A stretch of 64,000 nucleotides of DNA, from NCBI RefSeq assembly GCF_026239555.1, contig NZ_JAPIVP010000009.1, forward strand, positions 1 through 64,000. The letters run 5' to 3'. The notes beneath the pieces are model-generated. The model searched no databases. It was not told the origin of the DNA and worked only from the letters and a program-made list of their open reading frames with translations. The translations under genes were made by a program, and so were the position numbers. Position 1 is the first letter of the stretch; every line of letters starts with the position of its first letter. Below, one piece after another: positions 1 to 64,000 of the stretch. Origin of the DNA: Pedobacter sp. PF22-3 (GTDB taxonomy: Bacteria > Bacteroidota > Bacteroidia > Sphingobacteriales > Sphingobacteriaceae).

Positions 1-28
1 GTGCAACAAAGTAGAAAACCCGCAGGCT

Positions 29-93
29 CAGCGAAGCTAAATCTATCTAGATAGATCTCTCCATTCCGCGTTGCTCCAGTCGAGATGACGACC
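29..93. repeat. dispersed repeat with perfect 16-bp palindrome
   Basis: Non-coding sequence beyond the rplT terminator. Positions 41-56 are a perfect palindrome (ATCTATCTAGATAGAT), followed by a segment about CTCCAGTCGAGATGACGA. This looks like the short interspersed repeats scattered between genes elsewhere in the window. I see no gene in 1-215. Confidence 0.5.
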
Positions 94-215
94 CGTTTTA
101 GGATAAATCCATCATACATAACTACCTTTAAGATTTATCATGCCATTATTCACGTTGCAAGACTTACGAGGTCTGAATGGCTGTATTGCAGGTGGACATC
201 GTAAGCCTATTCAAC

Positions 216-249
216 AAAAAAGGTTCCGATTTGCATCGGAACCTTTTTT
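216..249 (-). terminator. Rho-independent terminator of the thrS-infC-rpmI-rplT operon
   Basis: A perfect 10-bp stem (221-230 with 235-244, core AGGTTCCGAT) with loop TTGC is flanked by A5 and T5 tracts. On the minus strand the hairpin ends in a run of T, 30 nt past the rplT stop. The symmetry means it could also work from the other side. Confidence 0.9.
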
Positions 250-278
250 AAATATGATTATCGCTTAAGCGAAAACTT

Positions 279-623
279 CTATTTTACTGCATCAATTACA
301 GCTTTGAAAGCTTCTGGATGATTCATTGCTAAATCAGCCAATACTTTACGGTTTAAACCGATTTCTTTTGAAGCTAGTTTACCGATTAATTGAGAGTAAG
401 AAATACCGTGTTGACGTGCACCAGCGTTGATACGTTGGATCCACAATCCGCGGAATTCTCTTTTCTTAACTTTACGGTCACGGTATGCATATTGCAAACC
501 TTTTTCTACTGTGTTTTTAGCAACAGTATAAACCTTACTTCTTGCTCCCCAATAACCTTTGGCTAAATTAAGGATCTTTTTTCTTCTTCTTCTCGAAGCT
601 ACTGCGTTTACCGAACGTGGCAT
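279..623 (-). CDS. rplT: 50S ribosomal protein L20
   Basis: Large-subunit protein L20, 114 residues, the usual length. It binds 23S rRNA early in 50S assembly and in several bacteria also represses its own operon. The basic N-terminus [16 protein letters not shown] and the region around [20 protein letters not shown] are typical. It is the last gene of the thrS-infC-rpmI-rplT operon, 75 nt after rpmI, and is followed by a strong terminator. ATG start. Identification is secure. Confidence 0.98.
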
Positions 624-698
624 GTTGTTGTTGTTTTTTGGTAAGCGGCGTTCCTTTTAACCGGAAACTTAAAGCCTGATACCTGGTGAATTAATAAA

Positions 699-899
699 TT
701 ACTTTCCGATACAAAGCATACGTTTAACGTTACCCATATCAGCATCAGATACGATACTTGCTTGACCTAAGGCACGTTTACGTTTAGTACTCATCTTGGT
801 TAAGATGTGACTTTTGTATGCGTTGTTTCTTTTGATTTTACCTGTTCCAGTAAGCGAAAAACGCTTTTTAGCACTGGAATTGGTTTTCATTTTTGGCAT
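699..899 (-). CDS. rpmI: 50S ribosomal protein L35
   Basis: Small basic large-subunit protein L35, 66 residues. It starts [14 protein letters not shown] and carries the family features [14 protein letters not shown] and the lysine/arginine-rich centre. It lies between infC (29-nt gap) and rplT, the conserved infC-rpmI-rplT order found in most bacteria. The 75-nt gap to rplT is the place to look for an L20 control element; I could not identify one by eye. Confidence 0.97.
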
Positions 900-928
900 A
901 ACCTGTTTTTTAATTTATAAACCTATTT

Positions 929-1498
929 TTATTTTTTTGCTACTTTAGGCGCAACTGTCAGGAACATACGTTTACCTTCTAATTTAGGTAACAATTCTAC
1001 TTTTCCTACATCTTCTAAAGCCTGGGCAAATTTTAATAATAAAATCTCTCCCTGCTCTTTGTAAACAATCGCTCTACCTTTAAAATGCACGTAAGCCCTA
1101 ACTTTCTCACCGTTCTCTAAAAAGCTTACTGCATGCTTTAATTTAAACTGGAAATCGTGATCGTTGGTATTAGGACCAAAACGGATCTCCTTAATTACAG
1201 TTTGTTTCGCATTAGCTTTAATTTCTTTCTGCTTTTTCTTTTGCTCGTAAACAAATTTACTGTAATCAATAATTCTACAAACGGGCGGTACAGCGTTTGG
1301 AGAAATCTCTACCAAATCCAATTCCAGTTCATCAGCAAGCGCCAAAGCTTTCGCCAAAGGATAAATCCCCGGTTCAACATTATCGCCAGCTAAACGCACT
1401 TCAGGCGATTTTATATACTGATTAATGTTATGCTCTGCTTCTTTTTTCTTAAAAGGTGGACGTGGCCCCCTGTTAAATCCTGGTCTTCCTAATGCCAA
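929..1498 (-). CDS. infC: translation initiation factor IF-3
   Basis: IF-3 binds the 30S subunit, checks the start codon and initiator tRNA, and prevents early subunit joining. The N-domain (about residues 24-90) carries [16 protein letters not shown], and the C-domain includes [21 protein letters not shown]. The start codon is TTG (1496-1498). The frame upstream holds only AAC AAT ACA AAT after an in-frame TAA, so no ATG or GTG is available. A rare start is expected for infC, because IF-3 discriminates against its own non-AUG start and so self-regulates (known in E. coli, where it is AUU). The thrS stop is 17 nt upstream. Confidence 0.97.
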
Positions 1499-1515
1499 AT
1501 TTGTATTGTTTTAAT

Positions 1516-3441
1516 TTAAACTGTTATTTCTTTTCTTAATAAATTGTTGAACTCTTCCAACGTCATTTCGCCTAAATCTCCCTCACCGTGTTTACGAACA
1601 GAAACTTTACCTTCTGCCATCTCTTTATCGCCGATAATGAGCATGTATGGGATCTTTTTAACTTCCGCGTCGCGTATTTTGCGACCGATTTTCTCATCAC
1701 GAAAGTCAATCAGCCCGCGAATATCGGAATTATTTAGTTCATCTAAAACTTTTTTTGCATATTCTTCATATTTTTCTGAAATAGGAAGAATAATGAACTG
1801 TTCAGGACTTAACCATAGCGGGAAGTTTCCGGCACAATGCTCAATCAAAACGGCAATAAATCTTTCCAATGAACCAAATGGCGCACGGTGAATCATTACT
1901 GGTCTATGCTTTTGGTTATCGCTACCGGTATATTCCAATTCGAAACGCTCTGGTAAATTGTAATCAACCTGAATGGTACCTAACTGCCATTTTCTACCCA
2001 AAGCATCCTTCACCATAAAATCAAGCTTAGGACCATAAAATGCCGCTTCGCCATATTCTACAACAGTGTTTAAGCCTTTTTCTGCAGCAGCTTCGATGAT
2101 GGCAGTTTCTGATAATTTCCAGTTTTCATCAGAACCAATGTACTTCGACTTATTCTCCGGATCTCTTAACGAAACTTGTGCAGTGTAATTTTCAAAGCCT
2201 AAAGATTTAAATACATAAAGTACTAAATCGATCACTTTTTTAAACTCATCTTTTACCTGCTCAGGCATACAGAATAAGTGTGCATCATCCTGAGTAAAGC
2301 CACGTACACGGGTTAAACCGTGTAATTCGCCACTTTGTTCGTAACGGTAAACTGTACCAAACTCTGCAAAACGAACCGGAAGATCTTTATAAGAACGTGG
2401 TTTTGTTTTATAAATCTCACAGTGGTGTGGGCAATTCATCGGTTTTAAAAAGAACTCCTCTCCTTCCTGCGGAGTTTTAATCGGTTGAAAAGAATCTTTA
2501 CCGTATTTCTCCCAGTGACCTGAGGTTACATATAAATTTTTATGCCCGATATGTGGTGTTACTACTTGCTCGTAACCTGCTTTAGCCTGTGCTTTAGTTA
2601 AGAAATTAACCAAACGTTCGCGCAAAGCAGTTCCTTTTGGCAACCATAACGGTAAGCCCATTCCTACTTTTTCTGAGAAAGCAAAAAGTTCAAGTTCTTT
2701 TCCTAATTTACGGTGATCGCGTTTTTTTGCTTCCTCAATCATTAAAAGATATTCAGTAAGCTCGCTCGCCTTAGGGAAAGTTACACCATAAATACGGGTT
2801 AACTGTTTTTTAGTTTCATCGCCCCTCCAATAAGCACCAGCCACATTCATCAGTTTTACTGCTTTTACAAAACCGGTATTTGGAATATGTGGACCGCGGC
2901 ATAAATCAGTAAATGAACCCTGGGTATAAAAAGTAATTTTACCATCCTCAAGGCCATCAATTAAATCCAGTTTATACTCATCGCCTTTTTCGGTAAAGTA
3001 CTTTACTGCATCAGCCTTGCTTACACTTTCGCGAACAAAAGTTTCCTTTTGCTTTGCCAGTTCGATCATTTTGGTTTCAATGGCTTTAAAATCATCCGAA
3101 GAAAACTCGCGGTCGCCAAAGTCTACATCATAATAAAAACCAGTTTCAATCGCCGGACCAATACCAAATTTAGTACCTGGATAAAGTGCTTCTAAAGCTT
3201 CAGCCATTAAGTGAGCGGATGAATGCCAAAAAGTCGATTTTCCGGCGGTATCATTCCAGGTCAATAATTTTACTGTTGAATCAGACTCGATCGGTCTTGT
3301 TGAATCCCAAACTTCGCCATTAACCTCAGCGGCTAATACATTGCGGGCCAAGCCCTCAGAAATTGACAGTGCAATTTGATGGGAAGAAGTACCCTTCTCA
3401 TACTGACGAATAGAACCGTCAGGTAACGTAATGTTAATCAT
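1516..3441 (-). CDS. thrS: threonine--tRNA ligase
   Basis: Class II aminoacyl-tRNA synthetase charging tRNA-Thr; 641 residues, normal length. Domains in order: TGS (about 1-62), N2 editing domain with [11 protein letters not shown] (HxxxH near residue 73), catalytic core with motif 2 around [13 protein letters not shown], zinc-type residues in [15 protein letters not shown], and the anticodon-binding domain from about 540. First gene of the operon with infC, rpmI and rplT. ATG start; a 70-nt leader follows the candidate promoter at 3511-3518 and contains the hairpin ATCAC/GTGAT (3483-3499), which might take part in control. Confidence 0.98.
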
Positions 3442-3510
3442 CTACAACTATGATTTAATTTTTAAATAAAAGAGTTTTAAAGATCACTTACAATGTGATT
3501 TTATTTTGTG

Positions 3511-3518
3511 CAAATGTA
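3511..3518 (-). promoter_or_regulatory. candidate promoter -7 box for thrS operon
   Basis: Minus-strand TACATTTG matches the Bacteroidota -7 consensus TAnnTTTG and lies about 70 nt upstream of the thrS ATG. I found no clear -33 TTG at the usual spacing. Confidence 0.5.
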
Positions 3519-3556
3519 CGAAATTTATACCGTTATTTATCATTTTAGCTCAAAAT

Positions 3557-3934
3557 CTACTTCGGCTGCAGTCCTACTTCTTGTAAATAAGCCTGCTGTA
3601 TCACCAATAACTGATCAGGATAGGCATTCAGTTTTTCGTATTTAACAGTTAGCTGATCATGGTACTTTCGCCTCTCAGCAAAAGCTTTTGCCTGCAACAG
3701 CTGTTTTGCCATTTTGCCATAATCGTTTATAGCAGTTAAATATTTGATTACACCTTTGTTAAATTTTGTAGCGGCGATACCGGGTCGCAAACCTGCCATA
3801 TCCTGGAGGTCTATTTCCGAATTATTAATGAGGTTTTCAGCCTGGTTTGATAAGTAAATTGAATCAGGAAAACCTTTCGCGTAGATCTTCGAAGTATCAC
3901 TGAAAACACGATCTGTTTCATCGATCTGCTTCAT
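3557..3934 (-). CDS. lipoprotein-like hypothetical protein with disrupted start
   Basis: Unknown function. From its first ATG the frame gives 125 residues rich in Lys, Gln and Leu, probably alpha-helical (for example LLQAKAFAERRKYHDQLTVK). The same frame stays open upstream to 4048 and encodes a lipoprotein-like leader ending in SSSILFFGC (Cys at 3992-3994), then NSSNDYAYNEKV. No ATG, GTG or TTG precedes that leader in this frame. An ATG one register off exists at 4045-4047, in an ATGA overlap with the acyltransferase stop. The native protein is therefore probably about 163 residues, an outer-membrane or inner-membrane lipoprotein. No family recognised. Confidence 0.6.
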   Translation of the reverse strand: MKQIDETDRVFSDTSKIYAKGFPDSIYLSNQAENLINNSEIDLQDMAGLRPGIAATKFNKGVIKYLTAINDYGKMAKQLLQAKAFAERRKYHDQLTVKYEKLNAYPDQLLVIQQAYLQEVGLQPK

Positions 3935-4047
3935 TTGTCTTAAAAAAATGGAAGTTACTTTTTCATTATAGGCATAATCATTTGACGAATTGCAACCAAA
4001 AAACAGAATTGAAGAAGAAAAAAGAATGCAGGTTTTAAAGATTTCAT
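3935..4047 (-). other. out-of-register lipoprotein signal region of the 3557-3934 gene
   Basis: The ATG at 4045-4047 opens a 30-codon frame that stops after MKSLKPAFFF and so on. One extra A in the short A run (4042-4044) would instead give MKIFKTCILFSSSILFFGC, an ordinary lipoprotein signal joined in frame to the downstream 125 residues. This is either a true one-base frameshift or a homopolymer sequence error. Confidence 0.6.
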
Positions 4048-5141
4048 CTGCTGCTATCGTTTAAAAATTTATGTTTAAGATACTTACGCAACGGAATATC
4101 CAAAAACCTCATGACCAGGTACGAGAAAACGATTAAAAGCAATACCGAAACCGGGATAATCACCCACAGTAAGGATGCTGATGGTTGAACATCGTCTACG
4201 TAGGTTAAAAATATCCATAAAAATGGATAATGTACCATATAAAGTGGGTATGATATTTCGCCTGACAGATTACAGACCTTTTTAAATGATGGATTTAATG
4301 TTGTGCCTGCACCCAATGCGACTAAAAGTGGAAAGTAAAATATTACAAGGATAGGTTCGGTAATCCAGTTATATTTATCATTAAAAGGAACTAAAAATGC
4401 CGCTAGCAAAAGCGCGATCATACCTAAAAAGCCAAGTTTATTTTTGATTATCCAATTTAAACGGTAAACCAGCATACCAGCTGTAAAAGAAAAAAGCACA
4501 CGCGCTCCGCCGTCCCAAAAATTCTGTCCGCCCCAGCCACCGCCTATATTAGTGGCATTTACGGCAACATAACAAAGACATACTGCACCTATAAAAACCA
4601 AAGCCATCAGTGATTTTTTGCTTAACCGATAAAGTACGAAAATGTAAAAAATATTGGCAATATATTCCCAGAACAGCGACCAGGCTGGCGCATTTAAGCA
4701 GAACAAATTGGTATATCGCTCTGGCATGGCCGGATAAGGTATTAGAAAAGCGGATGATAAAAACAAAAGAAAAGTTTTTCCGAATCCGTAAACCTCATAA
4801 AGGTCGCTATATGGATCGATTAGAAAAGTGAACAATCCTAAAACAGAACCGATAAACACCAGCGGATGCAAACGGATAAGCCTTAACTTAAAAAACTGTG
4901 TAATTCCGATATGCGGCGCACGGGTATCGTATGCATACGCAATTACAAAACCCGACAAACAGAAAAAAAAGTCCACAGCAAGAAAGCCATGAGAAAGAAA
5001 ATTTTTGTTGTAATTGGTAATCACGATTTCCATAAAGTGATAAATTACCACTACAATGGCAGCTACTCCCCTTAGTCCATCTAAAATTTCGAAATGCTGT
5101 TTAGTTGCTAATAAGTTTGTCTTGTTTTCTACTGCAATCAC
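4044..5141 (-). CDS. acyltransferase 3 family membrane protein (OafA/YrhL type)
   Basis: Integral membrane acyltransferase, 365 residues with about ten hydrophobic helices. The family signature is FEILDGLRGVAAIVVVIYHF (residues 18-37), with the catalytic-type His in the first helix and a conserved region around SLFWEYIANIFYI. Such proteins transfer acetyl or other acyl groups to sugars of O-antigen, exopolysaccharide or peptidoglycan, or to lipids; the substrate cannot be read from sequence. It lies alone apart from the lipoprotein-like gene that overlaps its stop by ATGA, suggesting coupled translation. Confidence 0.88.
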   Translation of the reverse strand: MIAVENKTNLLATKQHFEILDGLRGVAAIVVVIYHFMEIVITNYNKNFLSHGFLAVDFFFCLSGFVIAYAYDTRAPHIGITQFFKLRLIRLHPLVFIGSVLGLFTFLIDPYSDLYEVYGFGKTFLLFLSSAFLIPYPAMPERYTNLFCLNAPAWSLFWEYIANIFYIFVLYRLSKKSLMALVFIGAVCLCYVAVNATNIGGGWGGQNFWDGGARVLFSFTAGMLVYRLNWIIKNKLGFLGMIALLLAAFLVPFNDKYNWITEPILVIFYFPLLVALGAGTTLNPSFKKVCNLSGEISYPLYMVHYPFLWIFLTYVDDVQPSASLLWVIIPVSVLLLIVFSYLVMRFLDIPLRKYLKHKFLNDSSR

Positions 5142-5223
5142 TTTTGGCTAGGTTATTTAACCCCAATAATAGTTATTCTCCATTTAGATGCAAAAACTAA
5201 AGCCAACCTTTTCAGAAATGATA

Positions 5224-5259
5224 CAAAAAAAGCCCTGAAAGCTGGTACTTTCAAGACTT
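5224..5259 (-). terminator. Rho-independent terminator after the GLPGLI-like gene
   Basis: On the minus strand a 12-bp stem (5248-5259 with 5230-5241, including G-U pairs) encloses a six-base loop and is followed by seven T. It sits 34 nt past the stop of the GLPGLI-like gene. Confidence 0.85.
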
Positions 5260-5292
5260 TAATATAAAACTTCGGAAGTCTCGCAGAATGAA

Positions 5293-6192
5293 TTAATTCA
5301 TTCCAAATGCTCTTCCCTGACCTCCGCCACCTGATCTGTTCTGTCTAAAACGTTTCATCATGTTTTCCATTTTAGATTTGTATTCTTCAGCGGTAATCAA
5401 TTTTGCTTTTTTAGGCGCAGTAACATCTTTAGCACTTACATTTCTATATTCAATACTTTTGGCAATTGTGCTGTTTCCCCTTCCCTCAATAGCCAATACC
5501 GTACCTTCTGTCCACATATTTGGATTTGGAGAAAAATCAAAACCTAAATCGTTGGTATACCAGATTTTGGTTTCTTCCACCACATTTTTATCCATATCTA
5601 AAATTTTGATCGCCCTTGTCGATCTTACAATGGCCTGGTGACAGGTAAAGCCTAAAATCTGTTTGGTCGAATCCGTTTTAACCACGTCAATTTTTGGTGC
5701 CGGAGCGGGTTGTGCTTTTGTGCTGTCTTTAGGGTTGCCACCTCCCATTCTGAACGAAGAAATTGGTCCGGAAGTAGAAAGCGTTAACTTACCTGGCATA
5801 TAATAAGTGGTATCGTTCAGGTCGAATACTTCTGTTAAGCTTTTATCAGCAAAGGTGTAATAATACTCGCGGTTGCCACCTGCGCCACCAAAACGCATCA
5901 TCATCCTACCCATTCCTCCACCGCCACCACCTGCGCCATTACTATCTTCAGTTTCTTCAACCGGCATATAACTGGCATTGGTTGCCGTAAATAATAACTC
6001 AAAATTGGTTTTGCTCGATGAAGGCATTCTCGCTTTCATCTGATCCGTTAACTGAATGCCACTGGCTGAAGCCATAGCGGCAGGGTCTACCGTGTTTTCG
6101 AATTGTATAGCGCCTGAAGTTTTTTTCTTTTGGGCATTTGCCACAGATACAATCGATAAAAACCCAAGTAAAGCGACGGTTATTTTTTTCAT
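5293..6192 (-). CDS. GLPGLI-like exported protein with Gly-rich inserts
   Basis: Exported protein of about 299 residues with signal peptide MKKITVALLGFLSIVSVANAQ. The pattern of F-E-L-L-F...S-Y, then YYYTFADKS, KILGFTCHQA-like and IWYTNDLGFDFSP matches the GLPGLI/DUF4412-type Bacteroidota proteins. The family's function is not established. Unusual are two low-complexity Gly/Met/Arg runs, one near residues 85-108 and one at the C-terminus. An upstream ATG at 6243 lies inside the predicted promoter box, so I chose 6192, which gives a clean signal peptide. Monocistronic, with its own promoter and terminator. Confidence 0.75.
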   Translation of the reverse strand: MKKITVALLGFLSIVSVANAQKKKTSGAIQFENTVDPAAMASASGIQLTDQMKARMPSSSKTNFELLFTATNASYMPVEETEDSNGAGGGGGGMGRMMMRFGGAGGNREYYYTFADKSLTEVFDLNDTTYYMPGKLTLSTSGPISSFRMGGGNPKDSTKAQPAPAPKIDVVKTDSTKQILGFTCHQAIVRSTRAIKILDMDKNVVEETKIWYTNDLGFDFSPNPNMWTEGTVLAIEGRGNSTIAKSIEYRNVSAKDVTAPKKAKLITAEEYKSKMENMMKRFRQNRSGGGGQGRAFGMN

Positions 6193-6240
6193 TATGATTT
6201 TGTTTTGTGAGTTGGATACGAAAGCCTTGAAAAGGTTTAA

Positions 6241-6248
6241 CAAAGATA
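6241..6248 (-). promoter_or_regulatory. candidate promoter -7 box for the GLPGLI-like gene
   Basis: Minus-strand TATCTTTG matches TAnnTTTG, about 49 nt upstream of the chosen ATG at 6192. It overlaps the alternative upstream ATG, which argues against that start. Confidence 0.55.
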
Positions 6249-6377
6249 TTTTAGATTGTAACGTAAACGTGTTAAATTGTGTTAAAATCTACTAGTGGAT
6301 TAGCTAAGCAATCTATTTAAAGGCCGATGTAATTTATTTTTTACATTTTTTTTGGAAAGCAATTGCAGTAGTTCTTC

Positions 6378-6500
6378 GGTTGCGATAGTCCCGCCCTCTG
6401 CTTAATCCCGATAGAACATACGCTATAATTTAAAATTTCTCTTTAATCGGGATAACGCTGACGGTCAGGTTTAATTGACAAAAAACAGTAGTTCTTTTTT
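6378..6500. repeat. dispersed intergenic repeat, copy A
   Basis: The 365-nt gap 6193-6557 has no convincing gene. It holds an inverted repeat (ATCCCGAT 6405-6412, ATCGGGAT 6446-6453) and a segment near 6467-6495 (TCAGGTTTAATTGAC, then ACAGTAGT) that resembles the reverse complement of 19699-19727, so both gaps may carry copies of one repeat family. Confidence 0.4.
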
Positions 6501-6557
6501 ACCGAAAAAACTTAACGATGATGGCTTGTGGAACACAGGGCCATGGAAAGATTCAAA

Positions 6558-7298
6558 CTAGTATTCCGTACTCTCCAACCAGCCATTACACAATACATCG
6601 GCTATGTGCATGGTTTTAATTGGATGGTTATTTTTATCAATATAGCCCTGCAGGTGTAACAGGCATGATAAATCAGTAGAAATAATATAATCAGCACCTT
6701 GCGCAAGGGCATGATTCACTTTCTGCTCGGCCATTGCAGAAGAAATGGCATCGAATTTAACGGCAAATGTCCCACCAAAACCACAGCACATATCGGTATC
6801 CTCCATTTCAATCATTTCCAAACCATGAACTTTAGACAAGAGCTGGCGTGGCTCATCTTTGATTTTACATTCGCGTAAAGCACTGCAAGAATCATGATAC
6901 ACCGCTTTACCTTCAAGCTCTGCACCGAAATAATCTTTTTTAGCCACATTCACCAGAAAATCAGAAAGCTCCCAAATGTTTGATTGCAAACTTCGGCACT
7001 TGTTATGTACAATCGTATTGGTAAAAAGATCATTAAATCCACCTTTTACCATCCCTACGCACGATGCTGATGGTGCTACTACATAAGTGTTTTCGGTAAA
7101 ATCATTCAGAAACTTCGTGCCCACTTCTTTAGCTTCATCCCAATAACCAGCATTGTAAGCCGGTTGGCCACAACAGGTTTGTTTTGAATTATAGGTTACA
7201 TCACATCCCGATTTTTCTAATAACCTTAAAGTATTAAAAGCAGTTTCGGGATAAAGTTGATCTACAAAACAAGGCACAAATAATTCTACTTTCATCAT
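6558..7298 (-). CDS. (Fe-S)-binding CCG-domain protein, LutA/YkgE-like
   Basis: 246 residues with two cysteine-rich CCG domains: QTCCGQPAYNAG (about residues 40-51) with an upstream Cys in VPCFVD, and YHDSCSALRE followed by DMCCGFGGTFAVKF (about 170-183). These ligate Fe-S clusters in LutA, GlpC and heterodisulfide reductase subunits. In lactate oxidation LutA works with LutB and LutC, but neither is next to it here, so the redox partner must lie elsewhere. It follows the UMF1 transporter by 19 nt and is probably co-transcribed. Start may be the first or second Met. Confidence 0.85.
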   Translation of the reverse strand: MMKVELFVPCFVDQLYPETAFNTLRLLEKSGCDVTYNSKQTCCGQPAYNAGYWDEAKEVGTKFLNDFTENTYVVAPSASCVGMVKGGFNDLFTNTIVHNKCRSLQSNIWELSDFLVNVAKKDYFGAELEGKAVYHDSCSALRECKIKDEPRQLLSKVHGLEMIEMEDTDMCCGFGGTFAVKFDAISSAMAEQKVNHALAQGADYIISTDLSCLLHLQGYIDKNNHPIKTMHIADVLCNGWLESTEY

Positions 7299-7317
7299 AT
7301 TCTTTACGGCTGCAAAC

Positions 7318-8670
7318 TTACAATTTTGCTGGTTCTTTGCGTTCGATTTTCCTTAAGATTACCAAAAAGATTAATCCTACTATAAAAAATGATGCCAAAG
7401 CAATGATTGATTGACGCATATTATGTGTAATCCCCTCAATAAGAGCAAAACTGAATAAACCGATAACAATGGCCAATTTTTCAGTTGCATCATAAAAACT
7501 AAAGAAAGAGGCTGTATCTGTCGTATTTTCAGGTATATTTTTTGAATAGGTTGAACGTGAAAGGGATTGTATTCCGCCCATAATTAAACCAACTATTGCT
7601 GCCAAGGCAAAAAACTGATATGCATTGGTAATAAAATAACCATAAATACAACAAGCTATCCAAATTGCTACAACAATGATGAGCACATTGATATTGCCCA
7701 TTTTTTTTGCTAAAAGCGACATCAACCAGGCACCTAAAATTGCAACCAGCTGGATAACTAAGATTACGGCAATTAAACTTCCCGATTCTAATTTTAAAAC
7801 CTTCGCGCCAAAGCCTGCTGCTGCAAGCATAATGGTTTGAACACCCATCGAATAGAAGAAAAAAGCAATTAAATAAGTTTTTAAAAACTTCATTTGCTTT
7901 AACTGTTTCCATACTTTTACAAATTCTCCGAAACTACTTTTTATGATCCCCTTGCCTACCAATGTTGAATTGGGTAAATCTTTTGGCAATACCTTAAAAG
8001 GAATCTGAGCAAATAAAAACCACCATATCCCAACAAGTAAAAAAGAAATTTGGGCAGGCAGCGATTTATCAGTAATACCGAATATTTCGGGTTTTAATAC
8101 GAAAACAAAACATATCAACTGCAAAATAACACTTCCAACATAGCCGTAAGAAAACCCCTGTGCACTAACCTTATCTTGATTTTCGGTAGATGCAATTATT
8201 GGCAGGTAAGAGTTGTTAAACATTACCCCACCCACGTAACCCATTGCAGCGAGGACGAAACATATAATCCCCACTTCCAGCGTTTCAAGTTTAAAGAAGA
8301 ACAATCCCATACAAGCAATTGAACCCATGTAGGTAAACAACTGCATAAAGAATTTCTTTTTACCTTTAGCATCGGCATAAGATGATAATATGGGAAGCAA
8401 AATCACCATAATCAGGTAAGCGAAAGACAATGCATAATTGGATAATACCGTGTTTATAAATGTTTTCCCAAAAAATGTGACTTCATCACCGTGCTCCTTT
8501 GTGGTGGTTATGGCTACATAATAAACAGGAAAAATTGTTGAAGTGATAACCAGGTTGTAGGCAGAGTTTGCCCAATCGAAGAAAGCCCATGAGCGGATGG
8601 TTTTCTTATTGTCTTTTTCTATCATTTGTTTTTCGCTTCGCGGAAGGTTATACTGGTTGTTTGATTGCAT
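7318..8670 (-). CDS. MFS transporter, UMF1 family
   Basis: Polytopic membrane protein, 450 residues, about twelve hydrophobic segments. The N-terminal RSWAFFDWANSAYNLVITS is the hallmark of the UMF1 group (related to vacuolar Atg22 permeases). The substrate is unknown. It precedes the LutA-like gene closely, so an organic-acid or amino-acid substrate linked to that redox protein is possible but not shown. The first ATG (8670) lies 19 nt from a good promoter box; a second at 8625 gives MIEKDNKKTIRSW and is also plausible. Confidence 0.9.
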   Translation of the reverse strand: MQSNNQYNLPRSEKQMIEKDNKKTIRSWAFFDWANSAYNLVITSTIFPVYYVAITTTKEHGDEVTFFGKTFINTVLSNYALSFAYLIMVILLPILSSYADAKGKKKFFMQLFTYMGSIACMGLFFFKLETLEVGIICFVLAAMGYVGGVMFNNSYLPIIASTENQDKVSAQGFSYGYVGSVILQLICFVFVLKPEIFGITDKSLPAQISFLLVGIWWFLFAQIPFKVLPKDLPNSTLVGKGIIKSSFGEFVKVWKQLKQMKFLKTYLIAFFFYSMGVQTIMLAAAGFGAKVLKLESGSLIAVILVIQLVAILGAWLMSLLAKKMGNINVLIIVVAIWIACCIYGYFITNAYQFFALAAIVGLIMGGIQSLSRSTYSKNIPENTTDTASFFSFYDATEKLAIVIGLFSFALIEGITHNMRQSIIALASFFIVGLIFLVILRKIERKEPAKL

Positions 8671-8688
8671 TCATTAAATAGTTCATTA

Positions 8689-8696
8689 CAAAACTA
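8689..8696 (-). promoter_or_regulatory. candidate promoter -7 box for UMF1-lutA operon
   Basis: Minus-strand TAGTTTTG matches TAnnTTTG and ends 18 nt before the ATG at 8670, predicting a very short leader. Confidence 0.5.
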
Positions 8697-8726
8697 AGAT
8701 TTTCTTGCTAACTTGATAGCCATTTT

Positions 8727-8820
8727 TCTCACATCTCACATCTCACATCTCACATCTCACATCTCACATCTCACATCTCACATCTCACATCTCACATCTC
8801 ACATCTCACATCTCACATCT
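8727..8820. repeat. heptamer tandem array (TCTCACA)13
   Basis: Thirteen perfect copies of TCTCACA plus three bases fill 8727-8820 without a mismatch. The last repeat bases contribute to the recQ stop codon (TAG on the minus strand, 8819-8821). The same heptamer occurs four times inside bioA (60791-60818). Perfect identity suggests recent slippage expansion. Confidence 0.95.
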
Positions 8821-10711
8821 AAAGGTAATACTTCTTCCCGTCCGTTTTAATCTTACCTGCATCTAATAATTCTCTAATGGCATCAATTCTTTCCGCTTCA
8901 TTGCCATTTTTAATGCCAGTTACCAGATCATCAAGATTTGAAGGTTGTTGTTGAAGTAAAAAAATAACTTCATAATCTATTTCTTCACGTAGCGAATGAT
9001 GGTTTTCGGCTCTTTTTTCAGCCAGGCAAACGTCGCAAACGCCACACTTTGTCGCATGGTGTTCATCAAAGTAATGAAGTAACTGGATGCTTCTACACAA
9101 GTTAGACGAAGCGTAGCTTACCACAGCATGGATCTGTTTATGTAAGATTTCCTTTCTCAGCTCCAGGTATTTTACATCAAGATCAAAATGATCCATATCT
9201 ACCCTGGGTCTAACATACTGTAATTGCGGCTGATCTGTTTGCTGAATATAGGTAAGCAACTCAATCGTTTGCAATTTATCCAGTAGCGCGATAATATCTT
9301 TATAAGATAAGCCTGTTCTCTTGGCTAAATCCGCTTCACTAATCTTTACAAAACCATCAAAAGCACCTCCATAAGAGCGCAAAATGGTTTTTATAATGCC
9401 ATCATAAGCTTTATTTTCGATCTGAAAACGATAAATATCCTCATGACTGGCGATAAACATTATTCTTGAAGGTAGAAACACACTCTCTGAAAATGTGAGG
9501 TAGCCATCATGTTCAAGAAACTTCAGCGCAGAAATTGTTTTTAAAACACTAACATTAAATCGTTTACAAAAATCAGCAATATCAAAAGCAAAGTTTAAGC
9601 CTTCCCCAGATCCAAATGCCAATTGAAAATAATTGCCCAGGTAATGATAAGTTTTTCTGATTTCATCCGGTGAAGGAAAGCTGTCTAAATATCGCGATTC
9701 TAGGCCCATAATATCCGATTGATTGGCCAATAAAACCGCATAACTTCTTTTTTCATCGCGACCTGCCCGGCCAGCCTCCTGGTAATAGGCCTCTAAACTT
9801 TCAGGTAAATCTAAATGCACTACAAAACGAACATCTGCTTTATCTATGCCCATCCCGAAGGCATTTGTGGCCACCATGATACGGGTTTTGTTGTTCTTCC
9901 ACTCTTCCTGTTTCAAGAAGCGGACGTCACGTTCCAGCCCGGCATGGTAAAAATCAGCTTTAATCTGATTCCTATTGATAAAATTAGCAACCTCGGCAGT
10001 TTCTCTCCGGTTACGTACATAAACCAAACCTGTACCTTTTACCTTTTGGCAAATATCGATCAGTTTTTTGTATTTATCTTCATTACCAAAAACCACATAA
10101 CTCAGATTGTCCCTGGCGAAACTTTTAACAAAAACCTGCGGGTCTTTCATTTCCAGTTTCTCGATAATATCCTTCCTTACAAAATCAGTTGCTGTGGCGG
10201 TAAGTGCCAGCACGGGAACATTAGGCAAAATTTCGCGGAGTTTGGCAATCTGTTGGTACGGCGGACGGAAATCGTAACCCCATTGCGAAATACAATGCGC
10301 TTCATCAACCGCAATCAGGTTCACATTCATGTAGGAAATACGAACCTGCACTAAATCAGACAATAAACGCTCAGGGGATAGATAAAGAAACTTTATTTTT
10401 CCGTAAATACAGTTATCTAGTAAGATATCGATTTCACGTTTGCCCATCCCGGCATAAATGGCAATGGCTTCTATACCTTTCGCTTTCAGGTTCTCTACCT
10501 GATCTTTCATCAAAGCAATTAAAGGAGAAACTACAATACAAATACCCTCATTAACCAAAGCCGGCACTTGAAAACAAATGGATTTTCCCCCACCGGTAGG
10601 CAATAGCGCTAAACTATCCTTCCCCTCTAAAACGGAGGAAATAATATCTTCCTGTAAAGGCCTAAAAGCCTGGTGTCCCCAATATTTTTGTAAAATCTCT
10701 ATTGCTGTCAT
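8819..10711 (-). CDS. recQ: ATP-dependent DNA helicase RecQ
   Basis: 3'-5' SF2 DNA helicase of recombination and fork repair; 630 residues. Walker A LLPTGGGKS (Lys43), DEAH at 136-139 with the aromatic-rich loop after it, and motif VI QEAGRAGRDEKRSYAVL. The zinc-binding domain carries C near SSNLCRSIQ and CGVCDVC. A winged-helix region follows; the C-terminus is short and I see no clear HRDC domain, so it is a compact RecQ. It runs divergently from the DUF1016 gene. Its stop codon is built from the edge of the heptamer array. Confidence 0.96.
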   Translation of the reverse strand: MTAIEILQKYWGHQAFRPLQEDIISSVLEGKDSLALLPTGGGKSICFQVPALVNEGICIVVSPLIALMKDQVENLKAKGIEAIAIYAGMGKREIDILLDNCIYGKIKFLYLSPERLLSDLVQVRISYMNVNLIAVDEAHCISQWGYDFRPPYQQIAKLREILPNVPVLALTATATDFVRKDIIEKLEMKDPQVFVKSFARDNLSYVVFGNEDKYKKLIDICQKVKGTGLVYVRNRRETAEVANFINRNQIKADFYHAGLERDVRFLKQEEWKNNKTRIMVATNAFGMGIDKADVRFVVHLDLPESLEAYYQEAGRAGRDEKRSYAVLLANQSDIMGLESRYLDSFPSPDEIRKTYHYLGNYFQLAFGSGEGLNFAFDIADFCKRFNVSVLKTISALKFLEHDGYLTFSESVFLPSRIMFIASHEDIYRFQIENKAYDGIIKTILRSYGGAFDGFVKISEADLAKRTGLSYKDIIALLDKLQTIELLTYIQQTDQPQLQYVRPRVDMDHFDLDVKYLELRKEILHKQIHAVVSYASSNLCRSIQLLHYFDEHHATKCGVCDVCLAEKRAENHHSLREEIDYEVIFLLQQQPSNLDDLVTGIKNGNEAERIDAIRELLDAGKIKTDGKKYYL

Positions 10712-10724
10712 AAATCGGCGGTAT

Positions 10725-10732
10725 CAAAACTA
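10725..10732 (-). promoter_or_regulatory. candidate promoter -7 box for recQ
   Basis: Minus-strand TAGTTTTG matches TAnnTTTG and ends 13 nt before the recQ ATG; no clear -33 TTG seen. Confidence 0.45.
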
Positions 10733-10802
10733 TACATTTAATCCAAAATCGCCACTTATTATTGTTGGAAATTGGAAAAAAATCATCTTTAGAAAAGATT
10801 AT

Positions 10803-10810
10803 TAACTTTG
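10803..10810 (+). promoter_or_regulatory. candidate promoter -7 box for the DUF1016 gene
   Basis: TAACTTTG matches TAnnTTTG, 18 nt upstream of the ATG at 10829. No clear -33 TTG at 19-21 nt. Confidence 0.45.
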
Positions 10811-10828
10811 CTAAATAAGAAGGATTAA

Positions 10829-11797
10829 ATGTTAGAAACGCAGTTTGCAGATATTGTCAGCTTAATTAAAAATGCCCGGTCAGTGGCATTGAAAACTGTT
10901 AATTCTACATTAATAAACCTATATTGGAATATTGGGGAGTATATACACAACAGAGTTAAAAATGCCGAATGGGGACAATCAGTAGTAAAGCAACTAGCTG
11001 AATTTTTATCAAAGAATGAACCTGATTTAAAAGGTTTTTCGGATAAAAATCTTTGGCGGATGAAACAGTTTTATGAAAGCTATAAAGATTATCCAAAACT
11101 CTCACTACTGGTGAGGGAAATCAATTGGACCAACAACCTGATTATTTTATCAAGAACTAAATCTATCGAAGAGCAGGAGTTTTATATACAACTTTGTTTA
11201 AGAGAAAAATATAGTTCAAGAGAGCTGGAAAGACAGATAAACAGTAGCTTTTTTGAACGATCTATTTCTAACGATTTAAAACTCTCAGCAGTGCTGAGAG
11301 TTTTAAATGATGATATAGAAAATAGTTTCAAGGATACTTATGTGTTCGAATTTCTAAATCTCCCAGAGCCTCATAACGAAAGCGACCTACAAAAAAAATT
11401 AGTTCAGGAAATGAGAAATTTCATTCTTGAACTCGGCAGAGACTTTTTATTTATTAGTGAAGAATATAAAATACAGGTCGGCAATAGTGATTTTTATATT
11501 GACCTTCTTTTCTACCATCGGGGATTACAATGTTTAGTCGCTTTTGAATTAAAGGTAGATAAATTTAAGCCCGAACATTTAGGCCAGTTAAATTTCTATC
11601 TGGAAGCTTTAGATAGAGATGTTAAAAAGTCAAATGAAAATCCAAGTATTGGTATTCTGCTCTGCAAAGATAAAGATAATGAAGTTGTAGAATATGCATT
11701 GAGCCGAAGTCTTTCTCCTACTTTAGTAGCAGAATACAAAACACAACTACCTGATAAAAAAATACTACAAAGAAAAATACACGAATTATTCAAATAA
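10829..11797 (+). CDS. DUF1016 (YhcG-type) PD-(D/E)XK nuclease family protein
   Basis: 322 residues. The N-terminal helical domain (about 1-150, including LINLYWNIGEYI and GFSDKNLWRMKQFYESY) is typical of DUF1016 N-terminal regions. The C-terminal nuclease-like domain has YIDLLFYH (Asp) and AFELK, giving a D...ExK PD-(D/E)XK core. The family often lies in restriction or defence neighbourhoods, and the nuclease activity is a family-level prediction. Here it stands alone, divergent from recQ and 16 nt before the amidohydrolase gene, with no modification or specificity gene nearby. Confidence 0.9.
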   Translation: MLETQFADIVSLIKNARSVALKTVNSTLINLYWNIGEYIHNRVKNAEWGQSVVKQLAEFLSKNEPDLKGFSDKNLWRMKQFYESYKDYPKLSLLVREINWTNNLIILSRTKSIEEQEFYIQLCLREKYSSRELERQINSSFFERSISNDLKLSAVLRVLNDDIENSFKDTYVFEFLNLPEPHNESDLQKKLVQEMRNFILELGRDFLFISEEYKIQVGNSDFYIDLLFYHRGLQCLVAFELKVDKFKPEHLGQLNFYLEALDRDVKKSNENPSIGILLCKDKDNEVVEYALSRSLSPTLVAEYKTQLPDKKILQRKIHELFK

Positions 11798-11812
11798 CCA
11801 TCCAAACATATA

Positions 11813-14800
11813 ATGAAACACTTCTATTTTCTATCCGCTCTTTCACTATTATTTTTCAGTTCTTATGCCCAGGAAAAAAAATGGGATATCGAAAAATACC
11901 AGGGCACTACAAAAAATTTCACGCTAAATACGGATGAAGGTACCTGGATGAACCTCGATGTAAGTGCCGACGGACAAGAAATTGTTTTTGATTTACTTGG
12001 TGATATCTACGTGATGCCTATTAGTGGTGGCGTAGCAAAACTGATCAGCGGAGGTGTGGCGTGGGATGTTCAGCCTCGGTTTAGCCCTAACGGAAAATAT
12101 ATTTCCTACACAAGCGATAAAAGCGGAGGAGATAACATTTGGATCATGAACCGGGATGGTTCCGGTAAAAAACAAATTACCAAAGAAAGTTTCAGGTTAT
12201 TAAACAATGCCACCTGGATGCCAAACAGCGAATACATTATTGCGCGTAAGCATTTTACAGCTAGTCGTTCTCTCGGAGCAGGCGAAATGTGGATGTATAA
12301 TATAAATGGAGGTGATGGCGTGCAGTTAACTAAACGCAAAAATGACCAGCAGGATGCGGGCGAGCCAAATGTTTCGCCGGATGGAAGATACGTTTACTTT
12401 AGTGAAGATGTGAGTCCAGGCCCTAATTTCGAATATAGTAAAGATCCCAATGGAACCATTTATGCCATTCGTCAGCTCGATTTAACCACAGGAAAACTTA
12501 ATACTTTAATTGATGAGCAGGGCGGCGCTTGCCGTCCGCAGGTTTCTCCCGATGGGAATTTAATTGCTTTTGTAAAAAGGGTAAGGTTGAAGTCTACCTT
12601 GTATGTTCAGAACCTTAAAACGGGAGAAGAGTGGCCAATAAATGAGGATTTATCGCATGATCAGCAGGAAACATGGGCCATTTTTGGCGTTTATCCTAAT
12701 TTCGCCTGGACACCTGATAGCAAAAGCATCGTTTTTTATGCGAAAGGAAAAATCAGAAAAACAGAAATTGGTACGTTGATCAATACTATTATACCCTTTC
12801 AGGCCAATACGATCCAAACTGTTCAAAAAGCCTTACATTTTGAACAGCAGGTTTTCAGTAACGACTTTTCTGCAAAAATGCTAAGGCAGTTAACTACTTC
12901 TCCAGATGGAAAAATAGTTGTTTTTAATGCTGCTGGCTACTTATACAAACAGGAATTACCAGCAGGAACACCAGAAAGGTTAACCAATGGCCTGGATTTT
13001 GAATTTGAACCCGCCTTTAGCCCTGATGGAAAATACGTGGTTTATACCACTTGGAATGACGAATTACGTGGAGCAATCAAACGTACGGATGTAAAATCGG
13101 GGAAAACCATTATGCTAAGCGATGAAAAAGGATTTTATTATTCTCCACAATATTCTACCAAAGGAGATAAAATTGTTTTCAGAAAAGGAAGTGGGAACGA
13201 CGTTTTAGGTTATAACTTTGGTCGGGGCACGGGAATTTTTATCATGCCGGCCAGTGGTGGCGCTAAAACTTTGATTTTGGATAACGGAATCCGTCCACAG
13301 TTTAATAATACTGATACCCGTATTTATTTCCAAAGTTATGCTGATGGTAAAAAGGCACTAAAAAGCATCGACTTGAACGGCGCAAACGAAAAAACTCATT
13401 TTACTTCTCAATATGCGAATCAGTTTGTGATTAGTCCAGACAATAAGTGGCTGGCATTTAATGAATTATTTAACGTTTACATCACACCGATGATCAATAT
13501 CGGTACGGCGCAGGATGCATCTGCAGGAAATAAGGCCATTCCGGTTACTAAAGTAACAACTGATGGCGGAACATACATGCAATGGAGCGCAGACAGCAAA
13601 AGCCTGCATTGGACCTTAGGCCCAAAATATTTTACCATTGACGTAAACAGTGCCTTTAATTTTGACGGAAGCACCCCTAAAACCGAAGCTTCTGCCATAG
13701 ACATTAATCTGGTATTAAAGTCTGACATCCCTACCGGACTAGTTGCACTTAAAGGAGCAAGGATCATCTCAATGAAAGGCGATGAAGTTATTGAAAACGG
13801 AACCATCATTACCGATGGAAATAAAATTATGGCAATAGGAAAAGCAGATGCAATAAGCATTCCGGGCAATGCCAAAGTAATTGACGTTAATGGTAAAACA
13901 ATTATGCCTGGCATAGTGGATGTTCATGCCCACCTGCGTACCAGTCCGGACGGAATAACACCGCAGAGCGACTGGAGTTATATGGCTAATCTGGCTTTCG
14001 GTGTAACCACTTCGCACGATCCATCGAGCAATACCGAAATGGTTTTTAGCCAAAGTGAAATGCTTAAGGCAGGCAGAATGGTTGGCCCGAGGGTTTATTC
14101 TACAGGGTCTATATTGTACGGTGCAGATGGCGATTTCAAAGTGGTGATTAATAGTTTGGATGATGCCCTGGCCAACCTGCGCCGTTTAAAAGCGGTAGGT
14201 GCATTTTCAGTTAAATCATACAACCAACCCCGCAGAGAGCAGCGCCAACAAATCTTGGAGGCGGCCCGCCAGTTAAAGATGGAAGTTGTACCTGAAGGTG
14301 GTTCAACATTTTTCACGAACATGAACATGGTTGCAGATGGACATACCGGCATTGAGCACAGTATTCCGGTTTTGCCAGTGTATAAGGATGTCACTACCCT
14401 TTGGAACAATACAGAAGTGGGCTATACCCCTACGCTAATTGTTGCTTATGGCGGACAATGGGGCGAAAATTACTGGTACGACAGGACTAACGTTTGGGAA
14501 AACGAAAAATTGATGACTTACACTCCCCGTTCCATTATTGATGCACGGGCGAGACGCAGAACCACATCTGAATACAGTGATTACAATCACATTGAAGTTG
14601 CCAAAGCCACCAAACAAATTGCAGATGGCGGTACAAAGGTTAACCTTGGCGCGCATGGACAGATTCAGGGTTTAGGGGCGCATTGGGAGCTCTGGATGTT
14701 AGTTCAAGGTGGATTTAGTCCGCTGCAGGCCATCAGGGCTGCAACATTAAATGGTGCAGGCTATTTAGGCATGAACAAAGAAATTGGCTCACTAGAGGTA

Positions 14801-15040
14801 GGTAAACTGGCAGACATGATCATTATGGATGCCAATCCTTTAGATGACATCCGCAACTCGGAAAAAATCAAATATGTAATGATCAATGGCCGGCTTTATG
14901 ATAGCGCAACCTTAAACGAAGTAGGAACCAGGGAAAAACTAAGGGGTAAATTATGGTTTGAGAACACAAGAGGAAATGGTTATATTATTCCTAACGGAGA
15001 ATCAGAAACCTGGACTTTCACCGTTCCGCACTGTGATTAA
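11813..15040 (+). CDS. secreted TolB-like propeller / amidohydrolase fusion protein
   Basis: 1075 residues. Signal peptide MKHFYFLSALSLLFFSSYAQ, then a long region (about 40-640) of repeated WD40-like/TolB blades such as FSPNGKYISYTSDKSG and FSPDGKYVVYTTWND, then an amidohydrolase domain (about 645-1060). Metal-ligand motif MPGIVDVHAHLRT (HxH) opens the catalytic part, with IEHS and later a LGAHGQ region supplying further ligands. Members of this family are annotated as amidohydrolases or peptidase-like enzymes; the substrate is not known. Probably periplasmic. It starts 16 nt after the DUF1016 gene, so co-transcription is possible but a functional link is not evident. Confidence 0.88.
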   Translation: MKHFYFLSALSLLFFSSYAQEKKWDIEKYQGTTKNFTLNTDEGTWMNLDVSADGQEIVFDLLGDIYVMPISGGVAKLISGGVAWDVQPRFSPNGKYISYTSDKSGGDNIWIMNRDGSGKKQITKESFRLLNNATWMPNSEYIIARKHFTASRSLGAGEMWMYNINGGDGVQLTKRKNDQQDAGEPNVSPDGRYVYFSEDVSPGPNFEYSKDPNGTIYAIRQLDLTTGKLNTLIDEQGGACRPQVSPDGNLIAFVKRVRLKSTLYVQNLKTGEEWPINEDLSHDQQETWAIFGVYPNFAWTPDSKSIVFYAKGKIRKTEIGTLINTIIPFQANTIQTVQKALHFEQQVFSNDFSAKMLRQLTTSPDGKIVVFNAAGYLYKQELPAGTPERLTNGLDFEFEPAFSPDGKYVVYTTWNDELRGAIKRTDVKSGKTIMLSDEKGFYYSPQYSTKGDKIVFRKGSGNDVLGYNFGRGTGIFIMPASGGAKTLILDNGIRPQFNNTDTRIYFQSYADGKKALKSIDLNGANEKTHFTSQYANQFVISPDNKWLAFNELFNVYITPMINIGTAQDASAGNKAIPVTKVTTDGGTYMQWSADSKSLHWTLGPKYFTIDVNSAFNFDGSTPKTEASAIDINLVLKSDIPTGLVALKGARIISMKGDEVIENGTIITDGNKIMAIGKADAISIPGNAKVIDVNGKTIMPGIVDVHAHLRTSPDGITPQSDWSYMANLAFGVTTSHDPSSNTEMVFSQSEMLKAGRMVGPRVYSTGSILYGADGDFKVVINSLDDALANLRRLKAVGAFSVKSYNQPRREQRQQILEAARQLKMEVVPEGGSTFFTNMNMVADGHTGIEHSIPVLPVYKDVTTLWNNTEVGYTPTLIVAYGGQWGENYWYDRTNVWENEKLMTYTPRSIIDARARRRTTSEYSDYNHIEVAKATKQIADGGTKVNLGAHGQIQGLGAHWELWMLVQGGFSPLQAIRAATLNGAGYLGMNKEIGSLEVGKLADMIIMDANPLDDIRNSEKIKYVMINGRLYDSATLNEVGTREKLRGKLWFENTRGNGYIIPNGESETWTFTVPHCD

Positions 15041-15113
15041 GTAATACATTTTTAAGCTATTAAAGAATATCAACTTTTAGTTTGATGTTCTTTATATAGT
15101 AAATTAAATTAAT

Positions 15114-15377
15114 ATGAAACCAAACAAACTCTATACCTCCGCTTCAGTTATATTCTTAATATTAAGCGTAGCGGTTTTCTCCTATAGCGGGTATTATATC
15201 CTGGGTATCCAGACCGTAAACTTGTTTCTGGCCCTGATTGCAATGGCTTATATCACTTCTTTTATTGCGGTAATGAAAGATAGAAAATCAGTCATTTCAT
15301 GGCTGCTTTTAATTCTAAATTCAATTGTACTTATTTGCATCATTTACTTCCTGACGCATTTTAAAATGAAGATGTAG
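15114..15377 (+). CDS. small membrane protein, three predicted helices
   Basis: 87 residues with hydrophobic stretches at about 10-30, 34-54 and 61-82, separated by short polar turns (DRKS after helix two). It ends in HFKMKM. No family recognised. It lies 73 nt after the amidohydrolase gene on the same strand. ATG start. The composition and clean frame support a real gene, but there is no functional clue. Confidence 0.65.
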   Translation: MKPNKLYTSASVIFLILSVAVFSYSGYYILGIQTVNLFLALIAMAYITSFIAVMKDRKSVISWLLLILNSIVLICIIYFLTHFKMKM

Positions 15378-15431
15378 CAATACCTATGTAAGTTTTAATT
15401 AAACTCTTTACCTTTATCAATGCGCCTATAC

Positions 15432-15463
15432 ATGTCATTCTGAACGCAGTGAAGAATCTTTTA
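15432..15463. repeat. dispersed repeat (TGTCATTCTGAACGCAG type)
   Basis: Short interspersed sequence of the family that reads like 'stops with TCATTCTGAACGCAGTGAAG' in many Pedobacter-like intergenic regions. Related half-palindromic copies occur at 15775-15795, 18171-18195 and 28196-28214. Confidence 0.45.
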
Positions 15464-15506
15464 AAATTTGCATTTCGTCACCACGCTTAACAAAGCTATA
15501 CAATTG

Positions 15507-16005
15507 GAAACTAATATTTTCAATCCAAATAGACTCACGTTTGCGCTCGTTTTTAACGAGTGCAGCAATAGCAAGAAGATTGGATCGTCAAAAAAATTAC
15601 GCTAGGCTGGCATGAGCATAATACTTTACAGTACTAATAAACCATATTCCCACAAGGTGTTTATGGGTTTAGAATACCAAAAAAGTTCCAACTCTGACTC
15701 AAAATTGGATTTGTAGTTAATGGCTACACTTATCCCACCTATTAAATCGGAAACTGAATATTTAATCCAAATAGACCCTGAATCAAGTTCAGGGTGACGA
15801 AGCACTCAAAAACCGTTCATGTTTGCGCTCGCTCGTTTTTAACGAGCGCAGCAATAGCAAGAAGATTGGATCGTCAAAAAAATTACGCTAGCTGGAATGA
15901 ATATAAACACTTTACAATACTAACAAACCATATTCCCGCAAGGTATTTATGGGCTTAGAATACCAGAAAAGTTCAAAATTTTCCAATTCAGACTCAAAAT
16001 CGGTT
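15507..16005. repeat. imperfect tandem duplication at the 3' end of the radical SAM gene
   Basis: Two diverged copies of about 200-260 nt lie in tandem: 15507-15708 and about 15748-16005. Shared landmarks are ATTTAATCCAAATAGAC-like sequence, GCAGCAATAGCAAGAAGATT (15563-15582 and 15849-15868) and ACCATATTCCC. The second copy carries an extra hairpin repeat (ACCCTGAA 15775-15782, TTCAGGGT 15788-15795) and includes the true 3' end of the radical SAM gene. The 534-nt gap 15378-15911 otherwise holds nothing I can identify. Confidence 0.8.
15626..15706 (-). pseudogene. remnant of the radical SAM gene C-terminus
   Basis: Read on the minus strand, 15706 to 15626 encodes NFESELELFWYSKPINTL then WEYGLLVL and a TAA stop. 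The intact gene ends in NFELFWYSKPINTLREYGLLVL. So the last 26 codons or so survive as a diverged duplicate 286 nt downstream of the real stop, without the rest of the gene. This indicates local duplication and loss, or insertion of the present gene end. Confidence 0.8.
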
Positions 16006-18122
16006 TTAATCTCTTGAAAAGTATATACCTTTTCATTTGAGATCGAAATTTTATTCAACATGTCAGTTAACCATTTGCCCTCTTTTTTATTCGTTTGAAC
16101 GGTAAAAGTTTCCTTTTTATCGTGAAAAGTAAGTGAGGCCATTTCCCAGATATTTCCTTTTTTCGATTTTGTAAAATATGCTGAAGAGGGCCTTCCTCCT
16201 ATCCATACTACTTTTGCAGTAGGTTTAGTACTAAACTGATCGCCATCATGCAATGCTTTTTCAATAAAATCAGCGGGAATTTTTGTTCTTGGAATTTTGA
16301 AATCGAACCAATCCTGCAGCTCATAATCAAAACAGATTCCATGCATAAAATTGAAAAGCGATTTTTTTAATCCGTAACTAAATTTATTATGATCAATTCC
16401 CGTGCTATCAGTATAATTGATGTCGTTATTGGCAAAAGTTCCGATGACCTCGGTCTCTTTAACTACGCCGAATTTTTCAGGATACATTCCCACCGGACTA
16501 TGAGCCGTCATGGCAAACTGGTGCCAAAAACCTGACTGTAATATGCCCATTTCGAACAATTGGCGCACCATTTCCAAGCTATCAATCGTTTCTTGTACCG
16601 TTTGGGTAGGATAACCATACATTAAATAAGCATGTACCATAATCCCCGCTTCGGTAAAATTACGCGTTACCCTGGCCACCTGTTCTACCGTTACACCTTT
16701 ATCGATCAATTTCAGCAAACGGTCGGATGCCACTTCCAATCCGCCTGAAACCGCGATACATCCTGATGCCTTTAACAATAGACACAGATCCTGTGTAAAG
16801 CTTTTTTCGAACCTGATATTGGTCCACCAGGTAACAGCTAATTTCCTTCTGATAATTTCGAGGGCCACCTCACGCATCAGTGCCGGCGGTGCCGCTTCAT
16901 CTACAAAGTGAAAACCATTCTGCCCGGTCTTTTCATATAGATCTTCTATCCGATCTACAATCAATTTGGCGGCAACAGGTTCGTAAACTTTAATATAATC
17001 AAGCGAAATATCGCAGAAAGTGCATTTTCCCCAGTAGCAGCCATGTGCCATGGTGAGTTTGTTCCAGCGTCCATCGCTCCACATGCGGTGCATTGGATTG
17101 ACAATTTCAATTACCGAAATATACTTATCCAAAAGCAGGCCTGTATAATCTGGTGTACCTACATCGGATTGTTTATAATCGTTTCTGAAAGCATCATTGC
17201 GGTAAACTACTTTGCCATTTTCGAGTAGAAAAGTTCTTTTATAAAAGTGAGCCTCTGCAGGGATAGGATGTATGATATTATGATATAATAATTCAATCGG
17301 AAGCTCGCCATCATCCAAGGTGATGTAATCGAAAAATTCAAAAACACGTGGATCTGATAAAGATCTTAATTCAGTATTTGGGAAACCGCCACCCATAGAA
17401 ACCTTAATTTCAGGATGATTGGCTTTGATCCATTGCGCACAGCGGAAAGCGCTGTATAAATTACCTGGAAAGGGAACCGAAATCAAAAATAATTTAGGCT
17501 CAACCGCTTCAATTTTCGCTTTTAAAACCGATATCAGGATCTTATCAATGTACGTAGGTTCTTTATGCAAAGCGTAGTACAGCTCATCAAAGGAATTAGC
17601 GCTTCTGCCTAAACGTTCTGCATAACGGCTAAAACCAAAATTTTCATCAACACACTCTACTATGTAATCAGATATGTCTTCAAGATAAAGTGTAGCCAAA
17701 TGTTTCGCTTTATCCTGTGTACCCATTGCGCCAAAAGCCCAATCCAACTCTTCTAAAGCAGCAAAACGCGAAGCCTGGGGCAGAAAATCATCACTACAGA
17801 TCTGCAATGCCAAAGTTGGATTCTTGCCCTGTAAAAATGCAATCACTGCATCGATGGTTTTTAGATATTCATCCTGTAAGGCAAAAATACGTTTGGCATT
17901 GTCGCTTGTGGTTTTTTGATCTTCCACAATCTGCTCAGTATGATGGAATAAATCTTGTAATCCTTTTTTAGAAAACAGCTCTAAAATCACCTCAATACCC
18001 AAATCAGCCTGTGTTGCGCTGATATTTTTGGTATTCAGAAAACCTTTTATATACGCCGTTGCCGGATATGGGGTATTCAGTTGGGTAAACGGTGGCGTAA
18101 TGGCAAGGATTTCGGTTTTCAA
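15912..18122 (-). CDS. B12-binding-type radical SAM protein
   Basis: 736 residues. The N-terminal half resembles a cobalamin-binding fold (ISVPFPGNLYSAFRCAQWIK, then VSMGGGFPNTELRS). The radical SAM core follows with HGCYWGKCTFCDIS (Cys362, 367, 370) and a SAM-binding glycine region near VSGGLEVASDRLL. The cluster motif is CX4CX2C, one residue longer than the usual CX3CX2C, a variant seen in some B12-radical SAM groups. The substrate is unknown. The start is TTG at 18122; no ATG or GTG exists between it and the upstream in-frame stop. Monocistronic. Confidence 0.85.
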   Translation of the reverse strand: MKTEILAITPPFTQLNTPYPATAYIKGFLNTKNISATQADLGIEVILELFSKKGLQDLFHHTEQIVEDQKTTSDNAKRIFALQDEYLKTIDAVIAFLQGKNPTLALQICSDDFLPQASRFAALEELDWAFGAMGTQDKAKHLATLYLEDISDYIVECVDENFGFSRYAERLGRSANSFDELYYALHKEPTYIDKILISVLKAKIEAVEPKLFLISVPFPGNLYSAFRCAQWIKANHPEIKVSMGGGFPNTELRSLSDPRVFEFFDYITLDDGELPIELLYHNIIHPIPAEAHFYKRTFLLENGKVVYRNDAFRNDYKQSDVGTPDYTGLLLDKYISVIEIVNPMHRMWSDGRWNKLTMAHGCYWGKCTFCDISLDYIKVYEPVAAKLIVDRIEDLYEKTGQNGFHFVDEAAPPALMREVALEIIRRKLAVTWWTNIRFEKSFTQDLCLLLKASGCIAVSGGLEVASDRLLKLIDKGVTVEQVARVTRNFTEAGIMVHAYLMYGYPTQTVQETIDSLEMVRQLFEMGILQSGFWHQFAMTAHSPVGMYPEKFGVVKETEVIGTFANNDINYTDSTGIDHNKFSYGLKKSLFNFMHGICFDYELQDWFDFKIPRTKIPADFIEKALHDGDQFSTKPTAKVVWIGGRPSSAYFTKSKKGNIWEMASLTFHDKKETFTVQTNKKEGKWLTDMLNKISISNEKVYTFQEIKTDFESELENFELFWYSKPINTLREYGLLVL

Positions 18123-18170
18123 AAGGATTTGTTTTTCTGCAAAAGTAAGTGATTTTTTTAACTAGTGCCG

Positions 18171-18195
18171 TCACCCTGAATTCATTTCAGTGTCT
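18171..18195. repeat. dispersed hairpin repeat
   Basis: TCACCCTGAATTCATTTCAG, the same half-palindromic family as 15775-15795 and 28086-28151. Lies upstream of the radical SAM gene in the gap 18123-18359, where I see no gene. Confidence 0.45.
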
Positions 18196-18359
18196 ATTTT
18201 GCACAAAACGTCAAATCAATTAATAGCTATATTACGATTTCAAAGTAAAATAATCAGGCAGTTAATTAAAACAGTATGATGGACAACAGACTTTGCTGAA
18301 TTAAACTAAAAACGGAAACCAAACGTTTTATCCTTACATCAACACCTTTTTCTACCTGA

Positions 18360-19076
18360 ATGAAAGTTTTTTGTTTTTACGTCCTGATGCTTTGCGTGCA
18401 AATCAGCTTTGCGCAAAAAACATTTATATTCCCTAAGATTAAAACACAAGGTACTTCTGTTGAACAGTTTACCCCGTCAAACTGGAAGGTTATCGATCAG
18501 GTTTATGGCGATTTAAACAACGATGCAACAGACGATTTAGCAGTAGTTTTTGAGTTTAACAGATCAATTGATGAAACTCGTGTTTATGGAGACAACAATA
18601 CAGATATCATTAAAGAAACCCAGAAACCAAGAATATTGGCCATATTTTTTAAAGATAAATCAACAGGTACTTTAAATTTATCTACGCAGAACAATGATTT
18701 TATCTTGCGCTCAGAAGAAGGTGGTAAACTGGGCGATCCGCTCCAGCAGATTGCGATTAAAGACCAACAGCTTTATCTTCGTTTTCAGGGTGGTTCTGAG
18801 TGGCGCTGGGAGTTGGGCTATACCTTTAAATTTGAAAACAAAGATTGGTTTTTAACGAGCGCCATCAATCTTTACTTTAATCAAAATACTGGCGATATGA
18901 CCGAAAGGGTTTATGATTTTAAAACCCGGGAATTATTTACTACCGTTGGCAATCTGCACAGAAGGGATATTGCTAACAGAAAAACAAGTGAGGTATTATA
19001 TTTTTCTCAACTGAGAACTTTCAAAACCTTTAAAAAACCATGGGCATGGGAAATTATGCCAAATGTTTATTTGTAG
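18360..19076 (+). CDS. exported hypothetical protein with VCBS/FG-GAP-like motif
   Basis: 238 residues with signal peptide MKVFCFYVLMLCVQISFAQ. The segment YGDLNNDATDDLAVVFEF (about 50-67) resembles the Asp-rich calcium-binding loop of FG-GAP/VCBS repeats. The rest is beta-rich with LRFQGGSEWRWELGYTFKF. Likely a periplasmic or surface protein with unknown role. Its 3' end overlaps the convergent DUF5615-type gene by 10 nt. No close neighbour on its own strand. Confidence 0.7.
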   Translation: MKVFCFYVLMLCVQISFAQKTFIFPKIKTQGTSVEQFTPSNWKVIDQVYGDLNNDATDDLAVVFEFNRSIDETRVYGDNNTDIIKETQKPRILAIFFKDKSTGTLNLSTQNNDFILRSEEGGKLGDPLQQIAIKDQQLYLRFQGGSEWRWELGYTFKFENKDWFLTSAINLYFNQNTGDMTERVYDFKTRELFTTVGNLHRRDIANRKTSEVLYFSQLRTFKTFKKPWAWEIMPNVYL

Positions 19077-19393
19077 GTGATTATGTTAGCACCAACTTTA
19101 AGATTCGATTTCAGTAATAATAAAATTTGAGGTATAAATTCTTTTAATGTCAAATAAGTATTATCAAATGCATTCAAAACGATTATTGGAAGTGTATATT
19201 TTGAAAAATTTTGTTGAAACTGAAGATTTTTATCAAAAGTAATCAATACATCAAATTCATCCGCAATCATTAACTTCAGTAATTCTCCATTCTTAACACC
19301 ATTCCAACCCATGTCACGAACAGTATAAATCTCATGTTCTTCGAAATGTTCTTTTAATCTTTTGGGAAGGTTTTCATCAAAAAGCAATTTCAT
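19067..19393 (-). CDS. DUF5615-type PIN-like toxin component
   Basis: 108 residues. MKLLFDENLPKRLKEHF opens a PIN/Mut7-C-like fold: Asp6 and Glu7 near the N-terminus, RDMGWNGVKNGELLKLM in the middle and LITFDKNLQFQ with the second acidic site. The family is a predicted ribonuclease paired with DUF433 antitoxins; activity has not been shown for this protein. It overlaps the upstream DUF433 gene by 17 nt, typical of a two-gene toxin-antitoxin operon, and its end overlaps the convergent exported-protein gene. Confidence 0.85.
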   Translation of the reverse strand: MKLLFDENLPKRLKEHFEEHEIYTVRDMGWNGVKNGELLKLMIADEFDVLITFDKNLQFQQNFSKYTLPIIVLNAFDNTYLTLKEFIPQILLLLKSNLKVGANIITYK

Positions 19394-19619
19394 AGATTTT
19401 ATCTATATGATCTGATGTTATCAATTTATTAGCAACTTCTAAGACACTAATAACCTGCTTTTTAGAAACACTTGGAAAATCTTCTAAAAATTCGTTAATG
19501 GTGATTCCCTTTTCGACATGGAAAAATAAGGTTTCAACCGGAACTCTAGTACCTGCAAAGACAGGTAAACCGCCTAAAATATCAGCATTTGTTGAAATTA
19601 TATCTTTTAACGATTCCAT
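19377..19619 (-). CDS. DUF433 antitoxin-like protein
   Basis: 80 residues. The signature DILGGLPVFAGTRVPVETL and the helical C-terminus (FLEDFPSVSKKQVISVLEVA) are characteristic of DUF433, a small winged-helix-like protein thought to neutralise and autoregulate with a DUF5615 partner. It comes first in the pair, as antitoxins usually do. Closest genomic relatives are often mobile, but I see no mobility gene here. Confidence 0.88.
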   Translation of the reverse strand: MESLKDIISTNADILGGLPVFAGTRVPVETLFFHVEKGITINEFLEDFPSVSKKQVISVLEVANKLITSDHIDKIYEIAF

Positions 19620-19698
19620 AGTATATCAAATTTACTAAATTTAATCGTAAATTTTAAAGCCTAAATGATTTTGTTGCGTCTGAACTTTTCGCCAAAGA

Positions 19699-19800
19699 CC
19701 TACTGTTTTAAGTTAAATAAACCTGATAAAGTGTAAAGCCCGGAGCGAGAGTGAGGACTTGGAACGATGGCAGGGCTGTACAATCCTAAGTATTACAGTC
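19699..19800. repeat. dispersed intergenic repeat, copy B
   Basis: The gap 19620-19855 has no gene. The reverse complement of 19699-19727 (TCAGGTTTATTTAACTT, then ACAGTAG) resembles 6467-6495, and the flanking GCCCGGAGCGAGAGTGAGGA stretch is more GC-rich than the surroundings. Probably a second copy of the same repeat family. Confidence 0.4.
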
Positions 19801-19855
19801 CCTCATTTCCAAAATAATATTTAAACCAATAACATTCAGTTGTCGACAACAAGTC

Positions 19856-21046
19856 TTATAAATTCTGCGCAATTACAAAACCACTGGCCCAGGCCCATTG
19901 AAAGTTGTAGCCACCCAGCCAACCCGTAACATCTAAACATTCGCCACCAAAAAACAGGTTCGGGATTTTTTTGCACTCCAAGGTTTTAGAAGAGATTTCA
20001 TTCGTATCAATTCCACCGCGCATCACTTCGGCTTTATCGTAACCTTTATCGCCTGCGGGTTTAACCTTAAAATGGTGGATGGTTTGTTCAATTAAATCAA
20101 TCTCTGCTTTCGTTAAAGCTGCAACTGGTTTACTTAAAGGTAGAAATTTACCCAACGCATCGGTAAACTTCTTGGTATAAATCCGGTTTAACAATGTCGA
20201 CAATAAAGTTTTACCGTTATTTTTTCTTTCATCATCCAATAGCGAAATAATATGCTGATGTGGCAACAGATTTAAATTAATCGTTTCTCCCCTTCTCCAA
20301 AAAGAAGAAATTTGCAGAATAGCCGGCCCACTTAATCCCCAGTGGGTAAAAAGGATATTTTCTTCGAACGAAATTTCATCATTGCTGACTTCGCAAAAAA
20401 CAGAATTGCCCGAAAGTTGTGCAAACCACTCTTCGTCTTTTCCGGTAATGGTTAATGGAACCAGCGCTGGTGCGGTTTCAATGATTTTTAAGTTGTGTTT
20501 CCTGGCAAAACGTAAAGCAAAATCGGTTGCCCCCATCTTCGGAATCGGTAACCCTCCTGCAGCAATTACCAGCTTTTCAGCTGTTAAAACAACTGTTTTT
20601 CCATTTTTCTCATAGCTTACTTTAAAAGCTTCAGGCAATATTTCGATATCCTTTACATCGGCATTACATCGAATTTCCTGCCCAAAATCTTCGCAAATTG
20701 AAGTAAAAACCTTTACCACATCTTTTGCATTTTTATGATCTGGAAATAATTGCCCTAAAGTTTTTTCTTTGCCTTCAATACCATAGGTTTCGAAAAAGCC
20801 AATGGTATCTTCTACCGTCCATTGTGTAAAAGCTGATTTCACAAAATGCGGGTTGGCAGATATAAATTGCTCAGCTGATGCATATTGGTTGGTGTAGTTA
20901 CAACGACCTCCTCCTGAAATTAAAATTTTGGCACCTGGCTTTTCATTTTTCTCCAGCACAATTACTTTCTTGCCTAAATAGCCTGCCTGCACCGCACACA
21001 TCAATCCACAAGCACCTGCCCCAATAATTATTGCATCAGCATTCAT
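19856..21046 (-). CDS. FAD-dependent oxidoreductase, HI0933/YhiN (BaiN-like) family
   Basis: 396 residues. N-terminal dinucleotide-binding motif AIIIGAGACGLMCAVQAG, the family segment LISGGGRCNYTNQ and the C-terminal WLGGYNFQWAWASGFVIAQNL are diagnostic. Members bind FAD/NAD(P); physiological substrates are mostly unknown (the named example is the bile-acid enzyme BaiN). I chose the ATG at 21046 over the TTG one codon earlier. It is divergent from purK with a short shared regulatory gap. Confidence 0.92.
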   Translation of the reverse strand: MNADAIIIGAGACGLMCAVQAGYLGKKVIVLEKNEKPGAKILISGGGRCNYTNQYASAEQFISANPHFVKSAFTQWTVEDTIGFFETYGIEGKEKTLGQLFPDHKNAKDVVKVFTSICEDFGQEIRCNADVKDIEILPEAFKVSYEKNGKTVVLTAEKLVIAAGGLPIPKMGATDFALRFARKHNLKIIETAPALVPLTITGKDEEWFAQLSGNSVFCEVSNDEISFEENILFTHWGLSGPAILQISSFWRRGETINLNLLPHQHIISLLDDERKNNGKTLLSTLLNRIYTKKFTDALGKFLPLSKPVAALTKAEIDLIEQTIHHFKVKPAGDKGYDKAEVMRGGIDTNEISSKTLECKKIPNLFFGGECLDVTGWLGGYNFQWAWASGFVIAQNL

Positions 21047-21065
21047 CAATAAAATTTATTATGGT

Positions 21066-21073
21066 TACTTTTG
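21066..21073 (+). promoter_or_regulatory. candidate promoter -7 box for purK
   Basis: TACTTTTG matches TAnnTTTG, 27 nt upstream of the purK ATG at 21101. It overlaps an in-frame TTG at 21071 and so argues against that longer start. Confidence 0.5.
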
Positions 21074-21100
21074 CACAAAAGTAGCATTATTTTCAAGCGC

Positions 21101-22240
21101 ATGGCAAAACAGATTAGCGAATTAAAATTAGGTATTTTAGGTGGCGGACAATTGGGCAGAATGCTCATTCAACAAGCAATCAATTACAATGTAACTACAT
21201 TAGTTTTAGACCCAGATCCTGATGCTCCCTGTAAACACATTTCCAATTATTTCGAAAACGGCTCCATTACCGATTTTGACACCGTTTACAACTTTGGAAA
21301 GAAAGCTGATATTATTACCATTGAAATTGAAAAGGTAAATATCGATGCGCTTGAGCAGCTCGAAAAAGAAGGTAAAAAAGTTTTTCCTCAATCGAGGGTG
21401 ATCCGTTTAATCCAGGATAAAGGTGTTCAGAAACAGTTTTTTAAAGAAAATGATATTCCCACCTCTCCTTTCCAGATTGTAAATACAAAGGAAGATATGG
21501 AGAACTGTAATATCCCTTTTCCATATATTTTAAAACTGCGTAAAGATGGTTATGATGGCAAAGGGGTAATGAAAATCAATAGTGCGGCAGATCTTGAGAA
21601 AGCTTTCGATGCACCTTGCATTGTAGAAAAACTGGTCGATTTTGAAAAAGAAGTAGCCGTTATCGTGGCCCGTAATGCCAATGGCGATGTAAAAACTTTC
21701 CCTATGGTAGAAATGGAATTTAATCCGGAAGCCAATTTGGTTGAGTTTCTGATTTCACCCTCAACATTTGCTGAAAGTTTGCAACACAAAGCAGAAAACA
21801 TCGCCAAGAACATTGCTTCAGCAATGAACATTACCGGAATTTTAGCGGTGGAAATGTTTGTATGTAAAGATGGCGAATTATTGGTTAATGAGGTAGCTCC
21901 CCGTCCACATAATAGCGGTCACCAAACCATTGAGGGCAACTATGTTTCTCAATTTGAACAACATTTACGATCCATTTATAACCTGCCACTTGGCGATACA
22001 AGCAGCATTACCAATGCTATTATGATCAATCTACTTGGCGAAAAAGGTTTTGAAGGTGTAGCCAGGTATGAAAATCTTGAAAAAATATTAGCTATTGACG
22101 GCGTCTATGTTCACCTATATGGCAAAAAGTACACTAAACCTTTCCGTAAAATGGGCCATGTAACCATTGTTGATATCGACAGGGAAAAAGCAATTGAAAA
22201 AGCACGTTTTGTACAAAAAACATTGAAGGTAATTGCATAA
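21101..22240 (+). CDS. purK: N5-carboxyaminoimidazole ribonucleotide synthase
   Basis: ATP-grasp enzyme that makes N5-CAIR from AIR, bicarbonate and ATP in purine synthesis. About 379 residues from the ATG. LGILGGGQLGRMLIQQA opens the N-domain; ATP-grasp features include ILKLRKDGYDGKGV and the metal site region VNEVAPRPHNSGH. It precedes purE, its pathway partner, on the same strand with an 85-nt gap that contains a hairpin repeat. An upstream TTG start lies in the promoter box and is unlikely. Confidence 0.96.
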   Translation: MAKQISELKLGILGGGQLGRMLIQQAINYNVTTLVLDPDPDAPCKHISNYFENGSITDFDTVYNFGKKADIITIEIEKVNIDALEQLEKEGKKVFPQSRVIRLIQDKGVQKQFFKENDIPTSPFQIVNTKEDMENCNIPFPYILKLRKDGYDGKGVMKINSAADLEKAFDAPCIVEKLVDFEKEVAVIVARNANGDVKTFPMVEMEFNPEANLVEFLISPSTFAESLQHKAENIAKNIASAMNITGILAVEMFVCKDGELLVNEVAPRPHNSGHQTIEGNYVSQFEQHLRSIYNLPLGDTSSITNAIMINLLGEKGFEGVARYENLEKILAIDGVYVHLYGKKYTKPFRKMGHVTIVDIDREKAIEKARFVQKTLKVIA

Positions 22241-22264
22241 GCCCCCTAGCGCCCTGAAGGGGGG
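22241..22264. repeat. hairpin repeat between purK and purE
   Basis: CCCCCT (22242-22247) pairs with AGGGGG (22258-22263) around a ten-base loop, immediately after the purK stop. It is far more GC-rich than its surroundings and resembles dispersed palindromic repeats in this genome. It lacks a T tract, so it is more likely a repeat than a terminator. Confidence 0.55.
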
Positions 22265-22325
22265 AACTAATAGCGAGGTGGAAATACAAAATTTTAGAAG
22301 AAGTAAAAAAGAAATATAAATAGAT

Positions 22326-22826
22326 ATGAGTCAAGGAAATTCAAATTCGGCCTTAGTAGGAATTATAATGGGGAGCAAATCAGATTTGCCTGTAATGCAA
22401 GATGCTGCAGATGTATTAAAAGAATTTGGAATAAATTACGAAATCACGGTGGTTTCCGCCCACAGAACACCAGAACGCATGTTTAATTATGCTAAAGAAG
22501 CGCAAGGACGTGGTTTAAAAGTAATTATTGCCGGTGCCGGTGGTGCCGCTCACTTGCCAGGAATGATGGCTTCTATCACTACTTTACCCGTAATCGGTGT
22601 TCCGGTTAAATCATCAAACTCCATTGATGGCTGGGATAGTATTTTATCAATCTTACAAATGCCGAATGGCATCCCTGTGGCTACAGTGGCATTAAATGCT
22701 GCTAAAAATGCAGGCTTATTGGCTACTCAGATTTTAGCAACTGCTGATGAATCTTTAACGGTTAAAATGCAGGCTTATAAGGATGAACTGAGAAGAAAAG
22801 TGGAAGAGAGTGCTCTGGAAATGTGA
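22326..22826 (+). CDS. purE: N5-CAIR mutase
   Basis: Class I PurE, 166 residues, converts N5-CAIR to CAIR after Pur[19 protein letters not shown] and [15 protein letters not shown] are the ligand-binding segments with the catalytic His of the SAHR motif; [10 protein letters not shown] and GVPVKSS complete the site. Pairing with PurK fits the bacterial two-step route. ATG start. Confidence 0.97.
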
Positions 22827-22905
22827 TAAGCGCAGAAAGTCTAACGTTTGGAAATCAAAAGAAGAATTAAAATACCTTTTATCTATTTTAATTTCGATGT
22901 AATTC

Positions 22906-23712
22906 ATGCAAATACCGCCATCACCAGCTCTGAGCAATATTGTTAGACACTACCTGATTCTTTCAAGCGATGTCTGTATAAAACATGATTTTAGATTTTT
23001 TTCTGATGGAAGTCCCGGAATTGTTTTTCACAGGAAAATACCCTTTTCACAGAAAAACAAATTGGATGGTAATTTTAATATACAGCCTAAATGTTTTGTA
23101 TACGGACAGATTACGCATTTTAACACCTTATCCACTACAGCAAAAACAGATATGCTAATTGTTGTTTTACAACCATTTGCCCTATTTAAATTGTTTAATA
23201 TTGCTGCTTTTGAGGTTAATGATAAAACCATTTCGTTTGATGAATTAACTGGTCATTCTGGCCGTTTACTTTTAGAAAGAATTCAGGAACAACCTGAAAA
23301 TGTTGTAGCTATTCATTTGATTGAAGATTTTTTGTTAGGGCTGCATATTCAAAATACTCATAATGATAAAATAATATTTACTTCGCTCCAGCATATTTAT
23401 GCTCGGAAAGGAATGAGCAGTTTAACGAAAATGCTAAAAGAAGTTCCTGCAACTGAAAGACAGCTGGAAAGAAAATTTCGTGAACACATCGGCTTAAGTC
23501 CAAAAAAGTTTGTTGATATTGTCAGGTTCAGATACTTACTTAAATGCCTCAAACAAGCAAATCAGCATACAAATATTTCATCAATTAGTTATAGTTGTGG
23601 CTATTATGATCAATCACATTTAAATAACATCTTTAAGAAATTTACCGGTTTAACGCCACTTCAATACCAAAGCAACAGTAATTTACTTGCGGTTAATTTT
23701 CTTTTGCTTTAA
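22906..23712 (+). CDS. AraC family transcriptional regulator
   Basis: 268 residues. The N-terminal part (1-150, starting MQIPPSPALSNIVRHYLIL) is the cupin-like sensor region typical of Bacteroidota AraC proteins. The C-terminal HTH pair spans about 165-255, including RKFREHIGLSPKKFVDIVRF and YYDQSHLNNIFKKFTGLTPLQY. It probably acts as an activator; the nitrilase-fold gene 72 nt downstream on the same strand is the likeliest target, by position only. Confidence 0.9.
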   Translation: MQIPPSPALSNIVRHYLILSSDVCIKHDFRFFSDGSPGIVFHRKIPFSQKNKLDGNFNIQPKCFVYGQITHFNTLSTTAKTDMLIVVLQPFALFKLFNIAAFEVNDKTISFDELTGHSGRLLLERIQEQPENVVAIHLIEDFLLGLHIQNTHNDKIIFTSLQHIYARKGMSSLTKMLKEVPATERQLERKFREHIGLSPKKFVDIVRFRYLLKCLKQANQHTNISSISYSCGYYDQSHLNNIFKKFTGLTPLQYQSNSNLLAVNFLLL

Positions 23713-23784
23713 CATATTGTCGCTTTTTTCCAATTTTTAAAATAGCTTTCTACTCATCTTCGTATTAACAATTATGATAACGAA

Positions 23785-24726
23785 ATGAAAAATTTAAAAA
23801 TTGCTACTGCACAGTTTGAAAACAAAAGTTACGATAAAGCATATAATCTGAGTGTTATAGAAAAACTTTCAAAGGAAGCTGCAGAAAAAGGTGCCAACGT
23901 CATTAATTTTCATGAATGCTCCATTACAGGTTATACTTTTGCCAGAAATTTAAGTAAACAGCAGATGCTGGAGCTAGCGGAAACTATTCCCGATGGCCAC
24001 AGTATAAACGTATTGATATCTATCGCAAAGAAATATCAGATTACAATATTGGCAGGGTTGTTCGAAAAAGATCACGAAGAAAACTTATATAAAGCGCATG
24101 TTTGTGTTGATGAAACAGGTTTTGTAACAAAACATAGAAAACTTCACCCTTTTATCAATCCAAACCTTTCTGCTGGAACAAACTATACCATTTTTAATAT
24201 TCATGGATGGAAGTGTGGAATTCTGATTTGTTATGACAATAATATAATTGAAAATGTACGTGCCACTGCATTACTTGGTGCTCAGATTATATTTATGCCC
24301 CATGTAACCATGTGTACGCCATCTACAAGACCAGGTGCAGGCTTCGTTGATCCAGAATTATGGAAGGATAAAGAAACAAATGCTAAACAGCTGCGTGAAG
24401 AATTTGATAGTTTAAAAGGAAGACAGTGGCTAATGAAATGGCTGCCCGCACGAGCTTATGATAATGCCATTTATGCAATTTTTTCTAATCCTATCGGGAT
24501 GGATGACGACCAGTTAAAAAACGGATGCTCAATGATTATTGATCCCTTTGGTGATGTAATTGCCGAATGTAGATCACTAGAGGATTCTTTTGTGATAGCA
24601 GAGTTAAATCCAGAAAAGATAATTCAGGCTGGGGGTTATCGCTATTTAGAAGCGAGAAAGCCAGAATTATATGGAGAAATTATAAGCAAAGCCCATAAAA
24701 GCGTTCAAAAAGTGATATGGCGATAA
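23785..24726 (+). CDS. carbon-nitrogen hydrolase (nitrilase superfamily)
   Basis: 313 residues in one nitrilase-fold domain. The catalytic triad is visible: Glu44 in NFHECSITGY, Lys119 in KHRKLHPF and Cys149 in GILICYDNN. Members hydrolyse amides, nitriles or carbamoyl compounds; this one cannot be assigned a substrate. The insertion FVDPELWKDKETNAKQLREE near residue 195 is not in the shortest members. Upstream AraC gene suggests inducible expression. Confidence 0.9.
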   Translation: MKNLKIATAQFENKSYDKAYNLSVIEKLSKEAAEKGANVINFHECSITGYTFARNLSKQQMLELAETIPDGHSINVLISIAKKYQITILAGLFEKDHEENLYKAHVCVDETGFVTKHRKLHPFINPNLSAGTNYTIFNIHGWKCGILICYDNNIIENVRATALLGAQIIFMPHVTMCTPSTRPGAGFVDPELWKDKETNAKQLREEFDSLKGRQWLMKWLPARAYDNAIYAIFSNPIGMDDDQLKNGCSMIIDPFGDVIAECRSLEDSFVIAELNPEKIIQAGGYRYLEARKPELYGEIISKAHKSVQKVIWR

Positions 24727-24765
24727 AACAGTTTACAATTTCCTGTTGATCGTTATCAGTTAAAC

Positions 24766-25341
24766 TTAATTCAAACTCGGATCAATTGGAAAATTGCTTA
24801 CATGCGCATATTTTGGTCCGAGATTTACAATTACATCCCGCCAAAGCCTTTCATCATCATTGCTAAAAATAAGATCAGGGTTAAAAATATCGCTCACCAT
24901 CCATGCATTCTGCGTTATTTCACGATCAAGCTGACCATGATCCCAGCCTGAATAACCCATAAAAAATTTCACTTCATCCTGGTTTATCACATTGGTATTT
25001 AACAGGATTTTAAGTGTTTCAAAATTTCCGCCCCAGTATAAACCATTACCAATGGGCTCACCGCTGTGTAATTTATCATAACACCTATGGATAAAGTGTA
25101 AGGTATCTGCAGCAACAGGACCACCGAAATAAATGTAATTTTTTGAATCCCATAAATCCTGTATTACATCGTTCAATACCAGATTTCCTACCTGGTTAAG
25201 AATATAACCTACAGTTCCTTCATCACCATGTTCGGTTAATAATACCACAGATCTCTTAAAATTAGGGTCAGCCATAAATGGTTCTGAGATCAGCAAGCGG
25301 CCGGTTTTTGGTTTTATATTGTTCAGCATGATGATAATCAT
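24766..25341 (-). CDS. YqgE/AlgH family protein (DUF179)
   Basis: 191 residues. GRLLISEPFMADPNFKRSVVLLTEH and YFGGPVAADTLHFIHR, then FFMGYSGWDHGQLDREI, are diagnostic of YqgE/AlgH. The biochemical function is not settled; AlgH was linked to alginate control in Pseudomonas. Start may be the first ATG (25341) or MLNNIKP at 25329. It is divergent from pdxH; the pdxH promoter begins one base beyond its start. Confidence 0.92.
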   Translation of the reverse strand: MIIIMLNNIKPKTGRLLISEPFMADPNFKRSVVLLTEHGDEGTVGYILNQVGNLVLNDVIQDLWDSKNYIYFGGPVAADTLHFIHRCYDKLHSGEPIGNGLYWGGNFETLKILLNTNVINQDEVKFFMGYSGWDHGQLDREITQNAWMVSDIFNPDLIFSNDDERLWRDVIVNLGPKYAHVSNFPIDPSLN

Positions 25342-25371
25342 TTGTTACACCGTAAAAGATGCCTATTTTTG
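25342..25371 (+). promoter_or_regulatory. promoter of pdxH (perfect Bacteroidota consensus)
   Basis: TTG at 25342-25344, 19 nt spacer, then TATTTTTG at 25364-25371, an exact TTG-N19-TAnnTTTG match. The pdxH ATG begins only five bases after the box, so the transcript should have almost no 5' leader. Confidence 0.75.
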
Positions 25372-25375
25372 TTAA

Positions 25376-26026
25376 ATGCAAGTTACAAATGAATTTCTAC
25401 AAAACCTGCGCCAAGATTACAAAAGCGCTTCGCTAGACGAATCTGACGTAGATCAAGATCCGATTGTCCAGTTTCAAAAATGGTTTCAACATGCGGTTGA
25501 TGCCCAGATATACGAACCAAATGTAATGACTTTGGCTACAGCCGATAAAGCTGGCCGTCCAGATGCCCGCATTGTGCTGTTAAAAGGAGTAGATGGAAAT
25601 GGTTTTAGATTTTTCACCAATTATCTGAGTGCCAAGGGTAAAGAATTAAAACGTAATCCTTATGCAGCATTGGTGTTTTTCTGGCCTGAATTGGAAAGAC
25701 AGGTGAGAATTGAAGGGACAGTAGAAAAACTGGATAAAGAAACTTCGGAAGCCTATTTCAACACCAGACCGATTGCCAGCCAGATTGGAGCTGTAGTTTC
25801 CCCGCAAAGCCAGATTATTCCAAACAGGACATTTTTAGAAGAAAAAGTTGAAGAACTTAAAGCTAAAAGTGCCGACAAGGGGGTTGCTAAACCAGCGCAT
25901 TGGGGCGGTTATATTGTTAAACCAACAAGAATAGAGTTTTGGCAAGGAAGAAGAAGTCGGCTGCACGATAGGATAAACTTTGAACTGGTAAAAGGAAGCT
26001 GGACCAAAACCAGGTTGGCTCCATAA
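25376..26026 (+). CDS. pdxH: pyridoxamine 5'-phosphate oxidase
   Basis: FMN-dependent oxidase forming pyridoxal 5'-phosphate from PNP or PMP; 216 residues. Typical segments are DPIVQFQKWFQHAV, MTLATADKAGRPDARIVLLKG, FFTNYLSAKGKEL and the C-terminal WGGYIVKPTRIEFWQGRRSRLHDR. Start and length agree with the family. Monocistronic with its own strong promoter. Confidence 0.97.
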   Translation: MQVTNEFLQNLRQDYKSASLDESDVDQDPIVQFQKWFQHAVDAQIYEPNVMTLATADKAGRPDARIVLLKGVDGNGFRFFTNYLSAKGKELKRNPYAALVFFWPELERQVRIEGTVEKLDKETSEAYFNTRPIASQIGAVVSPQSQIIPNRTFLEEKVEELKAKSADKGVAKPAHWGGYIVKPTRIEFWQGRRSRLHDRINFELVKGSWTKTRLAP

Positions 26027-26116
26027 CGTTACTTATAAAAATCAAGAGATCGGCTTTGCTGTTGATCTTTTTAACGATCATTTAATCATAATTTTCTTTT
26101 TTTAATCTTCTAAAGG

Positions 26117-27010
26117 ATGAAACAAATCGCAGTTATAGGATCTGGCACCATGGGAAATGGTATTGCTCATACCTTTGCACAATTTAACTATAAGGTTAAC
26201 CTGATTGATATCAATCAAGCTGCATTGGATAAGGCCATACAAACCATCACCAAAAATTTAGACAGACAGGTTGCCAAAGGAACCTTAACAGAAGAGCAGA
26301 AAGTAGCCTCCTTAAATAATATCGTAACATATACCTCAATAAAAGATGGTATTCAAAGTGCTGACTTAATTGTGGAGGCCGCTACGGAAAATGTAGATTT
26401 AAAACTGAAGATTTTTAAGGATTTAGATGAGTATGCGCCTGCACACGCTATTCTCGCCTCTAATACTTCTTCTATTTCCATCACACAAATTGCTGCCGTA
26501 ACCAATAGAGGTGATCAAGTGATCGGAATGCACTTTATGAATCCTGTGCCGGTGATGAAATTAGTAGAAGTAATAAGGGGGTATGCCACAAGTGATGAAA
26601 CGACCAGTGCCATTATGCAGCTATCACAGCGCCTGGAAAAGGTTCCTGTTGAGGTAAATGATTATCCTGGTTTTGTGGCTAACCGCATTTTAATGCCCAT
26701 GATTAACGAGGCCATTTATACGCTTTATGAAGGTGTTGCTGGTGTGCACGAAATTGATACCGTGATGAAACTAGGAATGGCTCACCCAATGGGTCCTTTA
26801 CAGTTAGCCGATTTTATTGGTCTGGATGTTTGCCTGGCCATATTAAAAGTATTACATGATGGTTTCGGTAACCCTAAATATGCTCCTTGTCCATTATTGG
26901 TAAATATGGTGGCAGCAGGTAAAAAAGGGGCTAAAATGGGTGAAGGCTTTTATAAATACACTTCTGGATCAAAGGATCTTATTGTTTCAGATAAATTTAA
27001 AAAATCCTAA
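26117..27010 (+). CDS. 3-hydroxyacyl-CoA (3-hydroxybutyryl-CoA) dehydrogenase
   Basis: 297 residues, NAD-binding Rossmann start IAVIGSGTMGNGIAHTFAQ, catalytic-region motif GMHFMNPVPVMKLVEVIRG (His-containing), and NRILMPMINEAIYTLYEGVA of the C-terminal dimerisation domain. It oxidises 3-hydroxyacyl-CoA to 3-ketoacyl-CoA in fatty-acid or butyrate metabolism. No other beta-oxidation gene is adjacent, so the pathway context is elsewhere. ATG start. Confidence 0.95.
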   Translation: MKQIAVIGSGTMGNGIAHTFAQFNYKVNLIDINQAALDKAIQTITKNLDRQVAKGTLTEEQKVASLNNIVTYTSIKDGIQSADLIVEAATENVDLKLKIFKDLDEYAPAHAILASNTSSISITQIAAVTNRGDQVIGMHFMNPVPVMKLVEVIRGYATSDETTSAIMQLSQRLEKVPVEVNDYPGFVANRILMPMINEAIYTLYEGVAGVHEIDTVMKLGMAHPMGPLQLADFIGLDVCLAILKVLHDGFGNPKYAPCPLLVNMVAAGKKGAKMGEGFYKYTSGSKDLIVSDKFKKS

Positions 27011-27029
27011 TTTTTTTAGCATTTAATTT

Positions 27030-27037
27030 TATATTTG
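27030..27037 (+). promoter_or_regulatory. candidate promoter -7 box for ruvB
   Basis: TATATTTG matches TAnnTTTG and ends four bases before the ruvB ATG at 27042, predicting a leaderless or nearly leaderless message. No good -33 TTG. Confidence 0.55.
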
Positions 27038-27041
27038 CTGT

Positions 27042-28064
27042 ATGAATGAGCATCTGGACCCTGAAGCAAGCAACCTTACCCCTACCGATCGTGATATTGA
27101 AAGGGTTTTAAGGCCGCAGGCTTTCGAAGATTTTACGGGGCAGGAAAAAGTGATGGAAAACCTGAAGATTTTTGTTCAGGCAGCGAAACTTCGTGGCGAG
27201 GCTTTAGATCATGTTCTATTGCATGGTCCTCCGGGATTAGGTAAAACTACACTTTCTCATATCATTGCCAATGAAATGGCTACAGGTATTAAAGTAACAT
27301 CTGGTCCGGTATTGGATAAACCTGGCGACCTGGCTGGTTTATTAACTGGCCTGGATGAAGGCGATATCCTTTTTATTGATGAGATCCATCGTTTATCTCC
27401 TCTTGTGGAAGAATACCTGTATTCCGCAATGGAAGATTTTAAAATCGATATTATGCTCGAGACTGGTCCGAATGCACGTTCCGTCCAGATATCGCTTAAT
27501 CCTTTTACGTTGGTTGGCGCCACTACACGCTCTGGTTTGTTAACAGCGCCTTTAAGAGCCCGTTTCGGAATTAATGCCCGTTTGGCCTACTACGACGCTA
27601 AATTACTTACTACAATTGTGCTACGCTCTTCTGAAATATTAAAAACGCCTATAAGTGACGAAGGCGCCTATGAAATTGCCCGCCGTAGCCGTGGTACGCC
27701 CCGTATAGCCAATGCGCTTTTACGCAGAACAAGAGATTTTGCGCAGATTAAAGGAAATGGAAGTATCGACACAGGAATCGCCCGTTATGCGTTAGATGCA
27801 CTAAACGTAGATGAACATGGTTTAGATGAAATGGATAACCGTATTCTGGTCACCATTATCGACAAATTTAAAGGTGGCCCAGTGGGATTAAAAACTATTG
27901 CCACGGCTGTTGGAGAAGATGAAGGCACCATTGAAGAGGTTTATGAACCATTTTTAATCCAGGAAGGCTATATCATGCGCACTTCACGTGGTAGAGAAGT
28001 TACCGAAGCGGCTTACAAACATTTAAAGAAAAACTATCCTGGGCAAACGGGGAAGTTGTTTTAA
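27042..28064 (+). CDS. ruvB: Holliday junction branch migration ATPase RuvB
   Basis: AAA+ motor of the RuvABC resolvasome; 340 residues. Walker [13 protein letters not shown] (Lys68), Walker B FIDEIHR (113-116), sensor region [18 protein letters not shown], and a C-terminal winged helix. Length and order match other RuvB. Not next to ruvA or ruvC here. ATG start, immediately after a promoter box. Confidence 0.98.
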
Positions 28065-28085
28065 ATGCTTTATACACTCATTAAG

Positions 28086-28214
28086 ACCCTGACCTGGAGC
28101 GAAGCGGAAAGCTACGCAGTAAAATAAATTCGATAGCTATCGGATCAGGGTGACGTTACTCGGGTTACTATTTCATCAAATCAAACGTTGCGTCCTCCTG
28201 AACTTGTTTCAGGA
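28086..28214. repeat. two dispersed hairpin repeats downstream of ruvB
   Basis: ACCCTGA (28086-28092) and TCAGGGT (28145-28151) form the arms of a large imperfect hairpin; TCCTGAA (28196-28202) and TTCAGGA (28208-28214) form a second, tight one. They belong to the CCTGAAnnnnTTCAGG family seen also at 15775-15795. The gap 28065-28286 holds no gene. Confidence 0.6.
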
Positions 28215-28286
28215 TCTTCAAAGAAATATACAGTCCACTTGAACATTTAAGCCCTTTTAGTGTTCATAACATAGAAATCAAACATT

Positions 28287-29795
28287 ATGAATATTGAATT
28301 ACGTAAACTAACGCTCGAAGATTACGCAGATCTTAAAGAATCAATGCAACAGGCCTACGACAGTATGGGAGGTTCCATCTGGCCAAAATCCAGCATCGCA
28401 AAACTTATAAATATTTTTCCCGAGGGGCAGCTCTGTATTGCAGTTGATGATAAGGTTGTGGCCTGCTCATTGGCTATTATCGTAGAATACGACGAATATG
28501 GAGACCGGCACACCTATAAATTGATCACTGGTGATTATTCTTTTACCACACATGATCCAAATGGCGATACGCTTTATGGTATCGAAATTTTTGTTCACCC
28601 TGAATACCGTGGGCTCCGCTTAGGCAGAAGACTATATGAAGCCAGGAAAGAACTCTGTGAAAGCCTTAACCTCAAAAGCATTATTGCCGGCGGAAGAATT
28701 CCTGGTTACCATGAATATGCGGAGAAGTTAAGCCCGAGACAATATATAGATAAGGTAAAGGCAAAAGAAATTTACGACCCTACACTTACTTTTCAGATTT
28801 CGAATGATTTTCACGTCAGAAAAGTATTAAAGAATTATTTACCAGGCGATAAAGAATCAAAAGAATATGCTACCCTAATAGAATGGAATAACATTTATTA
28901 CCAGGGTATTGATGCTTCGGCCCGCTCGGCAATGACCATCCGTTTAGGTTTAGTGCAGTGGGAAATGCGTTTATTTCCAAATATGGAAGCTTTTTACGAA
29001 CAGGTAGAATTTTTTGTAGATGCATTGAGCGGTTACAAATCTGATTTCGTGATGTTTCCTGAGCTATTTAATACACCGCTGCTCCAGCCATACAATCACT
29101 TACCAGAAATTGAGGCCATGCGCAAGCTTGCTGAAAAAACGGAAGAGATTGTGCAGAAAATGCACGAATATTCATTGAGCTACAACACTAATATTATTAC
29201 AGGTAGTATGCCGCTCATTGAAGATGGCAAATTATACAATGCCACCTACCTTTGCCACCGCACAGGTAAAATAGATGAGTATAGGAAAATCCACATCACG
29301 CCAAATGAGCAAAAATATTACGGCATGATTGGCGGCGATAAGGTGCAGGTTTTTGATACTGATTGTGGTAAAGTAGGTATTTTGATCTGTTATGATGTAG
29401 AATTCCCAGAATTGAGCCGGATTTATGCCGAGCAGGGCATGCAGATTTTATTTGTACCTTTTTTAACTGATACCCAAAACGGTTATACACGCGTTCGTCA
29501 TTGTGCGCAGGCAAGGGCAATAGAAAATGAATGTTACGTGGCCATTGCAGGTTGCGTGGGCAATTTACCTAAAGTGAATAATATGGATATTCAATTTGCC
29601 CAATCAGCAGTTTTTACCCCTTCCGATTTTGCTTTTCCAACCAATGCCATTAAAGCAGAGGCAACACCGAATACAGAGATGGTATTGGTGGTAGATGTGG
29701 ATCTCCATTTATTAGACGAACTGCATCATTATGGAACGGTAAAAGTACTAAAAGACAGGCGAAAAGACCTTTACCAGGTTAAACTTTTAAAATAA
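28287..29795 (+). CDS. fused GNAT acetyltransferase / carbon-nitrogen hydrolase
   Basis: 502 residues, two domains. GNAT acetyltransferase (about 1-185) with GIEIFVHPEYRGLRLGRRLY, the acetyl-CoA pyrophosphate loop; then a nitrilase-fold hydrolase (about 215-500) with Glu259 in MFPELF, Lys334 in EYRKIH and Cys368 in GILICYDVEFPE. The fusion is widespread in bacteria and its substrate is not known to me. It is monocistronic and closed by a clear terminator. ATG start. Confidence 0.93.
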   Translation: MNIELRKLTLEDYADLKESMQQAYDSMGGSIWPKSSIAKLINIFPEGQLCIAVDDKVVACSLAIIVEYDEYGDRHTYKLITGDYSFTTHDPNGDTLYGIEIFVHPEYRGLRLGRRLYEARKELCESLNLKSIIAGGRIPGYHEYAEKLSPRQYIDKVKAKEIYDPTLTFQISNDFHVRKVLKNYLPGDKESKEYATLIEWNNIYYQGIDASARSAMTIRLGLVQWEMRLFPNMEAFYEQVEFFVDALSGYKSDFVMFPELFNTPLLQPYNHLPEIEAMRKLAEKTEEIVQKMHEYSLSYNTNIITGSMPLIEDGKLYNATYLCHRTGKIDEYRKIHITPNEQKYYGMIGGDKVQVFDTDCGKVGILICYDVEFPELSRIYAEQGMQILFVPFLTDTQNGYTRVRHCAQARAIENECYVAIAGCVGNLPKVNNMDIQFAQSAVFTPSDFAFPTNAIKAEATPNTEMVLVVDVDLHLLDELHHYGTVKVLKDRRKDLYQVKLLK

Positions 29796-29806
29796 GAGCT
29801 ATAAAA

Positions 29807-29847
29807 AAATGCCGGTCAAATTAATGTACCGGCATTTCATTTTTAAT
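29807..29847. terminator. bidirectional terminator between convergent genes
   Basis: AAATGCCGGT (29807-29816) pairs perfectly with ACCGGCATTT (29828-29837), loop of 11, with A-rich and T-rich flanks. It separates the GNAT/nitrilase gene from the convergent small-membrane-protein gene and may serve both. Confidence 0.85.
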
Positions 29848-29857
29848 CTAAAGCTAA

Positions 29858-30064
29858 TTATTTTCTCATCACAAACCATATAATCAGACCGATAATTATA
29901 GCTATTGGTATTACCCATTTTAGCGCTTGCCCTGCTCCATTCTCATCTTTTTCTGTAACCGCTGGTTTTGCAGGTCCTGGATCTTCTTTGTGACTTTCGT
30001 AATCTTTTTCAATCGGTTTCGGAGCTGCTCCTGATTCCGTATGTTGTGGATCTATATTTTCCAT
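29858..30064 (-). CDS. small tail-anchored membrane protein
   Basis: 68 residues: a polar, proline- and charge-rich first part (KPIEKDYESHKEDPGPAKP) followed by one C-terminal hydrophobic helix, WVIPIAIIIGLIIWFVMRK. This is a tail-anchor layout with the bulk in the cytoplasm. No family recognised. Monocistronic; it shares the terminator with the upstream convergent gene. Confidence 0.7.
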   Translation of the reverse strand: MENIDPQHTESGAAPKPIEKDYESHKEDPGPAKPAVTEKDENGAGQALKWVIPIAIIIGLIIWFVMRK

Positions 30065-30186
30065 AGCTAGTATTCTAAAAGCTCTCCCTTTCTAGTTGTT
30101 ACACCAATCAGGTGAACCATAATTAATTAATTTAGTTTCTGCATGTAGAACAAGCGATTAATAAAAATGTTTTAAATGCTAAGCCT

Positions 30187-30194
30187 TATCTTTG
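30187..30194 (+). promoter_or_regulatory. candidate promoter -7 box for queG
   Basis: TATCTTTG matches TAnnTTTG, seven bases before the GTG start at 30202. A leader of only a few bases is predicted. Confidence 0.5.
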
Positions 30195-30201
30195 CAATCC
30201 G

Positions 30202-31140
30202 GTGTACAACAATTCTGCAAAATATAGTCAGCTAATTAAAGAAGAAGCTTTACGCTTGGGCTTCCTGTCCTGCGGTATTGCTAAAGCTGAATTTCTTGAG
30301 GAGGAAGCACCAAGACTGGAAAATTGGCTCAACCAAAACCGGCATGGTGAAATGAAATACATGGAAAATTATTTTGATAAACGCCTTGATCCCAGATTAC
30401 TGGTTGATGGTGCTAAATCGGTAATTTCCTTATCATTAAACTATTATACTGAAGAAACGCAGTCAGACCAGAACGCACCGAAAATTTCCAAATATGCTTA
30501 CGGACAGGATTACCATACCGTAATCAAAGAGAAATTAAAAGAACTTACTCATTTTATAGAAGAAAATATCGGAGAAGTTTCTGGAAGGGCATTTGTAGAT
30601 TCTGCCCCGGTTTTAGACCGTGCCTGGGCGAAAAAATCGGGTATTGGCTGGATTGGTAAAAATTCTAATCTGATTAGCAAAACAGACGGTTCCTTTTTCT
30701 TTCTTGCGGAATTGATAGTTGATCTTGAGTTGGATTACGATCATCCTTACCAGGCTGATTACTGTGGAAGCTGCACCCGTTGTTTAGATGCCTGCCCTAC
30801 TGATGCCATTATTGCACCTCAGGTTGTAGATGGAACGAAATGTATCTCCTACCTCACCATTGAGCTCAAAAATGAAATCCCAAATGAGTTTAAAGATAAA
30901 ATGAGCAACTGGATGTTTGGCTGCGATATCTGTCAGGATGTTTGCCCTTGGAACCGTTTCTCTAAAGCGCACAATGAAGAGGCCTTTAAGCCCGGGAATG
31001 GATTACTGGATTTGAACGCAAAAGACCTGACCGAAATTACAGATGATGTTTTTAAAAAGGTTTTTAAAGGATCGGCAGTTAAGCGCACTAAATTTACCGG
31101 ACTGAAAAGGAATATCGATTTTCTGAAACCAGAAAATTAG
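30202..31140 (+). CDS. queG: epoxyqueuosine reductase
   Basis: Cobalamin- and Fe-S-dependent enzyme of the last queuosine step, reducing epoxyqueuosine in tRNA; 312 residues. The two ferredoxin-like cluster motifs are [12 protein letters not shown] (Cys188, 191, 194, 198) and [11 protein letters not shown] (Cys241, 244, 248), with Cys214 in GTKCISYL. The N-terminal catalytic region includes [23 protein letters not shown]. Start is GTG. Its stop overlaps that of the convergent esterase gene by four bases. Confidence 0.96.
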
Positions 31141-32822
31141 TTTGATATTAAAATTTCTATCTGATCAATCCAAACTGCCTTGCGATCGTAAGTTTTATTA
31201 AAATTATCCAGTATGATTTTTTTATCATAAACAGCCATTTTTTCAGTTCGTTTAATTCCATTTATAAAAATAGATACCGGTTTAGCTACATCAATCATTT
31301 CTGGTGATAGAAAGATGGTCAGCGATTTAACCCGTGATGTTTCTATATGAAATTCGTTATTGCTAAAAGTAGCCCTGACTGCCCCCGATTTTCTTGGAAA
31401 GTTAAATGCTTTAAATAATGTATCGGTTGTAATAACTGTATCTTTTGATTGATCATAATCAACTACTTTAAATATATCAAAATTTATTCTTTTGTGCCAG
31501 TCTGCTGGTTTAGTGGTCGTATCCAATGCTGTAATCTGGATCCAGTCTGTTTTGCCATATTTCACATCATCGCATTCCCAATAAATGGATTTTTGAAATG
31601 GATTTCTGGTTCTGCTTTTTAAATCCTTAAATAACAACTGGTAAGCAGGTTCAGATTCATCAAATTGCGGAAACCAGTGAGGCCACCCGTTATATCGGTG
31701 ATCCTGATAATCTGCCCCCATTTTTTTCATGATTACATTTAAAGAATCATTTGCATCTGGTGGAAAGTAGTAATCTTCATCCGTAGACACATTAAAAAAC
31801 GATCTGTTTAAAATATTGCGCACAAATGTGCCTCCGGTTCTAACCTTTGGCTGTGTGTTAAATCCATAAAAGCTTGCAAACGGACTTTGTTGCTTCATTA
31901 AATAAGAAAAAGAACCTGTTGCTCCATTTGAATGCCCGGTGACGAAAACTTTATCATCATCAACATTGATGGATTTTTTAATCTCCCTTAGCATTGCCGG
32001 TACCATGAAGAAACCATCATCGGGATACATCCAGTTATATCTCTTTGAACCTTTTGGATAAACCATTATTACCTCATTCACAGCGGCATATTTAGTATAA
32101 TATCTATTCCAGCCATCCATAACCGAGGATGCATTTTGAAAACCTGAAAGGCCATTACTACTTACCGCACCATGAAGAAAAAACAATACAGGATAGCTTT
32201 TTTTCGGATTATAGCGTGATGGTAAACTAACATAATATGAGGTAATTAAGCTATCTGTCACTTTAAATTCGACGGAATAACCAACGTACTTTTTTGCCTG
32301 ATAGGCATTGAAGGATTTAATCTTCTGATAAACCTGTTTGCCATCCTTAGCTTTAAAATAAGTATCCTGTTTTAAGGGGCCTGCCTGGAATTCATCCTGC
32401 CGATCGTGCAACGTTTTAAAAAAAACTGCCTTCATCTTTTGCGCTTTCGCCAATACGATTAGCCATCTGCTATCGCTAAAAAGATTTTTATATTCATTTT
32501 GAGGATATTCAAAAGTTAAATAATCCCATGTCGTTCTTTCATCATTATTTAGCGCCAGGAAATGATTTATATATTCGAATGCACCATTAGTATCTTTAAG
32601 TTCTGAAGCTAAAACAGATGCTTTATAGAGAGACTGGTCGCCAACCTCTTTTGGAAATAGTATAAATGCCTTTTTATATAAGTTAAGAGATTTTCTGTAA
32701 TCTACAGTATCCTTTGCAGCCCACATCAGGTTTAATGCACTATCAGTTAACCTGGTGTAGGTTTGGGCATTTAGTTTTAAACCAATACTTAAAAACAAAA
32801 ACAGGATCACAATTTTCTTCAT
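31137..32822 (-). CDS. secreted esterase-like alpha/beta hydrolase
   Basis: 561 residues. Signal peptide [20 protein letters not shown], a helical N-domain (about 25-130) that looks like degenerate TPR helices, then an alpha/beta hydrolase with [11 protein letters not shown] (oxyanion region) and nucleophile motif [10 protein letters not shown] (Ser298). A candidate catalytic His lies in [11 protein letters not shown]. The C-terminal 130 residues are beta-rich and unassigned. Similar in outline to PHB depolymerase/feruloyl-esterase-like secreted enzymes; substrate unknown. It sits 69 nt downstream of the AraC gene on the same strand. Confidence 0.8.
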
Positions 32823-32891
32823 GACTATTGATTTAGATCCTCAAATTTAAGAGAGAATTGGATGCCATAATTGTAAAATTGGGACATTTGG

Positions 32892-33716
32892 CTAACTGCT
32901 AAACTTCCAGAAGGTATCCTCTTTACCAATAATCTTTCCATCATTAAAAAACTTGGCTGGAGCAACACCTGTGAGCAATTTGCAGGCTTTAATAAAATGA
33001 GATTGATCGGTATAGTTTGCCCGATGAGAAAGATCAGATAGGTTCTGATCACTGTTACTACTTAACTTATTCGACATTAATTCTCTAAAACGTACAATCG
33101 ACCTGTATTTCTGTGGACTGATATTAAGATATTTATGAAATAGCCGGTTTAAATGTTTTCTGCTGATGCCTAGTTTATTTTCAGCAATCGAATCAATTGA
33201 AATATCATCAACGTTATCGCGAAATAAGTCTATTGCTTTTTCGATGTATAAGTTCTCAACTTTAGCATATCGCTTAATAAGCATATGATCAACTAAAGTA
33301 ATAAGTTTTTCAGTATTACTTGTTCCGAATAACTGCTTAATTTCTTCCTCCTCAAAAAACGAAAAATTTTCATCGAATGCCAATAATGATGAACCATTTA
33401 AAAATTGATTAATTCCAAAGGGGTTAAAAACAATGGCTATTTTAAAAACAGCTCCAGTTTGCGTAACCTTTAATGGCCGTTCTCTGATCGGGGTATAAAT
33501 TTGAAGAGGTTTCGACTCAATATCGAATTCTAAAGTGGCATGGTCTGTTTCGTATTTAAAACGATGACTGCTGTATAACGAGATGGTATTGTTATAATGA
33601 GGGTAGCAGATATACTCGTTTTCCTCATGTTGATCATCGGTAATGTGCAGGTAATAATAGCTTACATATTTCCTTATTAGTTCACTTTCTGGCTTAAAGG
33701 TTTCGAATATGCGCAT
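32892..33716 (-). CDS. AraC family transcriptional regulator
   Basis: 274 residues: N-terminal sensor domain (1-150), then paired HTH motifs (about 165-260) including KLGISRKHLNRLFHKYLNISPQKYRSIVRFRE and TDQSHFIKACKLLTGVAPAKF. The esterase gene follows 69 nt after it on the same strand, so it may control that gene. Start is ATG. The region downstream of its stop shows no gene. Confidence 0.88.
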   Translation of the reverse strand: MRIFETFKPESELIRKYVSYYYLHITDDQHEENEYICYPHYNNTISLYSSHRFKYETDHATLEFDIESKPLQIYTPIRERPLKVTQTGAVFKIAIVFNPFGINQFLNGSSLLAFDENFSFFEEEEIKQLFGTSNTEKLITLVDHMLIKRYAKVENLYIEKAIDLFRDNVDDISIDSIAENKLGISRKHLNRLFHKYLNISPQKYRSIVRFRELMSNKLSSNSDQNLSDLSHRANYTDQSHFIKACKLLTGVAPAKFFNDGKIIGKEDTFWKFSS

Positions 33717-33754
33717 TAAACAAGCTCATTAAATATCAATTCACCGTACCCGCT

Positions 33755-35614
33755 TTAATTCACCGAAAAACTATTATCACTTTTAACCTTATCTGGTGTG
33801 TGCGGATTTCCCATCACAACTTTAGATAGTTTTTTGGTAGTCTTCACTTCAAGGTTTACCATTCGGTCGCCTTTTTCCCATACACCAATCGTACTGTGAA
33901 TTTTTTCAGTTGTACCGTTTTCAAAAGTTAGCGTCAAATCAATAGGCAATGGCTTAACACTCTTATTTTCAATACTTACCATATATCCACCTGAAGTTTT
34001 ATCTACAGCTTTAATGGCCATATCTGTTACACCATCTTCAAAAAACCAAGCCTTCCAAAACCAGTTTAAATTTTTACCGCTACCCTCGTTTATACTGTTA
34101 AAGAAATCATATGGCATAGGGTGTTTACCATTCCAGTTTTGAATGTAAGTGTGCAAAGCTTTCGTAAACAGTTCGTCACCCAGATAATCTTTAACATACA
34201 AATAGGCTAAACCCGGTTTAGGATAAGAATTGGTAAAAGAGCCAGAACCTTTCAAATCAGGCGTTAAAGTCATAATCGGTGTATCATCTTTCCCTCCAGA
34301 AGATGAAGCGGTAGGCTGCACACCATACTCGTCTACTATGGTAGGATCAATCATTGGTGATATTAGCCACTCGCCAATAGTTGCCCAACCTTCATCCATC
34401 CAGCCATATTTGGTTTCATTTATGCCCATATAAAAAGGGAACATGGTATGGAAAATTTCATGATCCGTTAAGGTAATGGCATCAACCCTATTGTCTACCG
34501 GATTATCATTTACCATCATTGGATATTCCATCTGGTCTAATCCATCAAATATCGTTTCATGGTTGTAAGGGAAAGGCCATTTCGGAAAAGTATAACTCAT
34601 GGCTTCCACCGTTTTACGCGCAAAATCTATCACTTCATAATAATCTTTATGCATGGGGTTAAAAACAGCGTCTACACGCGTCCTTCTTTTCGTTTTAGGA
34701 TCAACCACCAAACTGCTCGATTTCCATAAATAATGATCGCTCAAAGCGAAAACAAAGTCAGTCACATTTTTGGCTTCGAATTTAAAAGTATTAGAGGATT
34801 TAGGTTGTGTTACCTTTTTATCGGTTAAATCTTTAGCGGTAATTACATCAATTACAGCATCATTTTTTTCTGCAGCTAACATCCTGGAAACAATATCCTT
34901 CTGGAAAACTTCTGAAGGGTTTTTCAGATCACCGGTTGCCCACACACCATAACTACCTGGTACCGTAATGGAAGCGTTAAACTGATCAAAGTCATTATAA
35001 AATTCTTCAGCACCCGTATATGGGAATTTATTCCAGCCATCAATATCATCATAAACGGCAATACGCGGAAAGAAGTAAGCGATAAAATATGAACCATCAT
35101 CTACTTGTCCTGTACGTACATGCGATCCTTTATTTAAAGTATAACTATAATCAATTGAAAAACTAATCGTTTTCCCTGGTACAACCGCAGGAACATTAAC
35201 AGTCATATTTGTTCCATCAATTTTAAAGTCAGTAATTGATTTTCCGTTCGCTGCCATCTTTTCAATAGCCACTCCATCACCAAGATCAGACGCCGCCATT
35301 TTTGATTTTCTTGGTGTTCCTTTTTTATATAAATTTGGGTACAGCTTAAACCAGATTTCCTTCAAAGTATCCGGACTGTTATTGGTATACGTTACCTGAA
35401 CTTTCCCCTTTAACAACCTACTATCAGGATTAAAATCTATATTCAAATCATATTTAGATGTATTTTGCCAATAATTCTTCCCGGGTTTACCATTTACATT
35501 CCTGGTTTCTTTCTGGTAGGCTTTATGAAAAACGGGTTCTATCGGCAGCGTAGTTTGTGCACTTGCATAAATTGCTGCGCAAAATAACAGGCTAAATATT
35601 TTTATAGATTTCAT
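33755..35614 (-). CDS. M1 family zinc metallopeptidase
   Basis: Exported aminopeptidase-like protein of 619 residues with signal peptide MKSIKIFSLLFCAAIYASAQ. Zinc site HEIFH (385-389) and Glu408 in MDEGWATIGEW, with substrate-side GLDQMEYPMMV in place of the GAMEN motif. The N-terminal beta domain spans about 45-270. Expected to act in the periplasm or at the cell surface on peptides. ATG start; monocistronic. Not adjacent to a transporter. Confidence 0.93.
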   Translation of the reverse strand: MKSIKIFSLLFCAAIYASAQTTLPIEPVFHKAYQKETRNVNGKPGKNYWQNTSKYDLNIDFNPDSRLLKGKVQVTYTNNSPDTLKEIWFKLYPNLYKKGTPRKSKMAASDLGDGVAIEKMAANGKSITDFKIDGTNMTVNVPAVVPGKTISFSIDYSYTLNKGSHVRTGQVDDGSYFIAYFFPRIAVYDDIDGWNKFPYTGAEEFYNDFDQFNASITVPGSYGVWATGDLKNPSEVFQKDIVSRMLAAEKNDAVIDVITAKDLTDKKVTQPKSSNTFKFEAKNVTDFVFALSDHYLWKSSSLVVDPKTKRRTRVDAVFNPMHKDYYEVIDFARKTVEAMSYTFPKWPFPYNHETIFDGLDQMEYPMMVNDNPVDNRVDAITLTDHEIFHTMFPFYMGINETKYGWMDEGWATIGEWLISPMIDPTIVDEYGVQPTASSSGGKDDTPIMTLTPDLKGSGSFTNSYPKPGLAYLYVKDYLGDELFTKALHTYIQNWNGKHPMPYDFFNSINEGSGKNLNWFWKAWFFEDGVTDMAIKAVDKTSGGYMVSIENKSVKPLPIDLTLTFENGTTEKIHSTIGVWEKGDRMVNLEVKTTKKLSKVVMGNPHTPDKVKSDNSFSVN

Positions 35615-35670
35615 TTTTTGAGCTTAGGGCCTGGCGCAATGCGCATAGCGTTTAATAATTGTCCAGTCTG

Positions 35671-36624
35671 CTACTTACCAAACTTCATTTTCAGTTGTTC
35701 CAACATATCCGTATCGATCGGCTTTGCAGGTTTTTCCGGCTTCGGCTGAGGTTTTTGTTGATATTGAGGTTTATTTGCAGAAGTATTATGCTGAGGTCGT
35801 GCTGGCTTGTTCTCATTTTTCTTCGCATTGAATTTTGCCCATTCCTCGTCTAACTTCTTCTTTGTGTACAATGGAAAATCGCCATTTTTCATCCAGGCGT
35901 AATAACTGGGCTCTACTGAAAATACCTGCTCAGTGGTTTTACCTTTATGCTTACCAAAGTTAAAACATACCTCATCGTTATCATTGTAAACCAAACGACC
36001 AGCAAAATCAACAGGTTTATTAATATTAGTGAAGATATGCAGTGCATCCACATCGTTTACAACCGGAATGCTCTTTACACCTTGTTTACTCTCAAACTCA
36101 GTTTCTTTATACATTTCCAGCTGGCCAAGTAAAACTTTGTAAGTAGCAATTACATCAGCCTCTGCAGCATGCGCATTAATTAAATCTTCCTGACAATAGA
36201 ATTTATACGCTGCTTTTAAGGTACGTTGTTCCATTTGGTGGAATATATTCTGTACATCAACAAATTTGCGGTTGTTCATGTCGAAATCTACTTCAGCCCT
36301 TAAAAATTCTTCCAAAAGCATTGGGATATCAAATTTGTTTGAATTGTATCCAGCCAGGTCACTATCCCCAATAAATTCAGCAATTTCTGCAGCTAAAGTT
36401 TTAAAAGTAGGCTCGTTAGCAATGTCTTCATCATAAATACCATGTATTAACGACGTTTGCAAAGGAATTGGCATTTCTGGATTTACGCGCCAGGTTTTAA
36501 TTAGTTCAGAACCATCTGGCATGGCTTTTAAAATCGCTATTTCAACGATCCTGTCAGCTCCAACATTAACCCCGGTAGCTTCTAAATCAAAAAATGCTAA
36601 AGGGCGCTTTAAATTTAATTTCAT
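35671..36624 (-). CDS. DnaQ-like 3'-5' exonuclease with C-terminal DUF3820-like domain
   Basis: 317 residues. DEDDh exonuclease domain (about 1-175): FFDLEATG (Exo I), YNSNKFDIPMLLEEF (Exo II) and HAAEADVIATYK (Exo III with its His). A second small domain around FNFGKHKGKTTEQVFSVEPSYYAWMKNGDF (220-250) resembles DUF3820. The tail is Lys/Gln/Pro-rich and probably disordered. A proofreading or repair nuclease rather than the replicative epsilon subunit. ATG start. Confidence 0.9.
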   Translation of the reverse strand: MKLNLKRPLAFFDLEATGVNVGADRIVEIAILKAMPDGSELIKTWRVNPEMPIPLQTSLIHGIYDEDIANEPTFKTLAAEIAEFIGDSDLAGYNSNKFDIPMLLEEFLRAEVDFDMNNRKFVDVQNIFHQMEQRTLKAAYKFYCQEDLINAHAAEADVIATYKVLLGQLEMYKETEFESKQGVKSIPVVNDVDALHIFTNINKPVDFAGRLVYNDNDEVCFNFGKHKGKTTEQVFSVEPSYYAWMKNGDFPLYTKKKLDEEWAKFNAKKNENKPARPQHNTSANKPQYQQKPQPKPEKPAKPIDTDMLEQLKMKFGK

Positions 36625-36808
36625 TTCTTATGATGTGAGATTGGCGACATTAGATTTGAATCGGAATGTCAAATTCTTTTTTTTCAAAAGTGCTAAAAAG
36701 GTTTCATTAGTTCTGTAAAACAGCCTTATTAATTTATAAATTTAATTGTCAAATTATTTCAGAATATTGGTTGCTAAGATTAAATTGCAAAAATTTACAC
36801 ACGCTCAG

Positions 36809-38782
36809 ATGAATAAGGCATTAGCTCTGTTATTACTTGTATTTTTATCATTAACCATTCACGCTCAAGACTTTAAATTCGGATCGATTACTTATGACGA
36901 TTATGAATTCGACAGAAAGAAATTAGATAGTAATGCCAATGCAATAGTTTTAAAGGAATTTGGCACTGCATCTATACAAAGAGATGATATTACTGGAAAT
37001 TTGGAACTGATTTTTGAGCACCATGTAAAAATCAAAATCTACAATAAAGAAGGGTTTAAAGAGGCCAACATTGTTATTCCGACTTATAAAGATGAATCCC
37101 GAGAAGAAACAATCAGTGAATTAAAAGCTTCTACATTTAACTATGTAGACAATAATTTTGTGGAAACCATCATGGATAAAAAGGCCATTTTCACGGAAAA
37201 CAGGTCGAAGTATACCAGATTCACCAAGTTTACACTTCCAAACCTAAAAGAAGGTGCAATTATTGAATATAGTTATAGATTAAGATCGCCCAACTTATTT
37301 AATTTCAGAACATGGGAATTTCAAAGCAACATTCCGAAGGTAATTAGCGAATATCTGGTTTATATTCCGGGTATTTATAATTACAATGTATCGTTACGTG
37401 GTTTTCAAAAACTGACTGATCAAAAATCAGAACTGAGCAAAGAATGTTTAAGGCTATCGGGCGTACCTATCGATTGTTCCAAAATCAATTACATGATGAA
37501 AAACATCCCGGCATTTATTGAGGAAGATAATATGACCGCGCCCAGCAACTTCAAATCGGCCATTTATTTCGAACTTTCTGATGTTCAGAACTTGAATGGA
37601 AGTAAAACTTCTTATACCAAAACCTGGAAAGATATTGATTACGAACTGTCGTCTTATAAAACACTGGGCGATCAGATGAAAAGGAAAGATGTCTTTAAAG
37701 ACCTCATTCCGGAAATCACAAAGGGAAGTTTAACAGATCTAGATAAAGCAAAAGCCATTTATAATTATATTAAAAAACAGATCAAGTGGAATAATTACTA
37801 TGGAAAGTATGCAGAAGATAATATCAAAAGGGCATTGGAAAATTGGTCAGGCAATGTGGCTGATGTTAATCTGAGTTTAATTGCCGCACTTTCTGCCGCA
37901 GGTTTAGATGCAGAAGCCGTGATACTTTCTACCCGAGATAATGGAACGGTAAACAAGCTATATCCGGTAATGAGCGATTTTAACTACCTCATTGCCAAAG
38001 TAAATATTGCAGATAAAAGTTATTTATTAGATGCTACTGAACCACTATTACCCTTCGGTTTGCTCCCCTTAAGGTGCATAAACGACCAGGGAAGGGTAAT
38101 CAATTTAAAAAAGCCTTCTTACTGGATCGATTTAACGGCCAGTCAAAGAACAACTACCACTTACATCATGGATGGAAAAATGACCACTGATGGAAAAATT
38201 GTGGGCACGTTAACCACTTATACAATGGGTTATGCAGCATATGCAAAACGTAAAGAAATACTTAAATACAATGCTCAGGATGAGTATGTAGAGAAACTTG
38301 ATGAGCGTTTAACCAGAATAAAAATATTGGATCATCAAATTTCGAACCTGGATAGCGTTGAAAATTCTTTGATAGAGAAATATGAGTTAGAGTTTACCAT
38401 CAATGATGGTTCAAACAAAGATCAATTTTATTTTAGCCCGTTTTTTATCAATACCATTTCGAAAAACCCTTTCAATTTAAACGAACGCACCTACCCTGTT
38501 GATTTAGGTGCAGCGTCTGACGAGCGCATCACCGTTAATGTGCTTTTACCAGAAAAATACCAATTGCTGGAAAAACCGAAAGATATGGCTATTGCTTTGC
38601 CAAACGCCGGAGGAAAGTATTTGTTACAAACAAAACTGGAAGATAATACCATTTCAATGAGTCAGATATTACAGTTTAATAATGCAATTTATCAGCCAGA
38701 TGAATACCTCTATCTAAAAGAATTTTACAGCAAAATCATCCAGAATCAAAAAACAGAATTTTTATTAAAAAAGGCAAATTAA
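36809..38782 (+). CDS. DUF3857 / pseudo-transglutaminase secreted protein
   Basis: About 657 residues from the ATG at 36809; signal peptide MNKALALLLLVFLSLTIHAQ. DUF3857 N-domain, then a transglutaminase-like domain: TKGSLTDLDKAKAIYNYIKKQIKWNNYYG precedes the site. At the catalytic Cys position it reads SGNVADVNLSL (Val350), and the usual His is replaced by Asn in DFNYLIAK, while LLDAT keeps the Asp. So it is likely a non-catalytic fold. It is followed directly by a second DUF3857 gene. An upstream TTG start is less likely. Confidence 0.88.
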   Translation: MNKALALLLLVFLSLTIHAQDFKFGSITYDDYEFDRKKLDSNANAIVLKEFGTASIQRDDITGNLELIFEHHVKIKIYNKEGFKEANIVIPTYKDESREETISELKASTFNYVDNNFVETIMDKKAIFTENRSKYTRFTKFTLPNLKEGAIIEYSYRLRSPNLFNFRTWEFQSNIPKVISEYLVYIPGIYNYNVSLRGFQKLTDQKSELSKECLRLSGVPIDCSKINYMMKNIPAFIEEDNMTAPSNFKSAIYFELSDVQNLNGSKTSYTKTWKDIDYELSSYKTLGDQMKRKDVFKDLIPEITKGSLTDLDKAKAIYNYIKKQIKWNNYYGKYAEDNIKRALENWSGNVADVNLSLIAALSAAGLDAEAVILSTRDNGTVNKLYPVMSDFNYLIAKVNIADKSYLLDATEPLLPFGLLPLRCINDQGRVINLKKPSYWIDLTASQRTTTTYIMDGKMTTDGKIVGTLTTYTMGYAAYAKRKEILKYNAQDEYVEKLDERLTRIKILDHQISNLDSVENSLIEKYELEFTINDGSNKDQFYFSPFFINTISKNPFNLNERTYPVDLGAASDERITVNVLLPEKYQLLEKPKDMAIALPNAGGKYLLQTKLEDNTISMSQILQFNNAIYQPDEYLYLKEFYSKIIQNQKTEFLLKKAN

Positions 38783-38783
38783 A

Positions 38784-40691
38784 ATGAAATTCTTATTCAG
38801 TTGCATTTCCTTGTTTTTAGTATCAGTTTCAGGCTTTGCACAAGATAACTATGATGTTGATTTAATTCCATCAAAGCTCCGTAACCGCGCCAATGCCTGT
38901 ATCCGTAAAGAAGAAACAACTGTGGACATGCGCGCTCCTGATAATGTAATACTTAATGTAAAAAAGGCCATTACCGTTTTTAACCCAAATGGTGAAGATG
39001 AAGCCCGTTTGGTCATCTATTACGACAAAAACATTTCGATTAAAAGCATTAAGGGAGAAGTTTACAATAGTGTAGGGAAACTGACCCGAAAATTTTCCCA
39101 AAATGATTTTTCAGACATGAGCGCCGCAGATGGGTTTTCACTTTTTGTTGATAGCCGCGTTAAACATTATTTACCTTCAATAAATGAATATCCTTACACG
39201 CTGGTTTACAATTATGAAGTTAGAAATAAACAAAACTTAATTATTCCCGATTGGAATCCTAAACCGGTAGATGATGTTTCAGTGGAAAAAAGTACTTATA
39301 CTTTTATCTGCAAACCAACAGACCAGATAAGAATTAAAACTCAAAATTATAACGGAACACCAGAAGTTATAACTGATGAGAAGCAGAAAAAAACGATTTG
39401 GACAGTAAATAACATGCTGGCTGCAAGACCTGAACACTACAGCCCGGCACGCGAAACTTACACTACCAATATCCATATAGCACCACAAACTTTCTACTAT
39501 TATAATCATAAAGGCAGTTATACAAATTGGAAGGAACTTGGCAAGTGGATCTATGACGACTTATTGGCTGAACGTAAAGCCCTGCCTCCTGCTACGATCG
39601 GGATGATTAAAGATCTGGTCAAAAACGAAAAAACAGACAAAGATAAAGCCCGTAAAATTTATCAGTATTTACAGGATAAAACAAGGTACATCAGCGTTCA
39701 GATTGGTATTGGTGGTTTTCAGCCCATTGCCTCAAGTGAAGTAGACCGATTGGGTTATGGCGATTGCAAAGCTTTGGTCAATTACATGCAAAGTTTACTC
39801 CAGGCAGCCAATATAGCTTCATATTATTGTGTGGTATCTGCTGGCACTGAAAAGAAAAGCATGGATCCCACATATGCCAGTATGGATCAAGGTAATCATA
39901 TTATCTTGTGTATGCCATTAAAGGGCGATACAACCTGGCTGGAATGTACCAGCCAAAAAATCCCATTTGGTTTTTTAAGCGGTTTTACCGATGATAGACT
40001 GGTGCTCGCCTGTACCGAAGACGGTGGAAAATTATTGCATACGCCAAAACTAACTACTGCTGAAAACCTACAGACACGTAAGGCTGAGTTAAAGATTCAA
40101 CCAGATGGAAGTATATCTGGCAAGATGAACACTGTTTATGCAGGCTCACAATACGAAAACCAGGAACCACTGATTGGCAAACCCGTAACAGAGCAGCATA
40201 AATTATTAAAAGAAACGTACAATATCGACAATATCGATTTTGAAACGGTTTTGTTTGCTCAGAAAAAAGATATCAACCCTAAGCTGGTGGAAGATATAAC
40301 TGTCAATATCAGAAATTATGCACCCGTGAACGGGAATAAAATGTTTTTACAGCTCAATGCTTTTAATGTAAAACGATCTATCGCTGAAATAAAAAACAGA
40401 ACACTACCTGTTTACATTAACCGTGGTTATACGGATGAGGACACGATTATCTATATCCTGCCTGATAATGTAAATTCAGAATTAATTATTGGGCAAAATA
40501 AAACTTTTAAAAGTGTATTTGGCGAGTATACCTGCAAAGCAAGTTTAACAGGAAATAAATTAACCTATTACCGAAAATTTGTTTTAAACGATGGAACATT
40601 TCCAGCAGAAAAATACGCTGAATTTTCGAAATTTATAAACGATGTAAATGCTGCAGATTATTTAAAATTAGCGCTTAGCTTAAAAAAATAA
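38784..40691 (+). CDS. DUF3857 / transglutaminase-like secreted protein
   Basis: 635 residues, signal peptide MKFLFSCISLFLVSVSGFAQ. DUF3857 region then a transglutaminase-like domain with apparently intact residues: Cys328 in GYGDCKALVNYM, His372 in GNHIILCMP and Glu387 in WLECTSQ. It begins two bases after the first DUF3857 gene, so the pair is an operon with one probably active and one inactive member. Periplasmic or surface location expected; the natural substrate is unknown. Confidence 0.9.
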   Translation: MKFLFSCISLFLVSVSGFAQDNYDVDLIPSKLRNRANACIRKEETTVDMRAPDNVILNVKKAITVFNPNGEDEARLVIYYDKNISIKSIKGEVYNSVGKLTRKFSQNDFSDMSAADGFSLFVDSRVKHYLPSINEYPYTLVYNYEVRNKQNLIIPDWNPKPVDDVSVEKSTYTFICKPTDQIRIKTQNYNGTPEVITDEKQKKTIWTVNNMLAARPEHYSPARETYTTNIHIAPQTFYYYNHKGSYTNWKELGKWIYDDLLAERKALPPATIGMIKDLVKNEKTDKDKARKIYQYLQDKTRYISVQIGIGGFQPIASSEVDRLGYGDCKALVNYMQSLLQAANIASYYCVVSAGTEKKSMDPTYASMDQGNHIILCMPLKGDTTWLECTSQKIPFGFLSGFTDDRLVLACTEDGGKLLHTPKLTTAENLQTRKAELKIQPDGSISGKMNTVYAGSQYENQEPLIGKPVTEQHKLLKETYNIDNIDFETVLFAQKKDINPKLVEDITVNIRNYAPVNGNKMFLQLNAFNVKRSIAEIKNRTLPVYINRGYTDEDTIIYILPDNVNSELIIGQNKTFKSVFGEYTCKASLTGNKLTYYRKFVLNDGTFPAEKYAEFSKFINDVNAADYLKLALSLKK

Positions 40692-40797
40692 TTCCGAGGC
40701 CAATACCGATAATCATAATCAGGTACATCAAAATTTCTGTTGAGGCAAATTTTTTGTATTTAGTCCAGAAGGAATAATCATTTTCTTCGTTTGGCAT
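40675..40797 (-). CDS. 40-residue single-helix membrane protein
   Basis: Short frame MPNEENDYSFWTKYKKFAST followed by a hydrophobic helix EILMYLIMIIGIGLGIIFLS and a TAA stop. The layout (polar amphipathic head, clean C-terminal transmembrane helix) and a TATTTTTG promoter box at 40817-40824, 19 nt before the ATG, support a real gene. It overlaps the 3' end of the DUF3857 gene by 17 nt on the opposite strand. Function unknown. Confidence 0.65.
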   Translation of the reverse strand: MPNEENDYSFWTKYKKFASTEILMYLIMIIGIGLGIIFLS

Positions 40798-40816
40798 TCT
40801 TGTTTACATTAGGCCA

Positions 40817-40824
40817 CAAAAATA
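40817..40824 (-). promoter_or_regulatory. candidate promoter -7 box for the 40-residue protein
   Basis: Minus-strand TATTTTTG matches TAnnTTTG. No good -33 TTG at the normal spacing. Confidence 0.45.
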
Positions 40825-41050
40825 GGTAAATAGATTAAAAGAAAAAGGTAATATTTCAGCATATCATCTTCGCAAAAAAATCTGGTTCAAAATAAAAACA
40901 GTTTTTTACATTCCTAAAAGCTATATATTTTACCAAAAGGCAACAATTCGCCAAAACATAATGTATTTTTAGCACTACAAACTGAGCGTGTGCAATATTT
41001 ACACATCGCCACCGTTTAAACAAAAGCTGTTTCAAACTAAACCAAACTGA

Positions 41051-41836
41051 ATGAAGAAATACATCCTGGACATTGCTACGATTTTTTTAGTGGGTATGAG
41101 CATTGTCGGAACAAGTTGGAAAGCGATAGATCGCCGCCAAACACAACAAGATGCCATTAGAAATATAGCTGCAGACAGTCTTTACAGCCAATTCATCACT
41201 AATATCTACCACGAAATCCATTTAGATTCTGTGGGATTAAATGAACAGGTTTTCGAAAAGGCATTAACCGGGTTTTATAACATGAAATATTCTGGTTTGT
41301 TACGTACCAAATCTATTTTAACCATTGCTGATTTCGATCAGGAAAGCACTAAAAAACGACTGTACATTATCGATTTGGCCAGTAGAAAGTTAATTTTAAA
41401 TACATGGGTGGCACATGGATCAAACAGTGGTGGCGATAAACCTTCTTCATTCTCGAATAACATCAACTCAAACCAGAGCAGTTTAGGCTTTTATTTAACT
41501 GGCGAGATTTATTCTGGTAAACATGGTCGTTCGCTTAAATTGGATGGCATGGATCAAGGTTTTAACAACAATGCGAGAGAAAGATCAATCGTGGTACATG
41601 GTGCAAGTTATGTGAGTCAGAAAAGTATAGATGAATTGGGGAGATTGGGCAGAAGCCAGGGCTGCCCTGCTGTTCCGGCTAAACTGGCAGATCATGTGAT
41701 TAACACCATTTCAGATCGAACAGTGCTTTTTATCAATAATTCAGATCAGTTATATTATTCTTCCTTCTTAAACGAAACGCTTGCAGCCAGCGTGGCCTTA
41801 AACCAACCACAGGTTTTTGCAACCAAAATGGATTAA
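41051..41836 (+). CDS. murein L,D-transpeptidase catalytic domain protein
   Basis: 261 residues with an N-terminal membrane-anchor or signal helix (IATIFLVGMSIVG). The L,D-transpeptidase-like catalytic region has His183 in VVHGASYVS and Cys205 in GRSQGCPAVP, the order and spacing of the HxxxxxxSxGC type. It should form 3-3 peptidoglycan cross-links or attach proteins to the wall. The stop overlaps the convergent 41833-42285 gene by a few bases. ATG start. Confidence 0.9.
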   Translation: MKKYILDIATIFLVGMSIVGTSWKAIDRRQTQQDAIRNIAADSLYSQFITNIYHEIHLDSVGLNEQVFEKALTGFYNMKYSGLLRTKSILTIADFDQESTKKRLYIIDLASRKLILNTWVAHGSNSGGDKPSSFSNNINSNQSSLGFYLTGEIYSGKHGRSLKLDGMDQGFNNNARERSIVVHGASYVSQKSIDELGRLGRSQGCPAVPAKLADHVINTISDRTVLFINNSDQLYYSSFLNETLAASVALNQPQVFATKMD

Positions 41837-42285
41837 TGATGTTTAATATTTTTCGCGTTTAGTTTTTTAGGTAATATGCTGATGAAAAGTGATTGGCTCC
41901 CTGCAAGCAAATCCCACACCCAACGGTTGCTATCAACCGATTTCTCGCCGCAATCTACAACCTCGGCACGCTTAAGCAGTTTTTTAACAATCGCCTGAAT
42001 CCATTTTATTTGTACAATACGGTTGAAGTATAATCCCAAATAATCACAATATACATGTACGAGAATTTCCACAATGAGCGAGGCATTAGAAATAGCGAGT
42101 TTCTTGCCAAAATGTTGCTCATAATCAGCCTTAATTGTGTTTACCAAAAGCTCAAATCGATTTAACCTGATAGAAGCTTTTCCCTCAAGATAAGACCAAA
42201 GCGCTGCATTACTGTACACACGGATTAACTTTGGCTCAAGCACGACTTTAATTTTATTTCCTTTCAGTTCGTAAATTTTATCCAT
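41833..42285 (-). CDS. hypothetical protein, 150 residues
   Basis: No recognised family. It starts MDKIYELKGNKIKVVLEPKL and has a mid region NRFELLVNTIKADYEQHFGKK, then mixed helical segments and a C-terminal RWVWDLLAGSQSLFISILPKK. No signal peptide or transmembrane helix is evident, so cytoplasmic. It is monocistronic and convergent with the L,D-transpeptidase gene. A TAACTTTG box lies 85 nt upstream (42371-42378) as a possible promoter. Confidence 0.6.
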   Translation of the reverse strand: MDKIYELKGNKIKVVLEPKLIRVYSNAALWSYLEGKASIRLNRFELLVNTIKADYEQHFGKKLAISNASLIVEILVHVYCDYLGLYFNRIVQIKWIQAIVKKLLKRAEVVDCGEKSVDSNRWVWDLLAGSQSLFISILPKKLNAKNIKHH

Positions 42286-42485
42286 TCATTAAAATAATTG
42301 CAGGGATTAGATATAGCTAATACTGAATTGTTAATCAATCCGATATAAAACTGCCGATCTAAATGATGGACAAAGTTATCCGATAATTGTTTACCAAAAC
42401 TGTGATTAAATGGCATTGTGAGTAATTTTTTTAAGCTGTTGCCAATATTTTAATCATCTTTGTGCTTGAAAAGATAAGCCCATTC

Positions 42486-44339
42486 ATGAAGATTGTAATT
42501 GCAGAAAAGCCTTCTGTTGGTCGTGAACTTGCTAAAGTTTTTGGAGCAACCACCAGAAAAGATGGATACATTGAAGGTAAAGGATATTCTTTTACCTGGG
42601 CATTCGGGCATTTATTACAATTGGCTCCTCCTCAGGATTATGGTTTTATTGGCTGGAGGAAGCAGCATTTACCCATGCTTCCACAAAAGTTTAAGCTTGC
42701 CGTTAGAAAGATTAAAACAAAAGATGGTTTTGTAGAGGATCCGGCAGTGCGTAAGCAATTAGATACCATAAAAAAACTTTTTGATGAGGCCAGCGAAATC
42801 ATAGTGGCAACGGATGCGGGACGCGAGGGTGAGTTAATCTTCAGGTACATTTATTATTACCTGAAATGTAAAAAACCATTCAAACGCCTCTGGATCTCTT
42901 CACAAACAGATGAGGCCATAAAAGATGGATTCAGAAATTTAAAACCGGGAACAGATTACGATACTTTATTTAACTCCGCCCATTGCCGCTCAGAGTCTGA
43001 TTGGTTGGTGGGAATGAATGCTACGCAGGCACTGAGTATATCTGCAGGTAATAGAACAGTTCTTTCTTTAGGACGGGTGCAAACACCTACCCTGGCGATG
43101 ATCTGTGCGCGTTTTTTAGAGATTAAAAACTTCGTTCCTCAAACCTATTATCAGATCAGCATTTTATTAGCGAAAGATGAACAGGTTTTTAAAGCTATAT
43201 CAACCTCAAATTATAAGGAAAAGGAAGAAGTAGAAAAGTTATTTGGACTGGTAGAAGATGTAGCATCTGGCTTTCCAACGGGCGGCAACATTACAGCTGT
43301 AGAAGCCAAACCAAGAAAAGAACCCCCTCCGCTATTGCATGATTTAAGCAGTTTGCAGCAGGAAGCCAATAAGAAAAAAGGATATACTGCCGATCAAACC
43401 CTTAATATTCTGCAGAACCTGTACGAAAGTAAATTGGTTTCTTATCCCCGTACCGGATCACGCTACATTGGTGATGATGTTTTTGCCGGGGTACCAAATC
43501 TGATTGCAAAATTTACCGATCATGCTGATTTTGGAAAACAGGCGCAATTCCTGCAAACCATTGCTTTAAATAAACGCAGTGTCAATGCTAAAAAAGTAAC
43601 CGATCACCATGCAGTTTTACCTACAGGCGAACAGGCTTATGGATTGAGCCCGGATAAACAAGCGGTATACGATATGGTTGTAGGACGTATGATGGAGGCA
43701 TTCCACCAGGAATGTATTAAGGAATTAACCAAAATAACCATTCAATCAGGCGTTACTTTTGTAGCCAATGGAACAGTAATCCGTTCTGCAGGCTGGCGCG
43801 CTGTTTTTAACGATCCTGAAGATGATAAGAAAGATGAAGACAATGCAGCATTACCAAAAGTTGCTGTTGGCGAACAATTGCCTATTACTGAAAAATCTCT
43901 TTTAGAAAAACAGACTAAACCAAAGCCAATGTATAACGAGGCTTCGTTATTAAAAGCGCTGGAAACATGTGGTAAGGAGATTGAAGATGAGGAATTACGT
44001 TATGCCATGAAGGATAGTGGTTTGGGCACACCGGCAACACGTGCATCCATTATTGAAACTTTAATTACAAGAGAATACATTACAAGGGAAAAAAGGAATC
44101 TTGTACCAACCAATAAAGGCTTGGCTGTTTACGAAGTGGTAAAAGATAAACAAATTGCACAGGCAGAACTTACGGGCCAATGGGAAAAAAGACTGGAAGA
44201 AATCCGTTCCGGTTCATCAGTAAAAGATTTTAAATCTGAAATCACGGAATACACCAAAACCATTACGCACGAATTATTAATTGCAGGTGCAAGTATATCG
44301 GGCAAGCTTGAAGAAGAAAAGAAACTGGAAAAAGTTTAA
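42486..44339 (+). CDS. topB: DNA topoisomerase III
   Basis: Type IA topoisomerase, 617 residues from the ATG at 42486. Toprim domain opens with IVIAEKPSVGRELAKVFG and carries ATDAGREGELIFRYI; the catalytic Tyr is Tyr320 in SYPRTGSRYI. The C-terminal part lacks obvious zinc fingers. It removes supercoils and resolves recombination intermediates, often with RecQ (encoded at 8.8 kb here). I prefer this ATG because the upstream GTG (42462) lies in a promoter-like CATCTTTG sequence. Confidence 0.95.
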   Translation: MKIVIAEKPSVGRELAKVFGATTRKDGYIEGKGYSFTWAFGHLLQLAPPQDYGFIGWRKQHLPMLPQKFKLAVRKIKTKDGFVEDPAVRKQLDTIKKLFDEASEIIVATDAGREGELIFRYIYYYLKCKKPFKRLWISSQTDEAIKDGFRNLKPGTDYDTLFNSAHCRSESDWLVGMNATQALSISAGNRTVLSLGRVQTPTLAMICARFLEIKNFVPQTYYQISILLAKDEQVFKAISTSNYKEKEEVEKLFGLVEDVASGFPTGGNITAVEAKPRKEPPPLLHDLSSLQQEANKKKGYTADQTLNILQNLYESKLVSYPRTGSRYIGDDVFAGVPNLIAKFTDHADFGKQAQFLQTIALNKRSVNAKKVTDHHAVLPTGEQAYGLSPDKQAVYDMVVGRMMEAFHQECIKELTKITIQSGVTFVANGTVIRSAGWRAVFNDPEDDKKDEDNAALPKVAVGEQLPITEKSLLEKQTKPKPMYNEASLLKALETCGKEIEDEELRYAMKDSGLGTPATRASIIETLITREYITREKRNLVPTNKGLAVYEVVKDKQIAQAELTGQWEKRLEEIRSGSSVKDFKSEITEYTKTITHELLIAGASISGKLEEEKKLEKV

Positions 44340-44340
44340 A

Positions 44341-46254
44341 TTATAAGTCCATAAATTCCCATGCACTATGGTAGGCATTCAGATCTTCTGTGTAGCGGAT
44401 AAACTCAGCATAAAAATTTGATTTAGATAACGTAGCACTATCGCCAATCACAACCAACTTTTTTCTGGCCCTGGTCATGGCCACATTCATTCTTCTCGTA
44501 TCAGATAAAAAGCCGATAATTCCATCGCTGTTACTCCTCGTTAAGCTAATATAAACTACATCCCGTTCCTGTCCCTGAAAGCTATCAATGGTATTTACAG
44601 CAATTTTATCGCGATATGGAATCAAAATTTCATTTTCCTGAACCAAGGCATTTAATAGCTGTACCTGCTGTTTATATGGAGAAACAATGGCAATTGATGG
44701 AAAGATTTCCATTGAGCTTTGATCTCCTAAACCTGCAACCAGATGCGTTAAATGTTTAATCAAAAATGCGGCTTCATCTGGATTGGTGGTACTGGTTCCA
44801 TCTAATTTTTCATCGTAACTACAGCCTGCCGTATCAATAAACTGGATCGGTTCATCGCCAGTAAACAATAAACGATCTGCAACAGATTGATGAGCTTTTA
44901 AAGCATTCTTATAAAATACCTGAGATGAATAACCCATAATATCCTTGTTCATCCTGTATTGTTCATTCAACAACACAACAGACTCAGGATGAAGATTTAC
45001 TGCTTTTTCTAATAATGTATTACTTAAGCCATTTCTGGCTGCCTCATTTGATTTTATGGTTGGCGATAGTTGGAAATGATCTCCAGCGAGTATCACTTTC
45101 TGTGCTTTCAAAATCGGTATCCAGCAAGCGGGCTCCAAAGCCTGGCCTGCCTCATCAATTACAATGGTATTATACTTTAAATTCCGAACCGTATAATGGT
45201 TGGCACCTACCAAAGTGGCGGTAATAATCTGTGCTTTGTTAAACAGATTATCTATGATATACTGTTCCGTTTTTTCTACCTCTTTTCCAATTTTATGTGC
45301 TTCATCAAACAGGGCCTTGCGTTGTTCGCGTTCCGCTTTGCCAAAACTCCGCTTGTATTTGTGGGCCATGTTTTTATACTCACTGGCCTGTTTTTTTAAA
45401 GCTTTAATGGTTTTCATCTCCGGATGATCGGCCATTTGATGATCGAGCGTAGCCGCCAGCAATCTTTCAGAAACTCTTGCGGGGTTACCCACACGGATTA
45501 CTTTTAGTCCTTCGGCGGCTAACTTCTCCGTCAGTAAATCAACGGCAGTATTACTTGGTGCTACCACCAGAATTTTTTGGTCGTTATGTTTAATTAATGA
45601 TTTTATAGCATGCACCAGTGTTGTTGTTTTCCCGGTACCTGGTGGGCCATGAACTACAGCCAGATGATCTGCCGCAATAATTTTATTTACCGCCAGTTGC
45701 TGCGAATCATTTAGCGTATTGGGAATAATAAACTTCTCCTCACCCTGAAATGACGGCTTCTCTCCTGCAGTTAAAATGCGGATCAGTTTATTTTCTGATT
45801 CATTTTCGGCTAAGTTTGAGGCTTGCTTAAGGGCATTCTGCATCTCATCATAGCTGTTATTATCAAATAGTAAATCTACACCAAGTTTCCCGTCTCTCGT
45901 CCAGTCCGGCAGCTCATCAACACGGAAGCTGATTTTCATCCTGCTACCACTTTGATGATTGATAATTCCTTCCAGCCGATCTTCTTTGGCATCGTGATTT
46001 GAAAATAATACCACAGCAGCACCAAAACGGAACTGGTGAGAAAAATCCTGATGGGTAGTCCTTTCCAGCTCTACCGTTAAATAATCGCCACGCCCTATCT
46101 CAGTATTTCTGATAGCAATGGGGTACCATGTTAAACCCAAAGCCCTCCTATCAGCGGCAGAAGTATTTTCAGTAAGTTTTAAGTATGATTGTAAATCTTC
46201 GTTCCGCTCGGTATCAAGCAAATCCTGAAGCTTTTTAAAATATTCTTTTGGCAA
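44341..46254 (-). CDS. SF1 helicase (IGHMBP2/DNA2-NAM7 like)
   Basis: 637 residues. An N-terminal OB-like region (about 35-130) precedes the helicase core: Walker A VVHGPPGTGKTTTLVHAIK (Lys209), DEAGQ motif in VIDEAGQALEP, and motifs AVNTIDSFQGQERDVVYISL and MNVAMTRARKKLVVIGD. This is an ATP-dependent DNA or RNA helicase of the UPF1-like group. It converges on topB with only a base or two between stops. Confidence 0.93.
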   Translation of the reverse strand: MPKEYFKKLQDLLDTERNEDLQSYLKLTENTSAADRRALGLTWYPIAIRNTEIGRGDYLTVELERTTHQDFSHQFRFGAAVVLFSNHDAKEDRLEGIINHQSGSRMKISFRVDELPDWTRDGKLGVDLLFDNNSYDEMQNALKQASNLAENESENKLIRILTAGEKPSFQGEEKFIIPNTLNDSQQLAVNKIIAADHLAVVHGPPGTGKTTTLVHAIKSLIKHNDQKILVVAPSNTAVDLLTEKLAAEGLKVIRVGNPARVSERLLAATLDHQMADHPEMKTIKALKKQASEYKNMAHKYKRSFGKAEREQRKALFDEAHKIGKEVEKTEQYIIDNLFNKAQIITATLVGANHYTVRNLKYNTIVIDEAGQALEPACWIPILKAQKVILAGDHFQLSPTIKSNEAARNGLSNTLLEKAVNLHPESVVLLNEQYRMNKDIMGYSSQVFYKNALKAHQSVADRLLFTGDEPIQFIDTAGCSYDEKLDGTSTTNPDEAAFLIKHLTHLVAGLGDQSSMEIFPSIAIVSPYKQQVQLLNALVQENEILIPYRDKIAVNTIDSFQGQERDVVYISLTRSNSDGIIGFLSDTRRMNVAMTRARKKLVVIGDSATLSKSNFYAEFIRYTEDLNAYHSAWEFMDL

Positions 46255-46418
46255 GGGTAGATGTGTTAATTGTGGAAACTCTTTAATTGTTGAATTACTT
46301 GATTGTTAAATTGATTGCTTGATAACTGAAGACTGCCAATTGTAAACTGATTAATTGTCAGATTGATAGATTGTTCAGGAACAGAAAATAGTTGTTCATA
46401 AAGTTAATTCAAACGCTT

Positions 46419-46438
46419 AGCGCCATGCGCATGGCGCT
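46419..46438. repeat. perfect 20-bp palindrome over the DUF3037 stop
   Basis: AGCGCCATGCGCATGGCGCT is its own reverse complement. Its right edge overlaps the TAG stop of the DUF3037 gene (46437-46439). Related GCGCATGCGC-type sequence occurs near 35636 and 59210. The upstream gap 46255-46436 otherwise has only AT-rich, low-complexity sequence. Confidence 0.85.
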
Positions 46439-46832
46439 ACAGAACCAGTTCCTGGTGCAACCTCAGTAAAGTCTCTTCGGCATCATCACAAAAGCCGGGA
46501 TGTACTTTTGAACATTGCACTACCGTACTTCTGGTTGCCGTAAGCCATCTAAAACGGGAAGCCTGGTCGTATTGACCAATGGGACCTGATCCTGCAGCAG
46601 CCGTACTTATTCTTTCAAAAGCACATAAATTTTCGTGAAGTTCATTTAGATCTATTTCCGCGGATAAAGCTTTTATTCTTTTCTCATCCAGGGCAAAAAC
46701 ACTTTTCAAAAACTTTTGCCTGGCACAAAATAAAATAATGCCAACATTAATAAATTCTTCACGTTCTACCCTTGGCATTACGCGAATCACAGCATACTCA
46801 AATAAGAATTTCCCTTGCATGCTGTGCTTCAT
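46437..46832 (-). CDS. DUF3037 family protein
   Basis: 131 residues. FLFEYAVIRVMPRVEREEFINVGIILFCARQKF and a conserved core around RFRWLTATRSTVVQCSKVHPG match DUF3037. Function unknown. Its 5' end overlaps the HipA-like kinase gene by 35 nt, a strong coupling. Start may be 46832 or the fifth codon (46820), MQGKFLFEYAV. The pair occurs together in many genomes, to my knowledge, which suggests one biological unit. Confidence 0.88.
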   Translation of the reverse strand: MKHSMQGKFLFEYAVIRVMPRVEREEFINVGIILFCARQKFLKSVFALDEKRIKALSAEIDLNELHENLCAFERISTAAAGSGPIGQYDQASRFRWLTATRSTVVQCSKVHPGFCDDAEETLLRLHQELVL

Positions 46833-47589
46833 TTAAAAATATGTCTGAATGCGCTAACCTCGTCAAAAGGAAATGTTTATAGGCATCGCGATGGGCTGCT
46901 TTGCTATCAAAGTTCGTTTCGCCTTCCAGCCAGTCATCAGGAATCAGATTAATTACGGCGGCTATCTTTTCAGGATTAAGTAATTTACGAAATTCTTCAT
47001 TTACACTTTCCAACTCAGAGGCCCATGGCAATAATACATGGTCTTTTACCAAAATGAAAGGTTTAATGGCCTGTTCCTCCCAATTTTGCCAGGAATGATG
47101 AAAATACAATGCAGCGCCATGATCTATTAGCCAAAGTTCTTTATGCCACAGTAACATATTCGTATTTCTGCAGGTGCGATCCATATTGGTTAAAAAACAA
47201 TCAAGCCATACAATCTGCGAAGCGAGTTTGGCATCTACTGTAGTTACCGTTGGATCGAATGTTATTGCTCCCGATAGATAGTGTAATGCCAAATTTAAAC
47301 CTACACTGGCTTTTAGCAGGTCCTGAATTTCTTCGTCGGGCTCTGTTCTCCCAAAAGCTTCATCCAAATTGGCAAAAACCAACTCAGGTACGCGCAAACC
47401 CAGGTAGCGGGCAATTTCGCCGCCAATCAGTTCGGCAATTAAAGCCCTGGTGCCCTGCCCTGCTCCTCTAAATTTCAGTACATATAAAAAGTTATCATCA
47501 GCCTCTGCAATGGCAGGCATAGAGCCACCTTCGCGCAAAGGCGTAACGTATCTGGTTACATTTACCGTTCTAAGTTGTAAATCGTTCAT
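46798..47589 (-). CDS. HipA-like kinase family protein
   Basis: 263 residues. ATP-site Lys39 in YVLKFRG, catalytic segment NMDRTCRNTN (Asp137, Asn142) and metal-binding IDHGAAL (Asp156) follow the HipA kinase fold (pfam HipA_2). HipA in E. coli phosphorylates GltX to cause dormancy; this divergent group has no characterised target that I know of. It lacks the usual HipB partner and instead overlaps a DUF3037 gene. ATG start. Promoter candidate TAAATTTG at 47643-47650. Confidence 0.88.
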   Translation of the reverse strand: MNDLQLRTVNVTRYVTPLREGGSMPAIAEADDNFLYVLKFRGAGQGTRALIAELIGGEIARYLGLRVPELVFANLDEAFGRTEPDEEIQDLLKASVGLNLALHYLSGAITFDPTVTTVDAKLASQIVWLDCFLTNMDRTCRNTNMLLWHKELWLIDHGAALYFHHSWQNWEEQAIKPFILVKDHVLLPWASELESVNEEFRKLLNPEKIAAVINLIPDDWLEGETNFDSKAAHRDAYKHFLLTRLAHSDIFLNEAQHAREILI

Positions 47590-47642
47590 ATTTGAAGATA
47601 GAATGGTAACTTATTTATTTATGCACAATTCTAAACTTGGTG

Positions 47643-47650
47643 CAAATTTA
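47643..47650 (-). promoter_or_regulatory. candidate promoter -7 box for the HipA-like/DUF3037 operon
   Basis: Minus-strand TAAATTTG matches TAnnTTTG, about 53 nt before the ATG at 47589. No clear -33 TTG. Confidence 0.45.
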
Positions 47651-47869
47651 GCAGATTTACAACAATAAATTGGTCAAAGTTTAGTCGTAAAGATCCTAAA
47701 TGGAATCTAATGGCTAATCTTCAATAGTCTTTTAGAAATTAAAAGAAGAACTAAAGGGGATTTTTGAACCAGTAATATTTTCTATTGGTTTCGATTAAAT
47801 TCAGGCATCTTATTTTACGTATAATTATACTTACCATTGACGATAATAACTAAATAATATTTTCACTGT

Positions 47870-47895
47870 TGAGAAGGAACGACGAAGCCTTCTCA
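47870..47895. repeat. dispersed hairpin repeat in the 47.6-48.0 kb gap
   Basis: TGAGAAGG (47870-47877) and CCTTCTCA (47888-47895) form an 8-bp stem with a ten-base loop. The gap 47590-48016 otherwise contains no gene I can support, only AT-rich sequence. Confidence 0.6.
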
Positions 47896-48016
47896 CAATG
47901 ACGATGTCTTAAGGAACCAAAGGCCTTTAATTCACCTCTTCATAGTTAAACCTTTTCAGATATGAATAACTACTGATAGCTTTGCAAACTCAATGATCTT
48001 ATTATTCTATTCGATT

Positions 48017-48205
48017 TTAATCGTGACCCAAATAAGCAATGCCTGCAGGAGTGATGGCAGATGACCATTGCACCGATTCGCGGTTAATTTTAATTAAGCC
48101 CATACTTTCTAATTCTTCATATTCTTCTTCCATCCCACCCAAAACAGAAGAACTAACCTGTTGATTGATTACCTCAAGTAGAGATATGATTTCTGATCTT
48201 TCCAT
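48017..48205 (-). CDS. small hypothetical protein, winged-helix-like
   Basis: 62 residues: MERSEIISLLEVINQQ, an acidic helix EEEYEELESMGLIKI, and a turn ITPAGIAYLGHD. The last part resembles the helix-wing end of MarR/PadR-type small DNA-binding domains but is too short to be sure. Cytoplasmic. Monocistronic, convergent with nothing close. Moderately convincing as a real gene. Confidence 0.5.
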   Translation of the reverse strand: MERSEIISLLEVINQQVSSSVLGGMEEEYEELESMGLIKINRESVQWSSAITPAGIAYLGHD

Positions 48206-48316
48206 AACATTATGAATTAGCTATAATCTAATTAACATAAATATAGTTAAAATGTTTATGGCTAATTAAACATTTTCAAGGGATTAAGGTTGTATTTATA
48301 TCCCGATTAAATAACT

Positions 48317-48697
48317 ATGGAAACAAACCTTTATTACCTTTTTTTTATGGCTTTGCCTGTAGCCTGTATCGCCTGGACAGTTACCAAGGAAGAGATCTTC
48401 AGAGAGGCACGCGAATTTTGTGTAGACCGTTCTAAAAACTGCAATAAGTTGGTGAAAAGAAAGTTTTTTTATGTATTTACATGTGAATACTGCTTTAGTC
48501 ACTATGTAACCTTGATTTTGCTTTTTATTACCAAATTCACTTTAATTTATCCAGATTGGCGCGGCTATGTCATTGCTTTTTTTTCGATAGTATGGGTGGC
48601 CAATGTTTACATGAGTTTATATAACATTATCCGTATTGATTTGAAAAAAGAAAAAATCAAAGTTCAAAAAGAAGAATCAGCACTTAAAAATGATTGA
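48317..48697 (+). CDS. membrane protein with CxxC-type motif
   Basis: 126 residues, two to three hydrophobic helices (3-22, 55-74, 84-106). Between them is the motif FTCEYCFSHYVT (Cys-x2-Cys-x2-His), followed by a charged C-terminal tail. This resembles DUF1360-type small membrane proteins with a CxxC before a helix, though I cannot assign a family with certainty. It precedes the KTSC gene by 44 nt on the same strand. Confidence 0.65.
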   Translation: METNLYYLFFMALPVACIAWTVTKEEIFREAREFCVDRSKNCNKLVKRKFFYVFTCEYCFSHYVTLILLFITKFTLIYPDWRGYVIAFFSIVWVANVYMSLYNIIRIDLKKEKIKVQKEESALKND

Positions 48698-48741
48698 AAC
48701 CAATTATAATGGTTGCTGTTTTATAGTAATAACCTGTTTTT

Positions 48742-48945
48742 ATGCCATCATCAGTAATCAAATATTTCAGTTATGATGAAGTTACAAAAACATTAAAAAT
48801 CATTTTTGTAACCAACATGGTTTATCTGTACCAAAATGTTCCAGAAAAGGCTTACAAGATGTTAAAGGCATCTGGATCAAAAGGGCGATATTTTAACAGC
48901 AACATTAAAGATAAATATAAATTCCAGAAACTAGAGGAAGAATAA
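48742..48945 (+). CDS. KTSC domain protein
   Basis: 67 residues; the whole protein is one KTSC domain (about 3-60), seen in IKYFSYDEVTKTLKIIFV and YQNVPEKAYKMLKASGSKGRYFN. The domain is named from lysyl-tRNA synthetase C-termini and may bind nucleic acid; its role as a free protein is unknown. One base separates its stop from the next start, so it is co-translated with the Nei-like glycosylase gene. Confidence 0.88.
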   Translation: MPSSVIKYFSYDEVTKTLKIIFVTNMVYLYQNVPEKAYKMLKASGSKGRYFNSNIKDKYKFQKLEEE

Positions 48946-48946
48946 T

Positions 48947-49684
48947 ATGCCCGAAGGTCCATCAATCGTAATATTAAAAGATTTAATCAAGGAGCTCCAT
49001 CTGGGCAAGCCTGAAGTGCTTGAAGTTACTGGTAATGTAAAAAATTTTGATAAGGATAGATTACTCCATCAAAAGGTTGAAGATTTTAAGAGCTGGGGAA
49101 AACATTTTTTGATCTGCTTTAACGATTTCACCGTCCGGATACATTTTATGCTGTTTGGCAGCTATTTAATTAACGAACGTAAAAAAACGGCCGTAAAACT
49201 GGGGCTTATCTTTAAAAAAGATGAATTAAATTTCTACACCTGCAAAGTCGACCTGTTGGAAGGAAATGTTAACGAACATTATACCTGGCAAAACGATGTG
49301 ATGGCTGATGAATGGAGTAGCAGCACAGCGATTAAAAAGTTAAAAGAAAAACCCAACGCACTGGTTTGCGACGTATTGCTTGATCAGCAGGTTTTTAGTG
49401 GAGTGGGCAACATTATTAAAAATGAAGTTTTATATCGTGCCCGTATACATCCCTTAAACAAAATTGAAGATTTACCAACTGCAAAATTGAAGGCATTGGT
49501 TAATGAGTCCAGGAATTATAGTTTTGATTTTTTAAAATGGAAAAAGGAGAATGCATTAAGTAAACATTGGGAGGTATATAGTCAGAAAGAATGCCCTCTC
49601 AAGCACAAAATAAACAAAAAGGAACTGGGTAAAACACACCGTCAGACTTATTTTTGTGAAAAATGCCAGAAAATTTATAAATAA
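48947..49684 (+). CDS. Fpg/Nei-like DNA glycosylase
   Basis: 245 residues. N-terminus MPEGPSIVILK has the Pro2-Glu3 catalytic start of the family, with the lysine in WGKHFLIC and the helix-two-turn-helix signature QQVFSGVGNIIKNEVLYRARIHP. The C-terminal zinc site is unusual: CPLKH...CEKC, giving a Cys-x3-His/Cys-x2-Cys pattern. It removes oxidised bases from DNA with AP-lyase activity. It forms a small operon with the KTSC gene. Confidence 0.9.
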   Translation: MPEGPSIVILKDLIKELHLGKPEVLEVTGNVKNFDKDRLLHQKVEDFKSWGKHFLICFNDFTVRIHFMLFGSYLINERKKTAVKLGLIFKKDELNFYTCKVDLLEGNVNEHYTWQNDVMADEWSSSTAIKKLKEKPNALVCDVLLDQQVFSGVGNIIKNEVLYRARIHPLNKIEDLPTAKLKALVNESRNYSFDFLKWKKENALSKHWEVYSQKECPLKHKINKKELGKTHRQTYFCEKCQKIYK

Positions 49685-49826
49685 ATCAAAAAATATTTCA
49701 GCATGAAGTCTTCGGCAGTTAAATCATAAAACACTAGATACTAATAGATTAACAAATAAGACTTATCTACTTGTTCTACGAACTATAATCTTAAAGTAAA
49801 AGAAATGTTATTATTCAATTAAAATA

Positions 49827-49857
49827 TTTGGATTTTTCTAAACATGACCTATATTTG
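49827..49857 (+). promoter_or_regulatory. perfect promoter for a short transcript
   Basis: TTTG at 49827-49830, a 19-nt spacer, then TATATTTG at 49850-49857: an exact Bacteroidota consensus. No plus-strand gene follows; the transcript would end in the hairpin at 49883-49915. Confidence 0.75.
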
Positions 49858-49860
49858 TCC

Positions 49861-49915
49861 TCGAGAGCGTTAATTTAGATGCGGGTATATGGCTTAGGCT
49901 ATATGCCCGTTTTTT
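49861..49915 (+). ncRNA. candidate small RNA, antisense to the idi 3' end
   Basis: From the predicted start near 49861 to the T tract at 49910-49915 gives an RNA of about 55 nt. The 3' hairpin (49883-49908: GGGTATATGGC against GCTATATGCCC) has an 11-bp stem with one G-U pair, loop TTAG, then six T. It overlaps the last three bases of idi on the other strand. I see no open frame worth calling: the ATG at 49879 runs through the hairpin against idi. The hairpin is strand-specific because the G-U pair becomes a C-A mismatch on the minus strand. Confidence 0.6.
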
Positions 49916-50435
49916 GTTTAGCCGTTGATGCATGTGCAATTACTTCATCCAAACAGATTCTTAACCACGGTGTATAGGCACTTGGATTCACTGCAATATC
50001 CTTTTTTAAAGTATCCAAATCAATATATTTAAAAGATTCTACTTCTTCTTTGTTGATCACCGGCAATTCATTACTCATACCAAAATAAACGTGGTCTATT
50101 TCATGTTCAGTTAAACCGTTTTCGAATGATGCCTTATAGGTAAATTTAAACAGAAAGTTTAATTCACAATCCATACCCATTTCCTCGATTAACCTTCTTT
50201 TAGCTGCATTTATATTGCTTTCGCCGATCCGCGGATGGCTGCAACAGGTATTCGTCCATAAGCCCCTCGAATGATATTTGCTCATCGCTCTTTGCTGGAG
50301 CAACAATTCGCGTTTAGAATTAAAAATAAAAACAGAAAAGGCGCGGTGTAATAAACCTTTTTCGTGTGCTTCCATTTTATCCATCTGCCCTTTCGGCACA
50401 TCATTCACATCTACCAGAATAACTTGCTCTTCCAT
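49899..50435 (-). CDS. idi: isopentenyl-diphosphate delta-isomerase, type I
   Basis: 178 residues with a Nudix fold; isomerises IPP and DMAPP for terpenoid and carotenoid synthesis. Catalytic Cys in TNTCCSHPRIG, the Nudix-type AAKRRLIEEMGMDCEL and the acidic site in GLTEHEIDHVYFG are present. Third gene of the carH-crtB-idi operon; its ATG abuts the crtB stop (TAAATG). Its 3' end overlaps the candidate small RNA. Confidence 0.96.
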   Translation of the reverse strand: MEEQVILVDVNDVPKGQMDKMEAHEKGLLHRAFSVFIFNSKRELLLQQRAMSKYHSRGLWTNTCCSHPRIGESNINAAKRRLIEEMGMDCELNFLFKFTYKASFENGLTEHEIDHVYFGMSNELPVINKEEVESFKYIDLDTLKKDIAVNPSAYTPWLRICLDEVIAHASTAKQKTGI

Positions 50436-51272
50436 TTAAATTACATTTAACTTATTTCTGATAATCGAATCGAACATCAAACCCACTTTATGGGTATTCG
50501 AAATCCTGATCCGTTCGGTCATGATCTTTTCGGCACTCAAGCGCTTTATTTTCGCGAATAATTTTTTATAATAGATATAAGACAAATACACACCATTTCT
50601 TGAAGTAGCAGGCAGCAGCTTAATACCGGTTAATGCCATGGCAAATTCGGCCTCAATCTCTTTTTCTATTTCTCTTTTTTGTCGATCGCAGAATAATGCT
50701 AGATTAACATTGGGAAAATAATTTCGGCTAAGTGTTTGGTGATCAGCTTTAACATCCCTTAAAAAGTTAACTTTTTGAAATGCAGAACCCAATTTCATTG
50801 CGTAAGGTTTCAGATACTCATAATCTACATCACCTCCATGAGTAAAAACTTTTAAACACATCAACCCTACTACCTCTGCCGAACCTAAAATATAATCGTT
50901 ATAAAGTTCTGGCGTGTATTTTTGTGTAGAAAGGTCCATCTCCATGCTTTTCAGGAAAAGAACAATCAATTCTTCATCTATCTGATATTGATTTACAACC
51001 TTTTGAAATGAATTTAAAATAGGGTTTAAGCTAATGCCCAGGTTAATGGCTTCAAAAGTATCTTCCTTAAATTTTGCCAATAAAAATTTCTTGTCATATT
51101 GATGAAAGCTATCTACAATTTCATCTGCCAAACGCACAAAGCCATAAATGGCATGTATGGGTTGGCGTATTTTTTTACCAAGAAAATAAATGCCATAAGA
51201 AAAGCTGGTGCTGTATAACTTAGTGGTAAGCCGGCTACAATCGCCAGATAATTGATCAAAGAGTTCTTTCAT
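50436..51272 (-). CDS. crtB: phytoene synthase
   Basis: 278 residues, squalene/phytoene synthase family. The two Asp-rich prenyl-binding motifs are FVRLADEIVD (Asp50, Asp54) and the later FLRDVKAD. Condenses two geranylgeranyl diphosphates to phytoene, the first carotenoid step. No crtI, crtY or crtE lies in the window. It overlaps the upstream carH by ATGA and abuts idi downstream, so the three are co-translated. Confidence 0.95.
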   Translation of the reverse strand: MKELFDQLSGDCSRLTTKLYSTSFSYGIYFLGKKIRQPIHAIYGFVRLADEIVDSFHQYDKKFLLAKFKEDTFEAINLGISLNPILNSFQKVVNQYQIDEELIVLFLKSMEMDLSTQKYTPELYNDYILGSAEVVGLMCLKVFTHGGDVDYEYLKPYAMKLGSAFQKVNFLRDVKADHQTLSRNYFPNVNLALFCDRQKREIEKEIEAEFAMALTGIKLLPATSRNGVYLSYIYYKKLFAKIKRLSAEKIMTERIRISNTHKVGLMFDSIIRNKLNVI

Positions 51273-52162
51273 GTATTAAGAGGTGATGCTATAGTTTTTT
51301 CAAATTCATCAAGTGTTTTAATCCAGTTGATGTGATCGATATGGTTTAGCTTGCCGATAACCTCACTATTACCAGCAAGATGGATTTTTGCGGTTGAGCA
51401 TATTTCAGACAATCGATCTATATAATGTTGTGCTGCAGGCGCCAATCGCGATTTGATCATAAAAAGCATAACATGGTCTACATTTAAGGTTGAAAATATG
51501 CGCTTAATCGAATCCAAAGGAACTTTGCTGCCTAGAAAAATAACATGATGATGTTGCATCCTCAGCATATAGCTGGCAAACAACAGCCCAATATCGTGAT
51601 CCTCATCTTCAGGTAAAAAAAGCAGCCATTTCTGACCAGAATGCCCATGTAAGGAAAGATAATTGATATGGGTAAATATTTTTTGGCGAATAATATTGGA
51701 TAAAAAATGCTCATGCGCAGGGCAGATATCATCTTTTCTCCACATTAATCCAAGGCGTAATAACAATGGATAAATTATTTTCCGGTAGCAGTCAGCAAGT
51801 CCAAATTGGTCAATACTTTCATCAATTAATTGGTTGAAAGCGTGCTCATTAAAAGCTAGTCCGTACCTGATCAATTCACCTACGTAATAATCATCATCCT
51901 TATCGCCAGAAGAATAATAAAACTGTTGATCAAGAAGTTCGTCAATTTCGCTATCAGAAAGGCTGCAGATTTTAGAGATTTTTAAGCCACTTTTATTTAA
52001 ACTTACAATATTTAACAGTTTTCTGAGCTGCTGATCATCATAAAACCGTGTATTTCCTTGAGATCGCAACGGACTCAACGCATTGTAACGCTGCTCCCAG
52101 ATCCTAATGGTGTGAGAATGAATGCCCGAAAGCTGCTCAAGATCTGCGATGGAGTAAGTCAT
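51269..52162 (-). CDS. carH: MerR-type regulator with B12-binding domain (CarH/LitR-like)
   Basis: 297 residues. The N-terminal MerR wing (1-68) starts MTYSIADLEQLSGIHSHTIR. The cobalamin-binding part has W141-x9-E151-H152, matching the CarH W-x9-EH lid, and E187-x-H189-x-x-G192, the lower axial His motif. In Thermus CarH a His directly after the Trp gives the upper ligand after light exposure; here that position is Arg142. CarH is a dark-state repressor released by light-induced B12 cleavage. It heads the carH-crtB-idi operon and presumably regulates it and itself. Confidence 0.9.
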   Translation of the reverse strand: MTYSIADLEQLSGIHSHTIRIWEQRYNALSPLRSQGNTRFYDDQQLRKLLNIVSLNKSGLKISKICSLSDSEIDELLDQQFYYSSGDKDDDYYVGELIRYGLAFNEHAFNQLIDESIDQFGLADCYRKIIYPLLLRLGLMWRKDDICPAHEHFLSNIIRQKIFTHINYLSLHGHSGQKWLLFLPEDEDHDIGLLFASYMLRMQHHHVIFLGSKVPLDSIKRIFSTLNVDHVMLFMIKSRLAPAAQHYIDRLSEICSTAKIHLAGNSEVIGKLNHIDHINWIKTLDEFEKTIASPLNT

Positions 52163-52165
52163 TGT

Positions 52166-52200
52166 TTTGTTTAAATATATCTAATAAAAACTTAAACAAA
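52166..52200. promoter_or_regulatory. inverted repeat upstream of carH, possible operator
   Basis: TTTGTTTAA (52166-52174) and TTAAACAAA (52192-52200) are perfect inverted arms with a 17-nt spacer, directly before the carH ATG and over the region where its promoter must lie. A plausible autoregulatory site for CarH, by position and symmetry only. Confidence 0.5.
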
Positions 52201-52349
52201 AAAGAAGAACGAAAAGTTTTTCAGGAAATGTACAGCGAATTTTGCTTAACCACCAGATTTATATTGTTAGGTAAGGTGAAATGCTAAAACGAAGAGTAAA
52301 CGTTTATGATAAATAATCTCCAAGGATCAGAATACTAACAAATAGTCGG

Positions 52350-52625
52350 TTAAAATATCTTTTCAGTAAGCAATACTCCTCTTTCCCCATTACCTGTTTC
52401 TATGGTGTGCACATTTTTGTAAGAATGACTGAAGAAATCGTAGCCGTGCTCTCTCTGCTTAATTGCTACCGTGCTTACCGGATACTTTAAGTTTGTTTGC
52501 ATGCATAGCAAACTACCATTAGCCAGCAGGAGAAAATCGCAATCGTAACCTTGTTCCTGGAGTTCAATAACCTTTTTTGTAATGGATACGTTTAATCTGT
52601 TCGTTATACGGATGCTGTTTTTCAT
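52350..52625 (-). CDS. small hypothetical protein
   Basis: 91 residues, no recognised family. Sequence is mixed alpha-beta: MKNSIRITNRLNVSITKKVI, then DCDFLLLANGSLLCMQTNLKYPVSTVAIKQRE. No signal peptide or membrane helix. It lies upstream of carH (187 nt) on the same strand but with a separate leader region, so co-transcription is uncertain. Start is ATG. Confidence 0.6.
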   Translation of the reverse strand: MKNSIRITNRLNVSITKKVIELQEQGYDCDFLLLANGSLLCMQTNLKYPVSTVAIKQREHGYDFFSHSYKNVHTIETGNGERGVLLTEKIF

Positions 52626-52983
52626 GGAAATGTTGTTTTAGAGAATTAGGTATAATTATTCTGCTTACTAAATATAAGCTATTAATAGCAACTATCCAAA
52701 TTACAATATATTATTAATCAATTAATTAAACATTTTTTTCAATAATTTTCTGCGCTGTGCTGTTTCTTACCTAAAAAACAGATGCTATCATAAAAGGGAT
52801 CCCTATAAAAATAAAAAATATGAAGTTTAAAACCATTCGCAGCGTAATCAGCCCCTAAATTCAATCATACATTGCCAAAAAAAGCCATCTTGTTTCTCAA
52901 ATACATAAAAGTACTTCCATAATGTGTTTTTTTTTCATTTTACTTGATGAAATTGTATTTTGCAATAATTAAACCTATAAAAA
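52626..52983. other. 358-nt AT-rich intergenic region
   Basis: No gene, RNA or repeat identified. It separates the divergent 52350-52625 gene and the LytTR regulator; the sequence GTATTTTG near 52955 resembles a degenerate -7 box for the latter. Confidence 0.4.
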
Positions 52984-53742
52984 ATGTCAATAAGTTGTAT
53001 TGCTATTGATGATGATCATCATTGCCTGGAGAATTTAATGGCATATATGGAAAAGCTACCAGATTTAAAGCTTATCCAAACTTTTACTGAACCACTCCAA
53101 GCCCTTGCAGAAATATCGCTATCTAATCCTGTCGACATTATTTTTATGGATATCGAAATGCCTTCGCTGTCCGGAATAGAACTGGCGGGTTTATTAAGGC
53201 AAAAAACGAAATACCTGGTTTTTACCACTGCACACTCAAGGTATGCTATCGATGCTTTTAAAGTTCAGGCTGATGCTTATTTGCTTAAACCCTACTCCAT
53301 TATACATTTAGCCAAAACAATAAATAACCTTTATCCAACCGGTACAAAAGCAAAACATCCTTTTTCAATTTTAGATGATCATTTCTTCTATATCCCGATA
53401 AAAGGCGAAAATAGCGATTTGATAAGAATAGATCTGAATGAGCTCATTGCCACAGAAGAGATAGGTGAAGATATTCAGTTTAAAACTACAAAAAGTACTT
53501 TTTTAAGTTCGAAATATAACTTTACCAAAACTTTAAAAATATTGAAAGAAAATTCTTCATTTATTCAGGTTACGCCTACTGTTGTGATTTCGAAGCAGCA
53601 CATTAAAAGTGTTCTTGATGATAAAGTACTGCTTTCCAGTGAAACATCCTTTACAGTTTCAGAAAGCTATATAGAACCCTTTGCAAATTTTCTCAAGAAC
53701 AATTCCTTACAGAAAAATCCTCACCCAGGTACAATTTTGTAG
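52984..53742 (+). CDS. LytTR-family response regulator
   Basis: 252 residues. Receiver domain with Asp56 in IIFMDIEMP and Lys102 in YLLKPYS, then a LytTR DNA-binding domain (about 150-240) reading LIATEEIGEDIQFKTT and FIQVTPTVVISKQHIKSVL. A sensor histidine kinase is not adjacent, so it is an orphan regulator. It typically binds imperfect direct repeats near its targets. ATG start. Confidence 0.92.
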   Translation: MSISCIAIDDDHHCLENLMAYMEKLPDLKLIQTFTEPLQALAEISLSNPVDIIFMDIEMPSLSGIELAGLLRQKTKYLVFTTAHSRYAIDAFKVQADAYLLKPYSIIHLAKTINNLYPTGTKAKHPFSILDDHFFYIPIKGENSDLIRIDLNELIATEEIGEDIQFKTTKSTFLSSKYNFTKTLKILKENSSFIQVTPTVVISKQHIKSVLDDKVLLSSETSFTVSESYIEPFANFLKNNSLQKNPHPGTIL

Positions 53743-53853
53743 TGTTTGGCCAACCATTATCAGTTTCTTCTCTATATTTTGAAGTAGATTGAAACATTAC
53801 TGCCAAAACATTGTATTAGAATAATCTATTTATTAATAATTGATTGATCTGTT

Positions 53854-54216
53854 TTGAAAAGAGTGTTGGTTGTGGATGATGATCCAGATGTATTAGAAGT
53901 TTTCCAGGAAGTATTAGAAACTGAACATTATAAGGTTTACCCACTACTTTCGCCGCGGTATATTTTTAAAACCATTAAAGATTTTAGACCCGATTTGATT
54001 ATTCTGGACATTATGTTGAATGGAATGGATGGGCGTGCCGTGTTTAAAGAACTGAAACAAAATGCTGAAACAGCAGGCATACCTATTATTATGGCATCAG
54101 CGAGGTATGATGAAAATTACATTACATCTCAAAAATATCATCCTGATGATTATTTGCAAAAACCCTTCAACATTGCAGATTTACTTCGAAAAGTAGGTGC
54201 ATTAATGGAAAACTAA
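53854..54216 (+). CDS. stand-alone response regulator receiver protein
   Basis: 120 residues, one CheY-like domain: VDDDPDVLEVF, phospho-acceptor Asp52 in LIILDIMLNGMDG, and Lys103 in YLQKPF. No output domain, so it acts through a partner protein or phosphorelay. The start is TTG at 53854 (alternatively GTG at 53863). It stands between the LytTR regulator and the barrel gene, both on the same strand; the barrel gene begins 10 nt after its stop. Confidence 0.88.
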   Translation: MKRVLVVDDDPDVLEVFQEVLETEHYKVYPLLSPRYIFKTIKDFRPDLIILDIMLNGMDGRAVFKELKQNAETAGIPIIMASARYDENYITSQKYHPDDYLQKPFNIADLLRKVGALMEN

Positions 54217-54226
54217 AAAAACAGAT

Positions 54227-54856
54227 ATGAAACCAAAACTACTAACAACCCTTTTACTGCTGTTTATGTTGGCATCAACCAAAATAATGGCACAAAACAG
54301 GCCTGACAAACTCTACTCGATGAGTGGCATTGGATTTGCATTCCCCATGGGTGAAACCTCAGACTATTTCAAGCCTAAGTTTTCAACATCTTTAGGCTTA
54401 AATCTGGGTTTGGGCGATAGCGGATTATTTCTTTATCCGAAAGTAAGTTTGCATGCTTTTACTTTTAACCAGATTACGCCCGATGCAGGATATACTTATA
54501 CCTTGCAAAAAGGAAGGGCAACCACCTATTTGCTAAATGTAGCATTAGGTTATCGTAAAATTGTAAACAAGTGGGCATTTTATGGCTTTGCGGGTGCTGG
54601 AGGAGGATTTATTCTTACCCCTCAGGCATCAGTTAATTCATCAAGTTTACAGGTCATACAGGAAAATAAATCAAATGGTTTAGGTATTGCCGAAGGTGGT
54701 GCCGGTATTGAATATAATATTGGTGGCGCTAATTTATTTGTGGAAGCCAGTTATATGTATGGTTTCAGTAAAATCCAGAACAGGACTTTTAATACCGTAC
54801 CGATATCTGTTGGTATTAAACCTAATTTAAGCAAATTGCTTAATAAACTTAAATAA
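54227..54856 (+). CDS. outer membrane beta-barrel protein
   Basis: 209 residues with signal peptide MKPKLLTTLLLLFMLASTKIMAQ. Alternating amphipathic strands and glycine turns (SLGLNLGLGDSGLFLYPKVSL, ALGYRKIVNKWAFYGFAGAGGG, VEASYMYGFSKIQ) are those of small OmpA/OmpW-like barrels. Function unknown. It starts 10 nt after the receiver gene, so is likely co-transcribed, and it ends at a strong terminator. Confidence 0.85.
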   Translation: MKPKLLTTLLLLFMLASTKIMAQNRPDKLYSMSGIGFAFPMGETSDYFKPKFSTSLGLNLGLGDSGLFLYPKVSLHAFTFNQITPDAGYTYTLQKGRATTYLLNVALGYRKIVNKWAFYGFAGAGGGFILTPQASVNSSSLQVIQENKSNGLGIAEGGAGIEYNIGGANLFVEASYMYGFSKIQNRTFNTVPISVGIKPNLSKLLNKLK

Positions 54857-54877
54857 CGGTTACATACAAAAAGGCAG

Positions 54878-54910
54878 AGCGACTACGTTAAATACTTAGT
54901 CGCTTTTTTT
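54878..54910 (+). terminator. Rho-independent terminator after the barrel gene
   Basis: AGCGACTA (54878-54885) pairs with TAGTCGCT (54897-54904) and is followed by seven T (54904-54910). It ends the regulator/barrel operon. Confidence 0.88.
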
Positions 54911-54934
54911 ATGCTAAAGAAATAATCAAAATAA

Positions 54935-54965
54935 TTTCCATACTAATTATTTTAGCATAAATTTG
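54935..54965 (+). promoter_or_regulatory. promoter of the exonuclease/GIY-YIG gene
   Basis: TAAATTTG at 54958-54965 matches TAnnTTTG; a near -33 TTTC lies at 54935-54938 with 19-nt spacing. The ATG is 19 nt downstream at 54984. Confidence 0.5.
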
Positions 54966-54983
54966 TAATTCAAATTATTCTTA

Positions 54984-56357
54984 ATGTTATACGCAGTTGT
55001 AGATATTGAAACCACCGGTGGTCATGCCTCAGCAAATGGTATTACCGAAGTTGCCATTAACATTCATGATGACGACAAAATCGTTGAATCTTATACTACA
55101 CTCATTAATCCTAAGCAGCCGGTCCCCGTTTACATTACGGCGCTTACTGGTATTGACGATAACATGCTGATGAACGCACCAACATTTGATGATGTTGCTT
55201 TACAAATCTATCAACTCTTGAATGATAAGGTTTTTGTAGCACACAATGTAAACTTTGATTATTCTTTTTTAAAGCATCATTTAGCAGCTTCAGGCTATGA
55301 TTTACAATGCAAAAAGTTGTGTACAGTAAGGTTGAGCAGAAAACTAATTCCTGGTAAATCTTCTTATAGTTTAGGAAAGCTTTGTACAGCGCTGCAGATA
55401 CCAATTCAAAACCGGCATAGGGCCGCGGGTGATGCAGATGCTACCAGTATATTGTTCAATTTATTACTAGAATACGATCAGGAAGGCATCATAGCAGACA
55501 TGCTGAAGAAAACATCGAAAGAACAGGTTTTACCCCCGCATTTAGATAAAACTTCTATTTTGAGATTGCCAGACCGGCCAGGTGTATATTATTTTAAAGA
55601 TAGTAAAGGCAAAATCATTTATGTTGGAAAGGCTAAAAACCTGAAGAAACGCGTAACCAGCCACTTTACCGGTAATACACCTAACCGCCAACGTCAGGAT
55701 TTTTTACGCACCATCCATCATGTAGACCACGTAATTTGCGGCACCGAACTGATGGCGCTAATTTTAGAAGCCAATGAAATTAAACGTCTCTGGCCTGAAA
55801 ACAACCGGGCAATGAAACGTTATGAGCATAAATATGATTTATATGTTTTTGAAGATCAAAATGGCTATTTACGCTTAGCGATAGATAAACATAAAAAAAA
55901 CAATAACGCCCTGCAAAGTTTTAACAGTTTACTGGAGGGGTACAATTTTTTAAATCAATTAATAAATAAATACCAGCTTTGTGCAAAGCTTTGTTATTTA
56001 CAAAAAACAGCGACCAAATGTTATGCGCATGAAAATGGCCAATGTTTTGGTGCATGCAGTGGAATAGAAACTGTTAGCGTTTATAATAAAAAACTCAATG
56101 CAGCATTAATTGATGTTCAAAACCAACAGCCAAGTTTTGCATTGGTAGATGATGGCAGAAAAGAGGACGAGTTTAGCTGTTTAGTTGTAGAAAATGGTAA
56201 ATTCTATGGAATGGGTTATTTTACAGATAAAAATTATTTATCAGATGGATTGGCAACAGTTAAAAATGATCTATCCACTTACCAGTCTAATAGTTATATT
56301 TTAAATTTAATACTAAATTACGCAGAACAATACCCACAGAAATTGTATAAATTGTAA
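54984..56357 (+). CDS. exonuclease / GIY-YIG endonuclease fusion
   Basis: 457 residues. N-terminal DEDDh exonuclease (about 1-165): VVDIETTGG, HNVNFDYSFLKHH and RHRAAGDADATS. Then a GIY-YIG nuclease domain like the UvrC N-terminus (about 195-270): PDRPGVYYFKDSKGKIIYVGKAKNLKKRVTSHF. The C-terminal part follows UvrC-like and Cho-like homologues with a Cys-containing region. The arrangement is known in several phyla as a DinG/UvrC-type fusion, probably for excision repair. ATG start; own promoter. Confidence 0.92.
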   Translation: MLYAVVDIETTGGHASANGITEVAINIHDDDKIVESYTTLINPKQPVPVYITALTGIDDNMLMNAPTFDDVALQIYQLLNDKVFVAHNVNFDYSFLKHHLAASGYDLQCKKLCTVRLSRKLIPGKSSYSLGKLCTALQIPIQNRHRAAGDADATSILFNLLLEYDQEGIIADMLKKTSKEQVLPPHLDKTSILRLPDRPGVYYFKDSKGKIIYVGKAKNLKKRVTSHFTGNTPNRQRQDFLRTIHHVDHVICGTELMALILEANEIKRLWPENNRAMKRYEHKYDLYVFEDQNGYLRLAIDKHKKNNNALQSFNSLLEGYNFLNQLINKYQLCAKLCYLQKTATKCYAHENGQCFGACSGIETVSVYNKKLNAALIDVQNQQPSFALVDDGRKEDEFSCLVVENGKFYGMGYFTDKNYLSDGLATVKNDLSTYQSNSYILNLILNYAEQYPQKLYKL

Positions 56358-56751
56358 ATAAGTTGCTTTAAAATATCACACCCCTTAACGAAGAACGTTG
56401 TCAATTCCAAGAGCCGGAGAAATCAAAAAAACAGATGCAATCTAGATAAATCGACATTAACAAACCTGAAACACAGTGGTTTTGTGTTCATTAACGATGA
56501 AATTTAACTCTCGTAAACCAGATAATTAGATTCGCTGTTCATGATCAGATCTTGCATTACTTAGAAATATATTTAGCAATAAAGTGGGATGAACTAGAAG
56601 CATTAACTAATAATTTGTAATTGGAATTCATAAAGTCTTCGTAAAAGGCAATGATCTAATCTATATATTATTTTTTGATTAACATATTACAAAATAGACA
56701 CTAATGTATATATTTACGTCTATATATGAAATGTTAACAATTCTCCGCACT
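56358..56751. other. AT-rich gap before the zincin-like gene
   Basis: No gene identified. An imperfect hairpin AACACA/TGTGTT at 56470-56488 may help end transcription from the preceding gene, but there is no T tract. Confidence 0.35.
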
Positions 56752-58395
56752 ATGAAAACAAAAAAAAAAATAGTTCCTCTCCGGAGAAGGATAACGAATG
56801 TAAAAACTATTTCAGTCATTCTTCTTTGCCTAATTGCGTTAATAATGTCCAGATGTGCAAAGGACAGATTAGTAAGTGATGCAATCGTTGGTAAAACCCT
56901 CTCGGCAAATTCACCAGACTATTTTAAGAGGCTTAGCGCCATTAAAGATAGGTTTTATAGTTCAAAATTTGAGCAAAAGCTAATTGCAAATGTTAATCAA
57001 AAATACTCTTGGATACCCGATTGGGAACATCCTAGCTCACAAGTTGTAAACGATACTGTTTCTTATGTGTTCTTCCCTTTAATAGCTTATGTAAAAGAGA
57101 ATAATGTAACTAAGACTGTAATTGAACTTGGATCTGCACACTATTTGATTGTAAAAAACGAAAAAGAATTTTACAAGGCATTTTATTACCAGGCTAAAGC
57201 ACCAAACAATTCCTCAAAGTTAGCCATTGATAAGTTCACAGGTAATCTGCTTTTAACAAACTTTGAAAATGGAAAAAGTTATTTGCTCGATTATGTTGAA
57301 GGCAAGGTCAGTCAAAGTTACCAAAAAAGAAAAATGCTTGCCTTAAATAGGGAATCTATAGCTTTCCCAAATAAAATTTCATATTGGGAATCTATATGTC
57401 ATACAGAACTAAAATACTGCACATGGGCTTCTGATGGGCCAACTAACTGTAATTCAGGCACAGTACATATTATTTATAGTCCTGATTGTAATTGGCCACA
57501 AGGGAACTGTGGAAGCAATTATAGCTTAATTGATTCAAGTGAAATAACAGTTTGTCAAGATCAATGGTTTCCAGATCCACCCACAGACCCGGGTAATGGT
57601 GGTGGCGGAGGGGGCGGCGGTGGAGAAGGAGATTTTAACCCCGTTAACCTTTCTAATACAATAACGATGGATCCTAACACCCGTGCATGTTTGGAAAGCA
57701 TAAAAAACTCAATTGTTAGTGCATCACAATTGTCGGTAACAATGGCCAATCTTTTAAAGCAAGTGCACAACGATAATACAAAAGCTCAAAATGCTGTTTT
57801 GGCTTTAGCTAACAACCCTAACGTATCAATTACCCTGGGTGAAAAGACAATACCATACCAAACAAAAACCCTTCCTGATGGGACAACAACAGTAAGTGAG
57901 ACACATGGCCAAACCGATCCTATTACAGGAAATATCAAACTTAACACCCTTACCCTAAATGAAGCCTCGGATATGGCAATCGCAGCGTCATTAATACATG
58001 AAATGATGCATGCTTATTTTGTGTGGGGTGCAAATAATCTTAGCGGCGAAGAAGGAATGGCATTTAGCGACCTTAACAGATATCTTTTCAACCAGGAAGA
58101 CGGCACACCCCATCCTTATAATTACCCAGAACTTGGATTCATGCAGCATTGGCAAATGGCTGAAACCTATGTTAATTCTATGGCAAAAATATTAGTGGAC
58201 ATTTCAGTTGCCAAAGGATATGGAGCATCCCCAGATACATCCATAGGAATGGAGGAGTATTGTCGGGATATATTTTGGGGAAGCCTACAGCAAACCTCGG
58301 GGTTAGAACCACCCGACGCCGCAAGATCAAAAGCTAATTCAGAGAGAGAATATAAAAACCAAGCCGGCTCAACTGGTAAAAAAGATTGTCTATGA
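56752..58395 (+). CDS. secreted modular protein with Gly linker and zincin-like C-terminal domain
   Basis: 547 residues from the ATG at 56752 (an earlier ATG at 56704 is possible). N-terminal basic stretch then a hydrophobic segment ISVILLCLIALIMSRC, possibly a lipoprotein or secretion signal. A beta-rich, Cys-containing module (about 90-300) ends in PPTDP and a run of ten Gly. The C-terminal domain (about 330-545) has a zinc-protease motif HEMMHAYFVWGANN and further acidic residues. Codon use is AT-rich, unlike neighbours. The downstream gene overlaps by ATGA. Function unknown; by layout it could be a surface metallopeptidase, or a toxin module with a partner. Confidence 0.7.
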   Translation: MKTKKKIVPLRRRITNVKTISVILLCLIALIMSRCAKDRLVSDAIVGKTLSANSPDYFKRLSAIKDRFYSSKFEQKLIANVNQKYSWIPDWEHPSSQVVNDTVSYVFFPLIAYVKENNVTKTVIELGSAHYLIVKNEKEFYKAFYYQAKAPNNSSKLAIDKFTGNLLLTNFENGKSYLLDYVEGKVSQSYQKRKMLALNRESIAFPNKISYWESICHTELKYCTWASDGPTNCNSGTVHIIYSPDCNWPQGNCGSNYSLIDSSEITVCQDQWFPDPPTDPGNGGGGGGGGGEGDFNPVNLSNTITMDPNTRACLESIKNSIVSASQLSVTMANLLKQVHNDNTKAQNAVLALANNPNVSITLGEKTIPYQTKTLPDGTTTVSETHGQTDPITGNIKLNTLTLNEASDMAIAASLIHEMMHAYFVWGANNLSGEEGMAFSDLNRYLFNQEDGTPHPYNYPELGFMQHWQMAETYVNSMAKILVDISVAKGYGASPDTSIGMEEYCRDIFWGSLQQTSGLEPPDAARSKANSEREYKNQAGSTGKKDCL

Positions 58396-58922
58396 TGATG
58401 AAAAATATAATTTTTAGCGTAGCAATAATGGCAGCCACTTATTGTACAGCAACGCAGAATACAGTTGAATTAAACAATGAGAAGATTATTATCACAAAAG
58501 TGATTGATATAGTATCTAAAAAAAACGTTCGTCCAAAAAAGGTGTTCATCAGTGAGCAACTGTTGTCAGATCTCGATAGATACTTGACTACTCATGAAGG
58601 TGAAAAAAATACCGACTCATTAGCTCTACTTATACAAGGGAAGTGGAATTATTTAAAGGAGAAAAAATCAGAATCTTATTCGGCGGCGTGGAAACAAATT
58701 TCACTTTCAAAAACGGTAGGCGAGAAAACTAATTCTGAAAATGAGGGAAAACATGATAACTTCCTATTTAGTACAGTACAGTTCTCGCCTGACGGTACAA
58801 AGGCGTTTGTAGTATATAACAAAACAACTAAAAACATTGCTCGAGCAACTGTTTTCTTTTTCTTCGAAAAAAAGAATGGGACTTGGACTCATGCAGCCCA
58901 TTTTATTCCATTTTTCGATTAG
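58392..58922 (+). CDS. exported small partner protein of the zincin-like gene
   Basis: About 177 residues. Signal peptide MMMKNIIFSVAIMAATYCTA; the mature part is a mixed alpha-beta fold (KIIITKVIDIVSKKN, FSPDGTKAFVVYNK, ARATVFFFFEKKNG). No family recognised. Its ATG overlaps the previous stop in ATGA, indicating coupled translation, and both genes are AT-rich. It may be a cognate partner or inhibitor of the metallopeptidase-like protein. The strong hairpin at 58956-58998 follows it. Confidence 0.65.
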   Translation: MMMKNIIFSVAIMAATYCTATQNTVELNNEKIIITKVIDIVSKKNVRPKKVFISEQLLSDLDRYLTTHEGEKNTDSLALLIQGKWNYLKEKKSESYSAAWKQISLSKTVGEKTNSENEGKHDNFLFSTVQFSPDGTKAFVVYNKTTKNIARATVFFFFEKKNGTWTHAAHFIPFFD

Positions 58923-58955
58923 TTTGCAATGAAAGCTTATTTAAACTGATAAATC

Positions 58956-58998
58956 AATTGCTACGTTGTTTGTGCACTAATAAAACAACGTAGCAATT
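58956..58998 (+). terminator. strong hairpin after the accessory pair
   Basis: A perfect 15-bp stem (AATTGCTACGTTGTT with AACAACGTAGCAATT) and 13-nt loop lie 34 nt after the gene. The T tract is weak (CTTTA), so it could be a terminator or a repeat hairpin. The rest of the gap to 59605 shows no supported gene. Confidence 0.65.
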
Positions 58999-59605
58999 CT
59001 TTAGGAAAACCGACATTAACCTGGTGCCGGATACTAACACCTCCTGATCAGATTGGTAAGCTGAAAATTAAAGCCCGGAATAGATGTTAAATCTCAATAA
59101 ACGATGATTTAATTTTAAAAAAACATTGAACAAAAACTTCCGAAGGGCTCAATCAGACTAAAAAAAATGCAAACACGACTGATTAAACAAAGTGCCGCTT
59201 TTTTTTTAATGCGCATAGGGTTATGCAAAAGGCTCATTGCTGGATTGAAAAGCGCTTTAGGTACTATGGCGCTCCAAAATGCGCAGCATTCTTGAGTACA
59301 ACTAAAAACAACAGGAACTGCGAAAAACTACCATGCCCTGCGGCAGAGAGCAGTATAAAATATTAGACTTATTTTTGTACGTGCCCTTGAGCTCAGGCAT
59401 TAACAACAAAGTTCAAGCTAATTTTAGAGTCTATTGCATTAAGATTCCTAATCCAGTTGGGAATGACGATTCCTCGCATTATAACTTTCTAAAAAAACAG
59501 GTTGATTTAATAATTGTCTCAAATCCCCCTATAATTTTTCGTTTTTAGCAAGGTTAACTCCACAATCCGTTCCCTATCTTTACATACAACAAAATATAAA
59601 ACGTT

Positions 59606-60022
59606 ATGATAAAATCACTTTGGATCAACCTTCCGGTAAAAGACATTAATAAATCTAAGGCATTTTTTACGCAACTTGGCTTTACACTTAATCTTCAATA
59701 TGGCGTTCGTGAAGATTCGGCCTGCTTTTTAGTAGGAGAAAGTAATTTGGTCATTATGCTTTTCGAAGAAAACCTTTATGAGGGTTTTGTAGGAACCAGC
59801 ATTGCCGATAAACGTAATGGCAGCGAAGTATTATTCTCCTTTGATGCAGAAAGTCCGGAAGAAGTAGATAGCCTTGCACAAAAAGTGGTAGCTGCCGGTG
59901 GCACACTTTATGGCGAACCTGGCTACAAAGACGGCTGGATGTATGGCTGTGGTTTTATTGATCTGGATGGTCAAAGATGGAATATCCTTTACATGGACAT
60001 GAGCAAAATGCCCTTGGGTTAA
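59606..60022 (+). CDS. VOC (glyoxalase/bleomycin-resistance fold) protein
   Basis: 138 residues. WINLPVKDINKSKAFFTQLGF is the typical beta-alpha-beta-beta-beta start; a His/Glu metal site cannot be fixed from sequence alone. GFIDLDGQRWNILYMDMSKMP closes the second half. Family members isomerise or open small molecules; this one is unassigned. A weak TATCTTTA box lies 24 nt upstream. Convergent with bioA, separated by a hairpin. Confidence 0.88.
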   Translation: MIKSLWINLPVKDINKSKAFFTQLGFTLNLQYGVREDSACFLVGESNLVIMLFEENLYEGFVGTSIADKRNGSEVLFSFDAESPEEVDSLAQKVVAAGGTLYGEPGYKDGWMYGCGFIDLDGQRWNILYMDMSKMPLG

Positions 60023-60060
60023 TTTTTTTAAAAGAAACATCGGTCGTGGCCTCACTTACT

Positions 60061-60083
60061 GGTCGTAGCGTCGCGCTACGACC
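60061..60083. repeat. perfect hairpin between VOC gene and bioA
   Basis: GGTCGTAGCG (60061-60070), loop TCG, CGCTACGACC (60074-60083): a perfect 10-bp stem. No T tract. It sits between two convergent genes and belongs to the GC-rich hairpin class seen at 22241 and 46419. Confidence 0.75.
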
Positions 60084-60092
60084 CAAAAACAC

Positions 60093-61394
60093 TTAAATTT
60101 CTTCTAAAGCCGATTTTATAGCTTCGTAGATATAATCAAGATCTTCATCGCTGATAATATATGGCGGAAGGATATAGATAATATTACCCAATGGCCTTAA
60201 TATAATTCCTTTTTCTAAAAAATACGAATACAATAAGTTACGAAGATTACTTAAATAAGAAGTTTCATTACCTGTTTCCCATTCAATGGCAATAATGGTA
60301 CCTGTCTGCCTTACACCTTTAACTTTAGGATGCGCTTTAATCTCTAGTAAAAAAGCAGCGTGTTTAGCTTCAATCCTTTTAATATTGCCCAGTGTTTCTT
60401 TCTGCAATAAAATATCTAGACTTGCTAAAGAGGCAACACAAGCAATCGGGTTTGCGGTAAAAGAATGTCCATGGTAAAGTGTTTTTAATTTATTATCACT
60501 TAAAAAAGCTTCAAATATTTCATTTGTACAAGTCGTGATTCCTAAAGGCATCGTACCGCCAGTTAAACCTTTACTTAAACAGATAATGTCAGGCTTATTG
60601 CTAAGTTTCTCGCAGGCGAAGTAAGTACCTGTCCGCCCAAAGCCGGTCATTACCTCATCTGCAATAATTAAAATACCTGCTTGCTTACAGGCAATAATCA
60701 GTTCATCAAGGTATTTCGCCTCATACATGAGCATGCCACCCGAACCTAAAATTAAGGGTTCAAAAATAAAACAAGCGGTATCGGTAAGGTGTGAGATGTA
60801 AGATGTAAGATGTGAGATATTGCCTTCACTAGGCAGATCGATAAAATCGACGTCAAATAATAAACTATTAAAAGCATCGGTAAAAATGCTGCGCCCGCTT
60901 ACAGACATGGCGCCAAAAGTATCACCGTGGTAAGCATTTTTGAATGCCAGAATTCGGGTTTTAGGTTTATCCTTATTGTCCCAGTACTGTAAGCACATTT
61001 TTAAGGCTACCTCTACCGCTGTCGAGCCATTATCAGTGTAAAAAACTTTATCCTGTTTACCTGGTAATATGGGCAATAATCTTTCTGCAAGCAATACAGC
61101 AGGCTCGTGTGTAAAACCTGCAAAAATTACATGCTCCAACACATTGAGCTGTTCAGCTACCTTTTGTGCAATATGAGGATTTGCATGCCCATGGATATTC
61201 ACCCACCAGGACGAAACTGCATCAATATACCTTTTTCCGTTTTCATCATAAACATAAACGCCCTCTCCGCGCACGATCGGAATGTGCGGCAATGCATTTT
61301 TCATTTGGGTATAAGGATGCCAAATTACTTTTTTATCGCGTTCAGCTAGGTTAAGTTTGGAATTTGGAGTTTGAAGTTTGGAGATATCAGACAT
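60093..61394 (-). CDS. bioA: adenosylmethionine-8-amino-7-oxononanoate aminotransferase
   Basis: PLP enzyme of biotin synthesis that converts KAPA to DAPA with SAM as amino donor; 433 residues. Core motifs are IWHPYTQM, FYTDNGSTAVEVALKM, IIADEVMTGFGRTG (Asp246) and ICLSKGLTGG (Lys275, PLP Lys). Two sequence expansions are odd: a four-copy GTTTGGA-type array at the N-terminus (61355-61382, encoding KLQTPNSKLN), and a four-copy ATCTCAC-type array at 60791-60818 (encoding ISHLTSYISHLT) between the active-site regions. First gene after nudix and CDF in the operon. Confidence 0.93.
   Translation of the reverse strand: MSDISKLQTPNSKLNLAERDKKVIWHPYTQMKNALPHIPIVRGEGVYVYDENGKRYIDAVSSWWVNIHGHANPHIAQKVAEQLNVLEHVIFAGFTHEPAVLLAERLLPILPGKQDKVFYTDNGSTAVEVALKMCLQYWDNKDKPKTRILAFKNAYHGDTFGAMSVSGRSIFTDAFNSLLFDVDFIDLPSEGNISHLTSYISHLTDTACFIFEPLILGSGGMLMYEAKYLDELIIACKQAGILIIADEVMTGFGRTGTYFACEKLSNKPDIICLSKGLTGGTMPLGITTCTNEIFEAFLSDNKLKTLYHGHSFTANPIACVASLASLDILLQKETLGNIKRIEAKHAAFLLEIKAHPKVKGVRQTGTIIAIEWETGNETSYLSNLRNLLYSYFLEKGIILRPLGNIIYILPPYIISDEDLDYIYEAIKSALEEI
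60791..60818. repeat. heptamer array inside bioA
   Basis: Four tandem 7-mers, GTGAGAT, GTAAGAT, GTAAGAT, GTGAGAT, 28 nt in total, the same unit as the 8727-8820 array. They are read in frame by bioA as SHLT-type repeats. Confidence 0.85.
61355..61382. repeat. second heptamer array at the bioA N-terminus
   Basis: Four tandem 7-mers, GTTTGGA, ATTTGGA, GTTTGAA, GTTTGGA, 28 nt, encoding the start of BioA. Different unit from the array at 60791, same copy number and length. Confidence 0.85.
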
Positions 61395-61400
61395 AAAAAT

Positions 61401-61853
61401 TTACAATTTACCTAAGTATTGGTTTTTTAAAAGCTGGGTTACGGTTTTATCTGTTTTAAAAGTGATTTCTTCAATATTTAAATCTTCAATTTTAACCCAT
61501 CTGAAGGCCTGAAGAATCTCCCCTTCTCCATCGAAATCGTAGATTTTATCTTTAAAAGCCAGTTGCAGGGGCGCTTTTTCTTTCACCAGATAATACACAC
61601 TAATTACCTGACTATCGTTAAACGATGATTTTTCATAAAAATCTGTGGTGTAAAAATGTGATAACACATCTATTTCAGCTTCACATTCTTCTACAAATTC
61701 GCGCTTTAATCCATCAATCAGGCCTTCGCCCAACTCTAAACCACCACCAGGAAATTTACTAAAACGGAATCCGTATTCTTCTTCATCACTCACCAAAACC
61801 TCGTTATCGTGGTTAATTAAAAGTCCGTAAACGCGGACATTAAAGTAGCTCAT
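61401..61853 (-). CDS. Nudix hydrolase
   Basis: 150 residues. Nudix box in FPGGGLELGEGLIDGLKREFVEE then CEAEI, matching GX5EX7REUXEE except that the usual Gly near the end of the box is Glu. Hydrolyses nucleoside diphosphate derivatives; substrate unknown. It lies 6 nt upstream of bioA and overlaps the CDF gene by 14 nt, so it belongs to the CDF-nudix-bioA operon. Confidence 0.9.
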   Translation of the reverse strand: MSYFNVRVYGLLINHDNEVLVSDEEEYGFRFSKFPGGGLELGEGLIDGLKREFVEECEAEIDVLSHFYTTDFYEKSSFNDSQVISVYYLVKEKAPLQLAFKDKIYDFDGEGEILQAFRWVKIEDLNIEEITFKTDKTVTQLLKNQYLGKL

Positions 61854-62844
61854 TTTCGAAATGTTTTTTGTTTTTGATTACGATTTCAGGTGTCCACACA
61901 ATTTCTTTTTTAAAGGCTTCTGCTCTCACCGGACATTCGCTCATATGGCAATAATGACAGCATTCAGGTAAACAGGGATCTGCATGGATAAACAGCTCAG
62001 CTTTGCGCACACCATTCGAATTAATCAACTCATCAATCTGAGAAATTTCCCGGTGAACCTTATTCAAATCAAAATAATAGGGCAAAGTTACATGGCAATC
62101 AATATGAAATTCGGGACCATATTGCTGCGTACGTAGATTATGTACATCAATCCAGGGATTATGCCTGTTTTTTTGCAGCACTTCCACTACTTCTTCAACC
62201 AGTGTAAAATCGCTTTCATCCATTAAACCGCCTACTGATCCGCGTGTAAGTTTATAACCAGAATAAACAATGTAAAAGCCTACTAAAAAAGAAAGTAAGC
62301 TATCCAGCCAAATAATATTTGTTAATTGTATTAGGATTAAGCCAATCACAATTGCGATACTGGTATAAGTATCTGTCAACAGGTGTTCACCATCAGCTTG
62401 CAAAGTGATCGAATGCTCCCTTTTACCTATTTTGATTAAGTAGAGGCCTACAATCATATTAATCAACCCGGTAGTGCCAATAATTAACGTTCCGGTTAAT
62501 AGCTCGCCCACTGCATGCGGATAAATAAGGTTGTATGATGACTTGAAAATGATTACCACACCCGCAATCAAAATCAATATTCCTTCAACAAAGGCAGAGA
62601 AAAACTCAACTTTTCCGTGCCCATAAGGATGATTTTCGTCGCGGGGACGTGTACTCAGGTAAATGCTATAAAAAGCGAAACTACCTGCTATTACGTTTAC
62701 AATACTCTCTGCCGCATCGGTTAAGATTGCGTTAGAGCCTGTAATAAAATATGCAACAAACTTAGCCAACATCAGCACCACACTCACTACCAGTGAAATT
62801 ATTATTGCTCTCTTTTTTACCGACACGAGAATATTTTTTTTCAA
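61840..62844 (-). CDS. cation diffusion facilitator family transporter
   Basis: 334 residues, six predicted helices. Metal-site residues are in ILTDAAESIVNV (helix 2) and DGEHLLTDTYTSI (helix 5, His-x3-Asp). The usual cytoplasmic C-domain (about 210-290) is followed by a Cys/His-rich tail, DPCLPECCHYCHMSECPVR. This tail is an extra feature and may bind metal. Exports Zn, Co, Fe or similar divalent ions; the metal is not fixed. First gene of the operon with nudix and bioA. Start ATG. Confidence 0.92.
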   Translation of the reverse strand: MKKNILVSVKKRAIIISLVVSVVLMLAKFVAYFITGSNAILTDAAESIVNVIAGSFAFYSIYLSTRPRDENHPYGHGKVEFFSAFVEGILILIAGVVIIFKSSYNLIYPHAVGELLTGTLIIGTTGLINMIVGLYLIKIGKREHSITLQADGEHLLTDTYTSIAIVIGLILIQLTNIIWLDSLLSFLVGFYIVYSGYKLTRGSVGGLMDESDFTLVEEVVEVLQKNRHNPWIDVHNLRTQQYGPEFHIDCHVTLPYYFDLNKVHREISQIDELINSNGVRKAELFIHADPCLPECCHYCHMSECPVRAEAFKKEIVWTPEIVIKNKKHFENELL

Positions 62845-62914
62845 AAATACGTTTATCGGATAAATTAAATGAGAAAAACTATGTCTTTTTTAGTGCAGAA
62901 TAATATTTGGTTTA

Positions 62915-62922
62915 TATATTTG
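62915..62922 (+). promoter_or_regulatory. candidate promoter -7 box for the aspartate aminotransferase gene
   Basis: TATATTTG matches TAnnTTTG, 18 nt upstream of the ATG at 62941. The -33 region is weak. Confidence 0.55.
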
Positions 62923-62940
62923 CGCTCAAAGTAATTAACC

Positions 62941-64000
62941 ATGAGCACCTTATCTAAAAGAATCAACAGTCTATCAGAATCTGCAACCCTTAAAATGACC
63001 AAACTTGGCCGCGAATTAGCGTCAAAGGGCATTAATATAATCAGTTTAAGTGTTGGTGAACCCGATTTTAATACACCCGATCATGTAAAAAATGCTGCTA
63101 AACAAGCATTAGACGACAATTACACCCGTTATTCGCCAGTTCCGGGTTATCCAGACCTGCGCCAGGCTATTGTAAACAAGCTAAAGACAGAAAACAACCT
63201 GGATTACGATATTTCACAGATCGTTGTTTCAACAGGTGCAAAACAATCTTTATCAAATGTTATCTTAACCTTGATCGATCCGGAGGATGAAGTAATTATA
63301 CCGACACCTTACTGGGTTTCTTATTCGGAGATGGTTACCCTGGCAGAAGGAAAATCTGTTTTTATCGATACAGATATAGAAAGTAATTTCAAAATTACAC
63401 CTGGGCAATTAGAGGCAGCCATTACCCCGAAATCGAAATTATTTATGTTTTCTTCGCCATGTAACCCAACAGGTTCGGTTTATAGTAAAGAAGAACTGGC
63501 TGCTTTAGTAGAGGTTTTCGAAAAACACCCTAATATCTACATTCTTTCTGATGAGATTTACGAGCACATCAACTTCGTTGATAAACATGAATCTATTGCA
63601 CAATTCGACAGCATTAAAGATCGCGTAATCATTGTTAACGGTTTCTCTAAAGCTTTTGCTATGACGGGTTGGAGACTAGGATATATCGCTGCTAATAAAG
63701 AAATTGCAGCCGCTAACGATAAATTGCAGGGACAAACTACTTCTGGTACATGTTCTATTGCGCAAAGAGCTGGAATTGTGGCTTACGAGCAAGGTTTGGC
63801 TAGTGTTTTAAAAATGAAAGAAGCATTTTTACGTCGCAGAGAATTGGTTTACAACCTTTTAAATGAAATCCCAGGTGTAAAAACAAATCTTCCAGACGGG
63901 GCTTTTTACTTTTTCCCTGAAATCAGCTCTTTCTTTGGTAAAAAAGATGCCGACGGAAATGTGATTAAAGATTCCTCAGACCTGGCTTTGTATTTATTAA
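62941..64000 (+). CDS. aspB: pyridoxal-phosphate aminotransferase, aspartate aminotransferase type (partial)
   Basis: 353 codons are in the window and the gene runs off the right edge. Class I aminotransferase: VGEPDFNTPDHVK, STGAKQSLSNVILTL, SSPCNPTGS, LSDEIYEH and the PLP lysine in NGFSKAFAMTGWRLGY (Lys237). Transfers amino groups between aspartate (or related acids) and 2-oxoglutarate. Divergent from the CDF operon. The end of the protein is missing, not truncated biologically. Confidence 0.92.
   Translation, partial: MSTLSKRINSLSESATLKMTKLGRELASKGINIISLSVGEPDFNTPDHVKNAAKQALDDNYTRYSPVPGYPDLRQAIVNKLKTENNLDYDISQIVVSTGAKQSLSNVILTLIDPEDEVIIPTPYWVSYSEMVTLAEGKSVFIDTDIESNFKITPGQLEAAITPKSKLFMFSSPCNPTGSVYSKEELAALVEVFEKHPNIYILSDEIYEHINFVDKHESIAQFDSIKDRVIIVNGFSKAFAMTGWRLGYIAANKEIAAANDKLQGQTTSGTCSIAQRAGIVAYEQGLASVLKMKEAFLRRRELVYNLLNEIPGVKTNLPDGAFYFFPEISSFFGKKDADGNVIKDSSDLALYLL

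Follow-up and report, generated by a model that had tools for sequence, protein, structure and literature searches.

Here, we describe a short predicted RNA gene beside an idi-like gene in a 64,000-nucleotide stretch of the Pedobacter sp. PF22-3 genome (contig NZ_JAPIVP010000009.1, positions 1 to 64,000; hereafter the window). Its neighbours are genes for a KTSC-domain protein, an H2TH DNA glycosylase, the NUDIX idi-like protein, a phytoene-synthase-type protein and a MerR/B12 regulator. The last of these (51269-52162), a MerR-type regulator with a weak match to a B12-binding domain, lies above phytoene synthase and idi, and we take it to resemble the light-responsive LitR/CarH regulators. The parts of the element are listed in Table 1. 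As read from the sequence, TTTG (49827-49830) is followed after 19 nt by TATATTTG. In the excerpted text of a report on Flavobacterium, the TAnnTTTG consensus is described at -12 to -5 (PMC9723704), and this placement puts the predicted transcription start one base before the GAGAG that begins the core. The original prediction was of a promoter followed, with no gene between, by a hairpin and six T, giving an RNA of about 55 nt that overlaps the idi stop codon on the opposite strand. That arrangement is confirmed, with the hairpin now counted as 13 pairs: the same length is predicted from the -7 box and the T run, and, with the idi open reading frame ending at 49899, about 17 nt at the 3' end of the predicted RNA overlap the idi stop codon region.

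Table 1. Features of the predicted small-RNA gene and its neighbour in the window
Feature	Position	Strand	Basis or remark
-33 element TTTGGA	49827..49832	+	Bacteroidota sigma-A-type promoter; TTAGGA in most orthologs
-7 element TATATTTG (TAnnTTTG)	49850..49857	+	unchanged in 18 of 18 orthologous loci
Predicted small RNA, about 55 nt	49862..49916	+	start from -7 box and tRNA-abutting phage copy; end from T run
Invariant core GAGAGCGTTAATTTAGAT, proposed 5' seed	49863..49880	+	sequence conservation
Terminator hairpin, 13 pairs, loop 49894-49897	49881..49910	+	folding, orthologs
Terminator T run (six T)	49910..49915	+	sequence, kept in orthologs
idi-like gene, NUDIX domain	49899..50435	-	ORF; neighbour, outside the RNA gene; end overlaps terminator only

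The hairpin is well paired on the plus strand alone, as had been claimed: 49876-49917 of that strand folds at -21.8 kcal/mol (z -5.72), against -10 kcal/mol (z -1.22) for 49876-49925 of the minus strand. Nine terminator-like sites were found in 44000-55000, with the 49881-49910 hairpin ranking first, vs 6.9 (sd 2.8) in shuffled sequence; such sites are thus not rare, and the case rests instead on conservation and family evidence. A promoter scan with E. coli hexamers returned 39 sites (40.5 expected), the window promoter not among them. We also considered and rejected a tiny protein, which is disfavoured because only one of the three frames through the core is open and the core supplies no start codon; no conserved start codon was seen. 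The prediction of a short non-coding RNA, flanked by a promoter and a terminator of its own, is backed by orthology and by a multicopy family, both described below.

The core GAGAGCGTTAATTTAGAT is present once in the window and in 12 exact copies in the PF22-3 genome. A DNA search of this genome found four more sites, with alignments spanning the core and the beginning of the hairpin, and the core written as AGAGCGTTAATTTAGATG at up to 3 mismatches gave 26 matches, 12 of them with 0-1 mismatch, vs 3 for the reversed pattern. In a sample of 31 genomes (PF22-3, 18 others of the genus and 12 from other families), the core at up to 1 mismatch had 165 matches in 19/19 same-genus genomes (reversed control 4) and none in the 12 genomes from other families. 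The exact 18-mer was found in all 36 same-genus genomes drawn (PF22-3 included) and in 34 of 165 family genomes of other genera, representing 8 genera, with a reversed control of 0 in both sets; most matching genomes outside Pedobacter have 1 copy, and within Pedobacter there are many copies per genome. Across the class, an exact 17-mer occurred in 7/395 genomes, all Sphingobacteriaceae (control 1 match), and in 0/380 genomes outside this family. At least 119 named stretches matched; among 80 listed, 75 are Pedobacter, and the non-Pedobacter entries among the matches listed are Arcticibacter, Desertivirga, a Sphingobacteriaceae bin and two contigs labelled Flavobacteriaceae, some named loci duplicating genomes of our numbered set. 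One further genus (g17) has the core with one base changed (L425-L428). An RNA model from 44 copies, which is sequence-only because the hairpins do not align, detected 55/121 family genomes at E <=0.01 and 51 at <=0.001, the latter level covering 10 of 25 genera; outside the family it matched 12/380 class genomes, only at E 0.001-0.01 and at about the chance expectation. Copies may also lie close together, with three within 2.2 kb around an rpiA-like gene in one genome (G000:C56:32983-35119) and clusters of 2-4 in several relatives.

The anatomy of the family is drawn from 152 copies in 19 genomes, of which 132 are exact, 19 have a single mismatch and 1 has two; the set took in 9/14 matches of genome G004 and 1/10 of G018, and some mismatched copies in it without a terminator are probably there by chance. 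The core is fixed from copy to copy; promoters, terminators and hairpin sequences vary. The 147 distinct downstream sequences fold at a mean of -19.7 kcal/mol vs -7.7 for dinucleotide-shuffled sequences, with 146 of the 147 at -12 or lower and the first hairpin pair 0-5 nt 3' of the core. Most copies predict an RNA of about 55 nt, and a minority have one or two extra hairpins before the core, with 21 distinct copies showing a leader hairpin with loop GGTGAGAG plus a second hairpin abutting the core. At four such loci (L013, L015, L016 and L017, positions ~1456-1563) the constant leader loop GGTGAGAG echoes the GAGAGC start of the core. Upstream, a TAnnTTTG box is found in 20/132 exact copies; its end is 4 nt from GAGAG in 8 of them and 5 nt in the other 12. 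Many other copies have an ECF-like CGT-TATA stretch, as judged with loose, hand-made promoter patterns. In other genera, TGWAAC, 17/18 nt and GTA precede the core in 31/35 sites, and the distance from GTA to the core is 12 nt in 27/35. We read this as a putative ECF promoter, although the pattern is not specific: in 12 genomes it matched 12 places and the reversed control 7; the RNA itself accounts for 4 of the 12, and other matches precede quite different genes (one rpsF-like by eye). Separately, a conserved hairpin with a core-like AG[AG]GCGCTAATTTAGATAGG and no terminator was seen about 0.5 kb before a response-regulator gene (L023:1501-1540, L151, L107 and L077); its role could be that of a target or a sponge, or it could be a leader with no relation to the family.

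The copy beside idi was collected in 18 orthologous loci, where the other neighbouring genes are retained to varying degree. All 18 retain TATATTTG, the 18-nt core and the T run, and their hairpin positions pair without exception (100%); the end of idi, unlike the core and TATATTTG, has diverged. Judged by this pattern of invariant core and -7 element, paired hairpin and diverged idi end, the idi-side copy is a conserved gene in its own right, whose constant part lies outside the idi overlap. A covariation search in relatives, proposed with the original prediction, gave thin covariation: among 8 distinct rows, 2 of 13 pairs have changes on both sides, a bare count reached by 215/500 shuffles, and the covariation score was reached by 1/500.

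Copies are also borne by phages. The exact 18-mer is present in 31 viral contigs, and two control 18-mers (the reversed core and a rearranged core) gave 0. Behind the viral core a hairpin folds at -8 kcal/mol or lower in every contig but L481 (30/31), and at -10 or lower in 29/31. A PHROGs test of 20 proteins from 17 of the 31 contigs identified head, packaging or tail proteins in 11 contigs; the remainder gave one weak helicase match, two contigs with only unknown families and three with nothing. In three contigs of 4.5-5.6 kb (L486:2462-2557, L493:3686-3773 and L505:1444-1515), which we take to be Microviridae-like ssDNA phages, the RNA lies between the head and replication protein genes; in L486 (4,987 bases) the element is 36 nt after the major head protein (phrog_514) and 37 nt before the replication initiation protein (phrog_942). 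The element is present in 3/13 contigs with a related head protein, and L513, a close relative with a 75% identical head protein, is without it. In another contig (L497:2802-2935) a tRNA-Met ends at 2875 and the core starts at 2876 without a gap, followed by a terminator hairpin; normal maturation of the tRNA would thus release an RNA with its 5' end exactly at GAGAG. Three contigs with isolate-type numbers (L492, L499 and L510) may be prophages, and L499 matches a copy of a Pedobacter genome (L049). A BLAST search of the window copy against annotated phage records gave no match.

The window element therefore looks like one copy of a small-RNA gene family of Pedobacter and related Sphingobacteriaceae, rather than an idi-specific switch. 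The reading that we favour, and consider somewhat better than an even bet, is that of a multicopy sRNA family acting in trans through a seed at the 5' terminus, with the build of the FopS RNAs of Bacteroides (compared below) and with copies captured by phages. The original prediction had offered an antisense or a trans-acting regulator. We favour trans action, since conservation falls on the single-stranded 5' end and these 18 nt recur at many unrelated places, phages included; the antisense role toward idi is not supported. Under the favoured reading, the copies would be transcribed as short RNAs whose 5' end meets mRNAs in trans by base-pairing; the simplest site would be the start-codon region, where FopS also acts. 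Different signals would converge on one shared target set through copies driven by unlike promoters (sigma-A-type, ECF-like and others), and phages would carry copies to use or disturb that control. Counting against this reading are the negative target searches given next, the 18 invariant nt, which are long for a seed with many targets, and the fact that a protein-binding role would give the same anatomy.

Searches for targets were negative. At 30 of 56 SusC start regions, a weak test with starts guessed, 64/200 and 106/200 shuffled seeds paired as well as the real seed, and 14 SusC start regions at -9 kcal/mol or lower, vs 8.3 expected, were equalled by 7% of shuffles. At 51 start regions of the window, 95/200 shuffles were as good, with idi and crtB unremarkable. 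Near-complete complements of the core in the genome showed no excess (502 vs 474 for the reversed control), and 17 of these that were examined had no cluster at start sites or rRNA, with two tRNA genes in one locus. Csr/Rsm sponges are RNAs that soak up or guide an RNA-binding protein, as ligands of RbpB might too, and because the target tests are negative we retain such a protein decoy or ligand as the main rival, though a distinctly less probable one: the 5' stretch would be a proposed protein site, and the copies, phage ones included, would soak up or guide the protein. Many copies of one sequence suit titration, GAGAG is repeated in the hairpin loop before the core in the 21 distinct copies noted above, and no mRNA pairing signal was found at SusC or window start regions. 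The PF22-3 genome encodes one RRM_1 protein, at C23:359394-359606, and in Bacteroides the protein RbpB binds FopS RNAs, according to the excerpted text of PMC11697453. RRM proteins are common in Bacteroidota, however, and 18 invariant nt are much for a single-strand-binding protein.

That the element is a dispersed DNA repeat or mobile element, such as a terminator or a phage attachment site, without RNA function, is unlikely. It is indeed dispersed, also in phages and prophages, but nothing beyond the promoter class, the core and the terminator class is conserved, and the sequence that forms the hairpin changes between copies. Moreover, the single copy of other genera stands in one gene order, its left neighbour falling in one of two protein clusters in 31/35 loci (a set that may count a genome twice, with gene names assigned by eye). 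Counting for the sRNA family, the genes to the left of Pedobacter copies with the GGTAAGGGT hairpin match those of this single copy in 13/13 cases, vs 0/119 for the other exact copies. On gene order, the GGTAAGGGT-hairpin locus looks like the ancestral one, and the other copies, that at idi included, like later additions.

A copy acting mainly as a cis-antisense RNA on the 3' end of idi mRNA, as in the original prediction of an RNA against idi, is very improbable. It would account for the overlap of about 17 nt with the end of idi and for the retention of the copy beside idi. That overlap, however, takes in nothing but the terminator and T run, which differ from copy to copy, whereas the invariant stretch is outside idi and is met again at unrelated loci, 11 further exact copies standing elsewhere in the genome; we rejected this candidate on the position of that stretch. 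The best pairing of the core at the idi start region (-9.1 kcal/mol) is likewise unremarkable among the 51 start regions of the window. Since the copy is kept beside idi in all 18 orthologous loci collected, it may nevertheless have some local role.

Equally hard to credit are transcription attenuators or leaders, in which promoter, sensor and terminator precede a gene lying downstream. The closeness of terminator to promoter and the 40 of 129 copies with a same-strand next gene (at a median of 248 nt from the core, 11 of them within 150 nt) might suggest them, but gene orientation rules them out for most copies, since the next gene is on the opposite strand in 89/129 and no Rfam riboswitch or leader matches. 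The core was inside an open reading frame of >=100 aa in 0 of the 130 exact copies testable.

Very little is known of riboregulation in Bacteroidota other than Bacteroides and Flavobacterium, and most members of the group are not known to have the classical RNA chaperones. Returning to the trans-acting sRNA family, we tentatively propose, as an idea somewhat more likely wrong than right, that the 18-nt RNA word is a regulatory currency common to Sphingobacteriaceae and their phages. Hosts would deploy it from up to a dozen genes under different sigma factors, and unrelated phages, even 5-kb ssDNA phages with hardly any space to spare, would have acquired copies, either under promoters of their own or joined on behind a tRNA or hairpin, as a means of seizing the host's post-transcriptional programme. 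Such seizure, if true, could for example change surface receptors or shut off host mRNAs. Phage copies, in very small genomes too, would mean that the RNA matters in infection, and would offer a natural function assay. The invariant 18-nt 5' end is also a practical handle, allowing one probe for all copies and one antisense or CRISPRi design for many.

Rfam 15 gave 0 matches at gathering score for the window and for 17 loci with copies, and the best lax matches stayed far below that level; for the window copy it was a C. difficile sRNA model at 20.9 bits vs a gathering score of 128. The main text of open-licence papers nowhere contains the core sequence, although an unpublished or paywalled record is possible; among the matches listed for Pedobacter or Sphingobacteriaceae sRNAs and for ECF-driven Bacteroidetes sRNAs, none concerned this RNA.

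RybB and MicA of enterobacteria are sigma-E-dependent sRNAs with a 5'-terminal seed. The present family is alike in having a conserved 5' end as its proposed seed and, in other genera of Sphingobacteriaceae, a putative ECF-like promoter directly upstream; it differs in the sigma-A-type promoter of the window copy, and its ECF class is a pattern only, with the 12 matches vs 7 given above. The Pedo-repair RNA motif (RF01715), reported only from Pedobacter in the excerpted text of its description (PMC2864571), shares the genus and a DNA-repair-type neighbour, the window copy being near the H2TH-domain gene. It is a different RNA, of 211 model positions, and its model was absent from the PF22-3 genome, with one sub-threshold match in 21 genomes and none at the loci examined.

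The closest likeness is to FopS of Bacteroides thetaiotaomicron, described in the excerpted text of PMC11697453 as 14 paralogous sRNAs of about 65-70 nt, with one instance in a Caudovirales phage, that block translation of SusC mRNAs near start codons and are bound by the RRM protein RbpB. No sequence link between the two was found, as there is no exact core in 380 class genomes outside the family and no Rfam match; the likeness is one of build as described in those excerpts. Here, in distinction from FopS, different genera share an unchanged core, several promoter classes occur and copies in phages are numerous, and SusC targeting, shown for FopS, has no support here in 30 of 56 SusC start regions (starts guessed). 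As far as the excerpted account of FopS allows, the two are alike in being multicopy (14 vs up to 12 exact) and short (about 65-70 vs about 55 nt predicted), with their own promoters, a conserved single-stranded 5' stretch followed by a Rho-independent terminator (predicted here), and occurrence in phages.
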